Shown here: positions 1 to 64,000 of the stretch, piece after piece
How positions within the stretch are numbered: the first letter of the stretch is position 1
Layout of the letters: every line of letters begins with the position of its first letter
Assembly: GCF_000015285.1 (NCBI RefSeq)
Contig: NC_008709.1
Span: 2,790,001 to 2,854,000, forward strand
Source of the DNA: Psychromonas ingrahamii 37
Lineage (GTDB): Bacteria > Pseudomonadota > Gammaproteobacteria > Enterobacterales > Psychromonadaceae
Reading direction: 5' to 3'
Length of the DNA: 64,000 bases
The notes under the pieces: generated by a model
Seen by the model: only the letters and a program-made list of their open reading frames with translations
What the model was told of the DNA's origin: nothing
Databases searched by the model: none
Made by a program: the position numbers and the translations under genes

Positions 1-186
1 GATGGCGCTATTATGCCCCTCTTTAAGCGTAAAAAAAAGTTTGATTGGTCGCTCATTTATTCAGTAAATAGATTTATAAAATTCATTAATTATGCCGCAA
101 ATGACAATATTACTTACCTAATGGGCTGGTTCACGTTAAAATGGATTTTTTATATTGACACTATTTTAAACACTGAGCAAAATCCT

Positions 187-1335
187 ATGAATGAAGCACT
201 GAACATTGCAGACCAAACTTTGGTTCTGCATCGTCACCCAAGAATAAAAAATGAAACATTACAAGCATGGGATTCTGCTGATGAATACCTCATCAATTAC
301 TTCTCTGAAAATGAACTGCAAAAACAGCTAAATGAAAATGAGCAAATATTGCTTGTTAACGACAGCTTCGGCGCACTGACTTGTTACCTGCAAGCATTTC
401 AGCGTACTGTTGTTTCAGACTCATACTTATCCATTAATTCAATCAAGCTAAATATGCAGCGTAATCGTTGCCCGGAAGAAAATCTTCTTTTACAGGACAG
501 TCTGCAGCAGTTTCCTGAAAACGTAAAAATTGTCTTGATTAAAATACCTAAAACACTTTCTTACCTTGAAGAAATGTTACAAAAATTACATGCAGTTATA
601 ACGCCTGAAACTATCGTTGTGGCGGCCGGTAAAGTCAATATGATTCATAACTCTACTCTAGATTTATTTGAAAAATATATCGGCACAACCAAAACATCAT
701 TGGCGAAAAAGAAATCACGTTTAATTTTCAGCTTACCAATAATTAAAGAAGTACCCGAAAAAGAGATAGCAATTACCTGGGAAATTGAAAAGCTTGATTG
801 GAAAATCCATAACCATGCCAATGTATTTTCTCGTAACCACTTAGATATTGGCGGTCGTTTCTTAATGGATAATCTGCCTAAAGGCGATTTTTCTAAGGTT
901 GTAGACTTAGGTTGTGGTAACGGAATTATTGGTATGGCGGCGTCTGCCGCATATCCGAAAGCACAAATCACCTTTATTGATGAGTCCTACATGTCGATTG
1001 ATTCTGCCCGTATTAACATGCAGAAAAATTTACCTGAAGAACAAGCTGAAAATGCGCGATTTGTGGTTAATAACGGATTAGTGGGTTTCAAACCCCGCAG
1101 CTATGATCTGATTTTATGTAACCCGCCTTTTCATCAGCAACAAACAATCACCGATCAGATTGCCTGGAGCATGTTTAATGATGCCCATTTCTGTTTAGTC
1201 GATAATGGTGAATTAGTGATAGTGGGTAACCACCATCTTAACTATCAGGACAAACTCGAGCGTATCTTTGGCAACTGTGAAATCGTTAGCCAGAACAAAA
1301 AGTTTGTTATTTTACGTGCAGTAAAAATGGATTAG
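187..1335 (+). CDS. rlmG: 23S rRNA (guanine-1835-N2)-methyltransferase RlmG
   Basis: RlmG methylates G1835 of 23S rRNA using S-adenosylmethionine. The protein has the two-domain RlmG/RsmC layout: a degenerate N-terminal methyltransferase-like half, then a catalytic half with the SAM-binding motif VDLGCGNGIIG and the catalytic NPPF motif (LILCNPPFHQ). The open frame extends upstream to position 13. I chose the ATG at 187 because the N-terminus of known RlmG proteins aligns from about there, giving 382 residues against about 378 in E. coli, and the upstream extension resembles no family member. The gene stands alone and is followed by a strong terminator. Family assignment is secure; the start is inferred. 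Confidence 0.92.
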   Translation: MNEALNIADQTLVLHRHPRIKNETLQAWDSADEYLINYFSENELQKQLNENEQILLVNDSFGALTCYLQAFQRTVVSDSYLSINSIKLNMQRNRCPEENLLLQDSLQQFPENVKIVLIKIPKTLSYLEEMLQKLHAVITPETIVVAAGKVNMIHNSTLDLFEKYIGTTKTSLAKKKSRLIFSLPIIKEVPEKEIAITWEIEKLDWKIHNHANVFSRNHLDIGGRFLMDNLPKGDFSKVVDLGCGNGIIGMAASAAYPKAQITFIDESYMSIDSARINMQKNLPEEQAENARFVVNNGLVGFKPRSYDLILCNPPFHQQQTITDQIAWSMFNDAHFCLVDNGELVIVGNHHLNYQDKLERIFGNCEIVSQNKKFVILRAVKMD

Positions 1336-1363
1336 TTTTCAAAAAAATGTGCACAATAAAAAA

Positions 1364-1388
1364 GCAGCTCAATGAGCTGCTTTTTTTT
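1364..1388 (+). terminator. Rho-independent terminator of rlmG
   Basis: A 7-bp perfect stem (GCAGCTC/GAGCTGC) with a 3-nt loop is followed by a run of T, 28 bp after the rlmG stop codon. A run of A before the stem would also allow function on the minus strand. Confidence 0.85.
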
Positions 1389-1391
1389 GTT

Positions 1392-1426
1392 AAAAAAAAC
1401 CGTTTGGTTTTACCCAAACGGTTTTT
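1392..1426. terminator. Bidirectional terminator between rlmG and the NSS transporter
   Basis: The stem CCGTTTGG/CCAAACGG (1400-1407 and 1414-1421) has T-runs on both strands. It lies between two convergent genes and probably ends the minus-strand transporter transcript, while backing up the rlmG terminator. Confidence 0.8.
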
Positions 1427-1473
1427 ATCTATTGCTTACACTTGAAGATAGCGTCGAGTGGTCTGCATAGAGA

Positions 1474-2859
1474 TTACTTAAAAAGACCTATCGCATTTAA
1501 AAATACGAGTAAAATACCTATTGGAGCAACATAACGTAGAAGTGTTAATACAATAGCAAAATATTTATCAGATAAGTTAAACTCTTCTTTTAAAATCTCT
1601 GGTTTAATGACCCAACCGGCAAAGATTGATATTAATATGCCACCCAGAGGCAATAAAATATTGGCTGTAAGGTAATCTAAAAACTCAAATATATCCCCAC
1701 CCATACCAAAAGACAGTTTTGTCCATTCCGCACCGGCAAATGAGTAGATAGTACATAAACTCAATATCCAAACTGCAGCACCTGCAATAATAGCCGCTTT
1801 AGTACGACTTACATTTTGACGCTCTACTAAATAAGCAGTAGGAGATTCAAGCAGTGCAATAGCAGAAGTGAATGCAGCAAAAACCACCATCACAAAGAAT
1901 AAAACCCCCACAAAATCACCAAAAGGCATTGAACCAAAGGCAAGAGGAAGTGATTGAAACAATAACCCGGGTCCGGCACTTGGCTCCAAACCATGCGCAA
2001 ACACGATAGGGTAAATAGCAAGTCCCGCAATTAATGCAACAACAGTATCAGCAACAGCGATCATCATTGAGGTTTTAACAATTGAAACGCCTTTAGGTAA
2101 ATAGGCGCCATAAATCATCATAATACCCATCGCTAAACTAAGGGTGAAAAAGGCATGACCTAATGCCACTAATGCCCCTTCAATCGTCAGTTGCGAAAAG
2201 TCAATGTGGAACATAAAGGTAAAGGCAGCAGCAAAATCACCCACAATGGCCGAGTAAATCATAATACCAAAAAGTAATATAAATAAAGTCGGCATTAAAT
2301 AAGTAATTGCCGTTTCCAGTCCCTCTTTGACACCTTTAGAGATCACGTAAACAACAGCGACAATGGTTAAGGTTGTCCAGATAAGAAGTTGGGGTACGCT
2401 GGTAATCAAATCAGTAAATAAAGCCCCTATTACATCGGCATTAGTAGCAGGATCCGCAGCCGCCGCGCTAAATTCGCCGGCACCGGCAAAAAACACGTAA
2501 GCTGCTGCCCAACCTGCAATAACCGCATAAAAACTTAAAATCAAGAAACCCGCTAACACCCCAATTGAGCCAATAATCGACCAATGAGATGAGTGACCCG
2601 ACTCGGTTGCAACATGAGTCATAGCATTGGCAGGCGTTGAACGCCCACGTTTACCAATAACAACTTCGGCCATCATGACCGGGACACCGATCAGAAATAT
2701 ACATAAAAGATAGACAAAAACAAACGCGCCACCGCCATTTTCACCCATGATATAGGGAAATTTCCATATATTACCCAGTCCAACTGCAGCACCCGTTGCA
2801 GCTAAGATATACGCGTATCGACTTGACCATCGATTGGAAACATGAGTATCAGTATTCAT
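1474..2859 (-). CDS. NSS-family sodium-dependent transporter
   Basis: This inner-membrane sodium symporter belongs to the neurotransmitter:sodium symporter family (SLC6/LeuT fold), whose bacterial members usually import amino acids or other small amines. The N-terminus carries the family signature for TM1 (GAAVGLGNIWKFPY, about residues 18-31) followed by the glycine-rich ENGGGAF. About 11-12 hydrophobic segments fill the 461 residues, a normal length. The substrate cannot be read from the sequence. The gene is a single unit, convergent with rlmG, and an inverted repeat sits about 120-150 bp upstream. Confidence 0.9.
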   Translation of the reverse strand: MNTDTHVSNRWSSRYAYILAATGAAVGLGNIWKFPYIMGENGGGAFVFVYLLCIFLIGVPVMMAEVVIGKRGRSTPANAMTHVATESGHSSHWSIIGSIGVLAGFLILSFYAVIAGWAAAYVFFAGAGEFSAAAADPATNADVIGALFTDLITSVPQLLIWTTLTIVAVVYVISKGVKEGLETAITYLMPTLFILLFGIMIYSAIVGDFAAAFTFMFHIDFSQLTIEGALVALGHAFFTLSLAMGIMMIYGAYLPKGVSIVKTSMMIAVADTVVALIAGLAIYPIVFAHGLEPSAGPGLLFQSLPLAFGSMPFGDFVGVLFFVMVVFAAFTSAIALLESPTAYLVERQNVSRTKAAIIAGAAVWILSLCTIYSFAGAEWTKLSFGMGGDIFEFLDYLTANILLPLGGILISIFAGWVIKPEILKEEFNLSDKYFAIVLTLLRYVAPIGILLVFLNAIGLFK

Positions 2860-2977
2860 TTAAATCCTTGAGGTGTGATTAAAATAGTTATAGCCAAAAC
2901 GTATAAAAATATAAATTAAGCAAACGTCCGCTTAAGGATAATAATAGTTACACAGGAAGGCCACACAAACCGCAATA

Positions 2978-3011
2978 AAAATTGTTATACTGACAATAGC
3001 ATAACAATTTT
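2978..3011. repeat. 11-bp-arm inverted repeat in the zapC/NSS-transporter gap
   Basis: AAAATTGTTAT and its exact reverse complement are separated by 12 bp, and a third related half-site (GCATAACAATT) follows at about 3039-3049. It lies 3' of zapC and 5' of the transporter gene. It could be a regulator binding site for the transporter or a weak AT-rich terminator for zapC; the sequence does not decide. Confidence 0.5.
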
Positions 3012-3120
3012 CATACTGGCAGTAGCATAAAAATTGGAGCATAACAATTAAAAAAAAATATATCAATACTAATAAAAACAGAGTGTTCTAATTAACGTCA
3101 ATAACAACTACTTTATATCA

Positions 3121-3699
3121 TTAAACATACTGACTTAATGTATTACAGTCAGCCTTAGTTGCGAATATTTTGTCATAAGTCACTTTAACTATCTGAAACT
3201 GTACAAAATTTCGATTAAAAGTTAATCCATGTGATTTTTCAATCAGCATGCATAAAATAAAATTCTCATCATTATCTAAAACAAAATACTTTTTGGCTTC
3301 TTTAATAGCGGATGATTTTAATATTATATGGTCACCTTTATGAACGCGCGGTTGTTCACCAACACTCGATTCAAATAACCAATTTTTGGGCATAATAGGT
3401 TTGTGGAACTGGTTAGCAACTAAGGCATGCAGAATAATCTGAGATCTTAAAGCTGGCCAATAATCGCCTAATGCAGGACCTTCAAAAAGATCCATATAAT
3501 TAGCAACATCTTCAATAGTAAAAAAGACTGGTTGATCAAATTTTAATATCAGCATTTCGGGTTTATACACAATATCAATAACTCTATCCCCCATATTGAG
3601 GGTTAATATCGCCCTATTATGATCAAACAGCCAATACCAATTTGCTTGCGGTCTAAAATCAATTATTCGATGCGTTTTTTTACACAAAGTCACTTTCAC
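3121..3699 (-). CDS. zapC: Cell division protein ZapC
   Basis: ZapC is a cytoplasmic FtsZ-binding protein that promotes lateral bundling of FtsZ filaments in the Z-ring. The match is modest in sequence: an N-terminal NWYWLFD resembles the NWRWYYD region of E. coli ZapC, and a mid-protein MPKNWLFES resembles MPKSWHF. Context strengthens the call, because zapC normally lies directly downstream of pyrD, as here with a 37-bp gap. The chosen start is GTG (3697-3699), giving 192 residues against about 180 in E. coli; the true N-terminus may be slightly shorter. Confidence 0.8.
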   Translation of the reverse strand: MKVTLCKKTHRIIDFRPQANWYWLFDHNRAILTLNMGDRVIDIVYKPEMLILKFDQPVFFTIEDVANYMDLFEGPALGDYWPALRSQIILHALVANQFHKPIMPKNWLFESSVGEQPRVHKGDHIILKSSAIKEAKKYFVLDNDENFILCMLIEKSHGLTFNRNFVQFQIVKVTYDKIFATKADCNTLSQYV

Positions 3700-3736
3700 C
3701 TATCACTGCTCTGCACAAACAGAGCGGTATTATAAA

Positions 3737-4747
3737 TTAAATATTATTGACAATATTTTTAACTAATTGAGGGCCATGGTAGATAAAACCGGAATAGATC
3801 TGCACTAAACTTGCACCTGCTTGTATTTTCTCTTTGGCAGCAATCACATTATCAATGCCACCCACGCCAATAATGGGAATCTCTCCTTTTAATTGCGCGG
3901 CAAATTTTGCAATCACAGCGGTACTTTTATTTTGCAAAGGACGGCCGCTTAAACCACCCGCCTCACCTGCATGCGACATACCTTTAACCATGTCACGATC
4001 AAGGGTAGTATTAGTCGCAATTAAACCGTCAATTTTGTATTCGAGCAATGATTTGGCGATTGAGACAATCTCCTGGTCACTGAGATCCGGTGCAATTTTT
4101 AAGGCAATTGGCACATATTTATTGTATTTAACTTGCAGTTCAGCTTGACGTATTTTGAGCGCAGCAAGCAATTCATTCAGTGCATCACCATACTGTAGCG
4201 AACGTAATCCGGGCGTATTAGGTGAAGAAATATTAACCGCAATGTAATCGGCATAAGGATAAACTTTATCCATGCATAACAAATAATCTTCTTTTCCCTG
4301 TTCCACCGGTGTTGAGAAATTTTTACCTATGTTAATACCAATAACACCTTTGAAATTACTTTCTTTCACATTCTTAATTAAATTTTCGACACCCTCATTA
4401 TTAAAGCCCATACGGTTAATAATACCGTCAGATTCCAATACTCTGAACATACGTGGAGATTCATTACCGGGCTGTGCAACGGGAGTTACCGTACCCACTT
4501 CAATATGCCCAAAACCCATTGCGCCGAAGGCATCAATACATTCGCCATTTTTATCTAAACCCGCAGCCAAACCCACTGAATTTGGAAAAGTTAAACCCAT
4601 GACCTGCACTGGTCTTTGCTGGACCCTCTGACGATAGATAAAATCTAAGGCAGTGCCCTGGGTTAACTTTAATTGTTTGATTGAAAAGTCATGGGCTTTT
4701 TCAGGATTTAACATAAATAAAAAACTGCGCATAATTTGATAAAACAT
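3737..4747 (-). CDS. pyrD: Dihydroorotate dehydrogenase (quinone), class 2
   Basis: PyrD oxidises dihydroorotate to orotate in pyrimidine synthesis and passes electrons to the quinone pool at the inner membrane. The class 2 signature is clear: an N-terminal membrane-associating helix with NPEKAHD, then [31 protein letters not shown], the catalytic-Ser region [11 protein letters not shown], and the FMN phosphate loop GVGGI near the C-terminus. The length of 336 residues is typical. It is co-directional with zapC, so the two are probably cotranscribed. Confidence 0.97.
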
Positions 4748-4952
4748 AAGTAAAACCTTTCATAAAAAGTGGATAAAATAATATTGTATTTATTGTACTC
4801 TGTATCTGTTAAACAAAAACAATAAAATCATATAAGTTAGCTATACCAAAGGAATTAATGAAGTGATCAAGTATTGCGAAGGAAAAATCAGCACTAACAA
4901 GGCGAGAATTGCATTCGATCGTTATTCTCCTTCACAAAATAGTACGGAACTA

Positions 4953-5080
4953 TTTTGAACAGCTTCAGCTGGCCACAACGTGGTGAAGAACAGCACGTTC
5001 TGAATACATAAAATCGTCTGGAACGATTTTGAACAGCTTCAGCTGGCCACTAAGCGGTGAAGAACAGGACGTTCTGAATA
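4953..5080. repeat. Two copies of a ~54-bp dispersed repeat (family D)
   Basis: Copies at about 4953-5006 and 5027-5080 share TTTTGAACAGCTTCAGCTGG, then a GTGAAGAACAG segment and GTTCTGAATA. They lie in the 400-bp gap 4748-5147, which holds no gene that I can see. A third, degenerate copy interrupts the transposase relic near 37.7 kb, so this is a mobile or amplified short element. Confidence 0.75.
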
Positions 5081-5147
5081 AAGCTCACAACGCAGTTAGG
5101 GGTAATTTTAACCAGCAAGCGTGATTACCTTTTTAGTTCTTTTGGTA

Positions 5148-5936
5148 TTAATTAACCATAATACTTTGATAACCGTGCACTCGCACTCGCCAGCCCTTTA
5201 ACCAGTGCAACTCATTGCTTGGGGCATTTTTAACACGACGGGTTAATACTTCATCGGCCGATAAAGCAAATGCACGCAGAGGATCATCGTATTTAAGCGG
5301 CATGGTTAATAAAACTTGTTTTAATCCCCATCCCTGTCCCTGGTAAGCTTCTTTTGACAAAACCCCCTCACCTTTAAAATTAATATAATCCAATAGCGCA
5401 AAAATACCCTCAGGCAAAGCCGTTAAACGGGCAAGCTGGTAATGAATTACTTTCATTTCCGTTTTATTACTATTAAGGAGTATCAATGGAATACCGGTTT
5501 CTAAACGTTTTATAATAAACTGCACTTGTAAATCAGAATGCTTATTTAGTAAAAGTCTTAACTCGGTCAACTGTGGCTGGTCAAATTCCCGGTAAAATTG
5601 TTCGCGACTTTTCCATGGAGCCTGCTCACTGCGCGCAAGCCACGCGGGTAGAACAACGCCACTATTTTTAAAAAATTGCAATAATTCAGGGAACTGCTCT
5701 TTAAAGGGACCTTTTTCTACCCCCGGGTACCAAATAAAATGCCCCAAACCCAATGACGGGAAATCTTCATTTTTATTCCAGGTGGTCAGATTTTCCTGTT
5801 TTTGCTGGCCTTCATTTTTCCATATCAGCTGACCTAATTTCTCTGCCTGTTGACATGTCAAATTAATGCGGTAAGCCTGACTAATACAACTTAGACTGGT
5901 CAACAATAAAAAAAAGCAAAAAATAACACGCAACAT
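5148..5936 (-). CDS. Exported lysozyme-like protein, function unproven
   Basis: The protein begins with a typical signal peptide: a hydrophobic stretch (VIFCFFLLLTSLSC) ending near residue 22. It may be a lipoprotein or simply cleaved. The mature part has features resembling lysozyme-like glycosidases: a possible catalytic Glu in IWKNEG, then GLGHFIWYP, and a late YQGQGWGLKQVL segment. I recall similar hypothetical exported proteins in Gammaproteobacteria but no proven function. The start is ATG at 5936, preceded by AAGGA; the codon before it is a TTG. It is in line with tsaB (51-bp gap) and may share its transcript. Confidence 0.55.
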   Translation of the reverse strand: MLRVIFCFFLLLTSLSCISQAYRINLTCQQAEKLGQLIWKNEGQQKQENLTTWNKNEDFPSLGLGHFIWYPGVEKGPFKEQFPELLQFFKNSGVVLPAWLARSEQAPWKSREQFYREFDQPQLTELRLLLNKHSDLQVQFIIKRLETGIPLILLNSNKTEMKVIHYQLARLTALPEGIFALLDYINFKGEGVLSKEAYQGQGWGLKQVLLTMPLKYDDPLRAFALSADEVLTRRVKNAPSNELHWLKGWRVRVHGYQSIMVN

Positions 5937-5987
5937 CAAAAATTCCTTTTATAAATAGCAGACTAGAGACTCATTAAAAATAACACC

Positions 5988-6701
5988 TTATTCGCGCCCG
6001 GGTAATTTTTTCCAAGTCACCTTGTCGCGCAAATAAACAGGGGTTGCCAGTTCAGGTAAAATATCTAATGATTTATCGATGCAGTTAATCACTTCATCGA
6101 GCATAAATCTTGCGCTGGGAAACTCGATTTCTGTTTCTTCAGGCGCGTTAAAGTGCTCGGATAATTCAGGATAAGCCGCCCAACCAGAGCCCACTAACAC
6201 AGCATTTTCAGCAATGTTTTCCTGCCGTGCGATTAAGTCAGCCGGTTTGATCACCACCTCATCATTCACTAACACCATTAATTTTTTATCTAATTGGTAA
6301 TGCCCAAAATAAACCTCACCCATCCGCGCATCAATCGCCGCATAGACATCCTGAGCGCCCTTCATCTTAAAGGCTTGTTGTGCCATCGCCTGTAATGTTG
6401 AAACACCCACCATATTTTTTTCACTGCCAAAGGCTAAACCCTGTGCAATGCTGATACCTATTCTCACCCCGGTAAAACTGCCCGGCCCACGGCCATAAGC
6501 AATAAAATCCATATCAGATAAGTTTACTCCCGCGGATTGTAAGACTTGCTCGACCGTGGGCAAAATTTTTGTTGTATGCTCACGCGGTGCCAGCATAAAT
6601 TGATCATTGATGACTTGCCCCGCCGCCGTTTGGCAAAGCACCGCAACTGAGCACGCTTCCGTTGAAGTATCGACACATAACACATTTAACTTTTTGAACA
6701 T
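5988..6701 (-). CDS. tsaB: tRNA threonylcarbamoyladenosine synthesis protein TsaB
   Basis: TsaB is the non-catalytic partner of TsaD and TsaE in making the universal t6A37 modification of ANN-decoding tRNAs. The ASKHA-fold start LCVDTSTEACSVAV and the family hallmark GRGPGSFTGVRIG are present. Its 237 residues match the usual ~230. It sits just downstream of yoaA on the same strand, the arrangement seen in E. coli. Confidence 0.95.
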   Translation of the reverse strand: MFKKLNVLCVDTSTEACSVAVLCQTAAGQVINDQFMLAPREHTTKILPTVEQVLQSAGVNLSDMDFIAYGRGPGSFTGVRIGISIAQGLAFGSEKNMVGVSTLQAMAQQAFKMKGAQDVYAAIDARMGEVYFGHYQLDKKLMVLVNDEVVIKPADLIARQENIAENAVLVGSGWAAYPELSEHFNAPEETEIEFPSARFMLDEVINCIDKSLDILPELATPVYLRDKVTWKKLPGRE

Positions 6702-6801
6702 ATTTAGCCTATCTATTCCAGTGGGTTCCCTCGGGACAGGGAAATTTGATTTATTCGAAGTGCCTGCTGTTGTGCAGGAATCTAGTTAATATTAATGATA
6801 A

Positions 6802-8724
6802 CTAATCAATCGTTTTTAAAAAATCGATTGCATTATCTAAGGAGCGAGTACGCGGCATGCAAGGTAAACTATTGAGAAAGAGATTACCATATTTACGGGT
6901 CACCAAACGTGTATCGCAAACGATCAATACACCTTTATCTTTTTCCGCCCTAATCAATCGCCCGACGCCCTGTTTAAAAGTAATAACAGCTTGTGGTAAT
7001 TGCACTTCGGCAAAGGGATCTTTACCCTTTAATTGCGCATCTTCCATCCGCGCTTTTAATAAAGGCTCTTCAGGAGAGGTAAAGGGAATTTTATCGATAA
7101 TAACACAGGATAATACCTGTCCACGCACATCCACCCCTTCCCAAAAACTACTGGTTGCCACCAATAAGGCATTACCGTGGTTAATAAACTCATCAAGCAG
7201 TGCTTGTTTGCTTTTTTCCCCCTGCAACAGGACCGGAAAGGTCAATGTTTGACGAAACCCGGCCGCCAGCTGATTCATCATGGCATGACTGGTACATAAA
7301 AAGAAACAACGCCCTTTACTGGCGCGAATAACCGGCGCAAGTTGTTCTACCAGCTTATCGGCCAATCCCGGTGTGCCCGGCTCAGGTAATAACCGGGGGA
7401 CCACAAATAAACTCTGCTTTGCATAATCAAAGGGGCTGGCTAACTGTAAACACTGGCTTTCTTGTAAACCGAGCAGCTCAGTAAAATGATCAAACTTGCC
7501 TTTCACGGATAACGTTGCCGAGGTAAAAATCCAACTGGCCTGTTTTTTTTCACATTCGGCCTGGAAACGCTGTGCAACACTTAATGGGGTGATATTTAAT
7601 GAAAAATGTTGTTTTGTACACTCAAACCAGTAACTGAACCCACTTTCATTCACACTGTTGAGTTTTTTAAATAACAGGGTGAATTGGGTTAAACGCTCAA
7701 AACAATGGTCTAAAACGTCACTTTTACCTAAGCGTTCAAGGATCACTTCCTTTAAAAAATCCATCACCTGCAGGATACGATCAACATGCAGCTGCATCAC
7801 CCGCTCTTTAGACTTATCACGCCAGCTGCCCGTGCCTTTATCAATCGCAAAGGCCATCCGGAAATCTAATGCACTTAAACGTAGCTGATCCGCCGCTTTA
7901 GACATCTGTTTTGCTTCACGAAGCTCAGTGCGATAAACAAACTCTATCTCTTTAGCAAGCTCTATTAACTGCCGGCTGGACAGGGATTCGCCAAAATACA
8001 GGCTGGCAATATCGGGCAGTTGGTGGGCTTCATCAAAGATATAAACCCCCGCCTCGGGGATCAGCTCTCCAAAGCCAGTTTCTTTAACGGCTAAGTCTGC
8101 AAAAAACAGATGATGATTAATCACCACAAGGTCTGAATCCATGGCTTTTTTGCGCGCTTTAACAATAAAACAGTCATCAAAACTGGGGCACTCACGGCCT
8201 AAACAGTTGTCATTGTTACTGGTAATAGAGGGAATAATCAATGCATCTTCAGCCAGATCTTTGATCTCAGCCAAGTCGCCGGTTTTACTGGTAAGCGACC
8301 AGTTTTTTATTTTTATCAGCTCTATTTGTAATGCTTTTTCCCGCTGTTTGGTTTCCAGCATAAAACGCGCCAGACGTTCATTACAAAGGTAGTTGCTGCG
8401 CCCTTTTAAGACAGTCACGGAACCAGTGAAATTAGTCGCGGCCATTAATAAGGGTAAATCTTTTAAGAACAGCTGTTCCTGTAGCGCTTTACTGCCCGTC
8501 GAAATAATAATTTTTTCACTGGAGGCTTTATCAAAAGTTAATAACGCTGGCGCTAAATAGGCAAAGGTTTTACCCGTCCCCGTTTCAGCTTCAACGACTA
8601 AATTTTGTTTTTTTGTAATGGCCTGTGTGACAGCGTCAGCCATTTCAATCTGCGCATCCCGAGAGATAAAAAAAGGCAGTTGTTTACTTAAGGCACCCGA
8701 GGCTGAAAAAAAAGATGAGATCAA
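6802..8724 (-). CDS. yoaA: DinG-family ATP-dependent DNA helicase YoaA
   Basis: YoaA is an XPD/DinG-type superfamily 2 helicase with an Fe-S cluster that acts in DNA damage tolerance in E. coli. Seen here: Walker A EAETGTGKTFAYLAPA, four cysteines that should hold the 4Fe-4S cluster (CNER, then CLGRECPSFDDC), the DEAH box (IFDEAHQLPD), and C-terminal motifs VATSSFWEGVD and QGVGRLIR. The open frame runs up to a GTG at 8790. I prefer the TTG at 8722-8724 because the sequence from there aligns residue for residue with the E. coli N-terminus and gives 640 residues against 636. The first ~12 codons lie inside the 140-bp duplication. Confidence 0.93.
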   Translation of the reverse strand: MISSFFSASGALSKQLPFFISRDAQIEMADAVTQAITKKQNLVVEAETGTGKTFAYLAPALLTFDKASSEKIIISTGSKALQEQLFLKDLPLLMAATNFTGSVTVLKGRSNYLCNERLARFMLETKQREKALQIELIKIKNWSLTSKTGDLAEIKDLAEDALIIPSITSNNDNCLGRECPSFDDCFIVKARKKAMDSDLVVINHHLFFADLAVKETGFGELIPEAGVYIFDEAHQLPDIASLYFGESLSSRQLIELAKEIEFVYRTELREAKQMSKAADQLRLSALDFRMAFAIDKGTGSWRDKSKERVMQLHVDRILQVMDFLKEVILERLGKSDVLDHCFERLTQFTLLFKKLNSVNESGFSYWFECTKQHFSLNITPLSVAQRFQAECEKKQASWIFTSATLSVKGKFDHFTELLGLQESQCLQLASPFDYAKQSLFVVPRLLPEPGTPGLADKLVEQLAPVIRASKGRCFFLCTSHAMMNQLAAGFRQTLTFPVLLQGEKSKQALLDEFINHGNALLVATSSFWEGVDVRGQVLSCVIIDKIPFTSPEEPLLKARMEDAQLKGKDPFAEVQLPQAVITFKQGVGRLIRAEKDKGVLIVCDTRLVTRKYGNLFLNSLPCMPRTRSLDNAIDFLKTID

Positions 8725-8827
8725 AGTTAAGGACTCTACAATAAAAAAGGCGGATGATCTGTATTCTACTTGAATTGAAAGTATGATCACAGGCTAATCC
8801 ATAAACTGTGATTTAATATATGAGCGA
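8687..8827. repeat. Direct duplication, copy 1 (original yoaA/ygbA divergent promoter)
   Basis: About 141 bp is repeated at 9684-9823 with roughly 90% identity by eye. The unit covers the first yoaA codons, the shared intergenic region and the first codons of a YgbA gene: this copy still reads ATGAGCGAGCAA, like the start of the real gene at 9816. Between the copies lies about 0.86 kb of unrelated DNA. Confidence 0.9.
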
Positions 8828-8854
8828 GCAAAGCACTAGCAGCAAAACGTTTGG

Positions 8855-9170
8855 TTTCTCATGCTCGTTCCCATGCTCCGCACTGTAATGGAAATACCGT
8901 ACTGGTTATTTGTAAGCCTTCGCTTAAGAGCTTTTGGTGTCACTTTCACTGTTGGTACTCCGCCCTGACGGCGTGTTACTTTTTTATGCATGGTAATGCA
9001 CTTTAAAATTGAATCTACTATGTTAATAACGCATTGGTTATTCGTAAGCTTTCGCTTGTTGGCGCTTGATTTAACTTTTATTGTTGGTATTCCGCCCTTG
9101 ACGGCGTGTAGACAATAAGAAACCGAAAGGCAGTTTCGCAGTTCTAGCTATTCATGCTCTTTGAACAGCC
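8855..9170 (+). repeat. Dispersed repeat family A, two partial copies
   Basis: Two related stretches (about 8855-8985 and 9020-9165) share TTATTCGTAAGCTTTCGCTT, TTGGTATTCCGCCCTTGACG and GCGTGTAGAC, followed by GAAACCGAAA and CAGTTTCGCAGTTC. Further copies lie at 10290-10440 and, reversed, at 21530-21690 and 48128-48235. No coding frame is evident, so these fill the gap upstream of yoaA. Confidence 0.75.
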
Positions 9171-9249
9171 AAAAAAAGGAAGCAAAAGGCAACCCATTCA
9201 CAATGGGCAACCCCATGACCTTTTTAGCTCTACTCTTGATTTTATTATT

Positions 9250-9468
9250 TTATGGCTCTAAATTTTTAAGAAGTAGATCGTAGTACCATGAAAACGCACC
9301 TGACAAAACAGCAACCATAAACGTTATGATTAGGTTAGCAGTCTGATTTGATGTGTCATTAAACAGAGAGAAAATTAAAACAAAAATCATTAATGCAGAT
9401 AAGATGTTTGAGGAAGTCACAATAAGCCATCTAAAAGTGCTCATTATGTGGAAAATCACAGTTTTCAT
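9250..9468 (-). CDS. Small membrane protein, unknown function
   Basis: This 72-residue product has two predicted membrane segments, about residues 15-35 (VTSSNILSALMIFVLIF) and 45-63, and a short charged C-terminus. No family is recognised. The ribosome-binding site is weak. A palindromic GGTTGCCCATT/AATGGGTTGCC-type hairpin follows about 40 bp after the stop and could terminate it. The gene lies wholly inside the DNA enclosed by the 140-bp direct repeats, so it probably arrived with that insertion. Confidence 0.45.
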   Translation of the reverse strand: MKTVIFHIMSTFRWLIVTSSNILSALMIFVLIFSLFNDTSNQTANLIITFMVAVLSGAFSWYYDLLLKNLEP

Positions 9469-9506
9469 AAAGTACCCATATTAAATAACACTGCGGTTAT
9501 CATTAC

Positions 9507-9597
9507 ATTTAACGCCCACATAAGCGGACAAAAATTGTTGGTTAAACGTGTTGATCAACGAAACATAACCAACTGTTTTTATTCCGTTTAAATATTT
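9507..9597 (+). repeat. attC-like imperfect palindrome (copy 1)
   Basis: Left arm AAGCGGACAAAAATTGTTGG pairs imperfectly with right arm CCAACTGTTTTTATTCCG across a loop. The outer end ATTTAAC is the complement of GTTAAAT, which fits the integron R-box consensus GTTRRRY. A close relative lies at 13544-13644 in the opposite orientation. The opposite outer box here is degenerate. No integrase is in the window, so this may only be a relic. Confidence 0.4.
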
Positions 9598-9683
9598 TTT
9601 TTATGCCATTTTATCATCAAGTATTATCGATTTATCGTATTTTTCTGCTAGAATTCGAAAAAGTTCATACTGAGGGTTTTCCT

Positions 9684-9823
9684 CTTAAGGCACCCAAGGC
9701 TGAAAAAAAGATGAGATCAAAGTGAAGGACTCGCCAATAAAAAAGGTTGATGACCTGTATTCTACGTGAATTGAAAGTATGATTATAGGCTAATCCATAA
9801 ACTGTAATTTAATATATGAGCGA
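9684..9823. repeat. Direct duplication, copy 2 (promoter used by the YgbA gene)
   Basis: This is the partner of 8687-8827 and runs directly into the YgbA gene at 9816. The yoaA-proximal end stops after CTTAAGGCACCC, so the copy carries a truncated ghost of the yoaA start. The arrangement fits integration of a circle by single crossover in the shared intergenic region, or a duplication followed by decay. Confidence 0.9.
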
Positions 9824-10214
9824 ACATACTTTACCGGGAAAACTGGGGTTGGAATTTAAGACCATTAAGGCGATGGTGGCTATTTACTGTCAAAAACATC
9901 ACAGTAGTACAGCTCTAATGTCAGGACAAAAAACACTCTGCGCTTGCTATGCTGAATTTATCTTATATGCCAATGAAAAATTAGACCGTTGTCCCTACGG
10001 ACAGAATAAACCGACCTGTAATAAATGCCCTATTCATTGTTATAAAACAGCGCAACGCGAACAGGCCAGAATCATTATGCGTTACGCAGGACCCAGAATG
10101 TTATTAAGTCATCCTATTTTAGCGATAAAACATTTACTTGCAGAGCAGCGGCCAGTGCCGGAAAGTATTCCAGATAAAGCGTCGAATAGGCATATTCGGA
10201 ATGCGGATAAATAG
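9816..10214 (+). CDS. ygbA: YgbA-family (nitrous oxide-stimulated promoter) protein
   Basis: A 132-residue cysteine-rich protein of the YgbA family; in E. coli ygbA is induced by nitrosative stress through NsrR. Cysteine clusters are CACYAEF (about residues 48-54) and CPYGQNKPTCNKCPIHC (about residues 70-86), suggesting a metal or Fe-S site. The C-terminal half has the conserved MRYAGPRMLLSHP. Its ancestral neighbour was yoaA, divergently transcribed, now separated by inserted DNA. Biochemical function is not established to my knowledge. Confidence 0.8.
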   Translation: MSEHTLPGKLGLEFKTIKAMVAIYCQKHHSSTALMSGQKTLCACYAEFILYANEKLDRCPYGQNKPTCNKCPIHCYKTAQREQARIIMRYAGPRMLLSHPILAIKHLLAEQRPVPESIPDKASNRHIRNADK

Positions 10215-10289
10215 TAGCCGCTTTGTTTTATCCTTGCTAGTGCTTGTGATGATTGGTTTCACTTTCATAGATGGGGTTCAGCCCTTTGA

Positions 10290-10440
10290 TCGGTACCGTA
10301 TTCCTTATTCGTAAGCATTCGCTTGTGAGCTTTTAATATAACTTTCATTGTTAGTATTCCGCCCTTGACGGCGTGTAGACGATGAGAAACCGAAACTCAG
10401 TTTCGCAGTTCGAGGGAGTCATGCTCTTTCAACATCAAGA
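10290..10440 (+). repeat. Dispersed repeat family A, copy at 10.3 kb
   Basis: It shares TTATTCGTAAGCATTCGCTT, GTATTCCGCCCTTGACGG and GTGTAGACGATGAGAAACCG with the copies near 9.0 kb and 21.6 kb, ending in GAGTCATGCTCTTTCAAC. It occupies the gap between the YgbA gene and the TIR gene; I see no gene in it. Confidence 0.75.
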
Positions 10441-10501
10441 GCAAAGTAACCAAAAGAGTGCCGTCCGAAACGTTTTTTATTCTTGTCCGCTCAATAACTT
10501 C

Positions 10502-10760
10502 TTAACGCACCGGCTCAGACAGCACATCCATGTGCAGAGCCGAGCCTAATGAAATCAAAGGGCAAGCAGAGCTTACCCGCTCATAAACCTGAACTGCCGT
10601 AAATGACACCGGGCGTCCTGCCCTACGCCTTTCAGGTCGTTGTCGTAAACTCCAACGTTCAAATTTTTCCTGACAAATTTGTCGCTCCATGTTTCCACTT
10701 GCTAAAGGAATTGATTGAGCAATAAAAATGGTTGGAAATTGTCTAGCCGTTTTGGTTTGG
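10502..10760 (-). repeat. Dispersed repeat family B, ~250 bp
   Basis: Read on the minus strand it contains AGCAAGTGGAAACATGGAGC, GAACGTTGGAGTTTACGACA and GACCTGAAAGGCG, nearly as at 20.57-20.79 kb. Shorter relatives occur at 21.35, 28.81, 36.74 and 41.87 kb. An open frame of 89 codons on the minus strand is a by-product of the repeat. Its outer edge (about 10487-10510) resembles half of the attC-like palindrome. Confidence 0.75.
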
Positions 10761-10816
10761 TTATTTATCAAAAAGTTTGGGTACCCCGCTTTTGTCCTTG
10801 TTGAGTAACTTAATTC

Positions 10817-11692
10817 TTAAATCACATCATTCATATCAACAGCATAATCTGCAGTTCTTAATTCTTTTGCCAAAGCAATTTGCCAATTACTTGTATCCAT
10901 TGATGTATAAACAATACCCGAAATGTCGTTAGGGGTTTCAACATTTCCAGTAACAAGAGGACAAACTTTAGAACGACCGAGCTTACCAATAAGGAAACCA
11001 TGCTCAAAAACCACATTTTGCCTTGCGCGACCTGCAAGTTCAGGATTATCCTTGTTTTTACCACCAATATCGCATGGGCTATATATGACGACACCAAAAC
11101 CAACATTGGAAAACGCTTCAATTTTTTCAATAATTGTTTTACTAGCATTAGGTTGCTCATGAATAATTATTGGCTCGAATCCTAATTTCTCAATGAATCG
11201 AGCAACTTCTAATTTTGCAGAATCATCATGACCATGGACTATAAATATTTGTGAATAATTAACATTTTTAGATTTGTCATTTTGAATGGAATTGACTGAA
11301 ATGAGTTCTCTAGATTCTGGAATTAATTCCAATCTTTCAATTATTGACTCAAGACGGTGGCATTTATCTTCTACCTTTACAGTAAAATCATTTCTTTTTT
11401 CACCTAGTGATTTTTCTCCCCTAAGAATACTCATTCCACCTTTGTATCGATTATACTCTAGAAACAATTCTTCTGATGTAAAAAGCCGTTTTAGTAATTG
11501 TTTATTAAAATCATCCCACTTTGCATACTCTTTGCCTGCATCATGTAATTGCTGAGAGTTTTGAATTGTAATTTCTAATAATTCATTACTTTTGTTAATT
11601 CTATCAGTAATTTTTATCTCCGCTTCTTGTTGATTCACTGCTAGCTCAAGAGGAATTACTGTTATTGGTAACGATGCTTTTTTTCTTGCCAT
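10817..11692 (-). CDS. TIR-like effector domain protein (Cap12/Pycsar TIR family)
   Basis: The C-terminal domain, about residues 148-271 of 291, matches the bacterial TIR-like family (Pfam PF10137 as I recall it): IFIVHGHDD, then IIIHEQPNASKTIIEK, VVIYSPCDIGG, and QNVVFEHGFLIGKL with the likely catalytic Glu230. Such domains typically cleave NAD+ when activated in antiphage systems. The N-terminal half is helical and charged and may sense or pair with a partner. I chose ATG 11692 (GGGAG 8 nt upstream) rather than the longer frame from 11779. The gene lies 141 bp downstream of an ATPase gene on the same strand; together they resemble a two-gene defence operon. The activating signal is unknown. 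Confidence 0.85.
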   Translation of the reverse strand: MARKKASLPITVIPLELAVNQQEAEIKITDRINKSNELLEITIQNSQQLHDAGKEYAKWDDFNKQLLKRLFTSEELFLEYNRYKGGMSILRGEKSLGEKRNDFTVKVEDKCHRLESIIERLELIPESRELISVNSIQNDKSKNVNYSQIFIVHGHDDSAKLEVARFIEKLGFEPIIIHEQPNASKTIIEKIEAFSNVGFGVVIYSPCDIGGKNKDNPELAGRARQNVVFEHGFLIGKLGRSKVCPLVTGNVETPNDISGIVYTSMDTSNWQIALAKELRTADYAVDMNDVI

Positions 11693-11833
11693 AAATACTC
11701 CCATGCATGAAATAAGTTTAGTCGCCGTGTTCACCAGCGAGTAAGTTGGTGCTGTTTTTACCGATTTTTCTTTTAGCAAAAATGCGATAACTGTCTCTAG
11801 TACGAATGCAACGTCTCGTTATGTTGCGACATC

Positions 11834-13348
11834 TCAGTCAGTCAATTCTAATTCCAACGGTGCTTTAAGCTCACAAATTCTTTGACTAAAACTACCAAGA
11901 TCTAATTTGGGAGCTGATCGTATTTTATCTACTCTATGATGTTCATCTTTTTGGCCCGGCTCAACCTGATGAAAGCCTCTTGGATTGGCATTGGGGAATA
12001 AACCTATATCTAACATGTAAGCAGAATAACGAGTTCCATCACTATTTGATGCGCTAATATTAGGATTTACCAAATGAAGAAACCGTAAATCTACTAATTC
12101 TTTAATGGCTTGATTAATTTGAGGGTGGTTTTGAACTTCTGAATTTGAAAGGAGGAATGCATTCCATTTTTTATTATCAATTATGTCCCCTTTAATTATC
12201 CATAAATAATGCTCAAGCAAAACATCTTCATTTGCTGCATCTTTTTTGAAGTGTTCCATCTTATTTGCAACACTTTCAATAGCTTTCTCAATAACGTTTG
12301 GTTTTGAAATTGATTTTCCGCCACCAAGTGATGGACCTAAGGAAATCAGAAGGCTAAAAAAATCTCTCGGCACTCCGCCTGATGCTAGACATAAAAATCT
12401 AAATGCATTATCAGTTATCAATTTACTATAGTCGATTTCAACGCCAACTTTCTCATTAATATGCTTTAGTAATTTTTTCATGAAAGTTACTAAAGCATCA
12501 AAATCTTGAAGACTATAGTCGAGATTTAGCGGTTGCGCGTCATGAGGGATCTCTACACCAATATAGCTGCTATCTTGAACATAAAGTTTACTTCGATGCT
12601 TTATAGTAGCGACTTTAAGATATAAAGGAGTATTCTTTGATACTCTATGAAAAAAATCTAAAAAATAGGGTTGCTCATCCTTCCTTATAAAATAAAAGTC
12701 ATCTAGTATCAGGTAGATATCCTTACCAATAAACGCCGCCACCTCAGAAAACAGCTCTTTAATATCGGTTAATTTATTCTTTAAAATATCAAGCTTATCG
12801 ATTTTAATTTGTTTTGATGTTTCTATCTCTTCAGATGCTTCAGAACCTGACTCAAACCCACTTCCTCCAACTTTACCTTTCCCCTTACCAAAAACCTTAC
12901 CAGCCTTTGTTTCTTTGAAGGACTTATCATATTCATCAGGATCGATTAATTTCTCATCAAGTGTTTTTATTTGCTTTGTAAGCTTTCTCTTTAAAGGTAA
13001 TGCTTTCATCCAGTATGCTAGTGCGTATTTACCGTGCACTTTCTTCACAATAGGCAAAAGTTGCCTAAGTATTGATTTCTGAACTTGAATAATTGAGTTT
13101 GGAAAACTTATATCTTTAAAATCTTCCATATTTACACTAATACAAGAAAATTCACTCCTTTGCCCTAAAGATTTAAGCAGTAGTGACTTACCAGAACCTC
13201 GACGTCCAAAGATTATGTGATTTTGCCTAATACTAAGACGATCAATGTTGCCTTGTGCATCAAGGTATTCAATTGAAGTTTGGTCCGTTACGCGCATATT
13301 CTCTTCGATATATCTTAGAACTTTTACGATATCATCTGTATTATTCAT
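11834..13348 (-). CDS. P-loop ATPase, probable sensor partner of the TIR effector
   Basis: A 504-residue ATPase with Walker A GRRGSGKS (residues 48-55) and Walker B LILDD (about 213-217), arranged as in ORC/Cdc6-like or STAND-like AAA+ proteins. A Gly/Lys/Glu-rich flexible insert lies at about 149-175, and the C-terminal third probably holds winged-helix modules. It starts 24 bp after a gap rich in repeats and is followed by the TIR gene. The pairing of a P-loop sensor with a TIR NADase is a recurring antiphage layout, but I do not recognise this pair as a named system. Base composition is AT-rich. Confidence 0.8.
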   Translation of the reverse strand: MNNTDDIVKVLRYIEENMRVTDQTSIEYLDAQGNIDRLSIRQNHIIFGRRGSGKSLLLKSLGQRSEFSCISVNMEDFKDISFPNSIIQVQKSILRQLLPIVKKVHGKYALAYWMKALPLKRKLTKQIKTLDEKLIDPDEYDKSFKETKAGKVFGKGKGKVGGSGFESGSEASEEIETSKQIKIDKLDILKNKLTDIKELFSEVAAFIGKDIYLILDDFYFIRKDEQPYFLDFFHRVSKNTPLYLKVATIKHRSKLYVQDSSYIGVEIPHDAQPLNLDYSLQDFDALVTFMKKLLKHINEKVGVEIDYSKLITDNAFRFLCLASGGVPRDFFSLLISLGPSLGGGKSISKPNVIEKAIESVANKMEHFKKDAANEDVLLEHYLWIIKGDIIDNKKWNAFLLSNSEVQNHPQINQAIKELVDLRFLHLVNPNISASNSDGTRYSAYMLDIGLFPNANPRGFHQVEPGQKDEHHRVDKIRSAPKLDLGSFSQRICELKAPLELELTD

Positions 13349-13543
13349 TTGCTTCCTATATACGCTTAGAAAAAAGACAGGGCTACTTTTGCTTTAGTTG
13401 ATACGCTTTAAGCATGGCATAGCGACCATCTCAGCACCCAAACCTTTTTTAGGCTAACAATCTGATTTTTAACAATTTAATAAGTTTATGTCCGAAAGTT
13501 TTTTAATACAGCACTTTTGGCTGTGTTGCCGCAAAGCGGCTTA

Positions 13544-13644
13544 GTTCAACAAAAAGTTTATACGGAATAAAAACAATTGGCTACGTTTCGCTTCGTTTAA
13601 CATTTTAGAAAACAATTTTTTGTCTGCTTCAGCTGGCGTTATAT
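13544..13644 (-). repeat. attC-like imperfect palindrome (copy 2)
   Basis: About 101 bp with outer GTTCAAC (fits RYYYAAC) and GTTATAT (near GTTRRRY). The inner arms ACGGAATAAAAACAATTGG and AAAACAATTTTTTGTCTGC pair imperfectly. On the minus strand it begins 15 bp after the stop codon of the 120-residue gene, where an integron cassette would carry its attC. The gap 13349-13658 otherwise holds only a TTTTGGCTGTG-type repeat. The outer box is not perfect, so confidence is moderate. Confidence 0.45.
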
Positions 13645-13658
13645 TGTCATCTACATGC

Positions 13659-14021
13659 TTATACAGTGATAATTTTAGGTTTTAACTTACTCTCTAAAGA
13701 ATACTGCTTTTTAGGATTTCCTTGAGCTCTGGTCCTATGATTACAAACTCTGCCTGTAGCATACTTGCGAGCGTTCTCCTGCACCTTTATTCTGCAGTTC
13801 CCTTCAAATAACACAAAGCCTAATTCATTTGGATCTCCATTTATATTGAATAGTGGCCTAAAGCTTGTGTTAAATGTAGTAGTAGCATTACCATGAAAAT
13901 TGGGGTTTACAATAATTGAGATTAGTTCATCTTTTGACGTTGCTTTTAAAAATTGAGTGTTTCCCGTGCAATAACTCTTCTTTTTAATAATATGAGTTAG
14001 AACCATCATTTGATATGACAT
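13659..14021 (-). CDS. Hypothetical 120-residue protein
   Basis: Not recognised. The product is basic at its C-terminus (SLESKLKPK), has no signal peptide or membrane segment, and contains a NPNFHGNATTTFNTSFRP stretch that suggests a beta-rich fold. The AAGGATT motif 5 nt before the ATG supports translation. It lies directly upstream of an attC-like palindrome and in line with the ATPase-TIR pair, so it could be a gene-cassette protein. Confidence 0.5.
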   Translation of the reverse strand: MSYQMMVLTHIIKKKSYCTGNTQFLKATSKDELISIIVNPNFHGNATTTFNTSFRPLFNINGDPNELGFVLFEGNCRIKVQENARKYATGRVCNHRTRAQGNPKKQYSLESKLKPKIITV

Positions 14022-14613
14022 AGGGTAATCCTTATAATTTACGTTTATTATATTTTTATTTTATCTCACAACCTTATGATAAATGTCAACTAATTTAAGT
14101 GAAGCAAGAAAAGGCTGGACATCCATACTTCCGTGCCATTCGAACAATAGCCGTGTGGTAAGGTCTTTCATTAAATATTCGCCAACAATGATGGGTCGCT
14201 AAGTTAAATCAGGTAGTTGAAAAATTGAGCTTTAAGCACACAACCAGCGTTGGCAGTTTGCTGCACCGTGGCGGCGCTTTCTGTCTAAATTTTCACAGTA
14301 TTCAGTTAAAAAATACTAACCATGCCACCCATTTTTCTATTGAGCACGAGATACTATGGCGTCTTTAATATAACGCCCACAGAATCAATAAACTTGCTAA
14401 CCATGCCACCCATTTTTATAAAAAATAACATAGCCTCTTTCAGCATTCATTTTGATAGAATTTTATGACCATTCATACGCATCAATTGAACTTATTTTAA
14501 TAAACTGGGCTCTAGATTGTGAAATATGAGGAATATGACTGTTTTAAACCAGTAGAAGAAGCTTGATATCAATCAAGCAGAAAATGACTTACAGGTAGTT
14601 GAAAAATTGAGCT
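14022..14613. other. Gap with repeats: family C motif, REP copies and a 98-bp transposase-end duplicate
   Basis: No gene is seen. It contains a family C motif (GGCTGGACATCCAT near 14112), one REP unit (14171-14210), a near-exact 98-bp copy (14211-14308, two mismatches) of the transposase 3' end at 14593-14690, and two copies of a 21-bp motif starting CTAACCATGCCACCCATTTT (14316-14336 and 14397-14417). Confidence 0.75.
14171..14210 (-). repeat. REP unit, left copy
   Basis: A 40-bp unit (TTAAATATTCGCCAACAATG, then GATGGGTCGCTAAGTTAAATC) matching the tandem pair at 15641-15720 with one mismatch. It lies beyond the 3' end of the REP-associated transposase gene. Confidence 0.8.
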
Positions 14614-15594
14614 TTAAGCACACAACCAGCGTTGGCAGTTTGCTGCGCCGTGGCGGCGCTTTCTGTCTAAATGTTCACAGTATTCAGTTAATGCCGGTAA
14701 GGCACCCACCGCCCCTTTAAATAAATGACCAAATTCGGTGGTGATTTTAAGCCAGTTCTCTGCAGGAATATTAAGTCTATTGAGGATATCTTGACTGCTT
14801 GAACTAATGGCACCACGTTTATCTTCTCGTATAATTCGACCAGTATCTTCAACAAGCACAATGTAATCCATCACACTGAACATCAACCCGTCAGGTATAT
14901 TAAGGCGTTCATCGCCTACAAACGGCAGTAATTCTGCAGGTTGCTCTCCTTTTATGGCTGAGTGAATTCGACGCTGAATGCTGGTGTAATCTGAGGTTTC
15001 AAGGGTTGTCGCCATCTTGGCGCGAATCGGGTTTAAATCAACATACGCCATACAAGCCAGTATCGCTGCTTCATCAAGTAATGCCTGGGATTTAAAGCGT
15101 CCTTCCCAGAAGCGACCAGTACAGTTGTCTTCTTTATTGGCCTGTCTGGCAATCGGCTCACTGAGTGAGCGCATAAACCAACTGATGTCGATTAAGCGAT
15201 GACGATATTCGGTAATGCAGTTAAGAACAGTTTCAAGCTCAAGCCCATGAAGGTCTTCACCTTTAACAAATTTCTGCGTCAGTAACGTGCCTTTAAAGCC
15301 TTTATGCCATTGAACAAGCACTGCTTTATCAGACCAGCTATTGGCTTTATCGGCATTCACTTTAAGGACAATATGCAAGTGATTACTCATCACTGCATAG
15401 GCACAGATATCAATCGCAAAGATAGTCGCAAGCTCAATAATGCGAGAGTCAACCCACTCTCGACGATGTTCATAGTTCTCACCAGTTGTGTTATCAATGC
15501 CACATAAAAATGCTTTACGTACAACACGTGAGCAGCAGTGATAATAAGGTGTGTCATCTAAGCTCACTATCGTTTGTCTTGGTCTGGCCATCAT
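14614..15594 (-). mobile_element. REP-associated tyrosine transposase (RAYT)
   Basis: A 326-residue IS200-like Y1 transposase of the RAYT group, single-copy enzymes thought to spread REP sequences. The start (ARPRQTIVSLDDTPYYHCCS) is characteristic, and the metal-binding HUH motif is visible as MSNHLHIVLKV. Further conserved blocks are NCTGRFWEGRFKSQAL and YVDLNPIRA. A good AGGTAATAA ribosome-binding region precedes the ATG. REP units flank it on both sides, and its last ~98 bp are duplicated downstream. The gene appears intact. Confidence 0.9.
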
Positions 15595-15640
15595 TTATTA
15601 CCTGCAAGTAAACAAAGGTAACTAAAGACTAGACCAGTGC

Positions 15641-15720
15641 TTAAATATTCGCCAACAATGATGGGTGGCTAAGTTAAATCATAAATATTCGCCAACAATG
15701 ATGGGTGGCTAAGTTAAATC
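15641..15720 (-). repeat. Tandem pair of 40-bp REP units
   Basis: Two consecutive, nearly identical 40-bp copies, each containing GCCAACAATGATGGGTGGCT, lie upstream of the transposase gene, 46 bp from its start. With the unit at 14171 they bracket the gene and are likely transposase substrates. Confidence 0.85.
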
Positions 15721-15862
15721 AATGACGTTCTACATGCGTTAACAATCTTTTCAATATGTATCAACACAGGGTTTATCTTCCATAATCAACAGTGTCAGAA
15801 ACGTTAAAGTAGTGTGTTAACAACGTTCACCGCTATTATCCCTTTGTCGACGAAAAATCCAT

Positions 15863-18334
15863 CTACTGATCTTCACCGCTTAGTCTTGTATTCGTTATAT
15901 TTTTCCAGGCAAAAATTTCATTGATTGGCTGTGGTTTACCAATGTGATATCCCTGGGCAAAATCAACACCTATATCTTTTAATAACATCAATATCTTCGC
16001 ATTTTCAACAAACTCAGCAATAGTAATTTTTCCGGTTAAATCCGCAATTTGCTTAATACTACGAACCATCGCACAATCAACTGTGTCGTTTTCCATATCT
16101 TTCACAAACTGTCCGTCAATTTTCAAATAATCAACTGGAAGTTTTTTAAGATAAGCCATTGATGACATACCACTGCCAAAATCATCGAGGGATATTTTCG
16201 CACCGCGCTGATGAACCATCGCAATAAACTCAGTGGCGATATCCAGATTCTCGATTGCTGCTGTCTCAGTAATTTCGAATGAAATTTTTTGTACGGGTAC
16301 CTGAGCGTGATCCAATGCCTCGATCAAAAATTGATGAAAATCACGATCACCAACCGAATTTCCAGATAAGTTTACGGCAATAATATGAACTTTTTCCAAC
16401 TCATCGGCATGGGTTTTCATCCACTTTAATACGTTATTTACCACCCAATGATCGATTTGCGTGGCTAAGCCAAATTGTTCAGCGGAAGCCATAAATACCG
16501 CAGGCGAGACCAGCGCTCCACCGGTCTCACGTAAGCGCAACAGAACCTCAAAATGTAGTCCTTGTTCTGCTTGTTCATCCAGTGCCATAATGGGTTGGGC
16601 AAAAAGTTCAAAGCGATTCTCATCAATGGCTTGTTGCAAGCGTGATGCCCACTGCATCTGATCTCGCTGCTCCATGACAGTTTTGTCTAAATCTGTATAC
16701 ATGTGCACCCGCCCGCGACCTTCATGTTTCGCAGCGAAACAGGCGATTTCTCCAGCCTGTTGCGCTGCTTCGGCATTATCCCATCTCCCATCCAAAGGCA
16801 CTACGCCTATGCTGGCACCAACATGATAAAATTTATCTTTGTGATGAAAACGAATTTGTGCGATTTTGTCACAAACGTCTTGAGCTATTTGTTTAGCTGC
16901 TTGCAGATCACTGCTCTGAAATAAAATAGCAAATTCATCCCCCCCTATACGCGCCACCAGATCTTTAGCACGCACGGTTTGAGTAAGTACCACCGAAATC
17001 TCTTTCAATAGAGTGTCTCCAGCAAAGTGTCCACAGCTGTCATTGATGAGTTTAAACTGATCCAAATCGATGCAACACAATACATGTGCAACACCAGGAG
17101 AAATTGATGACTCAAACATTTCAAGTAACATCCGATCAAATTCTCTGCGGTTCGCAAGTCCAGTCAAATGATCATGACTGGCACGATGATACGCCACTTC
17201 CTCCCTCAGTCTTTTTTGGCCGGTCACATCACGAAAAACCATAACGACACCGATTATTACATCACCAGGGGCAAAAATCGGTGCTGCAGATTTCTCTACC
17301 CAATACTCATTACCATCCTTACTGAGCAATACTGTGTCGCAAACTGGCCCAACAATGGCACGCTCGTCCAGACAACGAGCAATGGCGGTCTTTGCCACCA
17401 GCCGAGTATGTTGATTAATGATGTTAAACACCCTGGTTACGGGTTGACCTATGGCGTCGGCCAGCGCCCAGCCAGTTAGGTGCTCTGCAATGGGATTGAT
17501 ATACTCGACTACTTGCTGTTCATTGGTAGTAATAACCGCATCACCGATAGAACTTAGCGTCACCCGCGTCCGTTCAAATTCATTGGACAACGTAAGTTCC
17601 AATGCTTTTCGCTCGGTAATATCGTTAATATAACCGTGCCATAGTGTACTGCCATTGGCCCGGGCTTCAGGGGTGGCATTCCCCTCCAGCCAGCGGATGC
17701 CAGCTTTGGGTAAAACCACCCGATATTGTTGATGCCATACAGTGAGGTTTTTGGCAGAATCGGCAATCTGCTGATGGATCGCTTCTACATCATCCAAGTG
17801 AATGCGTTTAAAGGCTAAATCTGCGTCTTTTTTTAACTGTAGTGGGCTTAACTCATAGACATTACGTATTCCCTCACTCGCGTAAGGAAAACGGGAACTA
17901 CCGTCTGCACAGAGCAAAAATTGGTAGAGGGCACCGGGAACTTGTTCGGTTGCTTTTTTTATATTAAACAATTCATCTTCCAGACGCTTGCGTTCATTGA
18001 CACGAATGACTACACATTCGGTATAGCTCTCTGCGTCCACATTTCGTCGCACGGCATTAAAAATGACCGGAATATCGATCCCCTTTGCGCCAGCCAGAGA
18101 CATGGAAATCTCTTCAATATGACCCTGAACATGCAAGACTGTCATCACTTGCAGATGAAACAGCAAACGGTTGGATGATGTCAGCAACACATCCAAATTT
18201 TTACCCACTAAGTCTGGCAAAGTAAGGTCAAGCATAGTGGCTAAGGTTTGATTAGCCGTCATTATCTTTAAGCTGTTATCAAAGATAAACAAGCCACAGG
18301 GTGCCTCATGAAGATTAAATTTTGAAATGTCCAC
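15863..18334 (-). CDS. PAS-PAS-PAS-GGDEF-EAL cyclic-di-GMP protein
   Basis: An 823-residue cytoplasmic c-di-GMP turnover protein. Three PAS domains lie at about 5-115, 135-240 and 250-370. GGDEF follows at about 388-545 with intact RIGGDEF and an inhibitory I-site RAKD five residues upstream. EAL follows at about 560-805, with FEVLLRL in the EAL position, DDFGSGMSSM and the KIDGQFVKD block. Both catalytic domains look active. No membrane segment is seen. The start is GTG, 16 bp after the stop of an RsbQ-like hydrolase gene, so the two are cotranscribed; the hydrolase probably feeds a ligand signal to a PAS domain. Confidence 0.92.
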   Translation of the reverse strand: MDISKFNLHEAPCGLFIFDNSLKIMTANQTLATMLDLTLPDLVGKNLDVLLTSSNRLLFHLQVMTVLHVQGHIEEISMSLAGAKGIDIPVIFNAVRRNVDAESYTECVVIRVNERKRLEDELFNIKKATEQVPGALYQFLLCADGSSRFPYASEGIRNVYELSPLQLKKDADLAFKRIHLDDVEAIHQQIADSAKNLTVWHQQYRVVLPKAGIRWLEGNATPEARANGSTLWHGYINDITERKALELTLSNEFERTRVTLSSIGDAVITTNEQQVVEYINPIAEHLTGWALADAIGQPVTRVFNIINQHTRLVAKTAIARCLDERAIVGPVCDTVLLSKDGNEYWVEKSAAPIFAPGDVIIGVVMVFRDVTGQKRLREEVAYHRASHDHLTGLANRREFDRMLLEMFESSISPGVAHVLCCIDLDQFKLINDSCGHFAGDTLLKEISVVLTQTVRAKDLVARIGGDEFAILFQSSDLQAAKQIAQDVCDKIAQIRFHHKDKFYHVGASIGVVPLDGRWDNAEAAQQAGEIACFAAKHEGRGRVHMYTDLDKTVMEQRDQMQWASRLQQAIDENRFELFAQPIMALDEQAEQGLHFEVLLRLRETGGALVSPAVFMASAEQFGLATQIDHWVVNNVLKWMKTHADELEKVHIIAVNLSGNSVGDRDFHQFLIEALDHAQVPVQKISFEITETAAIENLDIATEFIAMVHQRGAKISLDDFGSGMSSMAYLKKLPVDYLKIDGQFVKDMENDTVDCAMVRSIKQIADLTGKITIAEFVENAKILMLLKDIGVDFAQGYHIGKPQPINEIFAWKNITNTRLSGEDQ

Positions 18335-18350
18335 TTTAAATATCCACTCT

Positions 18351-19163
18351 TTAGTTCTGCTTTACATTACTGGCAAGGTATTTTTTGATCAATTCGATGG
18401 TTTCCAGCGGATGACTCATATGGGGGCAGTGTCCGGTCGCTTTCATCTGCTGCAAGTGACTATTAAGCAAATGTTGATGTAAATAATCGCCTACGACATT
18501 CGGTGCAACTAAATCTTCCTGGCACTGAAGAATCAAACAGGGCTTGTCAAAACCAACCAGATCAGAACGGTTATCCGCCAAAAAAGTTGCTTTAGCAAAA
18601 CGCTTAGCTATGGCGGGATCCATGGCACAAAAATTGACTTCCAGTTCTTGTGCCAATTCTGGTTGATCGGGGTTATTTACAACAATACCGGCGAGATGAG
18701 CTGCCCAACCTGGTTGATTGCGATCGATTATATCTAGCAAACCCTCAATGTCGGCCTGTTCAAAGCCACCTATGTAATCGGGTCGGTCGTTCAAATAGCA
18801 TGGGGTTGGGCAAATCATGATCAACTTTGAGATTCTATGGGGAATTTTGATTGCAGCTAACAAGCTAATCATACTGCTGACTGAATGCCCTACCAAGATC
18901 GCATCTTGCAAATCAAGTGCTGTAAAAATCTCGACAATATCTTTGGCATAACCGGCCAAACTTGAATAACGCACTGGATCATAAGCATCAGCATTAGACA
19001 AACCTACGCCAACATAGTCAAATAATACCACCCTATATTCATCTTCAAAGGACGGACTGACTCTACGCCACATAGATTGATCACAACCATAGCCATGGGC
19101 AAACACAATTGTTTTAGCGCCTTTACCGCATACTCTGACATTGTTCCTATTGATGATATTCAT
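18351..19163 (-). CDS. RsbQ-like alpha/beta hydrolase
   Basis: A 270-residue hydrolase very close in pattern to Bacillus RsbQ, the ancestor-like relative of plant D14/KAI2 receptors. The start FAHGYGCDQSMWRRVSP mirrors RsbQ, and the catalytic triad is readable: Ser94 (VGHSVSS), Asp217 (CQEDLVAP) and His245 (TGHCPHMSHP). In Bacillus, RsbQ is required for the PAS-phosphatase RsbP to sense energy stress. Here the downstream gene, 16 bp away, is a PAS-GGDEF-EAL protein in place of RsbP. The small-molecule substrate is unknown. Confidence 0.9.
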   Translation of the reverse strand: MNIINRNNVRVCGKGAKTIVFAHGYGCDQSMWRRVSPSFEDEYRVVLFDYVGVGLSNADAYDPVRYSSLAGYAKDIVEIFTALDLQDAILVGHSVSSMISLLAAIKIPHRISKLIMICPTPCYLNDRPDYIGGFEQADIEGLLDIIDRNQPGWAAHLAGIVVNNPDQPELAQELEVNFCAMDPAIAKRFAKATFLADNRSDLVGFDKPCLILQCQEDLVAPNVVGDYLHQHLLNSHLQQMKATGHCPHMSHPLETIELIKKYLASNVKQN

Positions 19164-19537
19164 CGTGGTTTTATCTCATTGTTGAAAGGAGCATAAACAT
19201 CTATTTTTCAAATCGTTGGTCTCTAAGCTACATGAAAAAAGCAAGTGCGAAGGGTATTTTTTTTGCTAAAATATATACTGATAACTTGAAAGGGTTTTGC
19301 TATCCGAAAGGGACGGCTATTAATATAAAAACTATATCATGAACAAAAAGACCAAAATAACAAGATATTTATTTTAAAAATCCGACAGGGTGCATAAGTG
19401 TAATAAAATTATATAACTCCTCATATTTTCCAGCTTATCAAGCAAAAAATCTGGACATCCATACTTTATATTCTTTTAAGTCATCATATTAGAATAAATG
19501 CAAAAGCTGGACACCCACAGCCAACGTTAGACTGGAT
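19164..19537. other. Gap with two family C motifs, no gene seen
   Basis: The 374-bp stretch is AT-rich and contains two family C motifs (CTGGACATCCATACTTTATA near 19451 and GCTGGACACCCACA near 19506) joined by a shared TTAGAATAAATG segment that recurs near 20.5 kb. No coding frame is convincing. Confidence 0.6.
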
Positions 19538-20331
19538 TTATCTAAAAACTATAAAATCCTTTTTTGCGTAGCCACGAGAGCGAGAGCAAACTTCGTAGCC
19601 TTCTCTATCTCCATCGTCATTGGTATTCCCCTCTATGGTGTCGAATGTAGAACTACTTGCATCGGTCACAAGGCCCGTGTGCGTCCCGTGTGCGTCCAGT
19701 CAGTTGACGTTCTGCGAACTAAGAAAATTGAACCTGGTACTACGCCAACAGAATCAGCTTCGCTTTCGGGTAAAAACAGGCCTGCTTCATTTGCTTGCGT
19801 TGCCAGAGAGTCGCAGGAACCCGAACCTTTTATAGGCATGTCTATTTGCAATGATTGAGTAGCCTGCTTCAGTAAAAATGTCACAAAGCCAGCACACCAA
19901 GGCATCGTTCTGCCTTCATTGCCTTTCATATACAAGCGAACCCAGGGGCCACAATTTTGACCACCGACCTCAACGGGGTGCACCGCTAAATGAGCACGTG
20001 CATACTCTAGCAGCGCTGATTGCGTGCTGATCGAGGCGTTGAGTCTTTGTTTTAAAACGTCCCGCATTGGTTTTACCAAGGCGTTAAAAGTAGCGTCGTC
20101 GACTTCTCCTGTTTCCGACAAACCACTTTCATCTTGAAAACGTACAACAGATCGTGTGGTAGCTGGCCCATAAGCAGAATCGATCACGACTCCAACCCCT
20201 TGTAAGTTAAGCCACTCTTGGACTCGCTTAACCTCCTTACCACGCATACCAGATAAAACGTCGCGTTTGAACTCAACCTCTTTTCTTGCCCAATTTGAAA
20301 GCTCACTAACGCTATTATTAAAGACGTACAT
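19538..20331 (-). pseudogene. Peptidoglycan-binding/CHAP-type amidase gene broken by an 11-bp duplication
   Basis: The readable frame (19666-20331, 221 residues) has an N-terminal peptidoglycan-binding domain (REVQEWLN-like repeat with VIDSAYGPATTRSVVRFQ) and a CHAP-type hydrolase domain with the catalytic Cys in MPWCAGF and His in DWTHTG. It then ends abruptly with RTRAL. An exact 11-bp tandem duplication at 19674-19695 causes the shift. Removing one copy restores HTGLVTDASSSTFDTIEGNT, carrying the expected Glu/Asn of the active site, and a full C-terminus ending at a TAA at 19538. The start ATG has AGGA upstream. The truncated product would lack the third catalytic element, so it is probably inactive unless the repeat contracts. 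Confidence 0.85.
19674..19695. repeat. Exact 11-bp tandem duplication
   Basis: CCCGTGTGCGT occurs twice in succession. Because 11 is not a multiple of 3, the duplication shifts the reading frame of the CHAP-type gene. Slippage between copies would switch the gene back on. Confidence 0.95.
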
Positions 20332-21052
20332 GGAAGCTATCCTGATCGTTTGTTATATTGTTAGATTCACCAAAATTTTTCATTAGTTCTAAAATATATT
20401 TTAGTTCATCTCTTTATCTTTATCTCAGATTAACGTTATATTTATTAGGCTTCTAAAAAAGAAAAAGGCTGGACATCCATATCTTATATCTCTTTAAATC
20501 ATCACATTAGAATAAATGTGCCATTCGGATTCGCTTTGAAAAAATGGGATATTTCTTTTCTAAAGGGACAAAACATAAGATAGCCAAAGCTTTTCGTTTC
20601 TAAAGTACCAAACCAATGCGGCTAGGTAAATTTTCGACCATCTTTCTTGAAAAATCAATTCCTTTAGCAAAGGAAATCATGGAGCGACAAATTTTTCAGG
20701 AACAAATTTGAACGTTGGAATTTACGACAACGACCTGAAAGGCGTATGGCAGGAGGCTGAAGTCATTTACGTGAGTTCAGGATTATGAACGAGAAAAACA
20801 ATGCTAATAAGGTGTATTAATTAAACTGACTTAGCTTTTTAGAAACTGTGGCATAACTCAACAACCGGAATAAAAATGAAACTCTTTATCGTTTAGAACA
20901 GTTCAAAAAGAGCCATAAAATAGGACCAGAATGCCAATATTAAAAACAACAACTTAAGCTAGGTATTAAATTTAATCTACATCACATTACAAACGATTAA
21001 AAAAGCGGCTATACTTGTTCGTTAATTAATCACATTAAGGAGCAAAAAGTAA
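20332..21052. other. Repeat-filled gap (families C and B) upstream of a small gene
   Basis: A family C motif (GGCTGGACATCCATATCTTA near 20468) is followed by a near full-length family B copy (about 20570-20790; CCAAACCAATGCGGCTAGG). The last 60 bp before 21053 should hold the promoter of the 95-residue gene; no other gene is seen. Confidence 0.65.
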
Positions 21053-21340
21053 ATGAATACCCTCGTTGAAACTAGATTGCAGCAACACAATCCGCTAGTT
21101 CATTGTGAATTGATGCAGGTAGCCTCTCATGTCCAGCGCTTTAACGGTGAATGTATAATCAATACCCTGATGATGGATGGCTACGATTACCCTTTTAAAT
21201 ACGGTCGCAAAAATAAATGTCGAAATCTTAAAGGCAAACAGGTCGACCTCTCCTATTATCCTTCAATAGAAGTCATCGCCGACTTTGAAATGAATATTAT
21301 GAAAGTTGTGCAAATCAAAGTCATTGCAGCAAAAGATTGA
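21053..21340 (+). CDS. Hypothetical 95-residue protein
   Basis: Not recognised as a named family, but a strong AAGGAG ribosome-binding site 10 nt before the ATG indicates a real gene. The product is soluble and mixed alpha/beta, with a KYGRKNKCRNLKGKQVDLSYY basic segment and a C-terminal IADFEMNIMKVVQIKVIA strand pair that could mediate assembly. It stands alone between blocks of dispersed repeats. Confidence 0.6.
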   Translation: MNTLVETRLQQHNPLVHCELMQVASHVQRFNGECIINTLMMDGYDYPFKYGRKNKCRNLKGKQVDLSYYPSIEVIADFEMNIMKVVQIKVIAAKD

Positions 21341-21808
21341 GCGAAAAAGATGGGAGAGCCAAAGTTTTTCGATTCTAAAGTACCAAACCAATGCGGCTAG
21401 GCGAATTGAACGGTAGTTCAGGTTTATGAGCGGGGACAGGCTCTGCCGTTCCTGTATACGTAATGGTGAGTTATGCGCCAGCATAGTGTCACGAACAAAA
21501 CTCTCTTTACCTTATTTCTTTTGCTGTTGAAAGAGCATGACTCCCTCTAACTGTGAAACTGCGTTTCGGTTTATCATCGTCTACACGCCCTCAAGGCGGA
21601 ATACTAACAATAAAAGTTAAACCAAGCGCTTACAAATAACCCATACAGTATTTACATTACCACGCGGAGCGTGGGAACGAGCATATAAGAGGTCTTGCTT
21701 ATATATGAGCTACTTCAAAATGAAGATTCAGGAGAAAAGGCAGCACCTATACCTTATATTTTCCTAAAGTCAAAATGAAAGACTTAATACCGTCGCTCGC
21801 GTTGCTCA
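21341..21808. repeat. Family B fragment followed by inverted family A copy
   Basis: A family B segment lies at about 21350-21480 (TCTAAAGTACCAAACCAATG). A reversed family A copy follows at about 21530-21690 (GAGCATGACTCCCTCTAACT, then CGTCTACACGCCCTCAAGGC). No gene is seen between the small gene and the glutamate-synthase-like gene. Confidence 0.7.
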
Positions 21809-23392
21809 TTACCAAGATGCTGCCTTAGCTTCCTGCATATCGTAGCGCCAGCTCTCAGGGATCTGTATTTCATCTAGCAGCGTATTTTCCTCTATTGTTG
21901 GGTAAAGTTGTGCGTAATTTTTCACATCAGTTCCCTGTACACGGCGATTAATATGTTTCGGTTCAAGCTCATGAATCCCCTTAAGGCCAGCCGCTCCAAC
22001 CAACTCAACTAAGCTCTTAACTGTTTCTCGTTGGAAGTTAGCAACACGTTGTGCTTTATTTGTAACAACAATGGCTTTATTTCGAGAAGGATTTTGAGTC
22101 GCAATGCCTGTTGGGCAGTTGTCTGTATTACAGGTTCTAGCTTGAATACAACCTAAAGACATCATCATACCTCGCGCTGAATTAACTGTATCTGCACCTA
22201 AAGCAATCGCTCTGAGTATATGAAATGCAGTAAACATTTTTCCAGAAGCGATGATGCGTATATGCTTTCTTAACCCAAAACCTATTAATGCATTATTTAC
22301 AAAAGTTAAACCGTCCCTAATGGGTGTTCCTACAGAGTTGGTCATTTCAGTTGGAGCAGCCCCAGTTCCGCCTTCACCGCCATCAACAGTGATAAAATCA
22401 GGTGAAATACCCGTCTCTATCATTGCTTTACAAATAGCGATAAATTCATCCTGCCGGCCTACACAGAATTTAAACCCGATAGGTTTACCCCCAGACAAGT
22501 CACGTAATTTTTTAACAAAATTTAATAGTTCAACCGGTGTTGAAAATGCACTGTGCGATGGAGGAGAGACAACATCTTGCCCCATTGGAACATGGCGGAT
22601 AGCAGCAATTTCTTCTGTTAATTTAGCGGCAGGTAGAATTCCCCCGTGGCCTGGTTTAGCACCTTGAGATAATTTAATCTCTATCATTTTAACGACATGT
22701 TTTGTCGCATTTTCTGTAAAGGTTTCAGGGTTAAAGCGCCCATCATTATCACGACATCCAAAATACCCTGTTCCTAACTGCCATACTATATCGCCACCAT
22801 GCTCCAGATGGTAAGGGCTAATACTCCCTTCCCCAGTGTTATGTGAGAAACCACCTATTTTAGCGCCACGATTAAGTGCCATAATTGCATTTTTACTTAA
22901 AGCCCCATAACTCATTGCTGATATATTGAGTGGAGATGCCATATAAGGTTTTAGACAATCAGGTCCACCAAACTTCACACGAGGATCTAAATCTAACAGG
23001 TGTTTGGGTTGCATTGAATGATTTACCCACTCATATCCGGCACGGTTCACATCAAAAATAGTACCAAAAGGACGTGTATCTCTATCCCCTTTTGAACGTT
23101 GATAAATTAAAGATCTAAACTCTCTTGGAATAGGTGCGCCACTCGTATCTGACTCAACAAAATACTGTTGTATTTCTGGCCTGATAGATTCAAACAAATA
23201 TCTCAATCGACCAAATACTGGGTATAAGCGGCAGATAGAGTGTTTATGCTGAAACATGTCATAAAAGCCAATCATAATGACTGGAATCAATACCACAAAA
23301 GCCCACAACCAGATGTGAGACAACAGTGATAAAGCTGCAACTAAAATAACTGATACAAGCGAAAATTTGACGAAAGCTTGGCGCATTGTCAT
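21809..23392 (-). CDS. FMN-binding glutamate synthase family protein
   Basis: A 527-residue protein of the GltB-central/FMN-domain family. It has two N-terminal membrane helices (about residues 10-45) followed by the FMN-binding TIM barrel: MSYGALSKNAIMALN, then GEGSISPYH, GAKPGHGGILPAAK, TVDGGEGGTGAAP and the Fe-S motif LGCIQARTCNTDNCPTGIA, in which the spacing C-x5-C-x4-C matches the 3Fe-4S site of glutamate synthases. It lacks the glutaminase and GXGXG domains, so it cannot be a complete glutamate synthase; the donor and product are unknown. RBS AAGGAT precedes the ATG. Confidence 0.88.
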   Translation of the reverse strand: MTMRQAFVKFSLVSVILVAALSLLSHIWLWAFVVLIPVIMIGFYDMFQHKHSICRLYPVFGRLRYLFESIRPEIQQYFVESDTSGAPIPREFRSLIYQRSKGDRDTRPFGTIFDVNRAGYEWVNHSMQPKHLLDLDPRVKFGGPDCLKPYMASPLNISAMSYGALSKNAIMALNRGAKIGGFSHNTGEGSISPYHLEHGGDIVWQLGTGYFGCRDNDGRFNPETFTENATKHVVKMIEIKLSQGAKPGHGGILPAAKLTEEIAAIRHVPMGQDVVSPPSHSAFSTPVELLNFVKKLRDLSGGKPIGFKFCVGRQDEFIAICKAMIETGISPDFITVDGGEGGTGAAPTEMTNSVGTPIRDGLTFVNNALIGFGLRKHIRIIASGKMFTAFHILRAIALGADTVNSARGMMMSLGCIQARTCNTDNCPTGIATQNPSRNKAIVVTNKAQRVANFQRETVKSLVELVGAAGLKGIHELEPKHINRRVQGTDVKNYAQLYPTIEENTLLDEIQIPESWRYDMQEAKAASW

Positions 23393-23521
23393 AAAGTAAA
23401 ATCCTTATTTTTAGTATTAAATATACGAGTTTTCTGTCATCAAGAGACCGATAAGTTATTATTTAAATTTCATTATCTTTAAAAAGGAAAAGGCTGGACA
23501 CCCAAACCTTTGTTAGGCTGA

Positions 23522-23965
23522 TTAGTTATTTAAATTAGCGAGTAAAAGATCACAACCTTGTTTAAGTTTGGTTAATTCATCAATCGTCATTTTTGTCTTA
23601 CACAACATAGCATTTGGAACCTGCTCTGCTTGCTGACGCATGGTTTGACCTTCATCGGATAAAGAAATTATCCGCACCCGTTCATCTTGTTGGCTGCGCG
23701 AACGAATAATTAATCCCTTACTTTCTAAGCGTTTTAACAACGGTGTTAATGTACCTGAATCTAAATGTACTTTGCCACCTAACGCTTTTACATTCATTGT
23801 TGAATATTGCCACAGCACCATCATGACTATGTACTGCAGGTAAGTTAAGTCCAACTTTTTCAATAGCGGCCGATAAGCCCTTCCCATTGCATTTGAAGCA
23901 CTATATAGGGAAAAACAAATTTGTTTCTCTAAAGTAAAATTCGATGATTCATGCTGTTTTGTCAT
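23522..23965 (-). CDS. ohrR: Organic-hydroperoxide-responsive MarR-family repressor OhrR
   Basis: OhrR represses ohr until its reactive N-terminal cysteine is oxidised by organic peroxides. The family core is clear: EKQICFSLYSASNAMGRAYRPLL with the sensor Cys, LTYLQYIVMMVLWQ, the winged-helix region LDSGTLTPLLKRLESKGLI and the wing residues RSQQDERVRIISLS. I chose the ATG at 23965 (147 residues); a GTG five codons upstream is possible. It is divergent from ohr, with near-perfect palindromes between them that fit autoregulated operators. Confidence 0.92.
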   Translation of the reverse strand: MTKQHESSNFTLEKQICFSLYSASNAMGRAYRPLLKKLDLTYLQYIVMMVLWQYSTMNVKALGGKVHLDSGTLTPLLKRLESKGLIIRSRSQQDERVRIISLSDEGQTMRQQAEQVPNAMLCKTKMTIDELTKLKQGCDLLLANLNN

Positions 23966-23985
23966 AAGTTTGTTATCCACAAATT

Positions 23986-24078
23986 AAGTATATTGTGCAC
24001 AATATACTTGCCCTGCCGTTAAAATTCAATTAGGATATCTAAATACTAATTGCGCACAATTCAAATGCGCGCAATTTA
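23986..24078. promoter_or_regulatory. OhrR-type operator cluster
   Basis: A perfect 24-bp palindrome (AAGTATATTGTG and its exact complement) spans 23986-24009. Two weaker copies of the core TTGTGCACAA follow: AATTGCGCACAATT at 24048-24061 and AAATGCGCGCAATTT at about 24064-24078. They sit between the divergent starts of ohrR and ohr, where OhrR should bind. Assignment to OhrR is inferred from position. Confidence 0.75.
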
Positions 24079-24102
24079 AATTATCGGTAATAGGGAATAA
24101 TA

Positions 24103-24525
24103 ATGACTACTTTATATACAACATCAGCAACAGCGAATGCGGGCCGAAATGGACAAGTAACAACTGACGATAAAAAATTAGATCTTGCGTTAAGTTATCC
24201 AAAAGAGATGGGTGGCACGGGTGATGCAACAAACCCTGAACAATTATTTGCAGCGGGTTATTCTGCTTGTTTTTCTAATGCGCTTCTACATGTGGCACAC
24301 GAAACTAAAATAGCAATAAAATCAGCACCTACAACTGCAACAGTCGGGATAGGACCAAATGAAAATAATGGTTTCGCTCTGACGGTCGCGTTATCGATAG
24401 AGCTCGAACTTGAGCAAACGGCAGCGATTGAACTGGTACAAAAAGCTCATCAGATATGCCCTTATTCAAATGCAGTACGCGGTAATATTGATGTTAAATT
24501 AATAGTAAACGGTGTCACTTTATAG
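24103..24525 (+). CDS. ohr: Organic hydroperoxide resistance peroxidase Ohr
   Basis: Ohr reduces organic and fatty-acid hydroperoxides using two cysteines and lipoyl-protein electrons. Both active cysteines are visible: Cys in GYSACFSNAL and in HQICPYSNAVRGN. The 140-residue length and the GRNGQVTTDDKKLDLALSYPKEMGG-type N-terminus are typical. Regulated divergently with ohrR. Confidence 0.95.
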   Translation: MTTLYTTSATANAGRNGQVTTDDKKLDLALSYPKEMGGTGDATNPEQLFAAGYSACFSNALLHVAHETKIAIKSAPTTATVGIGPNENNGFALTVALSIELELEQTAAIELVQKAHQICPYSNAVRGNIDVKLIVNGVTL

Positions 24526-24710
24526 TTTATTGAGCCTATAAACATAAAAATTTAATAACAGATACTTAGAGCCAAAGCACCTAAATATGCAGCAACCACT
24601 ATCAAAGTGCCTTGTTTATATTTAGGTCTATTATTATAAATAATTAGCGCGAAAAGACTGGACACCCAAAGCTTTATTAGGTTAAGAACTTAAGCTTTTA
24701 TGCCCTGCTA

Positions 24711-25490
24711 TTAAGCAAGTCGACCAAAAAAAGTCATTCTAGCGGATTCCGATAAAGCAACATTGGGCTCTGAATTATAGGCTAATACCACCAGCATGCG
24801 TGTTGTATCACCAATGGTCGGTGTCACACGATGAATTGCATTACGGCCACGAAACAACACTAATGAACCCGGTTCAATAGTCAGAGATTTGACCTCTTTT
24901 TTTCCTGCTAAAACCCCTTCAACACCTTCAAAATTCATTTCTCCACGGTCTGCATCTCGCATATTATTAAGATATTCAAAAGAGCCACCTTGCTCTGGTT
25001 TTTGAATTAATAAAGTGATCGCAAAGGACGAATTATCAAAGTGCCATCCTAATTCTTGACCGGCACTGGCATAATGTAGGTTAATAGAAGAAAGCGGATC
25101 CGCATATTGATGCAGTGCTTTTATGTCCAACACTTGGGTTAAGAATGTTCTAAATAAAGCGGCATCATAAATGACTCTTAATGGCGAATGTTGTGAAATT
25201 TGATCATCCGTAATGCACCCTTTAGAGGAGTTAATTTGTTTGTTTTTAACATGGTCTAACGCGTAATCAGGATCAATATCAGTTAAGTACACATTATGGG
25301 TGTTCCCTGTATACCAGGCTAAACTTTGTTTTTCTTTGCCTTCATCAACAATGGCACGGATCGCCTGCTTAGTTAAAAAATCGGGTAAGACAATGGCCCC
25401 TTCACGCTCAAGCTTGGCTTTACAAGATTCAACTAACGCATTGCTTTCAAGATGATACTTCGATGTATTTAACACTTCTGATAACAACAT
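24711..25490 (-). CDS. 2-oxoglutarate/Fe(II)-dependent oxygenase family protein
   Basis: A 259-residue dioxygenase of the HxD...H type. The iron triad can be read as GWHFDNSSF (His, Asp) and RNAIHRVTP (His), and Arg in DTTRMLVVLAYN should bind 2-oxoglutarate. The substrate is unknown; related enzymes hydroxylate free amino acids or other small molecules. RBS AAGGAT lies 6 nt before the ATG. It is divergent from a LysR regulator that probably controls it. A family C repeat lies just after its stop (about 24653-24690). Confidence 0.85.
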   Translation of the reverse strand: MLLSEVLNTSKYHLESNALVESCKAKLEREGAIVLPDFLTKQAIRAIVDEGKEKQSLAWYTGNTHNVYLTDIDPDYALDHVKNKQINSSKGCITDDQISQHSPLRVIYDAALFRTFLTQVLDIKALHQYADPLSSINLHYASAGQELGWHFDNSSFAITLLIQKPEQGGSFEYLNNMRDADRGEMNFEGVEGVLAGKKEVKSLTIEPGSLVLFRGRNAIHRVTPTIGDTTRMLVVLAYNSEPNVALSESARMTFFGRLA

Positions 25491-25706
25491 ATTTGATATC
25501 CTTTATCCTGTTGGTGATGTTCATCATACAATTATTCAGTGCTCAAGAGTAACCAATAAACCTGACGATGAATAACAATATATTGATGGCTTATCGTTAA
25601 GTAATACTTAACAATAAAATCATGTTAAATCTATGCTAATAAGTTAGGATAACAAGCTAAAAAAAACGAACTATCTCATTAAAATCACAATACAATAGGT
25701 TATTAA

Positions 25707-26603
25707 ATGCAAAAACTACCTGTTTTAAGCCATCTACGCACTTTTGTAACTGCCGCTAAAACAGGTAGCTTTGCCAATACAGCGATTAAATTATGCATCA
25801 CTCCTGCTGCAGTAAGCCAGCACATACGTCAGTTAGAAAATCAACTTAAAAGTATTTTATTTGAGCGTTCTAAACGGGGTGTTTGTCTGACCCAAGCAGG
25901 CATCCAATACCGTGTTTTTGCCGAAAAAGCACTTGATAACCTAAGGCAGGGGCAGCATTGTCTTAATCAACTCAAGAACCAACAATACTTTACTATCAGA
26001 GCATTCCCTTCCGTGGCCAGTAAATGGTTAATGCCAAAAATAATTCAATTTATGGACCTTAATCCTGACCTTGAAATTCGACTTGAAGCAAGTCATGCAA
26101 AAGTTGATTTTGATAACAGTGACACAGATGCCTGCATTAGCTTTGGTCATCAAGACTACCCAAATGAAGAGGCTGTTCTATTATTCAACGACAGTGTATC
26201 TTTGGTAGCAAGCCCACTTTTGCTTCAACAACTTCCTCATGGTCATCACCTTGATACACTGCTTCAGCAACCTTTGATTCAGATAGATTGGGGCCACTTT
26301 AATCGTTTTTTACCCGATTGGGAAAATTGGTTAAAACTGGCGGGTTATAAAGATATTAGTTTCAAAAAAGGCCCTCAATTTAATTTATCCAGCCTGGCTA
26401 TTGAAGCGGCAGTGCAAGGAAAAGGACTTTTATTAGGACAAGAATCACTTATTCAGGATGAACTTAAATCTGGGAAATTAATACAAGTATGCGATATTTC
26501 TTTGCCTTTAGAGCGCCCATATTACCTTGTTTATCCCAAGCGAACATTAGCTAACCCTCAGGCTATTAATTTTTTCAAACAACTTATAGCTAAAACAGGT
26601 TAG
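25707..26603 (+). CDS. LysR-family transcriptional regulator
   Basis: A 298-residue LTTR. The N-terminal helix-turn-helix is canonical (FVTAAKTGSFANTAIKLCITPAAVSQHIRQLENQL), followed by the substrate-binding domain with GcvA-like patterns (FTIRAFPSVASKWLMPK and FNLSSLAIEAAVQGKGLLLG). GcvA-type regulators often control amino-acid or beta-lactam genes. Divergent transcription with the 2OG-Fe(II) oxygenase gene suggests that gene is its target; the co-inducer is unknown. Confidence 0.9.
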   Translation: MQKLPVLSHLRTFVTAAKTGSFANTAIKLCITPAAVSQHIRQLENQLKSILFERSKRGVCLTQAGIQYRVFAEKALDNLRQGQHCLNQLKNQQYFTIRAFPSVASKWLMPKIIQFMDLNPDLEIRLEASHAKVDFDNSDTDACISFGHQDYPNEEAVLLFNDSVSLVASPLLLQQLPHGHHLDTLLQQPLIQIDWGHFNRFLPDWENWLKLAGYKDISFKKGPQFNLSSLAIEAAVQGKGLLLGQESLIQDELKSGKLIQVCDISLPLERPYYLVYPKRTLANPQAINFFKQLIAKTG

Positions 26604-27085
26604 GTCACAACAAGGCATTCACACCATCAAAAAGACGGGACACCTAAACCTTTTGCAGGTTAATGGGCTGGAAATGGCTCTTTGCGACTTTCGACTGCTC
26701 AGTGCCTTTCAGACTCCCGAATAACACTGTCTATTAACAGTGACACAAGCGCCGAATAAAGACTTTATCAGTGAAATTAGTCGAGACTTTATGACGGGCA
26801 TTCTGCCTTTCACCCTTTGGGTCAGCTAAAGCGGTTTAAAGTTGCTTAAAGTTGTTCCGGACAATGTTGTTATTTTCTGGCTTAGCATTTTGATGGCAAG
26901 CCATTAACAGTGGCAAAGAAGACGGTTGATAAAGCGGCTTTATATTGGCGGCAGCTTTATAAGCAATAGAAAAAATAAAGGCCACTTCCGAAGAAGTGGC
27001 CTTTATGCTGGTTAGCTACTTATACCCAATGTCTTAAAGATGTGATCTTGCATTACGTAGGAAAAATTAACCCTAGCAAGGTTGA
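26604..27085. other. Gap with family C motif and strong stem-loop, no intact gene
   Basis: A family C-like motif (GGGACACCTAAACC near 26629) follows the LysR stop. The following ~300 bp holds short broken frames but nothing I recognise. The stem-loop described separately lies near its right end. Confidence 0.5.
26977..27004. terminator. Stem-loop terminator downstream of the DUF3494 gene
   Basis: A 12-bp perfect stem (AAAGGCCACTTC/GAAGTGGCCTTT) with a 4-nt loop lies 80 bp beyond the stop of the minus-strand DUF3494 gene. A-rich DNA on its left gives T-rich transcript on that strand, so it probably terminates it. Confidence 0.75.
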
Positions 27086-28483
27086 TCAATAATAATAATA
27101 ATTACTATGGAATGAAGGCTTAAGACCGCGGCGTTTGGCCTCAGCTATCAAGGTTGCTTCACAATTAAGGAGCTCTTCCTGCGAGTCGAAGAATCCATAA
27201 TATATTTTCCCATCTATAGTACCCCTGTAAATGTACATCATGTTCAGCTCATCGCCACGAAGGTTCGAAGACTTTGTCATCATGGAACCGTAGTCCGACT
27301 TTATGTGAAAATAATCATTCTTGCCCACTCCATAATTATAATCATAATAATGATAGATCTGTGCAGATGTGGCTCCAATCTGTTGGATCATCTCCTTTGT
27401 CCATACAGAGCACTGTGAATTTGCTGCAAAAGAATATTCGTTGTCAGCTATAGTGAAATCAGCTGAGCTTTGCGCATTGGTATTACATGCGACCGGCTCA
27501 CCTGTTGTGGTGCCGTTAGAGCCGTCCCCAACAGTACCGATGCTGCCAACACTCACGGCGCCGCCGGCATATATATTACCGCAACTCACATTCGAGGTTG
27601 CCGCGTTAAACGCGCCGCCTGCAAATGTGGTCCCTAAAAACTGCGTGCCCGCACCAAGCGTAACTGCAGCGCCGACATTCCAGATAACATTCGCGGTATG
27701 CCCTTCAGCTAAATTTTCTATTTTAAATTGAGTGTCTGCACCGACCGTCAGCGCCTCGCTAAGATTAATCACCCAAACGTGGTTTTTATCCTTATCATCC
27801 CCCTGACCCGCATCAAAGTAGATGGTTGAATTTGCAGCGATAGACAGCGCACTGCCAGTGTATATGCCGGGCGCTAATATGTCTGATCCCATCGTTGTAT
27901 ACAGTGATTTTGGATAAGTGACCGAACTGTTCAGGGTGGTTAAGGCTCTCTGTGCATGCTCTATGGCTTTTGTTGCTAATACCATGTCGTCAAAATTACG
28001 TATCTTTCCATCCGCTGCGCTTTGCGCAATGATTTCTTCCGTTAATATCCCCTCATTAGTCGCTCCTGCGCCTAAGGTAATGGCTGCTCTCGCAACTATT
28101 TTATTAACGTCAGCACCCGCACCGAGAGTGATAGCAGCGCCAGCGGCTATATTTTGAGCATGCGCACCCGCCCCTATCGCAGTGGCCGCGCCAGAAAAGA
28201 TATGTTTAACCCTGGACAGGGCCCCTGTAGCAACCGCCGCGCCTGCATAAATTTCTTGAGTCTGTGACTTACCGGCACCGATAGCAATGGCCGCTTTTGC
28301 AGCGAGATCGCCGTCTACGACCGAGTCTGCTGAAATGCTTAACGCAGCACCCGATATTGCCGCGTGGGAGATCAACTGTGGCGTAAAGATTTTTACCGGA
28401 TCGCCTGCATCTTGCGCATTAGCTAAACCTGCGACAGACAAAGCCAAACCGGTTAAGCATGTTTTTAACAATACATTTTTCAT
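27086..28483 (-). CDS. Exported DUF3494 (ice-binding-type) protein with glycine/alanine repeats
   Basis: A 465-residue secreted protein: signal peptide (MKNVLLKTCLTGLALSVAGLANA), then about residues 55-150 of imperfect ~18-residue repeats (GAAITLGAGADVNKI, ARAAITLGAGATNEG and kin), then a DUF3494 domain at about 190-325 (LAPGIYTGSALSIAANSTIYFDAGQ, NVIWNVGAAVTLGAGTQFLGT, GNIYAGGAVSVGS). DUF3494 covers ice-binding proteins and some adhesins with a beta-solenoid. The C-terminus is an unrelated Tyr-rich domain ending in YYYY. The repeat array before the solenoid is unusual and could extend it. Ice binding is family-based inference. Confidence 0.75.
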   Translation of the reverse strand: MKNVLLKTCLTGLALSVAGLANAQDAGDPVKIFTPQLISHAAISGAALSISADSVVDGDLAAKAAIAIGAGKSQTQEIYAGAAVATGALSRVKHIFSGAATAIGAGAHAQNIAAGAAITLGAGADVNKIVARAAITLGAGATNEGILTEEIIAQSAADGKIRNFDDMVLATKAIEHAQRALTTLNSSVTYPKSLYTTMGSDILAPGIYTGSALSIAANSTIYFDAGQGDDKDKNHVWVINLSEALTVGADTQFKIENLAEGHTANVIWNVGAAVTLGAGTQFLGTTFAGGAFNAATSNVSCGNIYAGGAVSVGSIGTVGDGSNGTTTGEPVACNTNAQSSADFTIADNEYSFAANSQCSVWTKEMIQQIGATSAQIYHYYDYNYGVGKNDYFHIKSDYGSMMTKSSNLRGDELNMMYIYRGTIDGKIYYGFFDSQEELLNCEATLIAEAKRRGLKPSFHSNYYYY

Positions 28484-29296
28484 TATCTACTTTCATGTTA
28501 TGTGGGATACCCCGTTATGGGATATCTGTATTCCTGAGCGACAACACCCTGGAAATTTTTAGGACAAAACAAAATAGGCACTATTGGCAGGCATTGCGAG
28601 AATAAGGTTTTTGAGATCAAATAAGCACAAAATACTACCGTTGATTTACCAGTAGAAACACTTTTAAGGTCAATGTACAGTGTTAAAATGCATCAAAAAA
28701 AAGGCGCGTAAAAAGGTGGTAAATTCATGCTTTATATTCTTTTAAATCATTATATTAAAGAAAATATCACACTATAATCAATTAAAATTAATATTGCGGT
28801 GAAAGATAAAAGATGGGAAAGTCAAGAAAAGATGGGATAACAAAACTTTTCGCATCTAAAGCACCAAACTAATGCGATAGACAATTTCCGACCATTTTAT
28901 TGATCAATTAACTTCTTTAGCAAGTTAAAAATGGGGTGATTTGCAGGTCATTTCAGGCCTCTCAGCAGGTAAGCTCTGCGTAACAATTGTCGATATCATT
29001 TAATTACAATGGCTGTCATTTAATGCCTGTTGAAGTGCCTCAGATGCATAAGGTGCCATTAAAATATTTTAAATCAGGGGATATATTACTAATTTTGGCT
29101 TTCGTTCTGACAGTAATTTGTCGCTGAAATGAAATAAAACAGCGGACAAATATTGTAGTGCAAGCAGTAAGTCAGATGTCTTTTTGAATGATTTTTAATG
29201 CTTCTTTGTGCGGACTTTTTTTTTCAGTCATGCTTATCTGTGTTATTTCAGTTGATGACTGCATATTGCCATCATAAAAGGCATAAAGTCGATCCG
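28484..29296. other. Gap with a family B copy, no gene seen
   Basis: Promoter DNA of the DUF3494 gene is followed by a TTTATATTCTTTTAAATCAT segment shared with repeats at 19.46 and 20.49 kb, then a family B copy (about 28812-28990, CTAAAGCACCAAACTAATGC) whose AATTACAATGGCTGTCATTT end matches the copy near 36.86 kb. The rest has only short broken frames. Confidence 0.55.
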
Positions 29297-29560
29297 TTAT
29301 TTAACTTTTAGCTCACCCTGCGTGTATTTTTGGTCCGGTTTATCCCAACTTATTTTTAGCTCTAAACGATGGCGCGCTTCATCTTCTGAAACACTGACCT
29401 TACAATCGAGTAAACCTTTCGGCAATAAAAACCACTCGTTTCCATCATCAGAAAATGTTAACTGACCTTTGCTAAAACCTTTACCAATCGCATTTAGCAG
29501 CTCTTTAATGGATTTGCAGTCCTGCAAAGATTGGTGTCTGAACTTTTCTTTTTGGTGCAT
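29297..29560 (-). CDS. Amphi-Trp domain protein
   Basis: An 87-residue single-domain protein of the amphi-Trp family, whose members recur in GAK gene cassettes. Features include the FRHQSLQDCKSIKELLNAIGKGFSKG helix, GNEWFLLPKGLLDCKVSV and the RHRLELKISW end. Its function is not known. It is the last gene of the operon, 69 bp after the metallophosphoesterase gene, with AAGGAG 12 nt upstream of its ATG. Confidence 0.85.
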   Translation of the reverse strand: MHQKEKFRHQSLQDCKSIKELLNAIGKGFSKGQLTFSDDGNEWFLLPKGLLDCKVSVSEDEARHRLELKISWDKPDQKYTQGELKVK

Positions 29561-29629
29561 ATGCTTAAATCACTCCTTTTATTTTATTTTAATGTTGGCC
29601 CTTGATAAAAACTCACCACATTGACCAGA

Positions 29630-30973
29630 TTAATGATGTGTTGATGCATGATTTTTTAATGAATAATGCTTGGGATTAAATACTTTAGCATAGGGATAAT
29701 CGGCACTAATTGCGACGACAAATCCGGCAGGTTCAATGACGGTAACACCATAGCCAATACCCACAGCACCTCCCTTATGGCGAGAATTACGATCTAAAGT
29801 GACATCACCTTCGATGTGCAATAAACCTTCTCTAATCGACAGTTTCTGTCCCTGTAAGTGACTAACATGGCCGCGCACCAATGCATAAATACCTGCCGCT
29901 TTGACACTATTAACACCTGCTGATGTCAGGGGCTTATCCGCGAGGCGATATTTGGTCCGGAAGGTATTGGCCAGTGAGCTGTAGTAAAAACCAAATAAGT
30001 TTTGGCTTAGTTGTTGATGAAAACGTTTATTCATTTGGGCAATGCCATTTTCGGCAATATCCTGGCAAGTTTGGTCATCGAGTCCTGCGTGTACAAACAA
30101 AAATGATCCCTTTTTGTAGGCAAGTTGCATACTATGAAAAAACCAACCGAATTCGCCTTTTTCGCTTAAAAAAAGCGACTTACATTTAAGCGCAACAGCA
30201 TAAACCTGGCGCATAGTTAATCCTGATTCTTCGCAGTATTCTTCAAATTTCTGCACTTTACTGCGCATTTTTTTGAGTTCGCGCGCAATTCCCTCCGGGG
30301 TTATGCTGCTAATAGCAACACTGGGGAAGGCTTCAAACCAATCATCGGCCGGGAAAAGACGCCGGCGGCACTCTTTCTCGTCGGGTATTCCTTTTTCCCA
30401 CTTACTTGCGCGCAAATATTCATCAAATACCTCTGCGAGTAAAGGTATTACCTTGCGGCCCATGCGCACAAACATATGCTCAGATCCGGTTTCACGTTTT
30501 TCACCGATAACGAGGATCCCCATTAACAATCGCAAATCATGATTGCCGGCCAAAATTTTAACGCGCGCACCCGTATCAATCAGCTGTTTAACAGCCCGCA
30601 GCAACTGTAAATTACTCGGTCCCTTATCAAGACAATCACCGCCAATCACAAAAACAGCGCTACGGCCAAAATGGGTTAAGCGAAGGGGCTTGCGTTTTTT
30701 ACCCGTAATTTCAATGCCGCCCGTTGCTAATAATGAGGCATAAAAAGCATCGGCATCAGCATGCGCATCGGCAATAAACAAAATAGGTCGCTTAGGAAAC
30801 ACCCAACCTTTATTAAAGGCTTTAGTATCTACCGCTTTGGCCAGCACTTTTTCATTCTGTACCGACTCATGCACGGAATCTTCGCTAAGCGGCCACTTCA
30901 AACAAAAGCGTGGAAATCCTGGTAATGGCGTTGTTGTCGGTACAAAAGTAGAAATCGATGTCGTTGTTAGCAT
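29630..30973 (-). CDS. Calcineurin-like metallophosphoesterase
   Basis: A 447-residue hydrolase with the binuclear-metal motifs of calcineurin-like phosphoesterases: ADAHADAD (D-x-H), VIGGDCLDKGPSN (GD-x-x-D), ILAGNHDLR (GNHD) and a late LFVHAGLDDQ and VRGHVSH. Such enzymes cleave phosphate esters of nucleotides, proteins or small molecules. The frame opens at a TTG at 31006, but the ATG at 30973 is a better start. It lies 60 bp after the histidine-phosphatase gene in the GAK-type operon; its substrate is presumably made by the neighbouring kinases. Confidence 0.85.
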   Translation of the reverse strand: MLTTTSISTFVPTTTPLPGFPRFCLKWPLSEDSVHESVQNEKVLAKAVDTKAFNKGWVFPKRPILFIADAHADADAFYASLLATGGIEITGKKRKPLRLTHFGRSAVFVIGGDCLDKGPSNLQLLRAVKQLIDTGARVKILAGNHDLRLLMGILVIGEKRETGSEHMFVRMGRKVIPLLAEVFDEYLRASKWEKGIPDEKECRRRLFPADDWFEAFPSVAISSITPEGIARELKKMRSKVQKFEEYCEESGLTMRQVYAVALKCKSLFLSEKGEFGWFFHSMQLAYKKGSFLFVHAGLDDQTCQDIAENGIAQMNKRFHQQLSQNLFGFYYSSLANTFRTKYRLADKPLTSAGVNSVKAAGIYALVRGHVSHLQGQKLSIREGLLHIEGDVTLDRNSRHKGGAVGIGYGVTVIEPAGFVVAISADYPYAKVFNPKHYSLKNHASTHH

Positions 30974-31032
30974 AGTAAAAACCTGCAGCTCATGCTGTAA
31001 AATCAAAAAAATTAAGGCTTAATGGTTAGCGT

Positions 31033-31839
31033 CTAATCAAGGGTTTCAGCCGTGATATGACGCTCCTTCCAATTTCCGGCGACGTGTCGCCAAGGTGTGG
31101 CGTCGCGATGCAGAATAACGGGTTGACCATAAAACATACTAAGCCTGCTAATATACTTAAACTCTATTACATTTAGATGACAAGCCGCATGTCGAAATGA
31201 TGCGCCATGACCAAAAAACAGATGCATCTGCGGCAAAGCATTTTTAGAATCTGCTGTATCGGCTAAAATCGCGGTTTTACGCGCCTGCATCACCGTCTCT
31301 ATATGATCAGCGACTCGCTGACCCGCCATCATCAAAGACTCACCACCCTGCAGTGGTAAGCAGTAATGGCTATTGGATTTCCAATCCACCGGAGGCGTAT
31401 CAAACCGAGGGTCATTGGCCAGTACCGATTCGATTTGCGAGACGGTTAAATTTGCCGCGCAACCCAAACCACGTTCCGCGAGACTATCAAATCCCAAGTG
31501 TGTTGGTATAGCGGTAAAACAATCCGATAATTCACGAATGTAGAGTTGCGCTGTTTGCCAGGCGCGCAGTGCATTGGAAGAATGCACTTCGGGCGCAAGC
31601 TGCAGTTTATTGGCAATAAGCCACAGACGAAACTTTTGCGCTTGCGCAACAACCTCAGCCTCACCCTCAACGGTTAATGGAAATGGCTGATGCGCACTGG
31701 GCGTATTGTTGAGCTGCGCATAAGCACCATGGCGAATAAGCGCAATAAACTCCCCACCCACCGGTAAAGTGCTCTCTTTTTGTAACTCAGTTAGCGTCGG
31801 TTTTTGATAGCCACTCTTCTGGACAGATTCGATTTTCAT
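31033..31839 (-). CDS. Histidine phosphatase family protein
   Basis: A 268-residue member of the phosphoglycerate-mutase-like superfamily. The catalytic RHG motif is present (LIRHGAYAQLN), a second conserved Arg lies in NALRAWQTAQLY, and the late His in FFGHGASFRHAACH fits the active site. Its substrate is unknown. It is translationally close to the HprK-related kinase gene (24-bp gap). A phosphatase beside two kinases suggests reversible phosphorylation. Confidence 0.85.
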   Translation of the reverse strand: MKIESVQKSGYQKPTLTELQKESTLPVGGEFIALIRHGAYAQLNNTPSAHQPFPLTVEGEAEVVAQAQKFRLWLIANKLQLAPEVHSSNALRAWQTAQLYIRELSDCFTAIPTHLGFDSLAERGLGCAANLTVSQIESVLANDPRFDTPPVDWKSNSHYCLPLQGGESLMMAGQRVADHIETVMQARKTAILADTADSKNALPQMHLFFGHGASFRHAACHLNVIEFKYISRLSMFYGQPVILHRDATPWRHVAGNWKERHITAETLD

Positions 31840-31863
31840 CTAAACACTCTCACGTTAACAATA

Positions 31864-32958
31864 CTAGGCCTCAATCTTGGTCAGATAAAGTTCAACCAAC
31901 TTATTAAAATCAGCGCAGCCACTGACCTCATAAACATTGACTCCTTTTAAAGCATCAATATAAAGTTTATCTGCAGGCAGTGAAGGGTCCATTAAAAAAT
32001 CCCCCTTGTTGTTGTGATAAAACGGTCCAGGGCTTTTGGCAATAGCTGCGATAAGGTCGGGCCGTGTGGCAATATCAATCGCCTTGATCTGCGTATTATC
32101 GGTATTATCGCGATGCCAATTCAACAACAGTAAATCTTGAAGTTCACAATCCACTTGTATTTTTTCGTCGCCATAAACCGATGCCACCATTACATCGTAT
32201 TTTTGCTCTAAATCCCATAATTCTGATTTAGGTAAAACGCTAAGCCGGGCTTGTTCTGAATCCGAAAGAATCGATTTTAATTTAGGGTTATACAACAAAG
32301 TGCCGGGATTAACACGTGGTAATTTGGGCACACCACGCGCAATGCACTGCCCGTCTTTTTGACGAATAAACAGGCGATCATTAGAGACAAACTTTGCATT
32401 TTCCTGATCTAGCAGCTTTAACATTGTAGTTGATTTTCCGCCACCCGAAAATGCAGCAACAGCAACACCTCGGCCGGCCAAACTGAGTGCGGCAGCATGG
32501 CAAATCAAGTCGCCATCCTGCTGCAAATAGTTCATATACTGGTTAATCACATAATTAATCACCTGACTAAAATTCGCCTGGCAGGGACCCATCGCTAAGC
32601 GACAATCATTGCCCTGAAAATAGACCATTCCCGTCTTTATTTTACGCAGCCATCGGCCACCATCAATGTCAATATAACTGTCTTTAAGCCCGCGTTTACC
32701 CAACTCCCTTGGCCAATTATTCCAGGCTAGATCTTGCTCAACCGGCGCCGATTCGACCATAAATATATCAAATGACTGATCAAAATCGCCCTGCAAAGGA
32801 GCATAAGCTGAAAAGTACTCTTGCAATGCAATAACCAGTTCTTGAGTATTACAGTGCACATTTAATTGCACTCGTTCCAATACCAAATTAAAGTGATACT
32901 GGCAATCATTCGGGTCAATATTTAACTGACCTACTATATCGTTTAACTGCTTAGTCAT
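31864..32958 (-). CDS. HprK-related kinase B (GAK system)
   Basis: A 364-residue kinase related to HPr kinase/phosphorylase. It has the Walker A loop in AAFSGGGKSTTMLKLL (about 169-184), preceded by LICHAAALSL with a conserved His and followed by VSNDRLFI (Asp194). This arrangement, with DxS replaced by SND, matches the HprK-related kinase B family known from GAK (Grasp And Kinase) cassettes. The N-terminal half is family-specific. Whether it phosphorylates a protein or a small molecule is unknown. AGGA precedes the ATG. Confidence 0.85.
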   Translation of the reverse strand: MTKQLNDIVGQLNIDPNDCQYHFNLVLERVQLNVHCNTQELVIALQEYFSAYAPLQGDFDQSFDIFMVESAPVEQDLAWNNWPRELGKRGLKDSYIDIDGGRWLRKIKTGMVYFQGNDCRLAMGPCQANFSQVINYVINQYMNYLQQDGDLICHAAALSLAGRGVAVAAFSGGGKSTTMLKLLDQENAKFVSNDRLFIRQKDGQCIARGVPKLPRVNPGTLLYNPKLKSILSDSEQARLSVLPKSELWDLEQKYDVMVASVYGDEKIQVDCELQDLLLLNWHRDNTDNTQIKAIDIATRPDLIAAIAKSPGPFYHNNKGDFLMDPSLPADKLYIDALKGVNVYEVSGCADFNKLVELYLTKIEA

Positions 32959-33082
32959 TATTTTCCTAATTATTTATGTTTTATTCACCGCCGTTTAATA
33001 CTGTTCAATCAAATAATATTCGTATCAAAACCACTGCAAAAATAAGTTAATAAAGTAAAAGTGCATTTGCGAAGAGTCGCAT

Positions 33083-33973
33083 TTAACCAGCAAAAGAATC
33101 AATAATATACTGGCTATACAATTTTGCCGCATCAATACCGCATCCGTCCAGCGCGCCTTTAAAACCACCAAAAGCAGACACTTCAAATACGATTGGCCCA
33201 TCATCCGTAAAAGCGACATCAACGGTTGTGAAATCGAGGGCAAAGGGCTGCTGGGCTTTTTTGGCGAGCGCTATCACCTCATCATCGGGTGTAAAGGGCT
33301 TATATTCACCACCTGCTAATATCGTGGTATTCCAGCTATCACTTTGTGATACCCGCGCATAGGTTCCAATATACTCCCCGCCCAAAAATACAATACCAAG
33401 ATCCTGCCCATGAAGATCACATTTTTGCTGCAAGTACAGCATGGGGTTATCTTGCTGAAATAGACTCAGTTGTGAGCGTAATTCATCGCGAGGCTGCTTG
33501 GCATTTAGTAATGTCATGCCGCGCGCTTTCGTTGAGAATAAGGGTTTTAATACCACTTCACCATATTCCTCAATGGCCGACACAGCCGCATCTAGCGATT
33601 CGGTCACACAGGTTTTTGGCATTGGGATATCATGATTACGTAACGTCACGGTACAGCTCAAACGATCAACTAGCCGTAAAATACTTTCGGGGCGAGAAAA
33701 AACCCTTACCCCTGCCTGCTCCGCAACACGCAGCAACTCAATGCGATCCAGCATCGAGGGTGAATAGGCTTGGCTGATTTTTTTTACAATCAATCCATCG
33801 AGCTCGCAAAGATTAATACCACGAAACATTAAATGCTTAGACGCAAGATCAAGGGTCACTTCTGCCATATCGATTACTAAGCGAAAACCAGTCATCTCTT
33901 CAAGGCGGTCAGCCAGCACTTCTGTCGACCATTTACCCGGAATACCAATAACGCCAACTTTTAAATTATTCAA
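33083..33973 (-). CDS. GAK system ATP-grasp enzyme
   Basis: A 296-residue ATP-grasp ligase. It begins KVGVIGIPGKWS, and the ATP-grasp core appears as VVLKPLFSTKARGM, YLQQKCDLHGQDLGIVFLGGEY and the metal-binding end FALDFTTVDVAFTDDGPIVFEVSAFGG. ATP-grasp enzymes join a carboxylate to an amine or similar nucleophile through an acyl-phosphate; substrates here are unknown. The open frame reaches 34024, overlapping the upstream gene by 59 bp. I prefer TTG 33973, which lies 9 nt after GGAG and overlaps the upstream stop by only 8 bp, giving translational coupling. Confidence 0.85.
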   Translation of the reverse strand: MNNLKVGVIGIPGKWSTEVLADRLEEMTGFRLVIDMAEVTLDLASKHLMFRGINLCELDGLIVKKISQAYSPSMLDRIELLRVAEQAGVRVFSRPESILRLVDRLSCTVTLRNHDIPMPKTCVTESLDAAVSAIEEYGEVVLKPLFSTKARGMTLLNAKQPRDELRSQLSLFQQDNPMLYLQQKCDLHGQDLGIVFLGGEYIGTYARVSQSDSWNTTILAGGEYKPFTPDDEVIALAKKAQQPFALDFTTVDVAFTDDGPIVFEVSAFGGFKGALDGCGIDAAKLYSQYIIDSFAG

Positions 33974-35609
33974 AAAATAAGTCTCCAAAAGGTAATTTGA
34001 ACCTAGATTCTTTTCCCCGTTCAACAGCTAAACAGCGCTCTAGTAAATAGCGCGCGCGAAAATACATACGCTCAGACAAACGGCGATCTAGAATAAAGCG
34101 CGTTGAAGAAGCAAAGGAACGTGCGAGTGCAAAGGCAAGACGATACTCAAAAAAGGTATCATCGCGGCTCTTTGCGTAATGTCGCATGGCACCAATAAAG
34201 CGTAAAACAACATCCATCGCCTGTTTTCGGCGGTCATGATCTATGATCTGCAGACGGTATACAGAGACCATAAATACTGAAATATCTTGTACATAATCCT
34301 GATAACAGGAACGGTGTAAATCAATAAAATTGATGTGATTCTCTGCAGGGTCAAATAAGATATTATCAAGATTGAAATCACCATGAATGTAAACCGAAAA
34401 TGGCGCACAAAACCCTGACTCTCTTGCTTTGGCCTGAGTCAGGAGGTCTTCAAAGGAAAGAACGCGAATACCGCAGACTGACTGATACGATGTTTGAAAC
34501 TGCGGGTGAACACCAAAAATAACTGGTAAACGTGTTTCCAGTTGCTGACAATAATATGCACTGGCAGGTTCATTAAGATGGGTCGCGTTCCACACCTTCT
34601 TTAATGTTTTAAGCAGTGATTTTAGTCCGTTATTTAATAATTTAGTATCATCACTTAATACTAAATTTTCAAATGTATGACCAGGAAGATGTTCAATTAA
34701 TAACGATGCGCGATCACCTTTTTTATTATAGGAAAGCACTTTGGGTGCTAGCCCGGGAAAAATACCATGCCAGCTCTCTACACCGTCGACCTCCTCCTTA
34801 AGCTTATGACGATCCCCTTCCTTAAAAATCGCCATATATTGAGAAGATTCATACCTATCAGTTACAAGTCGCAACCCTGCAATCGTACTTCCCGAGCGAG
34901 TCTCGGCAACCGTATTTATTTGAAGATTGTCTGTTTCAGTTTTATATTGATCAGCCACTCGCGCCAAAGCGCGATAACGCCCAATATTCATTTTTTGGCC
35001 TAGGGTTGCCGTGAGGATAGCTTCCGATACTTTTTCTAGCTGCTTTAGCATTAGGCCCAAAGCATAGGTACTAAACAACAGCCCGGAAATACTTTTCGAG
35101 TCACCTGATGATGAGTCCGTCAGTATTTTCTCTGTAATTGGCTTCAGGCGCTTAGTCAGACTACGGGCGGCTTTACCAATTGTAATTGCTTTATGGCAAT
35201 CGTATTCACTTAATGCGGGTTCGATATCCGCTATTGTTCGGCGTAATGACTTCACCAATTTGGCACATAGCTTACGCGCACTCAACTGATCAGGCAAAAC
35301 ATGCTTATGACATTCCTGAATCGCTTCACAGCCAAGACTGCATAAGCCGGATACGTCAAACACCAGCTCCTCAATGGCTTTAAGGCCTACATCTGAGGAG
35401 CGATTCTTTTTGCGTGCCATTAATTGACGCATCAGACCCTGCTGAATACGACTGCGCAGATTATCAGAATATCCTGCCCGCCCGGTAAGTCGCTGCACCA
35501 CTCGTGCATCAGGATGGCGGAAATATAGCTCTACAAGCGATAGCTGCTCATGAACTTCTAAAAAAAAGAAATGTAAGTTTTCGCGAGTCTGTTTATTAAG
35601 TTCAAGCAT
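33966..35609 (-). CDS. PhoU-like/aminoglycoside-phosphotransferase-fold kinase fusion
   Basis: A 547-residue protein and first gene of the GAK-type operon. Residues about 1-200 are all-helical and PhoU-like in pattern (weak evidence). Residues about 230-500 form an APH/choline-kinase-fold kinase with Brenner's motif HGDFNLDN (409-416) and the metal ligand in FIDLHR (Asp430). The nucleotide loop and Lys (AIFKEG, Lys263) are readable. It is presumably a small-molecule kinase; the substrate is unknown. Tight coupling to the ATP-grasp gene suggests that the two act on one metabolite. Confidence 0.75.
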   Translation of the reverse strand: MLELNKQTRENLHFFFLEVHEQLSLVELYFRHPDARVVQRLTGRAGYSDNLRSRIQQGLMRQLMARKKNRSSDVGLKAIEELVFDVSGLCSLGCEAIQECHKHVLPDQLSARKLCAKLVKSLRRTIADIEPALSEYDCHKAITIGKAARSLTKRLKPITEKILTDSSSGDSKSISGLLFSTYALGLMLKQLEKVSEAILTATLGQKMNIGRYRALARVADQYKTETDNLQINTVAETRSGSTIAGLRLVTDRYESSQYMAIFKEGDRHKLKEEVDGVESWHGIFPGLAPKVLSYNKKGDRASLLIEHLPGHTFENLVLSDDTKLLNNGLKSLLKTLKKVWNATHLNEPASAYYCQQLETRLPVIFGVHPQFQTSYQSVCGIRVLSFEDLLTQAKARESGFCAPFSVYIHGDFNLDNILFDPAENHINFIDLHRSCYQDYVQDISVFMVSVYRLQIIDHDRRKQAMDVVLRFIGAMRHYAKSRDDTFFEYRLAFALARSFASSTRFILDRRLSERMYFRARYLLERCLAVERGKESRFKLPFGDLFFE

Positions 35610-35758
35610 CTAATCTTCATATGATAAGAATTTACGCGATGAATGATAACACCCTCATAGTATAAAACACATGTATTGAAAGAGCATTTTTGTTACAGAA
35701 ATATGACAAACCCATCTTCTTTTCAGTAGCTTGCAGATTAATGTTAAACAGATGTGCA

Positions 35759-36001
35759 TTAATTGATGTTCCGCTTTTTAGTCCACTTTCTCATTATTTT
35801 TGCACGTGAAGCTACGTCCTTTAGGTCGGAAAGTATGTCAATCTCCTCATATTGCGCCTTAAAAATATTTTCTAACCGTAACCGTTGAGTTTCGCCATTT
35901 GAATAAGCCCCGGAGACCAAAGACCCCACTACATGGAAATTTTTAAGCACAAGTAAATCGTTATGGTTATTGTTATTGTTATTGTTATTGTTATTGTTCA
36001 A
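35759..36001 (-). CDS. Hypothetical 80-residue protein with poly-Asn N-terminus
   Basis: The product starts with about eleven asparagines, encoded by a hexanucleotide repeat, then a basic, helical tail ending WTKKRNIN. The start codon would be TTG with only a weak AGAG upstream. No family is recognised. It sits upstream of the GAK-type operon on the same strand, 150 bp before its first gene, and may be a remnant or leader. Real expression is uncertain. Confidence 0.3.
   Translation of the reverse strand: MNNNNNNNNNNNHNDLLVLKNFHVVGSLVSGAYSNGETQRLRLENIFKAQYEEIDILSDLKDVASRAKIMRKWTKKRNIN
35967..35996. repeat. Hexanucleotide microsatellite (TTATTG)x5
   Basis: Five perfect copies of TTATTG, with degenerate copies on the left. 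It encodes alternating Asn codons on the minus strand. Because the unit is six bases, length changes would alter Asn number without shifting frame. Confidence 0.9.
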
Positions 36002-36153
36002 TCAGAGCTCTTTTTTATATAAAAATAGACATATAATTGACTTTATTTGATATTTATTATATAAAAATAATGATCTACTATTTAAAAGGGAACGTACTTA
36101 GTAGCGCAAAACATCATATGATGTTTTGAACGTTAACTTAAAAGGAAAGTATT

Positions 36154-36651
36154 ATGTTAAACAAAATATTAACTATTGGTGCGTTACTAATGAGCAGTTT
36201 GATTTTTATGCCTTTGGCACAAGCAAACAGTCATGTCATGAAAAAAGATATTGTTGATGTGGCTGTTGAAAATGGTTCGTTTACAACCCTTGTTGCAGCA
36301 TTAAAAGCAGCTGAATTGGTGGATACTTTAAAAGGTAAAGGACCTTTCACTGTGTTTGCACCAACTGACGAGGCATTTGCTAAATTACCTGAAGGCACGT
36401 TAGAAATGTTACTAATGCCTGAAAACAAAGAACAGTTGGTTTCAATACTAACCTACCATGTAGTTGCCGGCAAAGTAATGGCTAAAGATGTAATGAAACT
36501 CGACAGTGCAACAACTATTCAGGGACAAGATGTTATGGTGCACATCATGGACGGTAAAGTAATGATAGACGATGCTACCGTAGTGATAGCTGATGTCAAA
36601 GCAAGCAATGGCGTTATCCATGTAATAGACAGTGTGATTTTACCAAAATAA
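36154..36651 (+). CDS. Exported fasciclin-domain protein
   Basis: A 165-residue secreted protein with signal peptide ([24 protein letters not shown]) and one fasciclin (FAS1) domain filling the rest: [17 protein letters not shown] (H1 region), [12 protein letters not shown] (YH motif) and [14 protein letters not shown] (H2). Bacterial FAS1 proteins mediate surface adhesion or extracellular interactions; the partner is unknown. RBS AAAGGAAAG precedes the ATG. Monocistronic, with no neighbour on the same strand nearby. Confidence 0.93.
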
Positions 36652-38263
36652 TTTCCACTTATCAGTGCACAGTTTAATCATTAAGCTGTGCACTATCAGC
36701 ATAATTATCAACTCTATAAAAAGATCGCGTAAAAGATCGTACAGCTAAATCTTTTGGTTTCTAAAGCACCAAACCAATGCCGATAGGAAATTTCTGTAGA
36801 TTTTTACTGAAAAAATTTCTTTGAATGGCAAACAATCAAACAATTGCGGACACCCATTAATTACAATAGCTATCATTTAATGTAAAGACGCATAAATATC
36901 AGCACTAATAAGCAGCATTTAAGTGATTTATTAAGGTATCGAGCAAAATCTTATTGAAAAGCAGGTTAAATAGTTAGATGAACTGAATTTAACGCGTGTT
37001 GAAGACCCTCAATGAGCAGAGAGCATAGGTTGTCATTAAAGTATTTTAAATTAGGGATTAATGTAAACATCGATGCAATACATTTTTCTTGGCAATCCAG
37101 CATTTACCCCTATGTTCAGCGTAAGAGGATAATTATTCTAACGACCCTACCGCACCCTGATAATTTTTGCCAAAACTACTCGCTAATTCATACCAGGTCT
37201 TATCATCAATCCCCAATATATCAAGTAATTGAGGTTGAGTACCGAGTACCACACCCCGCTTATCATACCGTAATGCTCTGCTCGTCCAATCCAGTAATTC
37301 ATATAATCAATCAGCGAAAAAGGAATGCCTTGGGATAACCCTGCCCCCACTTGCCATCAGCTTATCAATGTTGGTATTGAATAAAGACTGCTCCAGCGCA
37401 GACAAACGTCTTCATCGGTTAACTCACTGTTTTCTAATTCATTAACATGCAAAACCAGATGCCTTTTATTTAAACTACGGAGATTAGATATGATGGCATA
37501 AGCGCAGGTATCAATATTAAAAATGAAGGTTAAAAATAGAGGTTAAAGACTGGAGGCGTTCGACCATCGATTGTCTGCGATACTCAAAGCTTTGCCCGCT
37601 GAACTTATCCTAGCCGCATAAAAAAGCACGACGTACACAACGGGAAATATAATGACAAATTTTTAGGGAATAAATTGAACAACTCAGCTGGCTTCGAAAA
37701 AGTGAATAACAGGGATGTTATTCATAAAATAAGGTGTATCAACCAAGGACACTTGTGTTGCACGAGATTGCGTCATAATAAGCTCCTAATCATTCAAAAC
37801 AGTGTCTAAATAAAATAGAGAAGCGGATTAATATTTAATCAATTAGATGGGTGTCCAGCTATTAAGTTTTTTGAGGTCTATCAGATGGGTGTCCAGCTAT
37901 TATCGTTTTAAAAAATAGGTAATTTTATAATGAGTGACTTCTGGTTCTGGTATTCTTATTTAGATAAAATCAACTTTTAAGCATTAAATTAACCTATATA
38001 TCAATTAGTTAATAATTAATTAGCAAAATTAACATTTATTTAACAAAGTCAACATTTTTTTAACAAAATCCTTGACTACAATGGGAATTAAACTTAATTT
38101 ACGATCCGCTATGATATTGATTTAAAATAGTCTTTGCATAAAATGCAGATCTATTTCTCCTAAAGACAATATAATAGCTAAGAACACGAACAGATCTTTA
38201 TTACGATTATTGCGCTCTCATATGCAATGGATTGGCAACGTATTATCAGTATAAGGTTTTTTT
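36652..38263. other. Repeat-rich gap with a dead transposase; no intact gene
   Basis: Contains a family B copy (about 36735-36890, GCACCAAACCAATGCCGATA), the RAYT relic (37120-37776), two reversed family C motifs (GATGGGTGTCCAGCTATTA at about 37845 and 37884) and AT-rich DNA with the chrA promoter. Confidence 0.6.
37120..37776 (-). pseudogene. Decayed REP-associated transposase, split by a family D repeat
   Basis: A good RBS (AGGAGCTTATT) and ATG at 37776 open a frame reading TQSRATQVSLVDTPY, clearly a RAYT start. It is interrupted by a family D repeat (about 37680-37735), then resumes as SRCVRRAFLCG and YRRQSMVERLQSL, IDTCAYAI and a late GAVGSLE segment. Stop codons and deletions run through it and the HUH motif is lost. 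The approximate 3' limit is by eye. Confidence 0.8.
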
Positions 38264-39526
38264 ATGCGTGTAAATACCCGAGAATTAACTAAGCAAACAC
38301 CTCCCTCGCTACCTACCCTATTTTGGATATTTCTCAAAATTGGCAGCACAGCTTTTGGCGGCTTTATGGCGCTGATATCCGTAGTTAAAAATTACCTTGT
38401 TGATAGAGAGAAACTACTTACCGATGAGGATATGCTAGACGGAATATCACTTGCAACAATATTACCTGGGCCTGTGGCGGTAAATGTTGTCGCTTATGCA
38501 GGCTACCGAATTCGTGGCGTTGCAGGTGCAATAACATGCGCAACAGCTGTCACCCTCCCCTCTTTCTTTCTTATTCTTTTTTTAAGTTATGCTTATTTTA
38601 CTTGGGGCGAAATACCCAGTGTTAGCAATATATTTAAAGGTATCCTGCCAGCCGTAGCAGCCGTCATTGTCGCAACCTCGATTAACATGGGAAGAAAAGC
38701 CTTATCTAGTGCGATTGATTTAAGCATCGCTGTAACAGCGATGCTGATACTGATATTTATTGGCGGTTTCTACAGTACTATAATCATTATTATATTAGCC
38801 GGTTGTATTGGTTGGCTGTTATTTAAAAAGGAAATACTTCTCACCTCTCAAAAAGAATATCCTGAAAAATCAACAGTACAGAAAATGAGCGAAGCAGATA
38901 AAACTCGCGGCCAAATCAGTAAGAACAAGCTTCGCTTAATGCCTATCATTACTGTTTCAGGTGTAAGTGTTGTTGCCATCCTATCGACATTGTTCAATGC
39001 TCAAACACTTCTGGCAGGAAAACTTTTCGCAACGTTTGCAGGCATGAGCGTACTCTTATTTGGCGGCGGTTTTGTTTTTATCCCCCTAATGCAAGAATCT
39101 GTCGTTGAAACATACCAGTGGGTTACCCATAAAGAGTTTATTGATGCTATAGCGATGGGCCAAATCACCCCTGGACCCATTTTAATTAGCGCAACATTTA
39201 TAGGCTATAAAGTAGCTGGAGTGCTTGGTGCAACTATTGCCACCATCGGAATTTTTGTACCACCCGCTATCATTATGCTGATCTGCACACATTACCTGGA
39301 GCGCGTTAAACACTCGTATAATCTCAGGGCAATTCTTAAAGGCATTCGCTGTGCTGTCATTGGTATGATTGCCTCAGCCGCTTATATAGTTTCATTATCA
39401 GCTGAATACAATTTAATATCATTGGCTATCTTCATTGTTTCAATCTTTGCGTTATTAAAACTTAAGTTAGAAGTAGTCTGGATTATTCCTTTGGCAGGAA
39501 TAACAGGGCTACTTGCTTTTACATGA
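38264..39526 (+). CDS. chrA: Chromate transporter ChrA
   Basis: A 420-residue inner-membrane protein of the CHR superfamily, full-length type with two homologous halves. Each half has its signature: FLKIGSTAFGGFMALI and LPGPVAVN in the first, MSVLLFGGGFVFIPLM and ITPGPILISATFIGY in the second. ChrA exports chromate by proton or sulfate-linked exchange. RBS AAGG precedes the ATG. It is followed 76 bp later by a sulfotransferase gene; both handle sulfate-like groups, but a link is only a guess. Confidence 0.93.
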   Translation: MRVNTRELTKQTPPSLPTLFWIFLKIGSTAFGGFMALISVVKNYLVDREKLLTDEDMLDGISLATILPGPVAVNVVAYAGYRIRGVAGAITCATAVTLPSFFLILFLSYAYFTWGEIPSVSNIFKGILPAVAAVIVATSINMGRKALSSAIDLSIAVTAMLILIFIGGFYSTIIIIILAGCIGWLLFKKEILLTSQKEYPEKSTVQKMSEADKTRGQISKNKLRLMPIITVSGVSVVAILSTLFNAQTLLAGKLFATFAGMSVLLFGGGFVFIPLMQESVVETYQWVTHKEFIDAIAMGQITPGPILISATFIGYKVAGVLGATIATIGIFVPPAIIMLICTHYLERVKHSYNLRAILKGIRCAVIGMIASAAYIVSLSAEYNLISLAIFIVSIFALLKLKLEVVWIIPLAGITGLLAFT

Positions 39527-39602
39527 TTTTTTAAGCTAAACACTCTTATAAATAATATTTTTACTTATTTTAATACCTTTTTAAAACACTAGGGAAAAAA
39601 TT

Positions 39603-40610
39603 ATGACACCTATATTTATGATTGGAACTCAACGATCTGGCTCAAATTTATTAAGACTAATGCTAAATCAGCTGAGCGATATAGCTTCTCCACATCCACC
39701 ACATATATTAGAGCGCATGTTTCCTTTGGTTGAATCTTATGGAGATTTGGATCTTGATGTTAACTATAAAAAATTAATTGATGACATTTGTAGACTGGTG
39801 GAGCTAAACCCCGTCGAATGGAGCGGAATTACTTTTGATCGAAGTAAAATAAAATCACATGCCACAGGCAGGTCACTGCTCGGTGTTTATGCCGCAATTC
39901 ATGATCTTTACACTGAAAGTCAAGGTGCTAAAACATGGTGCTGTAAAAGTCTCGCTAATATAAAGTACATAAACCAAATTGAAGAACACTTTGAAAACCC
40001 TAAATATATTTACTTATATCGAGATGGCCGCGATGTCGCTTTATCATTTCAAAAGGCAGTTGTAGGTGAAAAGCACATTTATAACATTGCAACTGGCTGG
40101 TCAAAAACACAAAAAATTGCCTTAGACTTTAAAAAACTAATTGATAAAAAACGTTTTTTCTGTATTAGTTATGAGGAACTCACGCAAGGCCCCGAAAAAA
40201 TCGCTAGGTCTCTTTGTGAATTTTTAGGTGTAGAGTACGTCCCTGAAATTCTTGAGTTCCATAAAAGTAATGAAGCTAAAAACGCAGCCAAATCTAGCGA
40301 GTTATGGGGCAATGTCACTAGCCCGATCATAACAAATAACAGCAGGAAATTTCTGGCAGAAATGTCACCAGCTAACATTGAAATTTTTGAATCCGTTTCT
40401 GGAAATATATTAGACGAACTAGGCTACGAGAGATGCAGAATTGTTCTCGGTGAAGAAAAAATATTTTCACACGACGAAATTGATAGCTTCAATAGTTTAA
40501 ATACAAAAATGAAGCAGGAAAAAATGTCACAGGTTGATGAAAAAGACAAGCAGCGCCGTGAACGTCAAACTGAATTATTAAAAGAAATTAAAAATAGACC
40601 GATCGCATAG
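39603..40610 (+). CDS. Sulfotransferase
   Basis: A 335-residue PAPS-dependent sulfotransferase. The 5'-phosphosulfate loop is at the N-terminus (GTQRSGSNLLRLML) and the 3'-phosphate site is readable (IYLYRDGRDVALSFQ). Sulfotransferases move sulfate from PAPS to a hydroxyl or amine on a small molecule or sugar. No PAPS gene is in view. RBS AGGGA. A charged C-terminal tail (KQRRERQTELLKEIK) is unusual and may be a coiled coil. Confidence 0.88.
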   Translation: MTPIFMIGTQRSGSNLLRLMLNQLSDIASPHPPHILERMFPLVESYGDLDLDVNYKKLIDDICRLVELNPVEWSGITFDRSKIKSHATGRSLLGVYAAIHDLYTESQGAKTWCCKSLANIKYINQIEEHFENPKYIYLYRDGRDVALSFQKAVVGEKHIYNIATGWSKTQKIALDFKKLIDKKRFFCISYEELTQGPEKIARSLCEFLGVEYVPEILEFHKSNEAKNAAKSSELWGNVTSPIITNNSRKFLAEMSPANIEIFESVSGNILDELGYERCRIVLGEEKIFSHDEIDSFNSLNTKMKQEKMSQVDEKDKQRRERQTELLKEIKNRPIA

Positions 40611-40618
40611 TTTGAACT

Positions 40619-40801
40619 CAACACCCACCGACTAAAGTAGGTGGGTTTACGGATTTAAGACCCTATTTTTTAGTTATCAGTTTTAAAATAATAATCAACT
40701 TTAGGCTCAAAATGATGGGCTAAATACTCTTTAGTCATTTCTTTACTAACATCTCTCGATGTAACACAAAAATATCTTCTAGACCAAAAATGGCGTCCCC
40801 A
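40619..40801 (-). mobile_element. IS200/IS605-type relic: end hairpin and transposase C-terminus
   Basis: A hairpin (ACCCACC...GGTGGGT, 40622-40647) like IS200-family ends is followed on the minus strand by the last ~44 codons of a Y1 transposase: WGRHFWSRRYFCVT, SKEMTKEYLAHHFE, then a stop at 40670. The rest of the element is absent, so it cannot move itself. The hairpin could act as a terminator for the sulfotransferase gene. Confidence 0.75.
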
Positions 40802-40977
40802 GTATCATTTTTTTGAAAAAAAGATCGGATAAAAAGATGGGGCAGCCAATTTTTTCTTTAAATGCTATGTTAAATAAAAGCGGGCTGACTTGTGACGTCT
40901 AGCAACCAATGGAATAAAACTTAATGTCTGCTGTGTATTACCTGGGACAAAATGCTCAATAGCACAATAAGTATTAT

Positions 40978-41238
40978 TTACTCTGTAATACCAATAAACT
41001 TATTCACTTTTTGAGTTACACATAATCTTTTATTCACTTTTCTAGAGACAACAACGGCAACAATCACGAGAGGGAAAAAAAGCAATCTTTTCCCTGTATC
41101 AGTTAAACTCATATGCCATTCAGGATTTAAAAAAGCGATAAAAATAACAGGAAAGATAGCCAGAACAACAACAAAAATAATGGTCATAGTTAATTTGATT
41201 AGATTACGTAAAATAAATGCTAATAAAGTATGCTTCAT
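40978..41238 (-). CDS. Small membrane protein, unknown function
   Basis: An 86-residue product with two membrane helices, about residues 7-34 and 47-64, and a basic C-terminus (SRKVNKRLCVTQKVNKF). No family is recognised. An AAGGATAAAAAATAGC segment before the ATG could serve as a ribosome-binding site. It stands in repeat-rich DNA without an operon partner. Confidence 0.45.
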   Translation of the reverse strand: MKHTLLAFILRNLIKLTMTIIFVVVLAIFPVIFIAFLNPEWHMSLTDTGKRLLFFPLVIVAVVVSRKVNKRLCVTQKVNKFIGITE

Positions 41239-42250
41239 GCTATTTTTTATCCTTAAAAATATAATGCCTTGTAACTGGCGCGTAGTTTAGTCTGTTTTTA
41301 CGGTCTCTTTGTTTTAGCAAAGACCGCGAAAAATATATCGATTCCGAGTGCAGCAGCTTCGTTAGGGAATGTGCTTAATACATAAATAATTTTCATATTA
41401 TCAATGAATATATTCCGTTGTCATTAGCCTTATATCAACTTAGGTGCTGTCGATGTTTATAGTGCAAGGCTAAATTTGAGAAAAAATATAATCAATTTCA
41501 TGCGTTCTCAATAGCCCGTTTTCTATTAAATAATCAGCATCAGAACCCCCTAATTCCGCTAATCTAAAGGGGCAAATTACATTCTAAATTGTCTAACGGT
41601 GTATTAGTCTACATTCTGACTAATGCACATTTTAAATTTAATTTATTGGTAGAAAATCATATCATAACAAGCTGATAAAACAGTTAGATAGATCCAATTC
41701 TTGATTGTAAACCGACATTTTATATTGGGGAAATAACATATTTTCATTTATTGAAATCTCTATCAGGGGGTGTTCGGGGACAACTAAAAACTTTTCAGGG
41801 TACAACAAAGACAGAACAACTATTTTTATTTTTCAATCACTTCAATATATTACATTACAATTAAAACCAATGCGGTGAGGAAATTTTCGTAGGTTATTAT
41901 TGTGGTCAACAAACACGTTAGCAAGATAAAACATCGAGCGAGTCAAATTGAACCGAGGGTGAGAAAAAAGAGAGCATCTGCTTATCGCTTATTGATAGTA
42001 CCAAGGCATCAGGATCAAGCTAATATTTTAAACAATGGGCATCCTCCGAAGTAAAGAAAAAATACAAGAGCCAAGGGTGGAAAAGCTTAATGCACAGCCA
42101 TTCAGACCTGATCCCGTAATCTGCTTAGCCTGCTAGTAAGAGAATCAGCCAACTATCTAATAAGGTGATTGACAATATCATCCTAATATAAATATATGTT
42201 TTTATCGGGTTGAACCTTTATCCGTAAGGATGCAGTTACAGCATTCTTTA
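41239..42250. other. Long gap with family E and B repeats, no gene seen
   Basis: A family E element (about 41608-41690: TTAGTCTACATTCTGACTAA, then AATTTATTGGTAGAAAATC) and a degenerate family B copy (about 41866-41960) occupy part of it. Frames are short and broken; the rest looks like decayed sequence. Confidence 0.55.
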
Positions 42251-42445
42251 TTATTCCTCAGCAGTCACTTCGACTAATGATTCTTCGGGGAAAATACCTT
42301 CATCAAGCTTATCCCCTGCAAACCACTGACATTCATAGTTCCCAGTAAATTCATCATCAATATTGACGAATACCTTGTTAACCGTCATTTCAGGCCCACC
42401 TGATTTTAGTTTTACGACATCACCTGTGCTATATATATTGATCAT
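42251..42445 (-). CDS. DUF2158/YodC-family protein
   Basis: A 64-residue protein of the YodC-like family: TGDVVKLKSGGPEMTV, then YECQWFAGDKLDEGIFPEESL. Family members form a small beta-barrel of unknown function. A strong TAGGAGG ribosome-binding site lies just before the ATG. Confidence 0.85.
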   Translation of the reverse strand: MINIYSTGDVVKLKSGGPEMTVNKVFVNIDDEFTGNYECQWFAGDKLDEGIFPEESLVEVTAEE

Positions 42446-43213
42446 ATTTCCTCCTAAATTTTAATTATATGAATATATATTTACGATTGAAATTGAAATT
42501 ATAATAGACTACTAAAGAGCGCCTAATGAGACTGTAGAATTTCTCCATTTTCATAAAAAACCAGTGATTCTGCAACTTCAACGTCTTAATAACAGGAAAA
42601 ATTCGAGTGGCTAAATAGAGTGAAGCGAAATAGCCAGCCGTATTTTTTCCTTATTGATAAATTTGTTAGGTACAAATTTATAGTTCAGATTAAATTCGTT
42701 GCCTACCTTGCCCCCCTTTCTTATAACCTCGAGAATTTAAAAACACCTTAACACCTCATTTTCTGCTGTTGAATACCAACTCCACAAGGTTGAGCAACCC
42801 GCAGCAACCCTCTATAAATGAACAAGATTTTTTGGCAGCCATTGATAGCTTGAATAATTGCGTTAATCATAGTAAATCCTCTTATTAAATATTATTTTCA
42901 AATATAAACTTTAGAACTATATATGAGTGTGCAATTCCGACTGAACCTAACAATATATTAGTCTGAATTATTACCAATACACATTTAAAAATTAATTTAT
43001 TGATAAAAAAATACAACAACATACTTATAAAACAGTTAGAGATCTGTATAAATCAAAAAAATTGCAAGAAATAAAAATAGAACAACCAAAAATTTCCCGA
43101 TTACCGCTCCCTGTTACTAGACCTTCATGACAAATAGTCGCTGGTAAAAACCACTTGATAAGCGTACACTTATCAAACTTTTCTACTCACATTCCTCATT
43201 AAAGCGAGTCAAA
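42446..43213. other. Gap with a family E element and a possible small ORF
   Basis: A family E repeat lies at about 42955-43045 (TTAGTCTGAATTATTACCAA, then AATTTATTGATAAAAAAATA). The only frame with an RBS is the 40-residue one described separately. No other gene is seen. Confidence 0.5.
42748..42870 (-). CDS. Possible 40-residue peptide
   Basis: A short frame opens at ATG 42870 behind AAGAGGATTTACT, a plausible ribosome-binding site. The product begins MINAIIQAINGCQKILF and has three cysteines. No family is recognised and there is no synteny support, so it may be chance or a gene remnant. Confidence 0.25.
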   Translation of the reverse strand: MINAIIQAINGCQKILFIYRGLLRVAQPCGVGIQQQKMRC

Positions 43214-43426
43214 ATGCCCCATAAGCCCAATCAAGATTGCTGTGATCACGGCGGAAAACGCAACGGTTGCGGTCGCAAGCCCGGCGTGAAAACTCAACCT
43301 ATTCGCCTGCCTGCATGGTTGCTTGAGCAGTTGAGTGAAGAAGGAGACCCAAGACAGATGATTATCGATGCCTGCCTTGCTCAGCATCCATCAATCTGTA
43401 ATAAAGGCCCTGCGATTAATGACTAA
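43214..43426 (+). CDS. Small ribbon-helix-helix-like protein upstream of the ABC exporter
   Basis: A 70-residue protein with a Gly/Arg/Lys-rich N-terminus (GGKRNGCGRKPG) that resembles small phage-like or regulator tails, followed by IRLPAWLLEQL and DPRQMIIDACLA, a pattern that fits a ribbon-helix-helix DNA-binding fold. Its stop overlaps the start of the first exporter gene (ATGACTAA), so it is translationally coupled and may regulate the exporter. An AAAGCGAG motif precedes the ATG, a weak RBS. Confidence 0.6.
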   Translation: MPHKPNQDCCDHGGKRNGCGRKPGVKTQPIRLPAWLLEQLSEEGDPRQMIIDACLAQHPSICNKGPAIND

Positions 43427-45197
43427 ATCTAAATTTATACTGCACTATTTCCTGTTAAACAAATTTTCTTATTTGTTTGCAATTGTCTGTATTTTTGTAG
43501 TTAATTACCTGCAGGTGGAAATTCCCCGCTATATCCAGCTTGCCGTTGATCTACTTAACGAGTCAACACTTGCCTCGAAACAGGGCCTAGTTGAAAACGT
43601 ACAATGGGTGATTGCACTGTCGGTGGTAATGGTGGTGATCCGTATTCTGTCCCGGGTATATTCGTTAAACCCAGGCCGCATTACAGAAGCGACCTTGAAA
43701 AATGATATTTTTCAGCGTTTGAACCGGCTTCCTTCAACCTTTCACGCGCAATTTGCGTCCGGCAAACTGATATCTATTATCAATAATGACCTTAACGGTA
43801 TTCGCCTGTTTTATGGTATTGGGTTTTTACAGCTGTTTAATATTTTATTTGCATTGTCTCTTACACCGATTTGGATGTGGAAAATCTCTCCAGCATTAAC
43901 TCTGTACTCTGTGATCCCAATCATTATTGCCTCCATTATTTTCCGCATTGGTTTTAGAAGATTGCGCGCCTTACAGGCAGAACGATTGACACGTTTGCAG
44001 GATTTATCTGAGCAGTTGATGAACTATCTGGGCGGGATCGACTTGATTAAAAATCAGCAGATGGGAGAGTGGGTGACCAGCGAACTGAATGAAGTCAATC
44101 GCCGTCTCTTTGATTGCACCATGAAAATAGCCAAAATCCAAACCATCTTTATGCCTATTCTGGATTACGCCAACCATTTTATGAAAGTGCTGATATTGGG
44201 ACTGGGCGGTTATTATCTTTTACAGGAAAAACTGTCGATTGGTGAAATTACTGCCTTTTTGTCCTATTCCGTACTCTTGGCTATACCGCTAATGCACTTG
44301 GGCCGAATTGTCACGGTTTATCAAATGGGTATGATCAGTATTGATAGTGTGCAGAATATTCTCAATAATGAGGTGCCAAGCACGGATCTGTTGAGAATGG
44401 ACATTGATCAAAAATCCGCCTTACGAAAATCAACACTTTTAGTAAAAAACCTCAGTTACTGCTATCCAAGCGCCACGAATGGACAATCGGAGATGGTGCT
44501 AAAAGACCTCAACTTTTCCATTGAACCCGGTGAGAAAGTCGGCGTTTTAGGCAGCATTGGTGCCGGTAAAAGTACGCTGGTAAATTGTTTAAATCATCAC
44601 TTGTCTCTTCAAGCCGGGCAAATTTTTTGGGGTAACAAAGATATTACGCAGGTATCGCGTCAGGATTGGCGCAGCTATGTCCGGACCATTACTCAGGACC
44701 CTTTTCTCTTTTCTGATACTATTTCTGAGAATGTTAAGTTTGGCTCCAAACAACAAGATCAAGCAGCTGATCAACTCGACATGGAGCAGGTGCTCGAACT
44801 CAGCCAGTTAAGCGAAGATGTGCGACGTTTTAGTGACGGCGACCAAACACTGGTGGGTGAAAAAGGCATTATGCTATCGGGGGGACAAAAGCAGCGTCTG
44901 AGTATCGCCCGAGCTCTGCTGACACCCAGCGACCTGATTATTATGGACAATGTATTGTCTGCCGTGGATTACGAAACCGAGCGAACCATTCTAAAAGGGG
45001 TATTCAATCGCATTGAGGGGCAGAGTTTGTTGGTGGTTTCTCACCGCGTCAGCGCGCTGGAATACATGGATAAAATTTTGGTATTGGAACAGGGTGAAAT
45101 CATCGCCCGTGGCACGCACGCTCAACTACTTGAGTCATCCAGTTATTATCGCCATACCTGGCAATTACAGCAACATGAGACGGAGGACTCCGCATGA
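43419..45197 (+). CDS. ABC exporter half-transporter (degenerate ATP site)
   Basis: A 592-residue half-transporter: six-helix membrane domain (about 1-330) and nucleotide-binding domain (about 345-580). Walker A is GSIGAGKST, the signature LSGGQKQR, and the H-loop VVSHRVS. The residue after Walker B Asp, normally the catalytic Glu, is Asn (IIMDNVLSAVD). This marks it as the degenerate partner in a heterodimeric MdlAB/TmrAB-type exporter. The start is set by the overlap with the upstream small gene; an upstream frame to 43368 is less likely. Overlaps the next gene by 4 bp. Confidence 0.9.
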   Translation: MTKSKFILHYFLLNKFSYLFAIVCIFVVNYLQVEIPRYIQLAVDLLNESTLASKQGLVENVQWVIALSVVMVVIRILSRVYSLNPGRITEATLKNDIFQRLNRLPSTFHAQFASGKLISIINNDLNGIRLFYGIGFLQLFNILFALSLTPIWMWKISPALTLYSVIPIIIASIIFRIGFRRLRALQAERLTRLQDLSEQLMNYLGGIDLIKNQQMGEWVTSELNEVNRRLFDCTMKIAKIQTIFMPILDYANHFMKVLILGLGGYYLLQEKLSIGEITAFLSYSVLLAIPLMHLGRIVTVYQMGMISIDSVQNILNNEVPSTDLLRMDIDQKSALRKSTLLVKNLSYCYPSATNGQSEMVLKDLNFSIEPGEKVGVLGSIGAGKSTLVNCLNHHLSLQAGQIFWGNKDITQVSRQDWRSYVRTITQDPFLFSDTISENVKFGSKQQDQAADQLDMEQVLELSQLSEDVRRFSDGDQTLVGEKGIMLSGGQKQRLSIARALLTPSDLIIMDNVLSAVDYETERTILKGVFNRIEGQSLLVVSHRVSALEYMDKILVLEQGEIIARGTHAQLLESSSYYRHTWQLQQHETEDSA

Positions 45198-46975
45198 TTA
45201 AATCTCCAGATCTCGCCTACCTTAAGCATTTCTATTATTACGCTTCGTGCTACAAAAAAACCGCACTGATTGGTTTGCTGATGATGCCGATATCGGTAGC
45301 CGCCAACGTATTATTTCCCTGGCTGGTTATTCAAGTAATCGATCAGCACCTTACCCCAGGTAAATACGCCGGGCTGATGTTCCTGATTGCTGTCATGGTG
45401 GTGGTGTTGATTGTTAATTACATTGCCGATGGAATCTATACATACTGCTTGCGCATGACCGGGCAGAAAGCCGTTTTCGATATGAGGATGGCGTTGTTTG
45501 GGCGCATTTTGAAACTGCCCAGAACCTATTTTGATAAAACGCCCGCGGGAGTGACTTTGTCGCGATTGACCAGCGATCTTGAAGCCATTGGTGAGTCCTT
45601 TGTACTGGGCGTACTGAATTTGGTAAAAGACTCGATCAACACCCTAGCGGTGCTGATTTTTATGTTTTTTATCAACTGGCAATTAGCCTTGTTGGTGTTG
45701 CTGGTGTTTCCGCCTGTACTACTGCTAACCCAGTATGTCCGTAATCGCCTGCGTGAAATGTATAGCATCACACGCTCATCTTTGGCCAAAGGGACAGGCT
45801 TTCTGCAAGAGTGTTTGTTGGGGGTCAAAACCGTTCAACTGTATGGCGCCGAAGAGGACGTAGAATCCAAGTATCAAGGTTACACAGAAGATTTCCTGCG
45901 GGCGCAATTAAAAACCAATAAATACGATGCCACCTTATTTTCGATTATAACCGGCATCACTAGCATCACCATCGGACTGATTATTTGGTATGGCTCCGGT
46001 AAGGTTCTCGAGGGAATTATCAGCCTTGGCGTCTTGATAGCCTTTATCAATACGTTGGAAAAAGTGTTTGTGCCTCTGCGGGATTTTACCTCGCAAATCG
46101 CGGCTATCCAGCGTTCTTTTGCGGCCTTTGAGCACATTGAAGAACTTTTTGAGGAAGTCCTAGAAGAACAAGGGCGAACGCTGTTGCCAGCAGACACGAT
46201 AAAAGAAAAGCTGGCTAATTTTGAGTCTCTGGAATTCAAAAATGTACGTTTCCGTTATGGCGGCACAGGTCCCTACGTTTTGGATGACGTGTCCTTTCGA
46301 CTCAACAAAGGCGAGCAATTAGCTTTGGTCGGCACGACCGGCTCAGGCAAGTCGACGATCATTCGTATTATGAGTAAAACCTATATGGACTATCAAGGCA
46401 GTATTCTGCTCAATGGCCTTGAGCTGTCGAGCATTCCCAAAGACTCAATGTCGCACTTGTTTTCTCTAATGCAGCAGGACGTCTTTCTATTTGAGAAGAA
46501 TATTCAATTTAATATATCCCTTGGTGCTCCCGAAATCAGTAACGATGCGGTGATCGATGCTGCGGAATACGTTTATGCCCACGACTTTATTTTGGAGCTG
46601 CCGGATCAGTACCAATTTGAGCTGAAAAAAAGCGGCAGTAATTTGTCGGCAGGCCAAGCTCAGCTGATCTCCTTTGCTCGGGTTGTGGCTCAGGGCGGAC
46701 AGGTAATGATGTTGGATGAGGCCACCAGTTCCGTGGATTCCATTACCGAGAATCTAATCCAAAAAGCCATCGGGCGCTTGTTTGAGGAAAAGACCGTGAT
46801 CGCCATTGCTCACCGTCTGAGTACCATTCGCCACTCAGATCAAATTTTGGTGCTCAACCAAGGCAAGATTGTGGAACAGGGCAACCACCAGGCGTTGCTG
46901 GCAATAAATGGCGTTTACTCGCGCTTACTCAATACTGAAGTCAACAATAGCCCAATTTTGACAAAGTCGACCTGA
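45194..46975 (+). CDS. ABC exporter half-transporter (catalytic ATP site)
   Basis: A 593-residue partner of the preceding gene with the same domain order. Walker A is GTTGSGKST, Walker B VMMLDEATSSVD with the catalytic Glu, H-loop AIAHRLS. Its signature loop is LSAGQAQL, an altered version of LSGGQ. In a head-to-tail dimer the altered signature faces the degenerate Walker site of its partner, so one ATP site is complete and the other is not. The substrate is unknown; related pairs export lipids, peptides or drugs. ATGA overlap with the upstream gene shows coupling. Confidence 0.92.
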   Translation: MIKSPDLAYLKHFYYYASCYKKTALIGLLMMPISVAANVLFPWLVIQVIDQHLTPGKYAGLMFLIAVMVVVLIVNYIADGIYTYCLRMTGQKAVFDMRMALFGRILKLPRTYFDKTPAGVTLSRLTSDLEAIGESFVLGVLNLVKDSINTLAVLIFMFFINWQLALLVLLVFPPVLLLTQYVRNRLREMYSITRSSLAKGTGFLQECLLGVKTVQLYGAEEDVESKYQGYTEDFLRAQLKTNKYDATLFSIITGITSITIGLIIWYGSGKVLEGIISLGVLIAFINTLEKVFVPLRDFTSQIAAIQRSFAAFEHIEELFEEVLEEQGRTLLPADTIKEKLANFESLEFKNVRFRYGGTGPYVLDDVSFRLNKGEQLALVGTTGSGKSTIIRIMSKTYMDYQGSILLNGLELSSIPKDSMSHLFSLMQQDVFLFEKNIQFNISLGAPEISNDAVIDAAEYVYAHDFILELPDQYQFELKKSGSNLSAGQAQLISFARVVAQGGQVMMLDEATSSVDSITENLIQKAIGRLFEEKTVIAIAHRLSTIRHSDQILVLNQGKIVEQGNHQALLAINGVYSRLLNTEVNNSPILTKST

Positions 46976-47160
46976 TTTATGGGGATCGCAGGGGGATTTT
47001 AATCCCTCAACTTTATGCTGCTATTGTTAAAAGATGGGATCAAGGCTTCCTGAAATATGCTGCAATGATCCTCAAAAAAGGACAACTATTTTTAATTTTT
47101 GCAGCTTTTGGTTTTTTAACAAAATCGCGGCAACCGTTATCTGTCCAGTTGAACCTGTTA

Positions 47161-47733
47161 TCAGGAAATTATAAAAAAATTAACAAGCGAATTTAACTGC
47201 TGCTGCACTTGTTCTAAATCACCTCTAAATTTTTCTTTTTGAGAATCAATGGCTAAATTCATTATGCCCCAGCTGCTTACAAAAATAACAGCAATAATCC
47301 CCCCCATAATTAGACGATTACTTAAACCGTAATTTTTTCTTTTATAAAGATAAACTGGATAACCAATTATCCAAATCAAAGAAATAATGAAGAACCAGGC
47401 TGTGGGGCTATAACTTCCTTTTTTTATATCGGATTTCATTCCAACTTTACTGGCTTCCATTGCGGTAATAATGGCGGTACCTAATACAGTAAGAAGAATA
47501 AGCAGAGACATTTTTCCGCCTGGTGATTGAAGCAGATTTAGCCCCGAAATCCAGAACCAAATAAGAAAGGTAGTGACAACTGGAAGTCCCAATAAAAGCA
47601 GCCCATAATCTGTAACAGGTTTGGATGTATTGCTTATCCCGGTATCAATATTAGCAGCGCAATGCTTACATTTCGTTGCTCTTTTAAAAATAACTTCACC
47701 GCAAAAAGGACAGTTTTTCATCTTATCACTCAT
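47161..47733 (-). CDS. Zinc-ribbon membrane protein, unknown function
   Basis: A 190-residue protein with an N-terminal zinc ribbon (NCPFCGEVIFKRATKCKHCAANI, four Cys) followed by about four hydrophobic helices between residues 45 and 160 and a soluble C-terminal tail. The domain layout occurs in many uncharacterised membrane proteins. Convergent with the ABC exporter. A family E-like repeat lies just upstream (about 47755-47800). Confidence 0.75.
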   Translation of the reverse strand: MSDKMKNCPFCGEVIFKRATKCKHCAANIDTGISNTSKPVTDYGLLLLGLPVVTTFLIWFWISGLNLLQSPGGKMSLLILLTVLGTAIITAMEASKVGMKSDIKKGSYSPTAWFFIISLIWIIGYPVYLYKRKNYGLSNRLIMGGIIAVIFVSSWGIMNLAIDSQKEKFRGDLEQVQQQLNSLVNFFIIS

Positions 47734-48368
47734 AATTACCCCCTAGTGTTTTGCCTAACAGAGTATTAGTCTGCATTCGCACTAATGTACAGATGAAAAC
47801 CATTTTTATGATATTTATAACATATTTTTATAAATAAAACATGACATTGCGTTGCATTTTCATTGATAAGTTGATCTTTTTTTATGTAAGATCAATCGAT
47901 TCTTATTTATCAACACTCAGGAAAAATTTTAATAAAAACAAATAAAATCAGTTAGTTATAGTTAACTCATTAATAATATCAATTATTAAAATATGAGAAG
48001 TCAATATAAAAAATAGCTGAGCATAAAACTTTCAGAATAAAAAAAATATTAATATTCCCAATCAATTCAATACAATACAATACAATTCGAACCAATGTAG
48101 CTAAGCAATTTCAGTGCATTTTTCTCTTGCTGTCGAAAGAGCATGATCCCCCTCGCACTGCAAAACTGCATTTCAGTTTCTGATCAGTAACCCCGTCAAG
48201 GGAAAAATACTAACAGATAAAGTTAAACCAACAGCCACCAGCGAAAGCTATATTAAAAAAACTTGTCCCGTCATATACAGCCATCTTAACAACGAATTTA
48301 TTATTAAGATCGTCGGCCATTAAATCTGATATTGAGACTAAAATGATAGGCAGATATTTCACTATTGG
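47734..48368. other. Gap with family E and inverted family A repeats
   Basis: A partial family E motif (ATTAGTCTGCATTCGCACTA at about 47763) lies at the left and a degenerate reversed family A copy (about 48128-48235, GAGCATGATCCCCCTCGCAC) at the right. No gene is seen; the last 60 bp should hold the SLC13 transporter promoter. Confidence 0.6.
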
Positions 48369-49733
48369 ATGGGTAATATGGACAGCAATATCAGTAAGAT
48401 TTTACTTGCAATAGGTTGTACGCTGCCGGTTTATTTTATCGCCGTTATTTGGCTTATCCCTGCTCAGGCAATCACGCTGGCATTAATCTGTTTGCTGGTT
48501 ATGTTGTGGAGCAATAATGGATTGCCGCTGGGCGTTGTTTCATTACTGCCGATCCTTCTTTTTCCTATGTTTGATTTGTTGCCCACGGACGAGGTCACCA
48601 GTAATTACAGCAACGCCATTATTTTTCTTTTTATTGGCGGTTTTTTACTGGCGATTGCAGTGGAAAAAACCGAGTTGCATAAAATTATTGCCAATAAAAT
48701 ATTAGCATTTTTTCCAAATACAATAACAGGTATGATTTATGCCCTCGCATTAACCGCGGGCAGTCTTAGCGCGTTTCTATCGAATACCACCAGCTGCTTA
48801 TTATTAATTCCGTTAGCCTTATTTTTATCTGAAGATGATGCCTTAAAAAAGCGCTTCGCCTTGGCCATCTGTTACGGGGCAAGTATTGGCGGTATTATTA
48901 CCCCCATCGGCACACCACCCAATTTGATTCTATACGGTCTGCTGGATCAGTTAAATCTACCCAGCATCCCGTTTATACAATGGATTTTACTGGTGTTACC
49001 CTTAGCATTGATTCTGTTTTTATTTCTTGGATGGATGCTTTCATGGGGAACAAAAAATCAACAGATAACTAAAAAACCATTACAGCAACAACCAAAATTA
49101 AGCACGGAGCAAAAAAAAGTAACCACGATATTAGTAACCCTGATCTTGTTACTTTTTATTAACTCACCAATACAACCCTACTATGGAGGATTGGGCTTAA
49201 ATGAAAAGGGGATTTTATTATGCGCAGGATTAATCTTATTTGTACCGCCCATCAGTATCCTTAACTGGTCCGATAGCAAAAAAATTCCCTTTGAAATCTT
49301 ATTTTTATTTGGCGCAGGTTTTTCCATTGCCCATGTTTTTACAAGCTCAGGTTTGGCGGTTCAGTTAGCGACTTTTCTGCAAAGCTTTAGCCAATTACCG
49401 CTCCCACTATTGATTCTTTTAATCGCCAGCCTAGTCACATTTTCAACTGAAATCACCAGTAATACAGCGCTTATTTCTATGATTTTACCAGTTATTTACG
49501 CCCTTGGTCAGCAAAATGGTTTGGATACAAGATTGTTGATGATGGTCGCCACCATCTGCGCGAGTTACGCTTTTATGCTGCCCATAGCAACACCACCAAA
49601 TGCGATCGCAATGAGCTGTGCGGCCGTTGAAGTTAAAAACATGATCCGATATGGTTTTCTCTTAAACCTTTTTTCCATACTGCTGGTCTTTGCTGTTGCA
49701 TCTACCTATTGGGATTATTTTCTTAATTTTTAA
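48369..49733 (+). CDS. SLC13/DASS-family sodium-coupled anion transporter
   Basis: A 454-residue membrane protein of the divalent-anion:sodium symporter family, which imports dicarboxylates or sulfate. The two sodium-binding SNT motifs are visible as LSNTTSCLLLIPLA and ITSNTALISMILPV, with the paired GGIITPIGTPPNLIL and LPIATPPNAIA. About 11 helices. Two ATGs compete: 48369 and 48378, the latter behind GGATGGG. It is less similar to the duplicated pair at 55-59 kb than those are to each other. Confidence 0.88.
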   Translation: MGNMDSNISKILLAIGCTLPVYFIAVIWLIPAQAITLALICLLVMLWSNNGLPLGVVSLLPILLFPMFDLLPTDEVTSNYSNAIIFLFIGGFLLAIAVEKTELHKIIANKILAFFPNTITGMIYALALTAGSLSAFLSNTTSCLLLIPLALFLSEDDALKKRFALAICYGASIGGIITPIGTPPNLILYGLLDQLNLPSIPFIQWILLVLPLALILFLFLGWMLSWGTKNQQITKKPLQQQPKLSTEQKKVTTILVTLILLLFINSPIQPYYGGLGLNEKGILLCAGLILFVPPISILNWSDSKKIPFEILFLFGAGFSIAHVFTSSGLAVQLATFLQSFSQLPLPLLILLIASLVTFSTEITSNTALISMILPVIYALGQQNGLDTRLLMMVATICASYAFMLPIATPPNAIAMSCAAVEVKNMIRYGFLLNLFSILLVFAVASTYWDYFLNF

Positions 49734-49802
49734 GCAGGTGAACATTCTGAATGGGTTATTCATTATATTGTGGAAAACGAAGGCTGTTCGCCTATTCTTG
49801 GC

Positions 49803-49865
49803 TCGTAGGGTGCGCTTCGCGCACCGATAGCCGCTGCTTGCGGTGCATAGAATGCACCCTACGGA
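49803..49865. repeat. REP-like hairpin repeat
   Basis: GTAGGGTGCGCTTCGCGCACC is followed by GGTGCATAGAATGCACCCTAC, a nested inverted repeat. Similar GTAGGGTGCG/CGCACCCTAC hairpins are common dispersed elements in Proteobacteria. Nothing else is seen in the gap 49734-50128 apart from the small tandem repeats and a terminator. Confidence 0.75.
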
Positions 49866-49903
49866 CTAAGAGCTAAGAGTGGCGAGCTGCGAGAAGCTCG
49901 AAA

Positions 49904-49935
49904 CTCCAAAGCTCCAAAGCTCCAAAGCTCCAAAG
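49904..49935. repeat. Octamer tandem repeat (CTCCAAAG)x4
   Basis: Four perfect consecutive copies of CTCCAAAG, intergenic, next to the REP-like hairpin. Function unknown; useful as a strain-variable marker. Confidence 0.9.
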
Positions 49936-50050
49936 CTCGAGGATCGCTTTCCCTGCGCATAAAATACACCCTACCGACAACATAACACCAACAAAGCAAA
50001 AGCTGTTCGTCTACTCTAGTGTTATTAGACAAGCCGTTACTGCAATAAAA

Positions 50051-50080
50051 AAGGGAACCCTATTAAAGGTTCCCTTTTTT
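50051..50080. terminator. Bidirectional terminator between SLC13 transporter and DUF5062 gene
   Basis: The 9-bp stem AAGGGAACC/GGTTCCCTT (50051-50059 and 50068-50076) is flanked by A-runs and T-runs on both sides. It lies between two convergent genes. Confidence 0.85.
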
Positions 50081-50100
50081 AACCTATGCCTTTCTAAGCC

Positions 50101-50128
50101 TTATTTCTTATTTCTTATTTCTTATTTC
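50101..50128. repeat. Heptamer tandem repeat (TTATTTC)x4
   Basis: Four perfect TTATTTC units abut the stop codon of the DUF5062 gene; the next, imperfect unit contains that stop. Expansion would lengthen only the 3' untranslated region. Confidence 0.9.
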
Positions 50129-50389
50129 TTATTTTAGCAAAGAGTGATCCGGCGGCAAATGTTTACTTATCCAGATCACTAATTTATGGCGAATATCAGC
50201 CGATGTTTCCTGATCTTTAGGAAGCGGCGAAACCAATTTATCCTGTACTAATAAACGGTAAATACACTCCTGCTTATCCTTGGCAGAGGTTGTTTCATCG
50301 ATGCCGACATAACCCCGTTTTGCTGCGTAGGTTGTCCCTAATTTAATAGCATGTTGTAATAATTGAGATTCATTTTTTATTTTTTTCAT
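50129..50389 (-). CDS. DUF5062-family small protein
   Basis: An 86-residue soluble protein: KKIKNESQLLQHAIKLGTTYA, AKRGYVGID, KDKQECIYRLLVQDKL, DIRHKLVIWISKHLPPDH. It matches my memory of the DUF5062 family in marine Gammaproteobacteria; no function is known. I chose ATG 50389; a TTG four codons upstream is possible. Confidence 0.7.
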   Translation of the reverse strand: MKKIKNESQLLQHAIKLGTTYAAKRGYVGIDETTSAKDKQECIYRLLVQDKLVSPLPKDQETSADIRHKLVIWISKHLPPDHSLLK

Positions 50390-50667
50390 CGCGTTACCCA
50401 ATATGGTTAATACTCATAACAAGTTTATAAATTTTTAAAGACAATAAACCCTGACTTATTTTGTCATTGTATCACTTCAGTTGATAACGCAGAAGCGAGC
50501 TTCAAGATTTCGGGCTTTCAAGCTTTGAGCTTTGGGCTTTGTTGCAAATATGCTTTGTGTTTAATTGTTTATTGCCTGCAAAAAGGTAAGCCATCAATCA
50601 ATTTAACACCCAATAAAAAAATGTGCTAATGGGTGAAAATATCAGAATGGCTTAACCCAATCTCAGT

Positions 50668-52617
50668 CTAGTAAGTTGATATTAACGCCAAGTAATCCAA
50701 TTCTGAAAGTACCTGAACTCCTTTATCACGAGCGGCATTAATTTTATTTGCCCCTACCTTATCGCCAGTGACAAGGAGTGAAGTCTTACCGGTTACTGAT
50801 TTAGCAACCTTAGCGCCCAGTGCTTTAGCTTGCTTCTCCATATCTCCTCTTGAACCTTGAGTCATCGCGCCAGTAAACACAATAATTTTTCCAAAGACGG
50901 GGGTTTCACCCGGAGATTTTTCTGAAGCCTTCGGGGTTATTGTCAAATTAAAATTCAATGCACTCAGTTTAAGAAATTCTTCCTTTATATTGGCTAAGCC
51001 TTCTACAATGGCATCTGCACTCACTTGTGCAAAACCATCAAGCTGCACTAAATCTTCCACAGTAGCTTCAAACAAAGAGTCTAATGAATGGTGTTGCAAT
51101 AATTTTTCACAATTTCCCCCAGCTAATCGACTTACACCAAAGGCGGCCAAAAATCGCCAGTCTTCAATTTCAACATCACGACTAACTTGAAGCTGCTCCA
51201 CTAAATTTTGAGCTGTTTTATCGCCAAATCCAAAACTGACAAAGCTTTCTTGTTTTAGCTCATAGATTTCATGGATTTTCTTTATTCCAAACTCATGAAG
51301 CTTTTCAATCACCTTAGGACCAAAACCATCATTATTGCCTAATGTTTTGAAAAAATGGACCAGGGTATTCTCTGTTTGTGCTGGACAGTCGGTTTTATTA
51401 GGGCATACCAAATGGTCTGATTCCCAAATTAAATGCGTACCACAACTAGGGCATTCCTTGGCTAACTGGGGCTCAACCGCTTTAATCACTTTCTCAATTT
51501 TTGGAATAACGAGTCCGCTTCTAACAAGCTGCACGATTGCACCAGGGCCAACACCATTAGTTTTAACCATATTGTAATGGTGTACAGTAGCTCTACTAAT
51601 TGTTGCGCCACTTAGCTTGGTAGGCTCTAACTCGGCGACGGGTGTAACACGTCCAGTTCTTGACGTTTGCGGCGTTACATTTAACACTTTGACTTCAGCT
51701 GATTCCGCATTTACTTTAAAAGCAATCTGCCATCTATGATGGTGACGTGTCGCCCCCATATGCTCTTTTAGAGTTTCATTTGTTACTTCTAAAACAACCC
51801 CATCAATATCATAATCTACAGCAGACCACATCTTTTCAACAATTGATTCGAAATCGACTAAAATTTCGGTGTAATGGCCAATCCAGTTTTCAAGTGATAA
51901 GAAAGGAAAAAATACACAAGCCCCTACATCTATTGCCTTTTGAATGGATTCATCAACCTTCTTTTCTGCAATAATGGCTGCCTGAATATTTCTTGAATTT
52001 TCAAATTTATCACTAAGAACCGTATCGAAATAGCTTTTCTTAATGACAATTTCACCCGGCCCTAAGCCTCGATCCCCATTGTTTGCAACTTGTAGACCCT
52101 TATTAAACGCTCGGGTAATATCTTGGCCTCTGGCACCGTCTCCACGAGTATAAAGAGATATCCCATCATCATATGCAGCATAGCCATCTAGCTTTGGAGT
52201 GACTTTGATTTGTATTTCAGATTCGCTTACACCGACTTCTATCGCGGCTTTTAACAATCTATCAATCCATTTTTTAATTTCTTCAAAAGAATATGCTTTA
52301 TCTGTCGATAGCATTTTTTTTGGCAAAGGAACTGTTTTGCTATCCGCTAATACTTCAGGCTCAACAGTTAATAAGTAAGGATGATCGGGATTATAAGTAC
52401 TGAACTCACTTAGGAAAGCATCGTAAGTTGAATCATTAATGATTTGCTCAGCTGAACGGTAAAACGCATTGGTTACCTTTAAAACATCAAGCTGTTCATT
52501 TGAATTAAGGGATGAAAAATCAACACTTTTATTACAGGCTTCAATTAGCTTAGACATTGATAACTCCACAGCTAGTTTTTTAAATACTTCTTCCTGACTT
52601 TTACTTAATGTGATCAT
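50668..52617 (-). CDS. Divergent NAD+-dependent DNA ligase (LigA-like)
   Basis: A 649-residue ligase that seals nicks using NAD+. Adenylation Lys142 is in the PKLDG motif, followed by LYTRGDGARGQDIT. The OB fold, a four-Cys zinc finger (CPSCG, then CPNKTDCPA), helix-hairpin-helix repeats (about 430-560) and a C-terminal BRCT domain (about 570-649) are all present, so it looks complete and active. It is unlike typical proteobacterial LigA in the Ia domain: residues 50-130 lack the usual YYxxDxPxxxDxxYDxL pattern. It lies at the zipA locus downstream of a canonical ligA relic and probably replaced it or supplements another copy. Confidence 0.88.
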   Translation of the reverse strand: MITLSKSQEEVFKKLAVELSMSKLIEACNKSVDFSSLNSNEQLDVLKVTNAFYRSAEQIINDSTYDAFLSEFSTYNPDHPYLLTVEPEVLADSKTVPLPKKMLSTDKAYSFEEIKKWIDRLLKAAIEVGVSESEIQIKVTPKLDGYAAYDDGISLYTRGDGARGQDITRAFNKGLQVANNGDRGLGPGEIVIKKSYFDTVLSDKFENSRNIQAAIIAEKKVDESIQKAIDVGACVFFPFLSLENWIGHYTEILVDFESIVEKMWSAVDYDIDGVVLEVTNETLKEHMGATRHHHRWQIAFKVNAESAEVKVLNVTPQTSRTGRVTPVAELEPTKLSGATISRATVHHYNMVKTNGVGPGAIVQLVRSGLVIPKIEKVIKAVEPQLAKECPSCGTHLIWESDHLVCPNKTDCPAQTENTLVHFFKTLGNNDGFGPKVIEKLHEFGIKKIHEIYELKQESFVSFGFGDKTAQNLVEQLQVSRDVEIEDWRFLAAFGVSRLAGGNCEKLLQHHSLDSLFEATVEDLVQLDGFAQVSADAIVEGLANIKEEFLKLSALNFNLTITPKASEKSPGETPVFGKIIVFTGAMTQGSRGDMEKQAKALGAKVAKSVTGKTSLLVTGDKVGANKINAARDKGVQVLSELDYLALISTY

Positions 52618-52741
52618 TTTAATATTTTTTCCTAATGTAACGCTATTATATTTAGCTATTATATCTGTTCATGCTCATTCGTAAACTTCGCTTCTATTCT
52701 TTTAGCTAATCCTCAATGAACTGTAACGGTCATTACAAGAT

Positions 52742-52978
52742 TCATTGGCAATATAAAGGTGGTTTTGTACGAATCAGGGAAGGTTTGGCCGTCGGTGAAT
52801 TTGGATTTAAATATTCAGGGTGATATTTTTCGAAGGTTTGTCATTGCTGAAAAATCCGATCATATTCGCTGTCCGGCACATTGGGATTATCAAGTACATA
52901 ATATTGATAGTTATATTCTTCTGATAAGGCCGTCAATCTTTGTATTTCGTTCTCTGTACTTATATCCAGACCATATTT
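52742..52978 (-). pseudogene. ligA: Relic of the canonical ligA (5' ~79 codons)
   Basis: Read on the minus strand this segment gives EIQRLTALSEEYNYQYYVLD, then NPNVPDSEYDRIFQQ, a TGA stop at 52841-52843, and in the same frame QTFEKYHPEYLNPNSPTAKP, then SLIRTKPP. This matches the N-terminal Ia domain of ordinary LigA (YYVLDxPxxPDxEYDRLF... HPEL.TPDSPT). It lacks a usable start, has an internal nonsense codon, and ends after about 80 codons. It lies exactly where ligA normally follows zipA. Confidence 0.88.
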
Positions 52979-52989
52979 TTTTATAAAAA

Positions 52990-53010
52990 AACCTCGCTGC
53001 CCGAGGTTTT
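52990..53010 (-). terminator. Terminator of zipA
   Basis: The stem AACCTCG/CGAGGTT with a short GGGCAG-type loop is followed by TTTTTTTATA on the minus strand, 25 bp after the zipA stop. Confidence 0.85.
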
Positions 53011-53034
53011 ATTTTACGTTTTTCTTGCTCACAA

Positions 53035-53910
53035 TTACACATAACGCATAAGTCGCTGGTGATCATCTCTATATTCCTGCTCCGTTAACGGCTCTCGTTG
53101 TGCATTTAAAACCACACAGTCAAACTCTTCAGTCATCTGCTCTACGGCCGTTAGCATCATATCAAATGCGGTTTTAATATTAATCTCCAGATTCGGCGCA
53201 ACAACAAAAAAGGACACCCCTTCGCAGGAAATTCGCCCCATCCGATCCGGATCAAATATGCCCGGCTCCAGCATATTGGCAATACTAAATAAAATAGGTC
53301 CGTTGCCGTCGGAATGTAAATGGCGGTGAAAAATAGATCGCTCACCAAAACGGAAACCGGAGGTTAAGAAAAACTGTAATAAATCATGTCCGAGTAATTT
53401 AGTACCTTCTTTTGCAACAACGTTAAAAATAAAAACATCCTGTGGTTCATTATTTGCGTTATTTGCAGCAGCTTTTTCATCATCCGCCTCCAACTCAAAA
53501 TAATTTACCTTGCCATCTTCTGTTTCTTGATCTGTCTCTTTCTCTTTGACATTTAAAGAAGATTCTTGTAAAGATTCGTCTGGAAGAGAATCAGAAAGAT
53601 TAACTTTTGGGCTGTCCTTTTTATCACTATCCTCTTGTCCATTAAAATGAAGCGCTTCAAAATCATCATCTTCTGAAATTGAAAAATCGATTTGCTCTTG
53701 ATCGTCTTGATCGCTCCGATAATTGAACTTCAAATCATCAATAGCATCTTCAGCGGGGTCCACATTCTCTTTTTCAGAGAAAATATCAGTGGTTATTTTA
53801 TTCTCAAACAGTACTTTTTTTTCTTTTCGATTAATTAAATACCCATGAATTAATACTGCGGCAATGGCAATTAGCCCAATAAAAATAAGAATAGATTGAA
53901 AATGCTGCAT
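53035..53910 (-). CDS. zipA: Cell division protein ZipA
   Basis: ZipA anchors FtsZ to the inner membrane. The 291-residue product shows the usual three parts: an N-terminal membrane helix (FQSILIFIGLIAIAAVLIHGY), a long, acidic, flexible linker (about 40-150), and the C-terminal FtsZ-binding domain (about 157-290: DVFIFNVVAKEGTKLLGHDLLQ, then GVSFFVVAPN and CEGV). The usual partner ligA is now a relic downstream; cysZ lies divergent upstream, as in E. coli. Confidence 0.93.
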   Translation of the reverse strand: MQHFQSILIFIGLIAIAAVLIHGYLINRKEKKVLFENKITTDIFSEKENVDPAEDAIDDLKFNYRSDQDDQEQIDFSISEDDDFEALHFNGQEDSDKKDSPKVNLSDSLPDESLQESSLNVKEKETDQETEDGKVNYFELEADDEKAAANNANNEPQDVFIFNVVAKEGTKLLGHDLLQFFLTSGFRFGERSIFHRHLHSDGNGPILFSIANMLEPGIFDPDRMGRISCEGVSFFVVAPNLEINIKTAFDMMLTAVEQMTEEFDCVVLNAQREPLTEQEYRDDHQRLMRYV

Positions 53911-54076
53911 GGTAAGTTCTCTTAATTGAAAAATATAATTAGATGACTGTTAAAGTACCTTTATTAAATGAAAGCGTCTACTATTGCCTATATTTTTTTA
54001 TAAAACTGCTACACGTTTATACAAAGCCCATATTTTTCGTTAGACTCCTGTTTTTGATAAATTTAAAGAGTAAATT

Positions 54077-54868
54077 ATGATCCAAAACCAACTTATAACA
54101 CAGCCCCTTTCGGGTGCAGGTTATCTCCTTAAAGGCGCAAAACTTATCAGCCATCCCAAATTGCGGATTTTTGTATTGATACCGTTAATCATTAATATAC
54201 TTATTTTTGCCGCTGCCTTTTGGTTTCTGTTTAGTTCTATAACACAATGGATAGACAGTTATATGGCAGCTCTACCGGCATTTTTAAGCTGGTTAAATTA
54301 TCTTTTATGGCCTATTTTAGTCCTGACCATTTTGTTCGCTTTTACCTTTATTTTTTCTGCGGTCGCTAATTTAATCGCCGCCCCTTTTAATGGTTTATTG
54401 GCAGAAAAAACTGAAATAATATTAACCAATCAGCCATTAGATGATCCAGGTTTGTCTGACCTGATTAAAGATTTACCGCGTATATTTAAACGAGAGTTAC
54501 AAAAACTGGCTTACTTCTTGCCGAGAATGTTGTTCTGCGGTCTATTATTTTTTATTCCGGGTTTTGGACAAATAGTTGCCCCCTTTATCTGGTTTGTATT
54601 TGCAGGTTGGATGATGGCCATACAGTATGCTGATTTCCCCTTCGATAATCATAAAATTCCTTTTGCGACCATGAAACAGGCATTAAGGAAACGTTTAGGC
54701 AAAAATTTAACGTTCGGGATGCTGGTGAGTTTCTTTACGACTCTCCCTATTATAAACTTTATCATTATGCCGATTGCGGTGTGCGGCGCGACGGCTTTTT
54801 GGGTGGATGTCTATAAACAAGAATCACTAAACTCCCTCACTTCACCAGAAATCTCGGTTAATGATTAA
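54077..54868 (+). CDS. cysZ: Sulfate transporter CysZ
   Basis: A 263-residue inner-membrane protein of the CysZ/EI24 family, which supplies sulfate for cysteine synthesis. The start GAGYLLKGAKLISHPKLRIFVLIPLIINI and the LIAAPFNGLLAEK block are family hallmarks; about four to six hydrophobic segments follow. Divergent from zipA with a 166-bp intergenic region. Confidence 0.93.
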   Translation: MIQNQLITQPLSGAGYLLKGAKLISHPKLRIFVLIPLIINILIFAAAFWFLFSSITQWIDSYMAALPAFLSWLNYLLWPILVLTILFAFTFIFSAVANLIAAPFNGLLAEKTEIILTNQPLDDPGLSDLIKDLPRIFKRELQKLAYFLPRMLFCGLLFFIPGFGQIVAPFIWFVFAGWMMAIQYADFPFDNHKIPFATMKQALRKRLGKNLTFGMLVSFFTTLPIINFIIMPIAVCGATAFWVDVYKQESLNSLTSPEISVND

Positions 54869-55082
54869 GTGAAAACAGAGAAAAGCTTATGTACAGAGCG
54901 TTAGCAAAAGAACAAGTAGCCCTTGCTGTCAAGCTTAAAACTGCCAGCAGATACTAGAGAGGCAGTCAAATAGGTGAAGTATATTCGAACTTTCATAAAG
55001 CGCTGCGCCATGCAATGTGGCGTTATTCGTTGCAACAAAGAGCGTTAAAATGCAGCGTTATTCACTGTTGATTTGCTTGCGC

Positions 55083-55559
55083 TTAGGATTTTAATAATCG
55101 ATATAAGGTTGGCGCATCGAGTTTTTCTATATATTCCTCATAACCGATCCCTTTTTCAATAATATACTCAGTGAGTAACTTTTTTACCATTTGTAATAAC
55201 TGCTTAGGATCCCACACTTTTTCTAAAAAGTTATCAATTTTGGCGTTATTGATTGCATCGATAGTATCAGCTTGTGTTGCAAGGCCTGTTAACAGTAATT
55301 TTTTCGTGCCAAGAAAACGATTATCCATTGCCACTTCAGTCAATAACTCGACCCCTGATTTTTCCGGCATAATATGATCAGAAATAATCAAGGCGACATA
55401 TTTCTGCTGTGCATCGAACTCTTCTAATAGCGCTAAGCATTCAAAAGCAGACTCACACTCTTCAATATTAAATATATCGCTAAAATAATCGAGGTCGCGG
55501 CTGACCGATTCCAAGACGTCACGTTCATCATCAACACAAATAATATTAATTTTTTCCAT
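55083..55559 (-). CDS. Single-domain response-regulator receiver protein (copy 1)
   Basis: A 158-residue receiver with no output domain. The acidic pocket is VDDE (Asp10/Asp11), the phospho-acceptor is Asp61 (ISDHIMPEKSG), the switch Thr lies in LLLTGLA and the Lys in FLEKVWDP. A 35-residue tail (EYIIEKGIGYEEYIEKL) follows. It is downstream of an SLC13 transporter, 38 bp after that gene's stop. This pair is repeated in tandem at 57122-59050. Its partner kinase is not in the window; it could couple signalling to transport. Confidence 0.88.
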   Translation of the reverse strand: MEKINIICVDDERDVLESVSRDLDYFSDIFNIEECESAFECLALLEEFDAQQKYVALIISDHIMPEKSGVELLTEVAMDNRFLGTKKLLLTGLATQADTIDAINNAKIDNFLEKVWDPKQLLQMVKKLLTEYIIEKGIGYEEYIEKLDAPTLYRLLKS

Positions 55560-55597
55560 TTTTCTTTCTCAAATTAAATTGCTTAACAAAAAATGAC

Positions 55598-57016
55598 TTA
55601 GCCAATAAAATGGGCTTTATTCATAATGAATAACATAGCAAAGGCGACTGATATACCAATAATACCAATAATAATGCCGATTTTTGCCATCTGCTTGGTT
55701 TCAATATGACCTGAAGCATAAGCAAGTGCATTCGGTGGCGTGCTGACCGGTAATGACATACCTAATGATGCGGAGAACGTTACTGAAAGAATGAGTACCA
55801 CTTGCCCGCCATAGGGTAGTAATGAATGCATCGAAGCACCCAATGTAGCAACCAAAGGTAATAAAAGGTTTGCGGTGGCCGTATTGGACATAAAGTTAGC
55901 CATCAGTAAACACAGCATGGATGCCCCAACAATCAAAAGCAGAGGATGGAAATTATTAAAGGGGATAGCATCAACTACATGGGCAGCCAGTCCTGTTTTA
56001 TCAAGTGCCAACCCTAATGCTATACCACCAGAGACCAACCACAAGACGTCCCATGGAATATTTTTTAAATCTTCTTTGTTGATAATATTAAAGATGGAGA
56101 ATATCGCAACGGGGAGCATTGCGACCACATAGGAACTCATTCCATGCAGGTTTCCCATCAACCACAATAAAATGGTCAACAAAAAGGTGCCGTAAACTAA
56201 CCAGGCTTTAGGTGTTTTTAAAAATATTCCTTCAATATTTAAATCGATTTGCTGAGTTGATGTTGGAAATAGTTTTATTAATAATAACCAGGCGATAAAT
56301 AACATCACCACCACAAAAGGCACACCGATCGACATCCATTCAGCAAAACTAATACTGTTTTCATTCACTAAATATTTAAGTGCGACTGCATTAGGTGGAG
56401 TACCAATCGGGGTTGCTATACCCCCTATATTAGCCGCGACAGGGACCGATAAAGCAAATGCGACCTTACCCAAATCTTCAGCGGCAAATAACGCCAGCAC
56501 CGGTGTTAAAATAGACAGCATCATGGCGGTGGTTGCTGTATTACTCATAAACATAGAAAACACGGCGGTAATAAGCATAATACCAAGCATTACATACTTA
56601 GGATTGTAGCCAAAAGGACGTAATAATACGCGTGCTAAATTAATATCTAAACGGTATTTGGTAGCCGCCAGCGCTAAAAAGAAACCACCTAAAAAGAGCA
56701 TAATAATAGGCGATGCAAAGGTTGCCATAATGGCAGTTTGACTGAGCAACTGCCCTTGTTGTTCAGGAGCACTGTTAGTTGCGAACCATAATCCATTGTC
56801 CGAGATAAGTAACAGTTCTAAGACAATAATTAAAACGGAAGTGGCGTAGATAGGAATTGGCTCTAAAACCCAACATAGCGTAGCCATAACAAAAATAGCA
56901 ATCACCCGCTGCTCTACCAATGTTAAACCGTCAAGAGCAAAACTGTCAGCAGGTAATAAAAGCACAATTAATGGCAGTAAAATAGGTAAAGTATACTTTA
57001 AATTCCGCTTTAACAT
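55598..57016 (-). CDS. SLC13/DASS-family transporter (duplicate 1)
   Basis: A 472-residue sodium-coupled anion symporter. The SNT motifs are MSNTATTAMMLSIL and MSNTATANLLLPLV, with GGIATPIGTPPNAVAL and SLPVSTPPNALAY. RBS AAGGATT precedes the ATG. It heads a two-gene unit with the receiver gene and closely resembles duplicate 2. Confidence 0.9.
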   Translation of the reverse strand: MLKRNLKYTLPILLPLIVLLLPADSFALDGLTLVEQRVIAIFVMATLCWVLEPIPIYATSVLIIVLELLLISDNGLWFATNSAPEQQGQLLSQTAIMATFASPIIMLFLGGFFLALAATKYRLDINLARVLLRPFGYNPKYVMLGIMLITAVFSMFMSNTATTAMMLSILTPVLALFAAEDLGKVAFALSVPVAANIGGIATPIGTPPNAVALKYLVNENSISFAEWMSIGVPFVVVMLFIAWLLLIKLFPTSTQQIDLNIEGIFLKTPKAWLVYGTFLLTILLWLMGNLHGMSSYVVAMLPVAIFSIFNIINKEDLKNIPWDVLWLVSGGIALGLALDKTGLAAHVVDAIPFNNFHPLLLIVGASMLCLLMANFMSNTATANLLLPLVATLGASMHSLLPYGGQVVLILSVTFSASLGMSLPVSTPPNALAYASGHIETKQMAKIGIIIGIIGISVAFAMLFIMNKAHFIG

Positions 57017-57121
57017 TCAATAATCCTTTAATAAAGTGGTACTTCAGGCAGGGTAGAGTTATCAGTTGTAACACCTACCGTTAAAGTATAGCTTTATTCA
57101 TTATTGATGTGATTGCTGTGA

Positions 57122-57595
57122 TTATTTGAGTAATCGATATAAGGTCGGTGCATCCAGTTTTTCTATATATTCCTCATAATCGATCCCTTTCTCAATAATA
57201 TACTCAGTGAGTAACTCTTTTACCATTTGCAATAATTGTTTAGGATCCCACACTTTTTCTAAAAAATTATCAAGTTTGGCGTTGTTGATTGCCTCGATAG
57301 TATCAGCTTGTGTTGCAAGACCCGTTAACAGTAATTTTTTCGTGCCGAGAAAACGATTATCCATTGCCACTTCAGTCAATAACTCGACCCCTGATTTTTC
57401 CGGCATAATATGATCAGAAATAATCAAGGCGACATATTCCTGCTGCGCATCAAACTCTTCTAATAACGCTAAACATTCAAAAGCAGACTCACATTCTTCA
57501 ATATTAAACATATCGCTAAAATAATCGAGGTCGCGGCTGACCGATTCCAAGACTTCACGTTCATCATCAACACAAATAATATTAATTTTTTCCAT
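57122..57595 (-). CDS. Single-domain response-regulator receiver protein (copy 2)
   Basis: A 157-residue near-identical copy of the receiver protein at 55083-55559, differing at only about ten residues. The same pocket and phospho-acceptor (ISDHIMPEKSG) are intact. It follows duplicate 2 of the transporter with a 39-bp gap. The high similarity compared with the diverged transporters suggests recent duplication or gene conversion. Confidence 0.88.
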   Translation of the reverse strand: MEKINIICVDDEREVLESVSRDLDYFSDMFNIEECESAFECLALLEEFDAQQEYVALIISDHIMPEKSGVELLTEVAMDNRFLGTKKLLLTGLATQADTIEAINNAKLDNFLEKVWDPKQLLQMVKELLTEYIIEKGIDYEEYIEKLDAPTLYRLLK

Positions 57596-57634
57596 TTTTG
57601 CTTCCTCAAATTAAATTGCTTAATAAAAAATAAC

Positions 57635-59050
57635 TCAGCCAATAAAATTGGTTTTATTCAGAATAAATAACATAGCAAAAGCGACCAATACACCAACAAT
57701 ACCAATAATCACGCCTATTTTTGCCATCTGCTTGGTTTCAATATTACCCGATGCATAAGCCAGTGCATTAGGAGGCGTACTGATAGGTAATGACATTCCT
57801 AAGGAGGCAGCAAAAGTGACGGCCAGAATTAAGACAACTTCACCACCATAGGGTAATAAAGACTGCATTGTTGTTGCTAATGCAGCAATCAGGGGCAGTA
57901 ATAAATTGGCGGCCGCCGTGTGGGAGATGAAATTCGCCATCACTAAACACAACATGGAGGCGCCAAGGATCAATAAAAGAGGATGTAAATTGCCAAAAGG
58001 GATTGCATTAACCGCATTTTCCGCAAGACCGGATTTATCTAACGCGACACCTAATGCAATACCGCCTGATACCAGCCATAACACATCCCAGGATATGCGC
58101 TTTAAATCCTCTTTATTAATAATCTTAAAGGTCACAAAGACAGCGACCGGGATTAATGCCACAACATAGGCATTCATGCCATGTATATCACCCATTAACC
58201 ACAATAGAATAGTGCCGATAAAGGTAATATAAACCGTAATAGCTTTGGGGGTTTTTAAAAATTTACCTTTAATATTGAGATTGATTTTCTCCGTTGATGT
58301 TGGAAACAGTTTTATTAATAGTAACCAGGCGATAAATAACATCACCATCACAAAGGGCACACCAAAGACCATCCATTGCCCAAAGGAAATACTGTTTTCA
58401 TTGACTAAATATTTTAATGCGATGGCATTAGGAGGGGTGCCAATAGGAGTTCCTATGCCACCAATATTGGCGGCGACAGGCACAGATAACGAGAATGCAA
58501 CTTTGCCTAGGTCTTTAGTCGCTAGCAGGGCAATAACCGGTGATAAAATGGATAACATCATGACTGTCGTTGCAGTATTGCTCATAAACATGGAGAAAAC
58601 CGCCGTGATCATCATCAGACCCAACATCACATACTTGGGTTTACTGCCGAAGGGTTTAAGTAATACTCTGGCCAAATTAACATCTAAGCGATATTTGGTT
58701 GCCGCCATAGCCAAAAAGAACCCACCTAAAAAAAGCATAATAATAGGAGATGCAAAGGTTGCCATAATGGTTTGATAACCGATTAAATGGCCTAAATCCG
58801 GGCTGGGTGTTTTAAAAAACCATAACCCTTTGTCGGAAATTAATAATAACTCAGAGACAATAATAACCACTGAGGTTGCGAAAATAGGGATGGGCTCTAA
58901 TACCCAGCAAAGTGTCGCCAGCGCAAAAATCGCGATCACTCTTTGTTCAATTAGGGTAAGTCCAACAATACCAAAACTATCGCTGGGTAAAATAAGAATA
59001 ATGAAGGGGATACAAACAGGTAACAGGTACTTTAAATATTGACTTAACAT
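57635..59050 (-). CDS. SLC13/DASS-family transporter (duplicate 2)
   Basis: A 471-residue paralog of duplicate 1, same topology. The first SNT motif is kept (MSNTATTVMMLSIL), but the second is altered to ISHTAAANLLLPLI, where Asn of SNT becomes His. That position belongs to a sodium site in characterised family members, so coupling or specificity may differ. GGIGTPIGTPPNAIAL is retained. Confidence 0.9.
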   Translation of the reverse strand: MLSQYLKYLLPVCIPFIILILPSDSFGIVGLTLIEQRVIAIFALATLCWVLEPIPIFATSVVIIVSELLLISDKGLWFFKTPSPDLGHLIGYQTIMATFASPIIMLFLGGFFLAMAATKYRLDVNLARVLLKPFGSKPKYVMLGLMMITAVFSMFMSNTATTVMMLSILSPVIALLATKDLGKVAFSLSVPVAANIGGIGTPIGTPPNAIALKYLVNENSISFGQWMVFGVPFVMVMLFIAWLLLIKLFPTSTEKINLNIKGKFLKTPKAITVYITFIGTILLWLMGDIHGMNAYVVALIPVAVFVTFKIINKEDLKRISWDVLWLVSGGIALGVALDKSGLAENAVNAIPFGNLHPLLLILGASMLCLVMANFISHTAAANLLLPLIAALATTMQSLLPYGGEVVLILAVTFAASLGMSLPISTPPNALAYASGNIETKQMAKIGVIIGIVGVLVAFAMLFILNKTNFIG

Positions 59051-59135
59051 AGACGTAACTTTTTATTGTAATAAAAATTAATTGTCTATTAACCACAATA
59101 AAAAAAATTGCATTAGATCACTTAAAAGTCAAAAA

Positions 59136-59161
59136 AGCCTTTTTGTATTCTCAAAAAGGCT
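59136..59161 (-). terminator. Terminator of pepN
   Basis: The stem AGCCTTTTTG/CAAAAAGGCT with a 6-nt loop runs into TTTTTTGAC on the minus strand, 20 bp after the pepN stop. Confidence 0.85.
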
Positions 59162-59180
59162 GACTGGATCACTTTAATGG

Positions 59181-61823
59181 TTACTGCTTTAGTGCTTTGC
59201 TGACTTTTTCATATAAATCTAAGGCTAAATCATCAAGCTGCAGTAAACGATTTAACTGTTTTTTAATTAAATTTTTACGATTTTCATCCAAGCGTTTGAA
59301 TTGAATTAACGGCGTTATTAAGCGCGCAGCCACTTGTGGGTTCTGCTTGTTTAATTTTATCAACTGCTCAGTTAAAAAGTGATAACCACTGCCATCTTCA
59401 GCATGAAAATGATAAGGATTATTTTGCGCGAATGCGCCCACTAGTGAGCGCAGTCGGTTAGGATTATTAAAATCAAAACTGCGATGCTTAAATAATGCTT
59501 TTACATTATCTAATACATCAGACCGGTCCTGGCTTGCCTGAATGACAAACCATTTATCCATAACTAAACCATTTTCAAACCACTTCTCTTCAAAATCCTG
59601 CATAACCGTTTCCCGGCATGCAAGTGAAGCACTATTAGCCGCAACTAACCCTGCCAGATGATCGGTCATATTATTGCAATGGGCAATTTGTTTCACCACC
59701 AGTTCATTACCTAAGGCCGGATCCGCTTTGGCAATAAATAACAATGCCAAGTTAGCCAGTTGACGATCGGCGATATCTGCGGTGATGGCCAGATATTCTC
59801 CCGCCACTTGACGTGCATGATAAACAGTAACAAATTCAGAGTGTAAAGCCATAGCCAACTGGCTCAACATAAATTCACGCGCCCGATGCAGCGCTTCAAT
59901 ATCAACCCGGTCAAATAATTCCATTGCGCCTGTTTCCGAGATAAACTCAAACATATTGGCAATCAGCGCAGGATCTAATAACTCACTTACCAAGACCCCT
60001 TTAAAACCTTCAATAAACAGTGCCGGCAGCTTCATCTCTTGTTTATCCTGCAGACGCTGCACATTTAAAGCTAAGTATTTATTAAATAACGTTTGCCCTG
60101 CATCCCAGCGGGAAAATTCATCACTGGCAAAATTCATCAAATGTAAAAGCTGTAAATCCGAGTAGGCATATTGGTATTTGACGGGCGCTGAAAAACCTCT
60201 GAACAAAGAAGGAACCGGTTTTTCGCTAATATTTTGAAATACAAAAGTCTGCTCTGTATGGGTTAAACTCAATATGGTATTGGTTTTATTATCAGCGAGC
60301 TTCAGTGCATTGCCCTGCTTATCTAATAACTCAATAGCAATAGGGATATGCAGCGCTTGTTTTATTTTTTGATCTGCTGTTGGCTGCGTTTTTTGTTTAA
60401 AGGTCATTTGATAACAGTTTTTTGACAGATCAAAATGATCGCTGACATGCACATTTGGAGTGCCTGATTGTGAATACCAACGTTTAAACAGGGTTAAATC
60501 AATCTTACTTGCATCTTGCATCGCGGCAATAAAATCATCACAGGTGACTGCTTGCCCGTCGTGACGCGCAACATATAACTCCATGCCCTGCTGGAATGCC
60601 TTTTCACCTAATAAAGTGTGTAGCATACGAATAACTTCAGATCCTTTTTCATACACGGTTAAGGTATAAAAATTATTCATTTCCATCACTGAAGCGGGCC
60701 GAATCGGGTGTGACATTGGTCCCGCATCTTCAGCAAACTGATGATTACGCATGGTTTTTACATTAGCGATACGATTAACACTGCGACTGCCCAAATCTGA
60801 ACTGAACTCCTGATCGCGAAAAACGGTTAATCCTTCCTTCAAGCTCAATTGGAACCAATCGCGGCAGGTAATTCGGTTACCCGTCCAGTTATGAAAATAT
60901 TCATGACCGATCACAGCTTCAATACCTAAAAAGTCCTGATCCGTTGCACTTTGCGCATTCGCTAGAACAAATTTGGAATTAAAGATATTTAATCCTTTGT
61001 TTTCCATCGCCCCCATATTGAAAAAATCCACCGCAACGATCATATAAATATCTAAATCGTATTCAAAATTAAAGCGCTGTTCATCCCATAACATGGCTTT
61101 TTTCAGTGAAATCATGGCATGGGCGGTTTTGTCTAAATTGCCTTTATCAACAAAGAGCTCTAAAGCCACTTCGCGGCCGCTTTTGGTGGTAAAGGTATCT
61201 TTTAAACAATCAAAGTCTCCACCCACCAGAGCAAACAGATAAGCAGGCTTTGGAAAGGGATCAGACCAGCTAACCCAATGCCGACCATTGTCTAAATCGC
61301 CCTGATCAACGGGATTACCATTGGATAAAAGAAAAGGGTACAAGTCTTTGTCTGCACTGATTTTGGTGGTAAATTTGGCCATTACATCGGGTCTGTCCAG
61401 ATAATAAGTAATGCGCCTAAAACCTTCCGCTTCACATTGAGTACAAAATGCGCCACCTGATTTATATAAACCTGAAAATGAAGTATTCGCCTGCGGGTTT
61501 ATTTCAGTATGAATTTCCAAGGTAAATGTCTGCGGCAGATAAGACAATTCTAAACCCCCTTTCACCAACTTATAATCCGGATGGTTGACACCATTAACCA
61601 ACAGCTTCTTAAGTTGTAACTGCTCACCAAATAAAAACAGAGGTTGCTGATGCTCACCAACACGGATCACGGAGCTCACGGCTTTAACTAAGGTAGTCGT
61701 ATCATAAAGCTCAAATTCGAGATCAATACTGTCTATCTCATAATTCGACACTTGGTAATCTGAAAGATATTTTTCTTTTGAATTTTTTTCTACAGTATTT
61801 TCAATCGAGGTAACTTGACTCAT
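59181..61823 (-). CDS. pepN: Aminopeptidase N
   Basis: PepN is the main broad-specificity zinc aminopeptidase of M1 family, acting in cytosolic peptide turnover. The 880-residue product has the exopeptidase motif GAMENKGLN and the zinc motif HEYFHNWTGNRITCRDWFQLSLKEG (HExxH...E). Length is as in E. coli (870). AAAGGGTG precedes the ATG. Monocistronic, with its own terminator. Confidence 0.97.
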   Translation of the reverse strand: MSQVTSIENTVEKNSKEKYLSDYQVSNYEIDSIDLEFELYDTTTLVKAVSSVIRVGEHQQPLFLFGEQLQLKKLLVNGVNHPDYKLVKGGLELSYLPQTFTLEIHTEINPQANTSFSGLYKSGGAFCTQCEAEGFRRITYYLDRPDVMAKFTTKISADKDLYPFLLSNGNPVDQGDLDNGRHWVSWSDPFPKPAYLFALVGGDFDCLKDTFTTKSGREVALELFVDKGNLDKTAHAMISLKKAMLWDEQRFNFEYDLDIYMIVAVDFFNMGAMENKGLNIFNSKFVLANAQSATDQDFLGIEAVIGHEYFHNWTGNRITCRDWFQLSLKEGLTVFRDQEFSSDLGSRSVNRIANVKTMRNHQFAEDAGPMSHPIRPASVMEMNNFYTLTVYEKGSEVIRMLHTLLGEKAFQQGMELYVARHDGQAVTCDDFIAAMQDASKIDLTLFKRWYSQSGTPNVHVSDHFDLSKNCYQMTFKQKTQPTADQKIKQALHIPIAIELLDKQGNALKLADNKTNTILSLTHTEQTFVFQNISEKPVPSLFRGFSAPVKYQYAYSDLQLLHLMNFASDEFSRWDAGQTLFNKYLALNVQRLQDKQEMKLPALFIEGFKGVLVSELLDPALIANMFEFISETGAMELFDRVDIEALHRAREFMLSQLAMALHSEFVTVYHARQVAGEYLAITADIADRQLANLALLFIAKADPALGNELVVKQIAHCNNMTDHLAGLVAANSASLACRETVMQDFEEKWFENGLVMDKWFVIQASQDRSDVLDNVKALFKHRSFDFNNPNRLRSLVGAFAQNNPYHFHAEDGSGYHFLTEQLIKLNKQNPQVAARLITPLIQFKRLDENRKNLIKKQLNRLLQLDDLALDLYEKVSKALKQ

Positions 61824-61928
61824 TTTAGGGCACCCTTTTTTGTAGCAGATTCATAATAGTGAGTACCAATATACAAGATGGCTTAAGGAATGCTAAGCGC
61901 TTATCTGTAAACTTACAAAAAAAATCAT

Positions 61929-64000
61929 TCAACTTGGCTTTTGCAAGGCTAATTTCATATAGATCACCCCTTCCTGCATATCTCTTTCAAGTTCAAACCC
62001 TAATTTTTTAGACAAACTTGCCATGCCGACATTAGAGAGCATCGTCATCCCGGTTAAATAAGTGGTGCCTTTAGCTTGTTGGTATTGAATGATTTTTTGT
62101 AACAATATTTTACCTAATCCTAAGCCCTGCAGATCGGAACGCACTACCATCGCAAATTCAGCATCAATATTATCGGAGTCAACCGATGCGTTAACCACGG
62201 CCAAGGTTTCCTGCTCATTAAGTTCATCAAAACGCACAGCAATAAAGGCCATTTCTCGCTCGTAATCAATCTGGGTTAATGTCGCCATCTCTTCATGACT
62301 CATTTTCCCGCGCTGTGAAAAGTAACGTTTATAACGATCCTCTTCACTTAATGCCGCATCAAAAATTTGATGGCGCGCCTCATCTTCCGCTTTAATGGGA
62401 CGAATTAATATCTGTTCACCATTTTTAAGCCGCACCGGCTCCTCTAACTGTTTTGGATAAGGCGTGATCGCAAACTTGCTCTGTGCACTAATTTCTGAAT
62501 GCAGAAGATGCATTTGACTGTCTAAAACAATCACTTTTTTACCTGTTACTAACACAGGATTGAGATCTAATTCGTTGATTTCTCTATTATCTATTAACAT
62601 TTGTGAGATTTTAGTCAGCATTAAGCACACGGCATCCATATCAAAATCCTGCGCCGCTTTTTTGACCTGAATCTTTTTCTCTTTAATGCCCTGAATCATC
62701 AGATAACGTGCTAATGCCATGTTTAACGGCGGCAAAGCAACCACCGAGTTCTCCAGAGCGGTTTGCAGATCCCGCGCATCACTTTCCTGTGAAATAGCAA
62801 TAACAGGACCAAAAATGGGATCCTGTTTAATCATGACCCGCAACTCTAACCCCAGGCCACTAGCGACCATTTTTTGCAGCGTAAATCCGGTTAAACGAGC
62901 CTCTGGCAATAAGGTTTTAACCCGTTTGTGAATCGCTTTTAAGGCCACATCTAATTCACGTAAATTATTAATGTTTAAAATCACACCATGGACGAGGGAT
63001 TTGTAGGCAATATCGGGTGAGTTAATTTTCACTGCCAAGGGGAAACCAATATATTTTGCTTTTTCTAACGCCTCCTCTGCTGACTCTACCACCAGGGTTT
63101 CGATAGTATCCAGCTGATAAGCTTCTAATATAGGTTTTGTCTGGAAAGTATTGAGCTTTATTAATCCTGAATCCAGGTCAACAAGACGTTTAATATATAT
63201 CGATGCAGCGTACATATCATAAAATAAATTTTCCGGGGTACTGCTGGGTGTTTCCATTAATAACTTTTTATTACGCCGATATTGTACTAAATGCATAAAG
63301 GCAGTAATGGCCCCCTTTGGGGTTCTTAGAGTGCCAATGTTTGCTTGGGAAAATAATAGTCGAGCAGATTTTGCAGCATCCTCTCCTGTCCAGTTGGTCA
63401 GGAGGTTCACCCGTTTTTTGTTGGGATGTTTTTCAATAACATCAATGATGGCTCGCGCGCAGGCTTCACTGTCAGATAATGCAGAGGGGGAATGCATAAT
63501 TAATATCGCATCAACTTGATCACTGTTCATTAAAATATTTAATGCCGTCGCATAACGTTTTGGATCGGCATCGCCAATCATATCGACGGGGTTATTATGT
63601 GACCAGTTACTGGGTAAGCAGTTATTTAATCGTGTCATCAAATCATCATCAAGCTCGGCCAGCCGCCCACCCTGTTCAACTAAATCATCGACGGCTAAAA
63701 CACCTAACCCTCCTCCGTTGGTAATAATAGCTAAACGCTCACCGTGCAGATAGTTTGAGTAGGCCAGCGTCTCAACCGCTGCAAACAGCTCATGGAAATC
63801 ATAAACACGCAACATACCAACGCGTTTAAAGGCCGCATCATAAACACGGTCATGTCCATATTGGCCATTGCTGTGCAGCGCTGCGGCCTTCGCCCCTAAA
63901 AATGAACGGCCAGCTTTAATCACCACAACAGACTTATGCTGAGAGATGGCCCGCGCGGCGGATAAAAAGGCACGTGCATCGGAGATGCTATCGATATATA
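61929..64000 (-). CDS. Pat/PatZ-type acyl-CoA synthetase-like protein acetyltransferase (partial)
   Basis: A fusion of an acyl-CoA synthetase (NDP-forming)-like region, an ATP-grasp-like middle and a C-terminal GNAT acetyltransferase domain, as in Pat (YfiQ/PatZ), which acetylates lysines of Acs and other proteins. Seen here: AIITNGGGLGVLAVD, NNPVDMIGDADP, VKINSPDIAYKSLVHGVILN and, in the GNAT domain, EFAMVVRSDLQGLGLGKILLQKII. The 5' end is outside the window: coding sequence continues to the edge (SISDARAFLSAARAISQHKS). A start near 63926 is therefore internal. Confidence 0.9.
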   Translation of the reverse strand, partial: YIDSISDARAFLSAARAISQHKSVVVIKAGRSFLGAKAAALHSNGQYGHDRVYDAAFKRVGMLRVYDFHELFAAVETLAYSNYLHGERLAIITNGGGLGVLAVDDLVEQGGRLAELDDDLMTRLNNCLPSNWSHNNPVDMIGDADPKRYATALNILMNSDQVDAILIMHSPSALSDSEACARAIIDVIEKHPNKKRVNLLTNWTGEDAAKSARLLFSQANIGTLRTPKGAITAFMHLVQYRRNKKLLMETPSSTPENLFYDMYAASIYIKRLVDLDSGLIKLNTFQTKPILEAYQLDTIETLVVESAEEALEKAKYIGFPLAVKINSPDIAYKSLVHGVILNINNLRELDVALKAIHKRVKTLLPEARLTGFTLQKMVASGLGLELRVMIKQDPIFGPVIAISQESDARDLQTALENSVVALPPLNMALARYLMIQGIKEKKIQVKKAAQDFDMDAVCLMLTKISQMLIDNREINELDLNPVLVTGKKVIVLDSQMHLLHSEISAQSKFAITPYPKQLEEPVRLKNGEQILIRPIKAEDEARHQIFDAALSEEDRYKRYFSQRGKMSHEEMATLTQIDYEREMAFIAVRFDELNEQETLAVVNASVDSDNIDAEFAMVVRSDLQGLGLGKILLQKIIQYQQAKGTTYLTGMTMLSNVGMASLSKKLGFELERDMQEGVIYMKLALQKPS

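What the first reader, a model, noticed from the sequence alone, without database searches (positions are those of the whole stretch)
50668..53034. Canonical ligA is a relic at zipA; a divergent NAD+ ligase lies beyond it
Seen: minus-strand 52742-52978 reads the Ia domain of ordinary LigA (EYNYQYYVLD, PDSEYDRIF, HPEYLNPNSPT) with a TGA inside and no start, directly after the zipA terminator. An intact but divergent 649-residue ligase gene follows 125 bp later. Inference: an essential housekeeping gene was replaced in place, or its role moved elsewhere. Such non-orthologous displacement at the conserved zipA-ligA locus is unusual.
Basis: seen in the sequence. Interest (0 to 1): 0.82.

Follow-up and report, generated by a model that had tools for sequence, protein, structure and literature searches.

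The report
Mobile element hijacks essential DNA-ligase gene
In this marine bacterium the essential gene for sealing DNA breaks has been swapped for a distant relative that, in other bacteria, is carried by mobile DNA islands which land inside the original gene, break it and supply the replacement.

Summary
A dead 5' stub of canonical ligA follows zipA, then an intact 649-aa NAD+ ligase, the only NAD+ ligase found in the complete genome. The sister species keeps canonical ligA at this spot, so the swap was in place.

The same ligase clade (63-81% identity) occurs sporadically across Gammaproteobacteria, with zipA upstream in 34 of 37 named loci. None of 36 host genomes, nor of 13 carriers in a second, overlapping sample, has a full canonical LigA. 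In eleven loci a ligA 5' piece ends beside the ligase at one of two conserved sites; in nine genomes the 3' piece is found too, in four on the same contig, 24-72 kb away. Beside the 3' piece lies a tyrosine-recombinase operon. Island ends 99.7-99.8% identical sit in ligA genes 72% identical. The ligase starts 1-14 nt after the broken ligA frame and lacks both sites.

Best reading: SE/GInt-like islands that insert into an essential gene and bring a site-less rescue enzyme; the window is a decayed descendant keeping only the ligase. Activity is untested, and the window may instead have imported a ligase-only allele.

The parts
53035..53910 (-). zipA, intact; gene upstream of ligA in relatives
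   Evidence: ZipA_C 1.5e-40, TIGR02205 above cut-off
52784..52981 (-). relic of canonical ligA, domain Ia (codons about 1-60); no start, one in-frame TGA
   Evidence: tblastn E 2e-18 to Psychromonas LigA; 86% DNA collinearity with sister G021 up to 52791
52618..52790 (-). spacer of unknown origin between relic and ligase; left breakpoint of the swap at about 52791
   Evidence: DNA match to sister ends at 52791; no island left-end remnant found here
50668..52617 (-). replacement NAD+-dependent DNA ligase, 649 aa, the only NAD+ ligase found in the genome
   Evidence: nucleotidyl lysine, most other examined active-site positions and zinc cysteines kept
50539..50667 (-). stretch without match to the sister between ligase and right breakpoint; right edge approximate
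   Evidence: match to sister resumes at about 50539
50129..50401 (-). DUF5062 gene, normal neighbour downstream of ligA in Psychromonas
   Evidence: found in 18 of 28 relative ligA loci searched, which are the 18 same-genus ones (kinship)

Best explanation
The 649-aa ligase is the surviving gene of a family of integrative genomic islands whose landing site is the essential gene ligA. An island inserts, most likely by tyrosine-recombinase chemistry, at one of two conserved places in ligA (codon about 338, GRTGA|ITP; or about 384, RAGDV|IP), which cuts off the rest of the enzyme. The first gene of the island is a complete NAD+ ligase related to plasmid ligases. It starts just after the reading frame of the broken ligA, so it should inherit ligA transcription and translational coupling and rescue the cell. 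The rescue gene lacks both insertion sites. At the other end is a four-gene module: a protein of about 720 aa (recombinase-like by eye only), a large tyrosine recombinase, a small protein and an ordinary tyrosine recombinase. Cargo between differs (defence systems, copper resistance, transport). In many lineages cargo, recombinases and ligA pieces were later lost and only the ligase stayed, because it had become essential. The window is such a remnant, fixed after the split from its sister species. Shown: location, split, ends, module, near-identical islands in diverged hosts, absence of full canonical LigA in the genomes searched. Inferred: that the ligase seals nicks in vivo, that the module acts on these sites, and the order of events in this genome.
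For: Location: 34 of 37 named loci have a zipA homologue directly upstream. Exclusivity: 0 of 36 held host genomes has a canonical LigA N-terminus in a frame over 433 aa; 13 of 394 genomes of the order carry the ligase at 65% identity or more (partly the same genomes) and 0 of those 13 has a full canonical LigA, while 4 of 4 comparison genomes do. Split: 11 of 37 loci have a ligA 5' piece ending at site 1 or 2; 9 of the 10 held ones also have the 3' piece, 0 of 26 others. Module: the large recombinase is full length in 8 distinct genomes, all with split ligA, and in 0 of the 26 held ligase-only genomes. Mobility: island ends 99.7-99.8% identical in two Alteromonas hosts whose ligA halves are 72% identical; 96% against 80% (Acinetobacter) and 82% (Marinomonas). 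Coupling: likely start 1-14 nt past the ligA' stop in 11 of 11 (three are near-identical islands). No target site in 36 of 36 replacement ligases scored. KxDG lysine and four zinc cysteines kept in 36 of 36. Left-end remnants in 2 of 26 ligase-only loci.
Against: The window keeps no island end, cargo or large recombinase, and its ligA relic stops near codon 60, not at site 1 or 2, so a further deletion or an import of a ligase-only allele must be assumed. Left-end remnants were found in only 2 of 26 ligase-only loci. Two split genomes, G051 and G052, lack the large recombinase, perhaps from incomplete assembly. In five split genomes the ligA halves lie on different contigs, so the island is not seen whole. 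G051 joins site 1 on the left with site 2 on the right. The 5' piece of L055 is broken into two frames. Several examined ligase positions are changed in all 36 rows. The site-less state is partly shared by plasmid relatives, so it need not be an adaptation. The recombinase nature of the 720-aa protein has no profile support. No activity was measured.
Confidence: 0.87

Rival explanations
1. A variant of the last step only: the window gained just the ligase gene, by homologous recombination between flanks with a donor that already had a ligase-only locus; no whole island ever inserted in this lineage. The origin of the ligase in ligA-targeting islands would still stand.
For: Collinearity on both sides and no island remnant; ligase-only loci are the commoner state, 25 of 36 tree rows.
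Against: No direct evidence against. The nearest ligase in the tree is the island-borne one of Psychromonas sp. SA13A, 80%, which fits either path.
Confidence: 0.35
2. Ordinary gene replacement: ligA decayed by chance after a second ligase had been acquired, and islands later used the dead gene as a harmless site.
For: Distant plasmid-type ligases coexist with full canonical LigA in G034 and G517.
Against: In split loci the ligA halves are mostly open and complementary, the ligase is the island's own first gene, and near-identical islands carry it into ligA genes only 72-82% alike.
Confidence: 0.07
3. The replicative role moved to another enzyme and the 649-aa protein is accessory.
For: An ATP-type ligase gene exists in the genome; some examined positions of the 649-aa protein differ from canonical LigA.
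Against: The ATP-type protein starts with a signal-peptide-like stretch (by eye); the 649-aa protein keeps the nucleotidyl lysine, Ia Tyr/Asp residues, motif V lysine and zinc cysteines.
Confidence: 0.04

Closest known systems
SE, strand-biased circularizing integrative elements (PMC10214605; abstract, most of section 3, sections 6, 12, 13 and passages seen)
   Same: Gammaproteobacterial islands with two tyrosine recombinases, one recombinase-fold protein and one small auxiliary protein; imperfect inverted ends; 6-bp spacer at the joint; few target sites; frequent in marine orders.
   Different: SE gene order is intA-tfp-intB-srap; here it is 720-aa protein, large recombinase, small protein, ordinary recombinase. 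The main text has no occurrence of liga or ligase (supplements not seen). Here the target is the middle of an essential gene and a full replacement is carried.
GInt, ginABCD islands (PMC5385486; abstract and passages seen)
   Same: Four-gene operon at one end, variable cargo of 2.5-70 kb, site-specific; several target ssb.
   Different: Order ginABCD; the authors say insertion probably does not fully inactivate the target. No occurrence of ligase in the main text.
Tn552-II, likened by its authors to Tn554 (PMC12486829; passages seen)
   Same: Carries a target-gene-like gene that the authors suggest may rescue the disrupted target.
   Different: Targets are a plasmid gene and a YolD-like gene, not an essential enzyme; three transposition genes.
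Plasmid NAD+ ligases of Gammaproteobacteria
   Same: Neighbours of the clade in the tree; the 25 plasmid records listed of 219 are 32-44% identical.
   Different: On plasmids; two chromosomal relatives at 34-38% coexist with full canonical LigA.
Canonical LigA
   Same: Same domains; same reaction expected.
   Different: Separate group in the tree; 337 bits against the LigA equivalog cut-off of 444.

Membership tests
NAD+-dependent DNA ligase | adenylation, OB, zinc finger, HhH and BRCT domains | tested here: met
   the zinc-finger model is just under its cut-off (22.8 against 25.8 bits), but four cysteines are kept in 36 of 36 rows
NAD+-dependent DNA ligase | active-site lysine KxDG and Ia Tyr/Asp residues | tested here: met
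   36 of 36 rows for these; other examined positions changed in all rows are listed in the report; motif names recalled
canonical LigA equivalog (TIGR00575) | score above curated cut-off | tested here: not met
   337.1 against 444.45 bits
LigB | NF005987 above cut-off | tested here: not met
   82.7 against 498 bits
SE | two RHRY tyrosine recombinases, one fold-only protein, one small coiled-coil protein | tested here: inconclusive
   numbers and sizes fit; the 450-aa and 660-aa proteins show recombinase signatures; the 720-aa and small proteins have no profile support and were judged by eye
SE | gene order intA-tfp-intB-srap | tested here: not met
   order differs
SE | 6-bp spacer differing between the two ends, strand-biased circle, no empty site | tested here: inconclusive
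   a 6-bp spacer can be read by eye between the inverted ends; equal at both ends in G011, different in others; circles not testable
GInt | ginABCD order | tested here: not met
   order differs
GInt | GinC-GinD sequence cluster | not tested
   GInt sequences not obtained
Tn554 | tnpABC only, no counterpart of Tfp | tested here: not met
   a fourth gene is present
Gamma-Mobile-Trio | gmtY, gmtZ, gmtX | not testable with these tools
   paper not held; gene names recalled

The most novel reading that the evidence does not exclude
A mobile element family has settled on an essential replication gene as its regular landing site and carries a full-length rescue enzyme that lacks the landing sites and borrows the victim gene's own expression. 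This is a natural counterpart of synthetic home-and-rescue gene drives. If it moves by copying out, as SEs are thought to, the insertion cannot be undone, so each visit fixes the replacement ligase and repeatedly causes non-orthologous displacement of a core replication enzyme across genera.
Probability: 0.7. Interest if true: 0.9.

Novelty: new variant of a known kind. Interest (0 to 1): 0.82.

Why it matters
Core replication genes are generally thought to be shielded from such swaps. Here a mechanism for repeated replacement of an essential enzyme is visible in its stages: island in ligA, ligase with a ligA stub, and replacement without a stub. It offers a natural case of target disruption with rescue, a marker for a poorly annotated class of islands that carry defence systems, and a caution for ligA phylogenies and for LigA as a drug target, since hosts can carry a different ligase.

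Tried and rejected
Second canonical LigA elsewhere: rejected. ATP ligase as replicative substitute: thought unlikely from its signal-peptide-like start (by eye). Phage origin: the 20 phage records listed of 1195 are under 30% identity, no closer than canonical LigA. Target duplication of 5 bp as left by many DDE transposases: none seen by eye in the junctions inspected. Surveys for the large recombinase: 0 of 369 genomes of the class (single-sequence query, no positive control inside) and 1 of 394 of the order, although 13 of those 394 carry the ligase; so whole islands are rarer than ligase-only loci, by how much is not well estimated. Rfam search of 49900-54200: nothing at gathering threshold. 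Island left-end remnant in the window: none. Dropped rows: L066 and L068 (no ligase frame of 600-700 aa in those loci) and L096 are not in the ligase tree and residue counts. Literature: the listings show no report of an island in ligA; several of these queries were weak because the short term liga also matches ligase and ligand, and supplements were not available. No structure was predicted.

Full report
Observation. The window holds zipA (53035-53910, minus), a relic of the 5' end of canonical ligA (about 52784-52981) and an intact 649-aa ORF (50668-52617). The relic matches codons 1-60 of a Psychromonas LigA with E 2e-18 in the whole window. Only one NAD+ ligase is found. The ATP-type ligase is a 279-aa ORF that begins with a signal-peptide-like stretch, judged by eye.

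In-place swap. Of 28 relative ligA loci searched, 18 showed the DUF5062 gene near ligA; these are the 18 of the same genus, and G021 is the closest by that gene, 98%. G021 has canonical ligA in a 672-codon frame. The window is collinear with G021 at 86% DNA identity until 52791, inside ligA, and matches again at 79-91% from about 50539, about 0.2 kb past the G021 ligA stop. The right edge falls in short repeats and is approximate. The replacement therefore happened at the locus after these two lineages split.

The ligase. Pfam finds the LigA domains; it scores 337 bits against the LigA equivalog cut-off of 444 and far below that of LigB. In an alignment of 36 clade ligases (35 of the 37 loci and the window) with 11 canonical ones, the Ia tyrosine and aspartates, KxDG lysine, RGDG, the last glutamate of EVRGEV, the NPRN arginine, the DG of motif IV, the motif V lysine and the four zinc cysteines are kept in 36 of 36. 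Changed in all 36 are one Ia residue (to Arg), the glutamate two places before the KxDG lysine (to Thr), the first glutamate and the arginine of EVRGEV, and a motif IV lysine (to Glu) (motif names recalled). The tree separates the 11 canonical rows from the rest at 100/100 and holds the 36 clade rows together at 99/99. The five plasmid-type rows lie next to the clade on long branches whose place is unsure, and the program warns of long branches meeting, the canonical branch included. The two Acinetobacter rows fall inside a 100/99 group of otherwise Alteromonadales rows.

The locus in other hosts. A scan of named genomes gave 37 loci at 63-80% identity. In 34 a zipA homologue lies directly upstream; L037, L051 and L060 show none, of which L051 keeps a ligA relic and L060 begins at its contig end. 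Eleven loci carry a ligA 5' piece ending at site 1 (L042, L043, L044, L062, L063, L064) or site 2 (L033, L047, L055, L056, L069); in L055 it is broken into two frames. L051, L046 and the window keep shorter relics; L034 and L036 show only weak traces, E about 0.01. In 36 held host genomes (L055 not held) the canonical N-terminus matched in 12, never in a frame over 433 aa. The 3' piece of ligA was found in 9 of the 36, all among the split ones; split G052 lacks it. The halves lie on one contig in G041, G069, G070 and G071 and on different contigs in the other five. In 8 of these 9 the two pieces meet at the same site; in G051 the left is site 1 and the right site 2.

Second sample, partly the same genomes. 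Of 394 genomes of the order, 14 matched at E 1e-120 or better: 13 at 65% identity or more in nine genera, including the window's own, and one at 38%. None of the 13 has a full canonical LigA; two of them (G011, G703) show a long 5' piece and the 3' piece. G459 and G478 also hold a frame of about 500 aa matching part of LigA. The comparison genomes G014, G021, G034 and G517 have a full canonical LigA; G034 and G517 also carry the distant plasmid-type ligase. In the same 394 genomes the large recombinase was found only in G011.

The island. In G011 (same coordinates as G041, the genome of L033, Psychromonas sp. SA13A) about 24 kb separate the ligA halves; in G069 and G070 about 48 kb; in G071 about 72 kb (distances worked out). 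The left end reads GGTGTCACC in 10 of 11 split loci. Of nine right ends read, six hold its inverse GTGACA (G055, G063, G069, G070, G071, G076); G011, G050 and G051 differ by a base or two. Beside the right end lie minus-strand genes of about 720 (966 in G050), 660, 180 and 450 aa. All four are seen in six right ends (G011, G050, G063, G069, G070, G071); in G076 the contig ends after three, and G055 and G051 show only the first, incomplete. They share 23-63% identity between genera. The 450-aa protein of G011 matches the XerD model at 9e-13, below its curated cut-off, and that of G069 matches PF00589 at 2.8e-7; that of G063 gave no such match at E up to 1 and that of G011 none at 0.001, but the aligned R, K, HxxR and Y positions are shared (by eye). 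The 660-aa protein has the HxxR and GH..Y signature by eye, with PF00589 at 0.03-0.1, and some database relatives are named integrase. The 720-aa protein has no profile support. The 660-aa protein is full length in 8 distinct genomes, all with split ligA; among the 26 held ligase-only genomes 4 gave only partial distant matches. The same gene order at roughly 23-34% identity occurs on a P. aeruginosa plasmid (four genes) and a P. putida plasmid (three genes), without a ligase in the stretches shown.

Mobility. In Alteromonas, L062 and L064 share 99.7% over the first 2 kb of the island, and G069 and G071 (the same two hosts) 99.8% over the last 6 kb, while ligA beside them is 72% identical on both sides. 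Acinetobacter L042 and L047 share 96% against 80% but sit at different sites; Marinomonas L055 and L056 share 96% against 82%. The tree needs at least 13 changes of host family among the 33 rows with a family name, and at least 7 changes between split and ligase-only among 36 rows.

Rescue logic. The likely ligase start lies 1-14 nt after the stop of the broken ligA frame in 11 of 11 split loci. Both sites are entered in the same codon phase. A matrix of each site from 27 of 27 canonical genes scores these at 20.9 (site 1) and 21.5 bits (site 2) or more when each is left out in turn, but the best place in any of 36 replacement ligases reaches 9.0 and 11.0. Among five plasmid-type relatives two keep RAG-D/E at site 2 and three do not, so lack of the sites is partly older than the island.

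Cargo. Of 35 selected proteins of the G069 island and 46 selected from G011 and from the left parts of seven other split loci (not every ORF was given), matches include copper resistance (Cus, Cop), Hachiman, CBASS-type proteins, type I restriction, GmrSD, AriA, ABC-3C, and transport (only the 25 most frequent families were displayed per scan).

Comparison with the known. SE and GInt elements have similar sets of four proteins, site specificity and, for SE, a 6-bp footprint. Gene order differs, and neither main text mentions ligase. SE does not leave an empty site, which would make an insertion in ligA permanent; whether that holds here is untested. A rescue role for a carried target-like gene was suggested for Tn552-II. 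The listings of ten paper searches show no island in ligA.

Verdict. The stronger finding is a family of islands that break ligA and supply its replacement. The step from such an island to the window's present state is inferred.

Noticed in passing
window 55083-59050: Two tandem pairs of a 157-158-aa response-regulator gene and a 471-472-aa transporter gene, very alike, suggest a duplication.
   Followed up: no
L043 and L079 (G051): ligA 5' piece ends at site 1 but the 3' piece begins at site 2, as if two insertions had been combined.
   Followed up: partly
L098, L099, L100: Distant NAD+ ligases on gammaproteobacterial plasmids lie near type IV CRISPR genes (L098), PRTRC genes (L100) and phosphosulfate-reductase-like genes (L099, L100).
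   Followed up: partly
and listings: Names given include the Acinetobacter calcoaceticus/baumannii complex for the ligase and Klebsiella, Aeromonas and Vibrio for the large recombinase.
   Followed up: no
L070 1252-2091: Small ATP-type ligase with a signal-peptide-like start, perhaps periplasmic.
   Followed up: partly
window about 49890-49950 and about 50500-50540: Short GAGCTTTG-type repeats near the DUF5062 gene, also in the sister genome; the right breakpoint of the swap falls in one.
   Followed up: no
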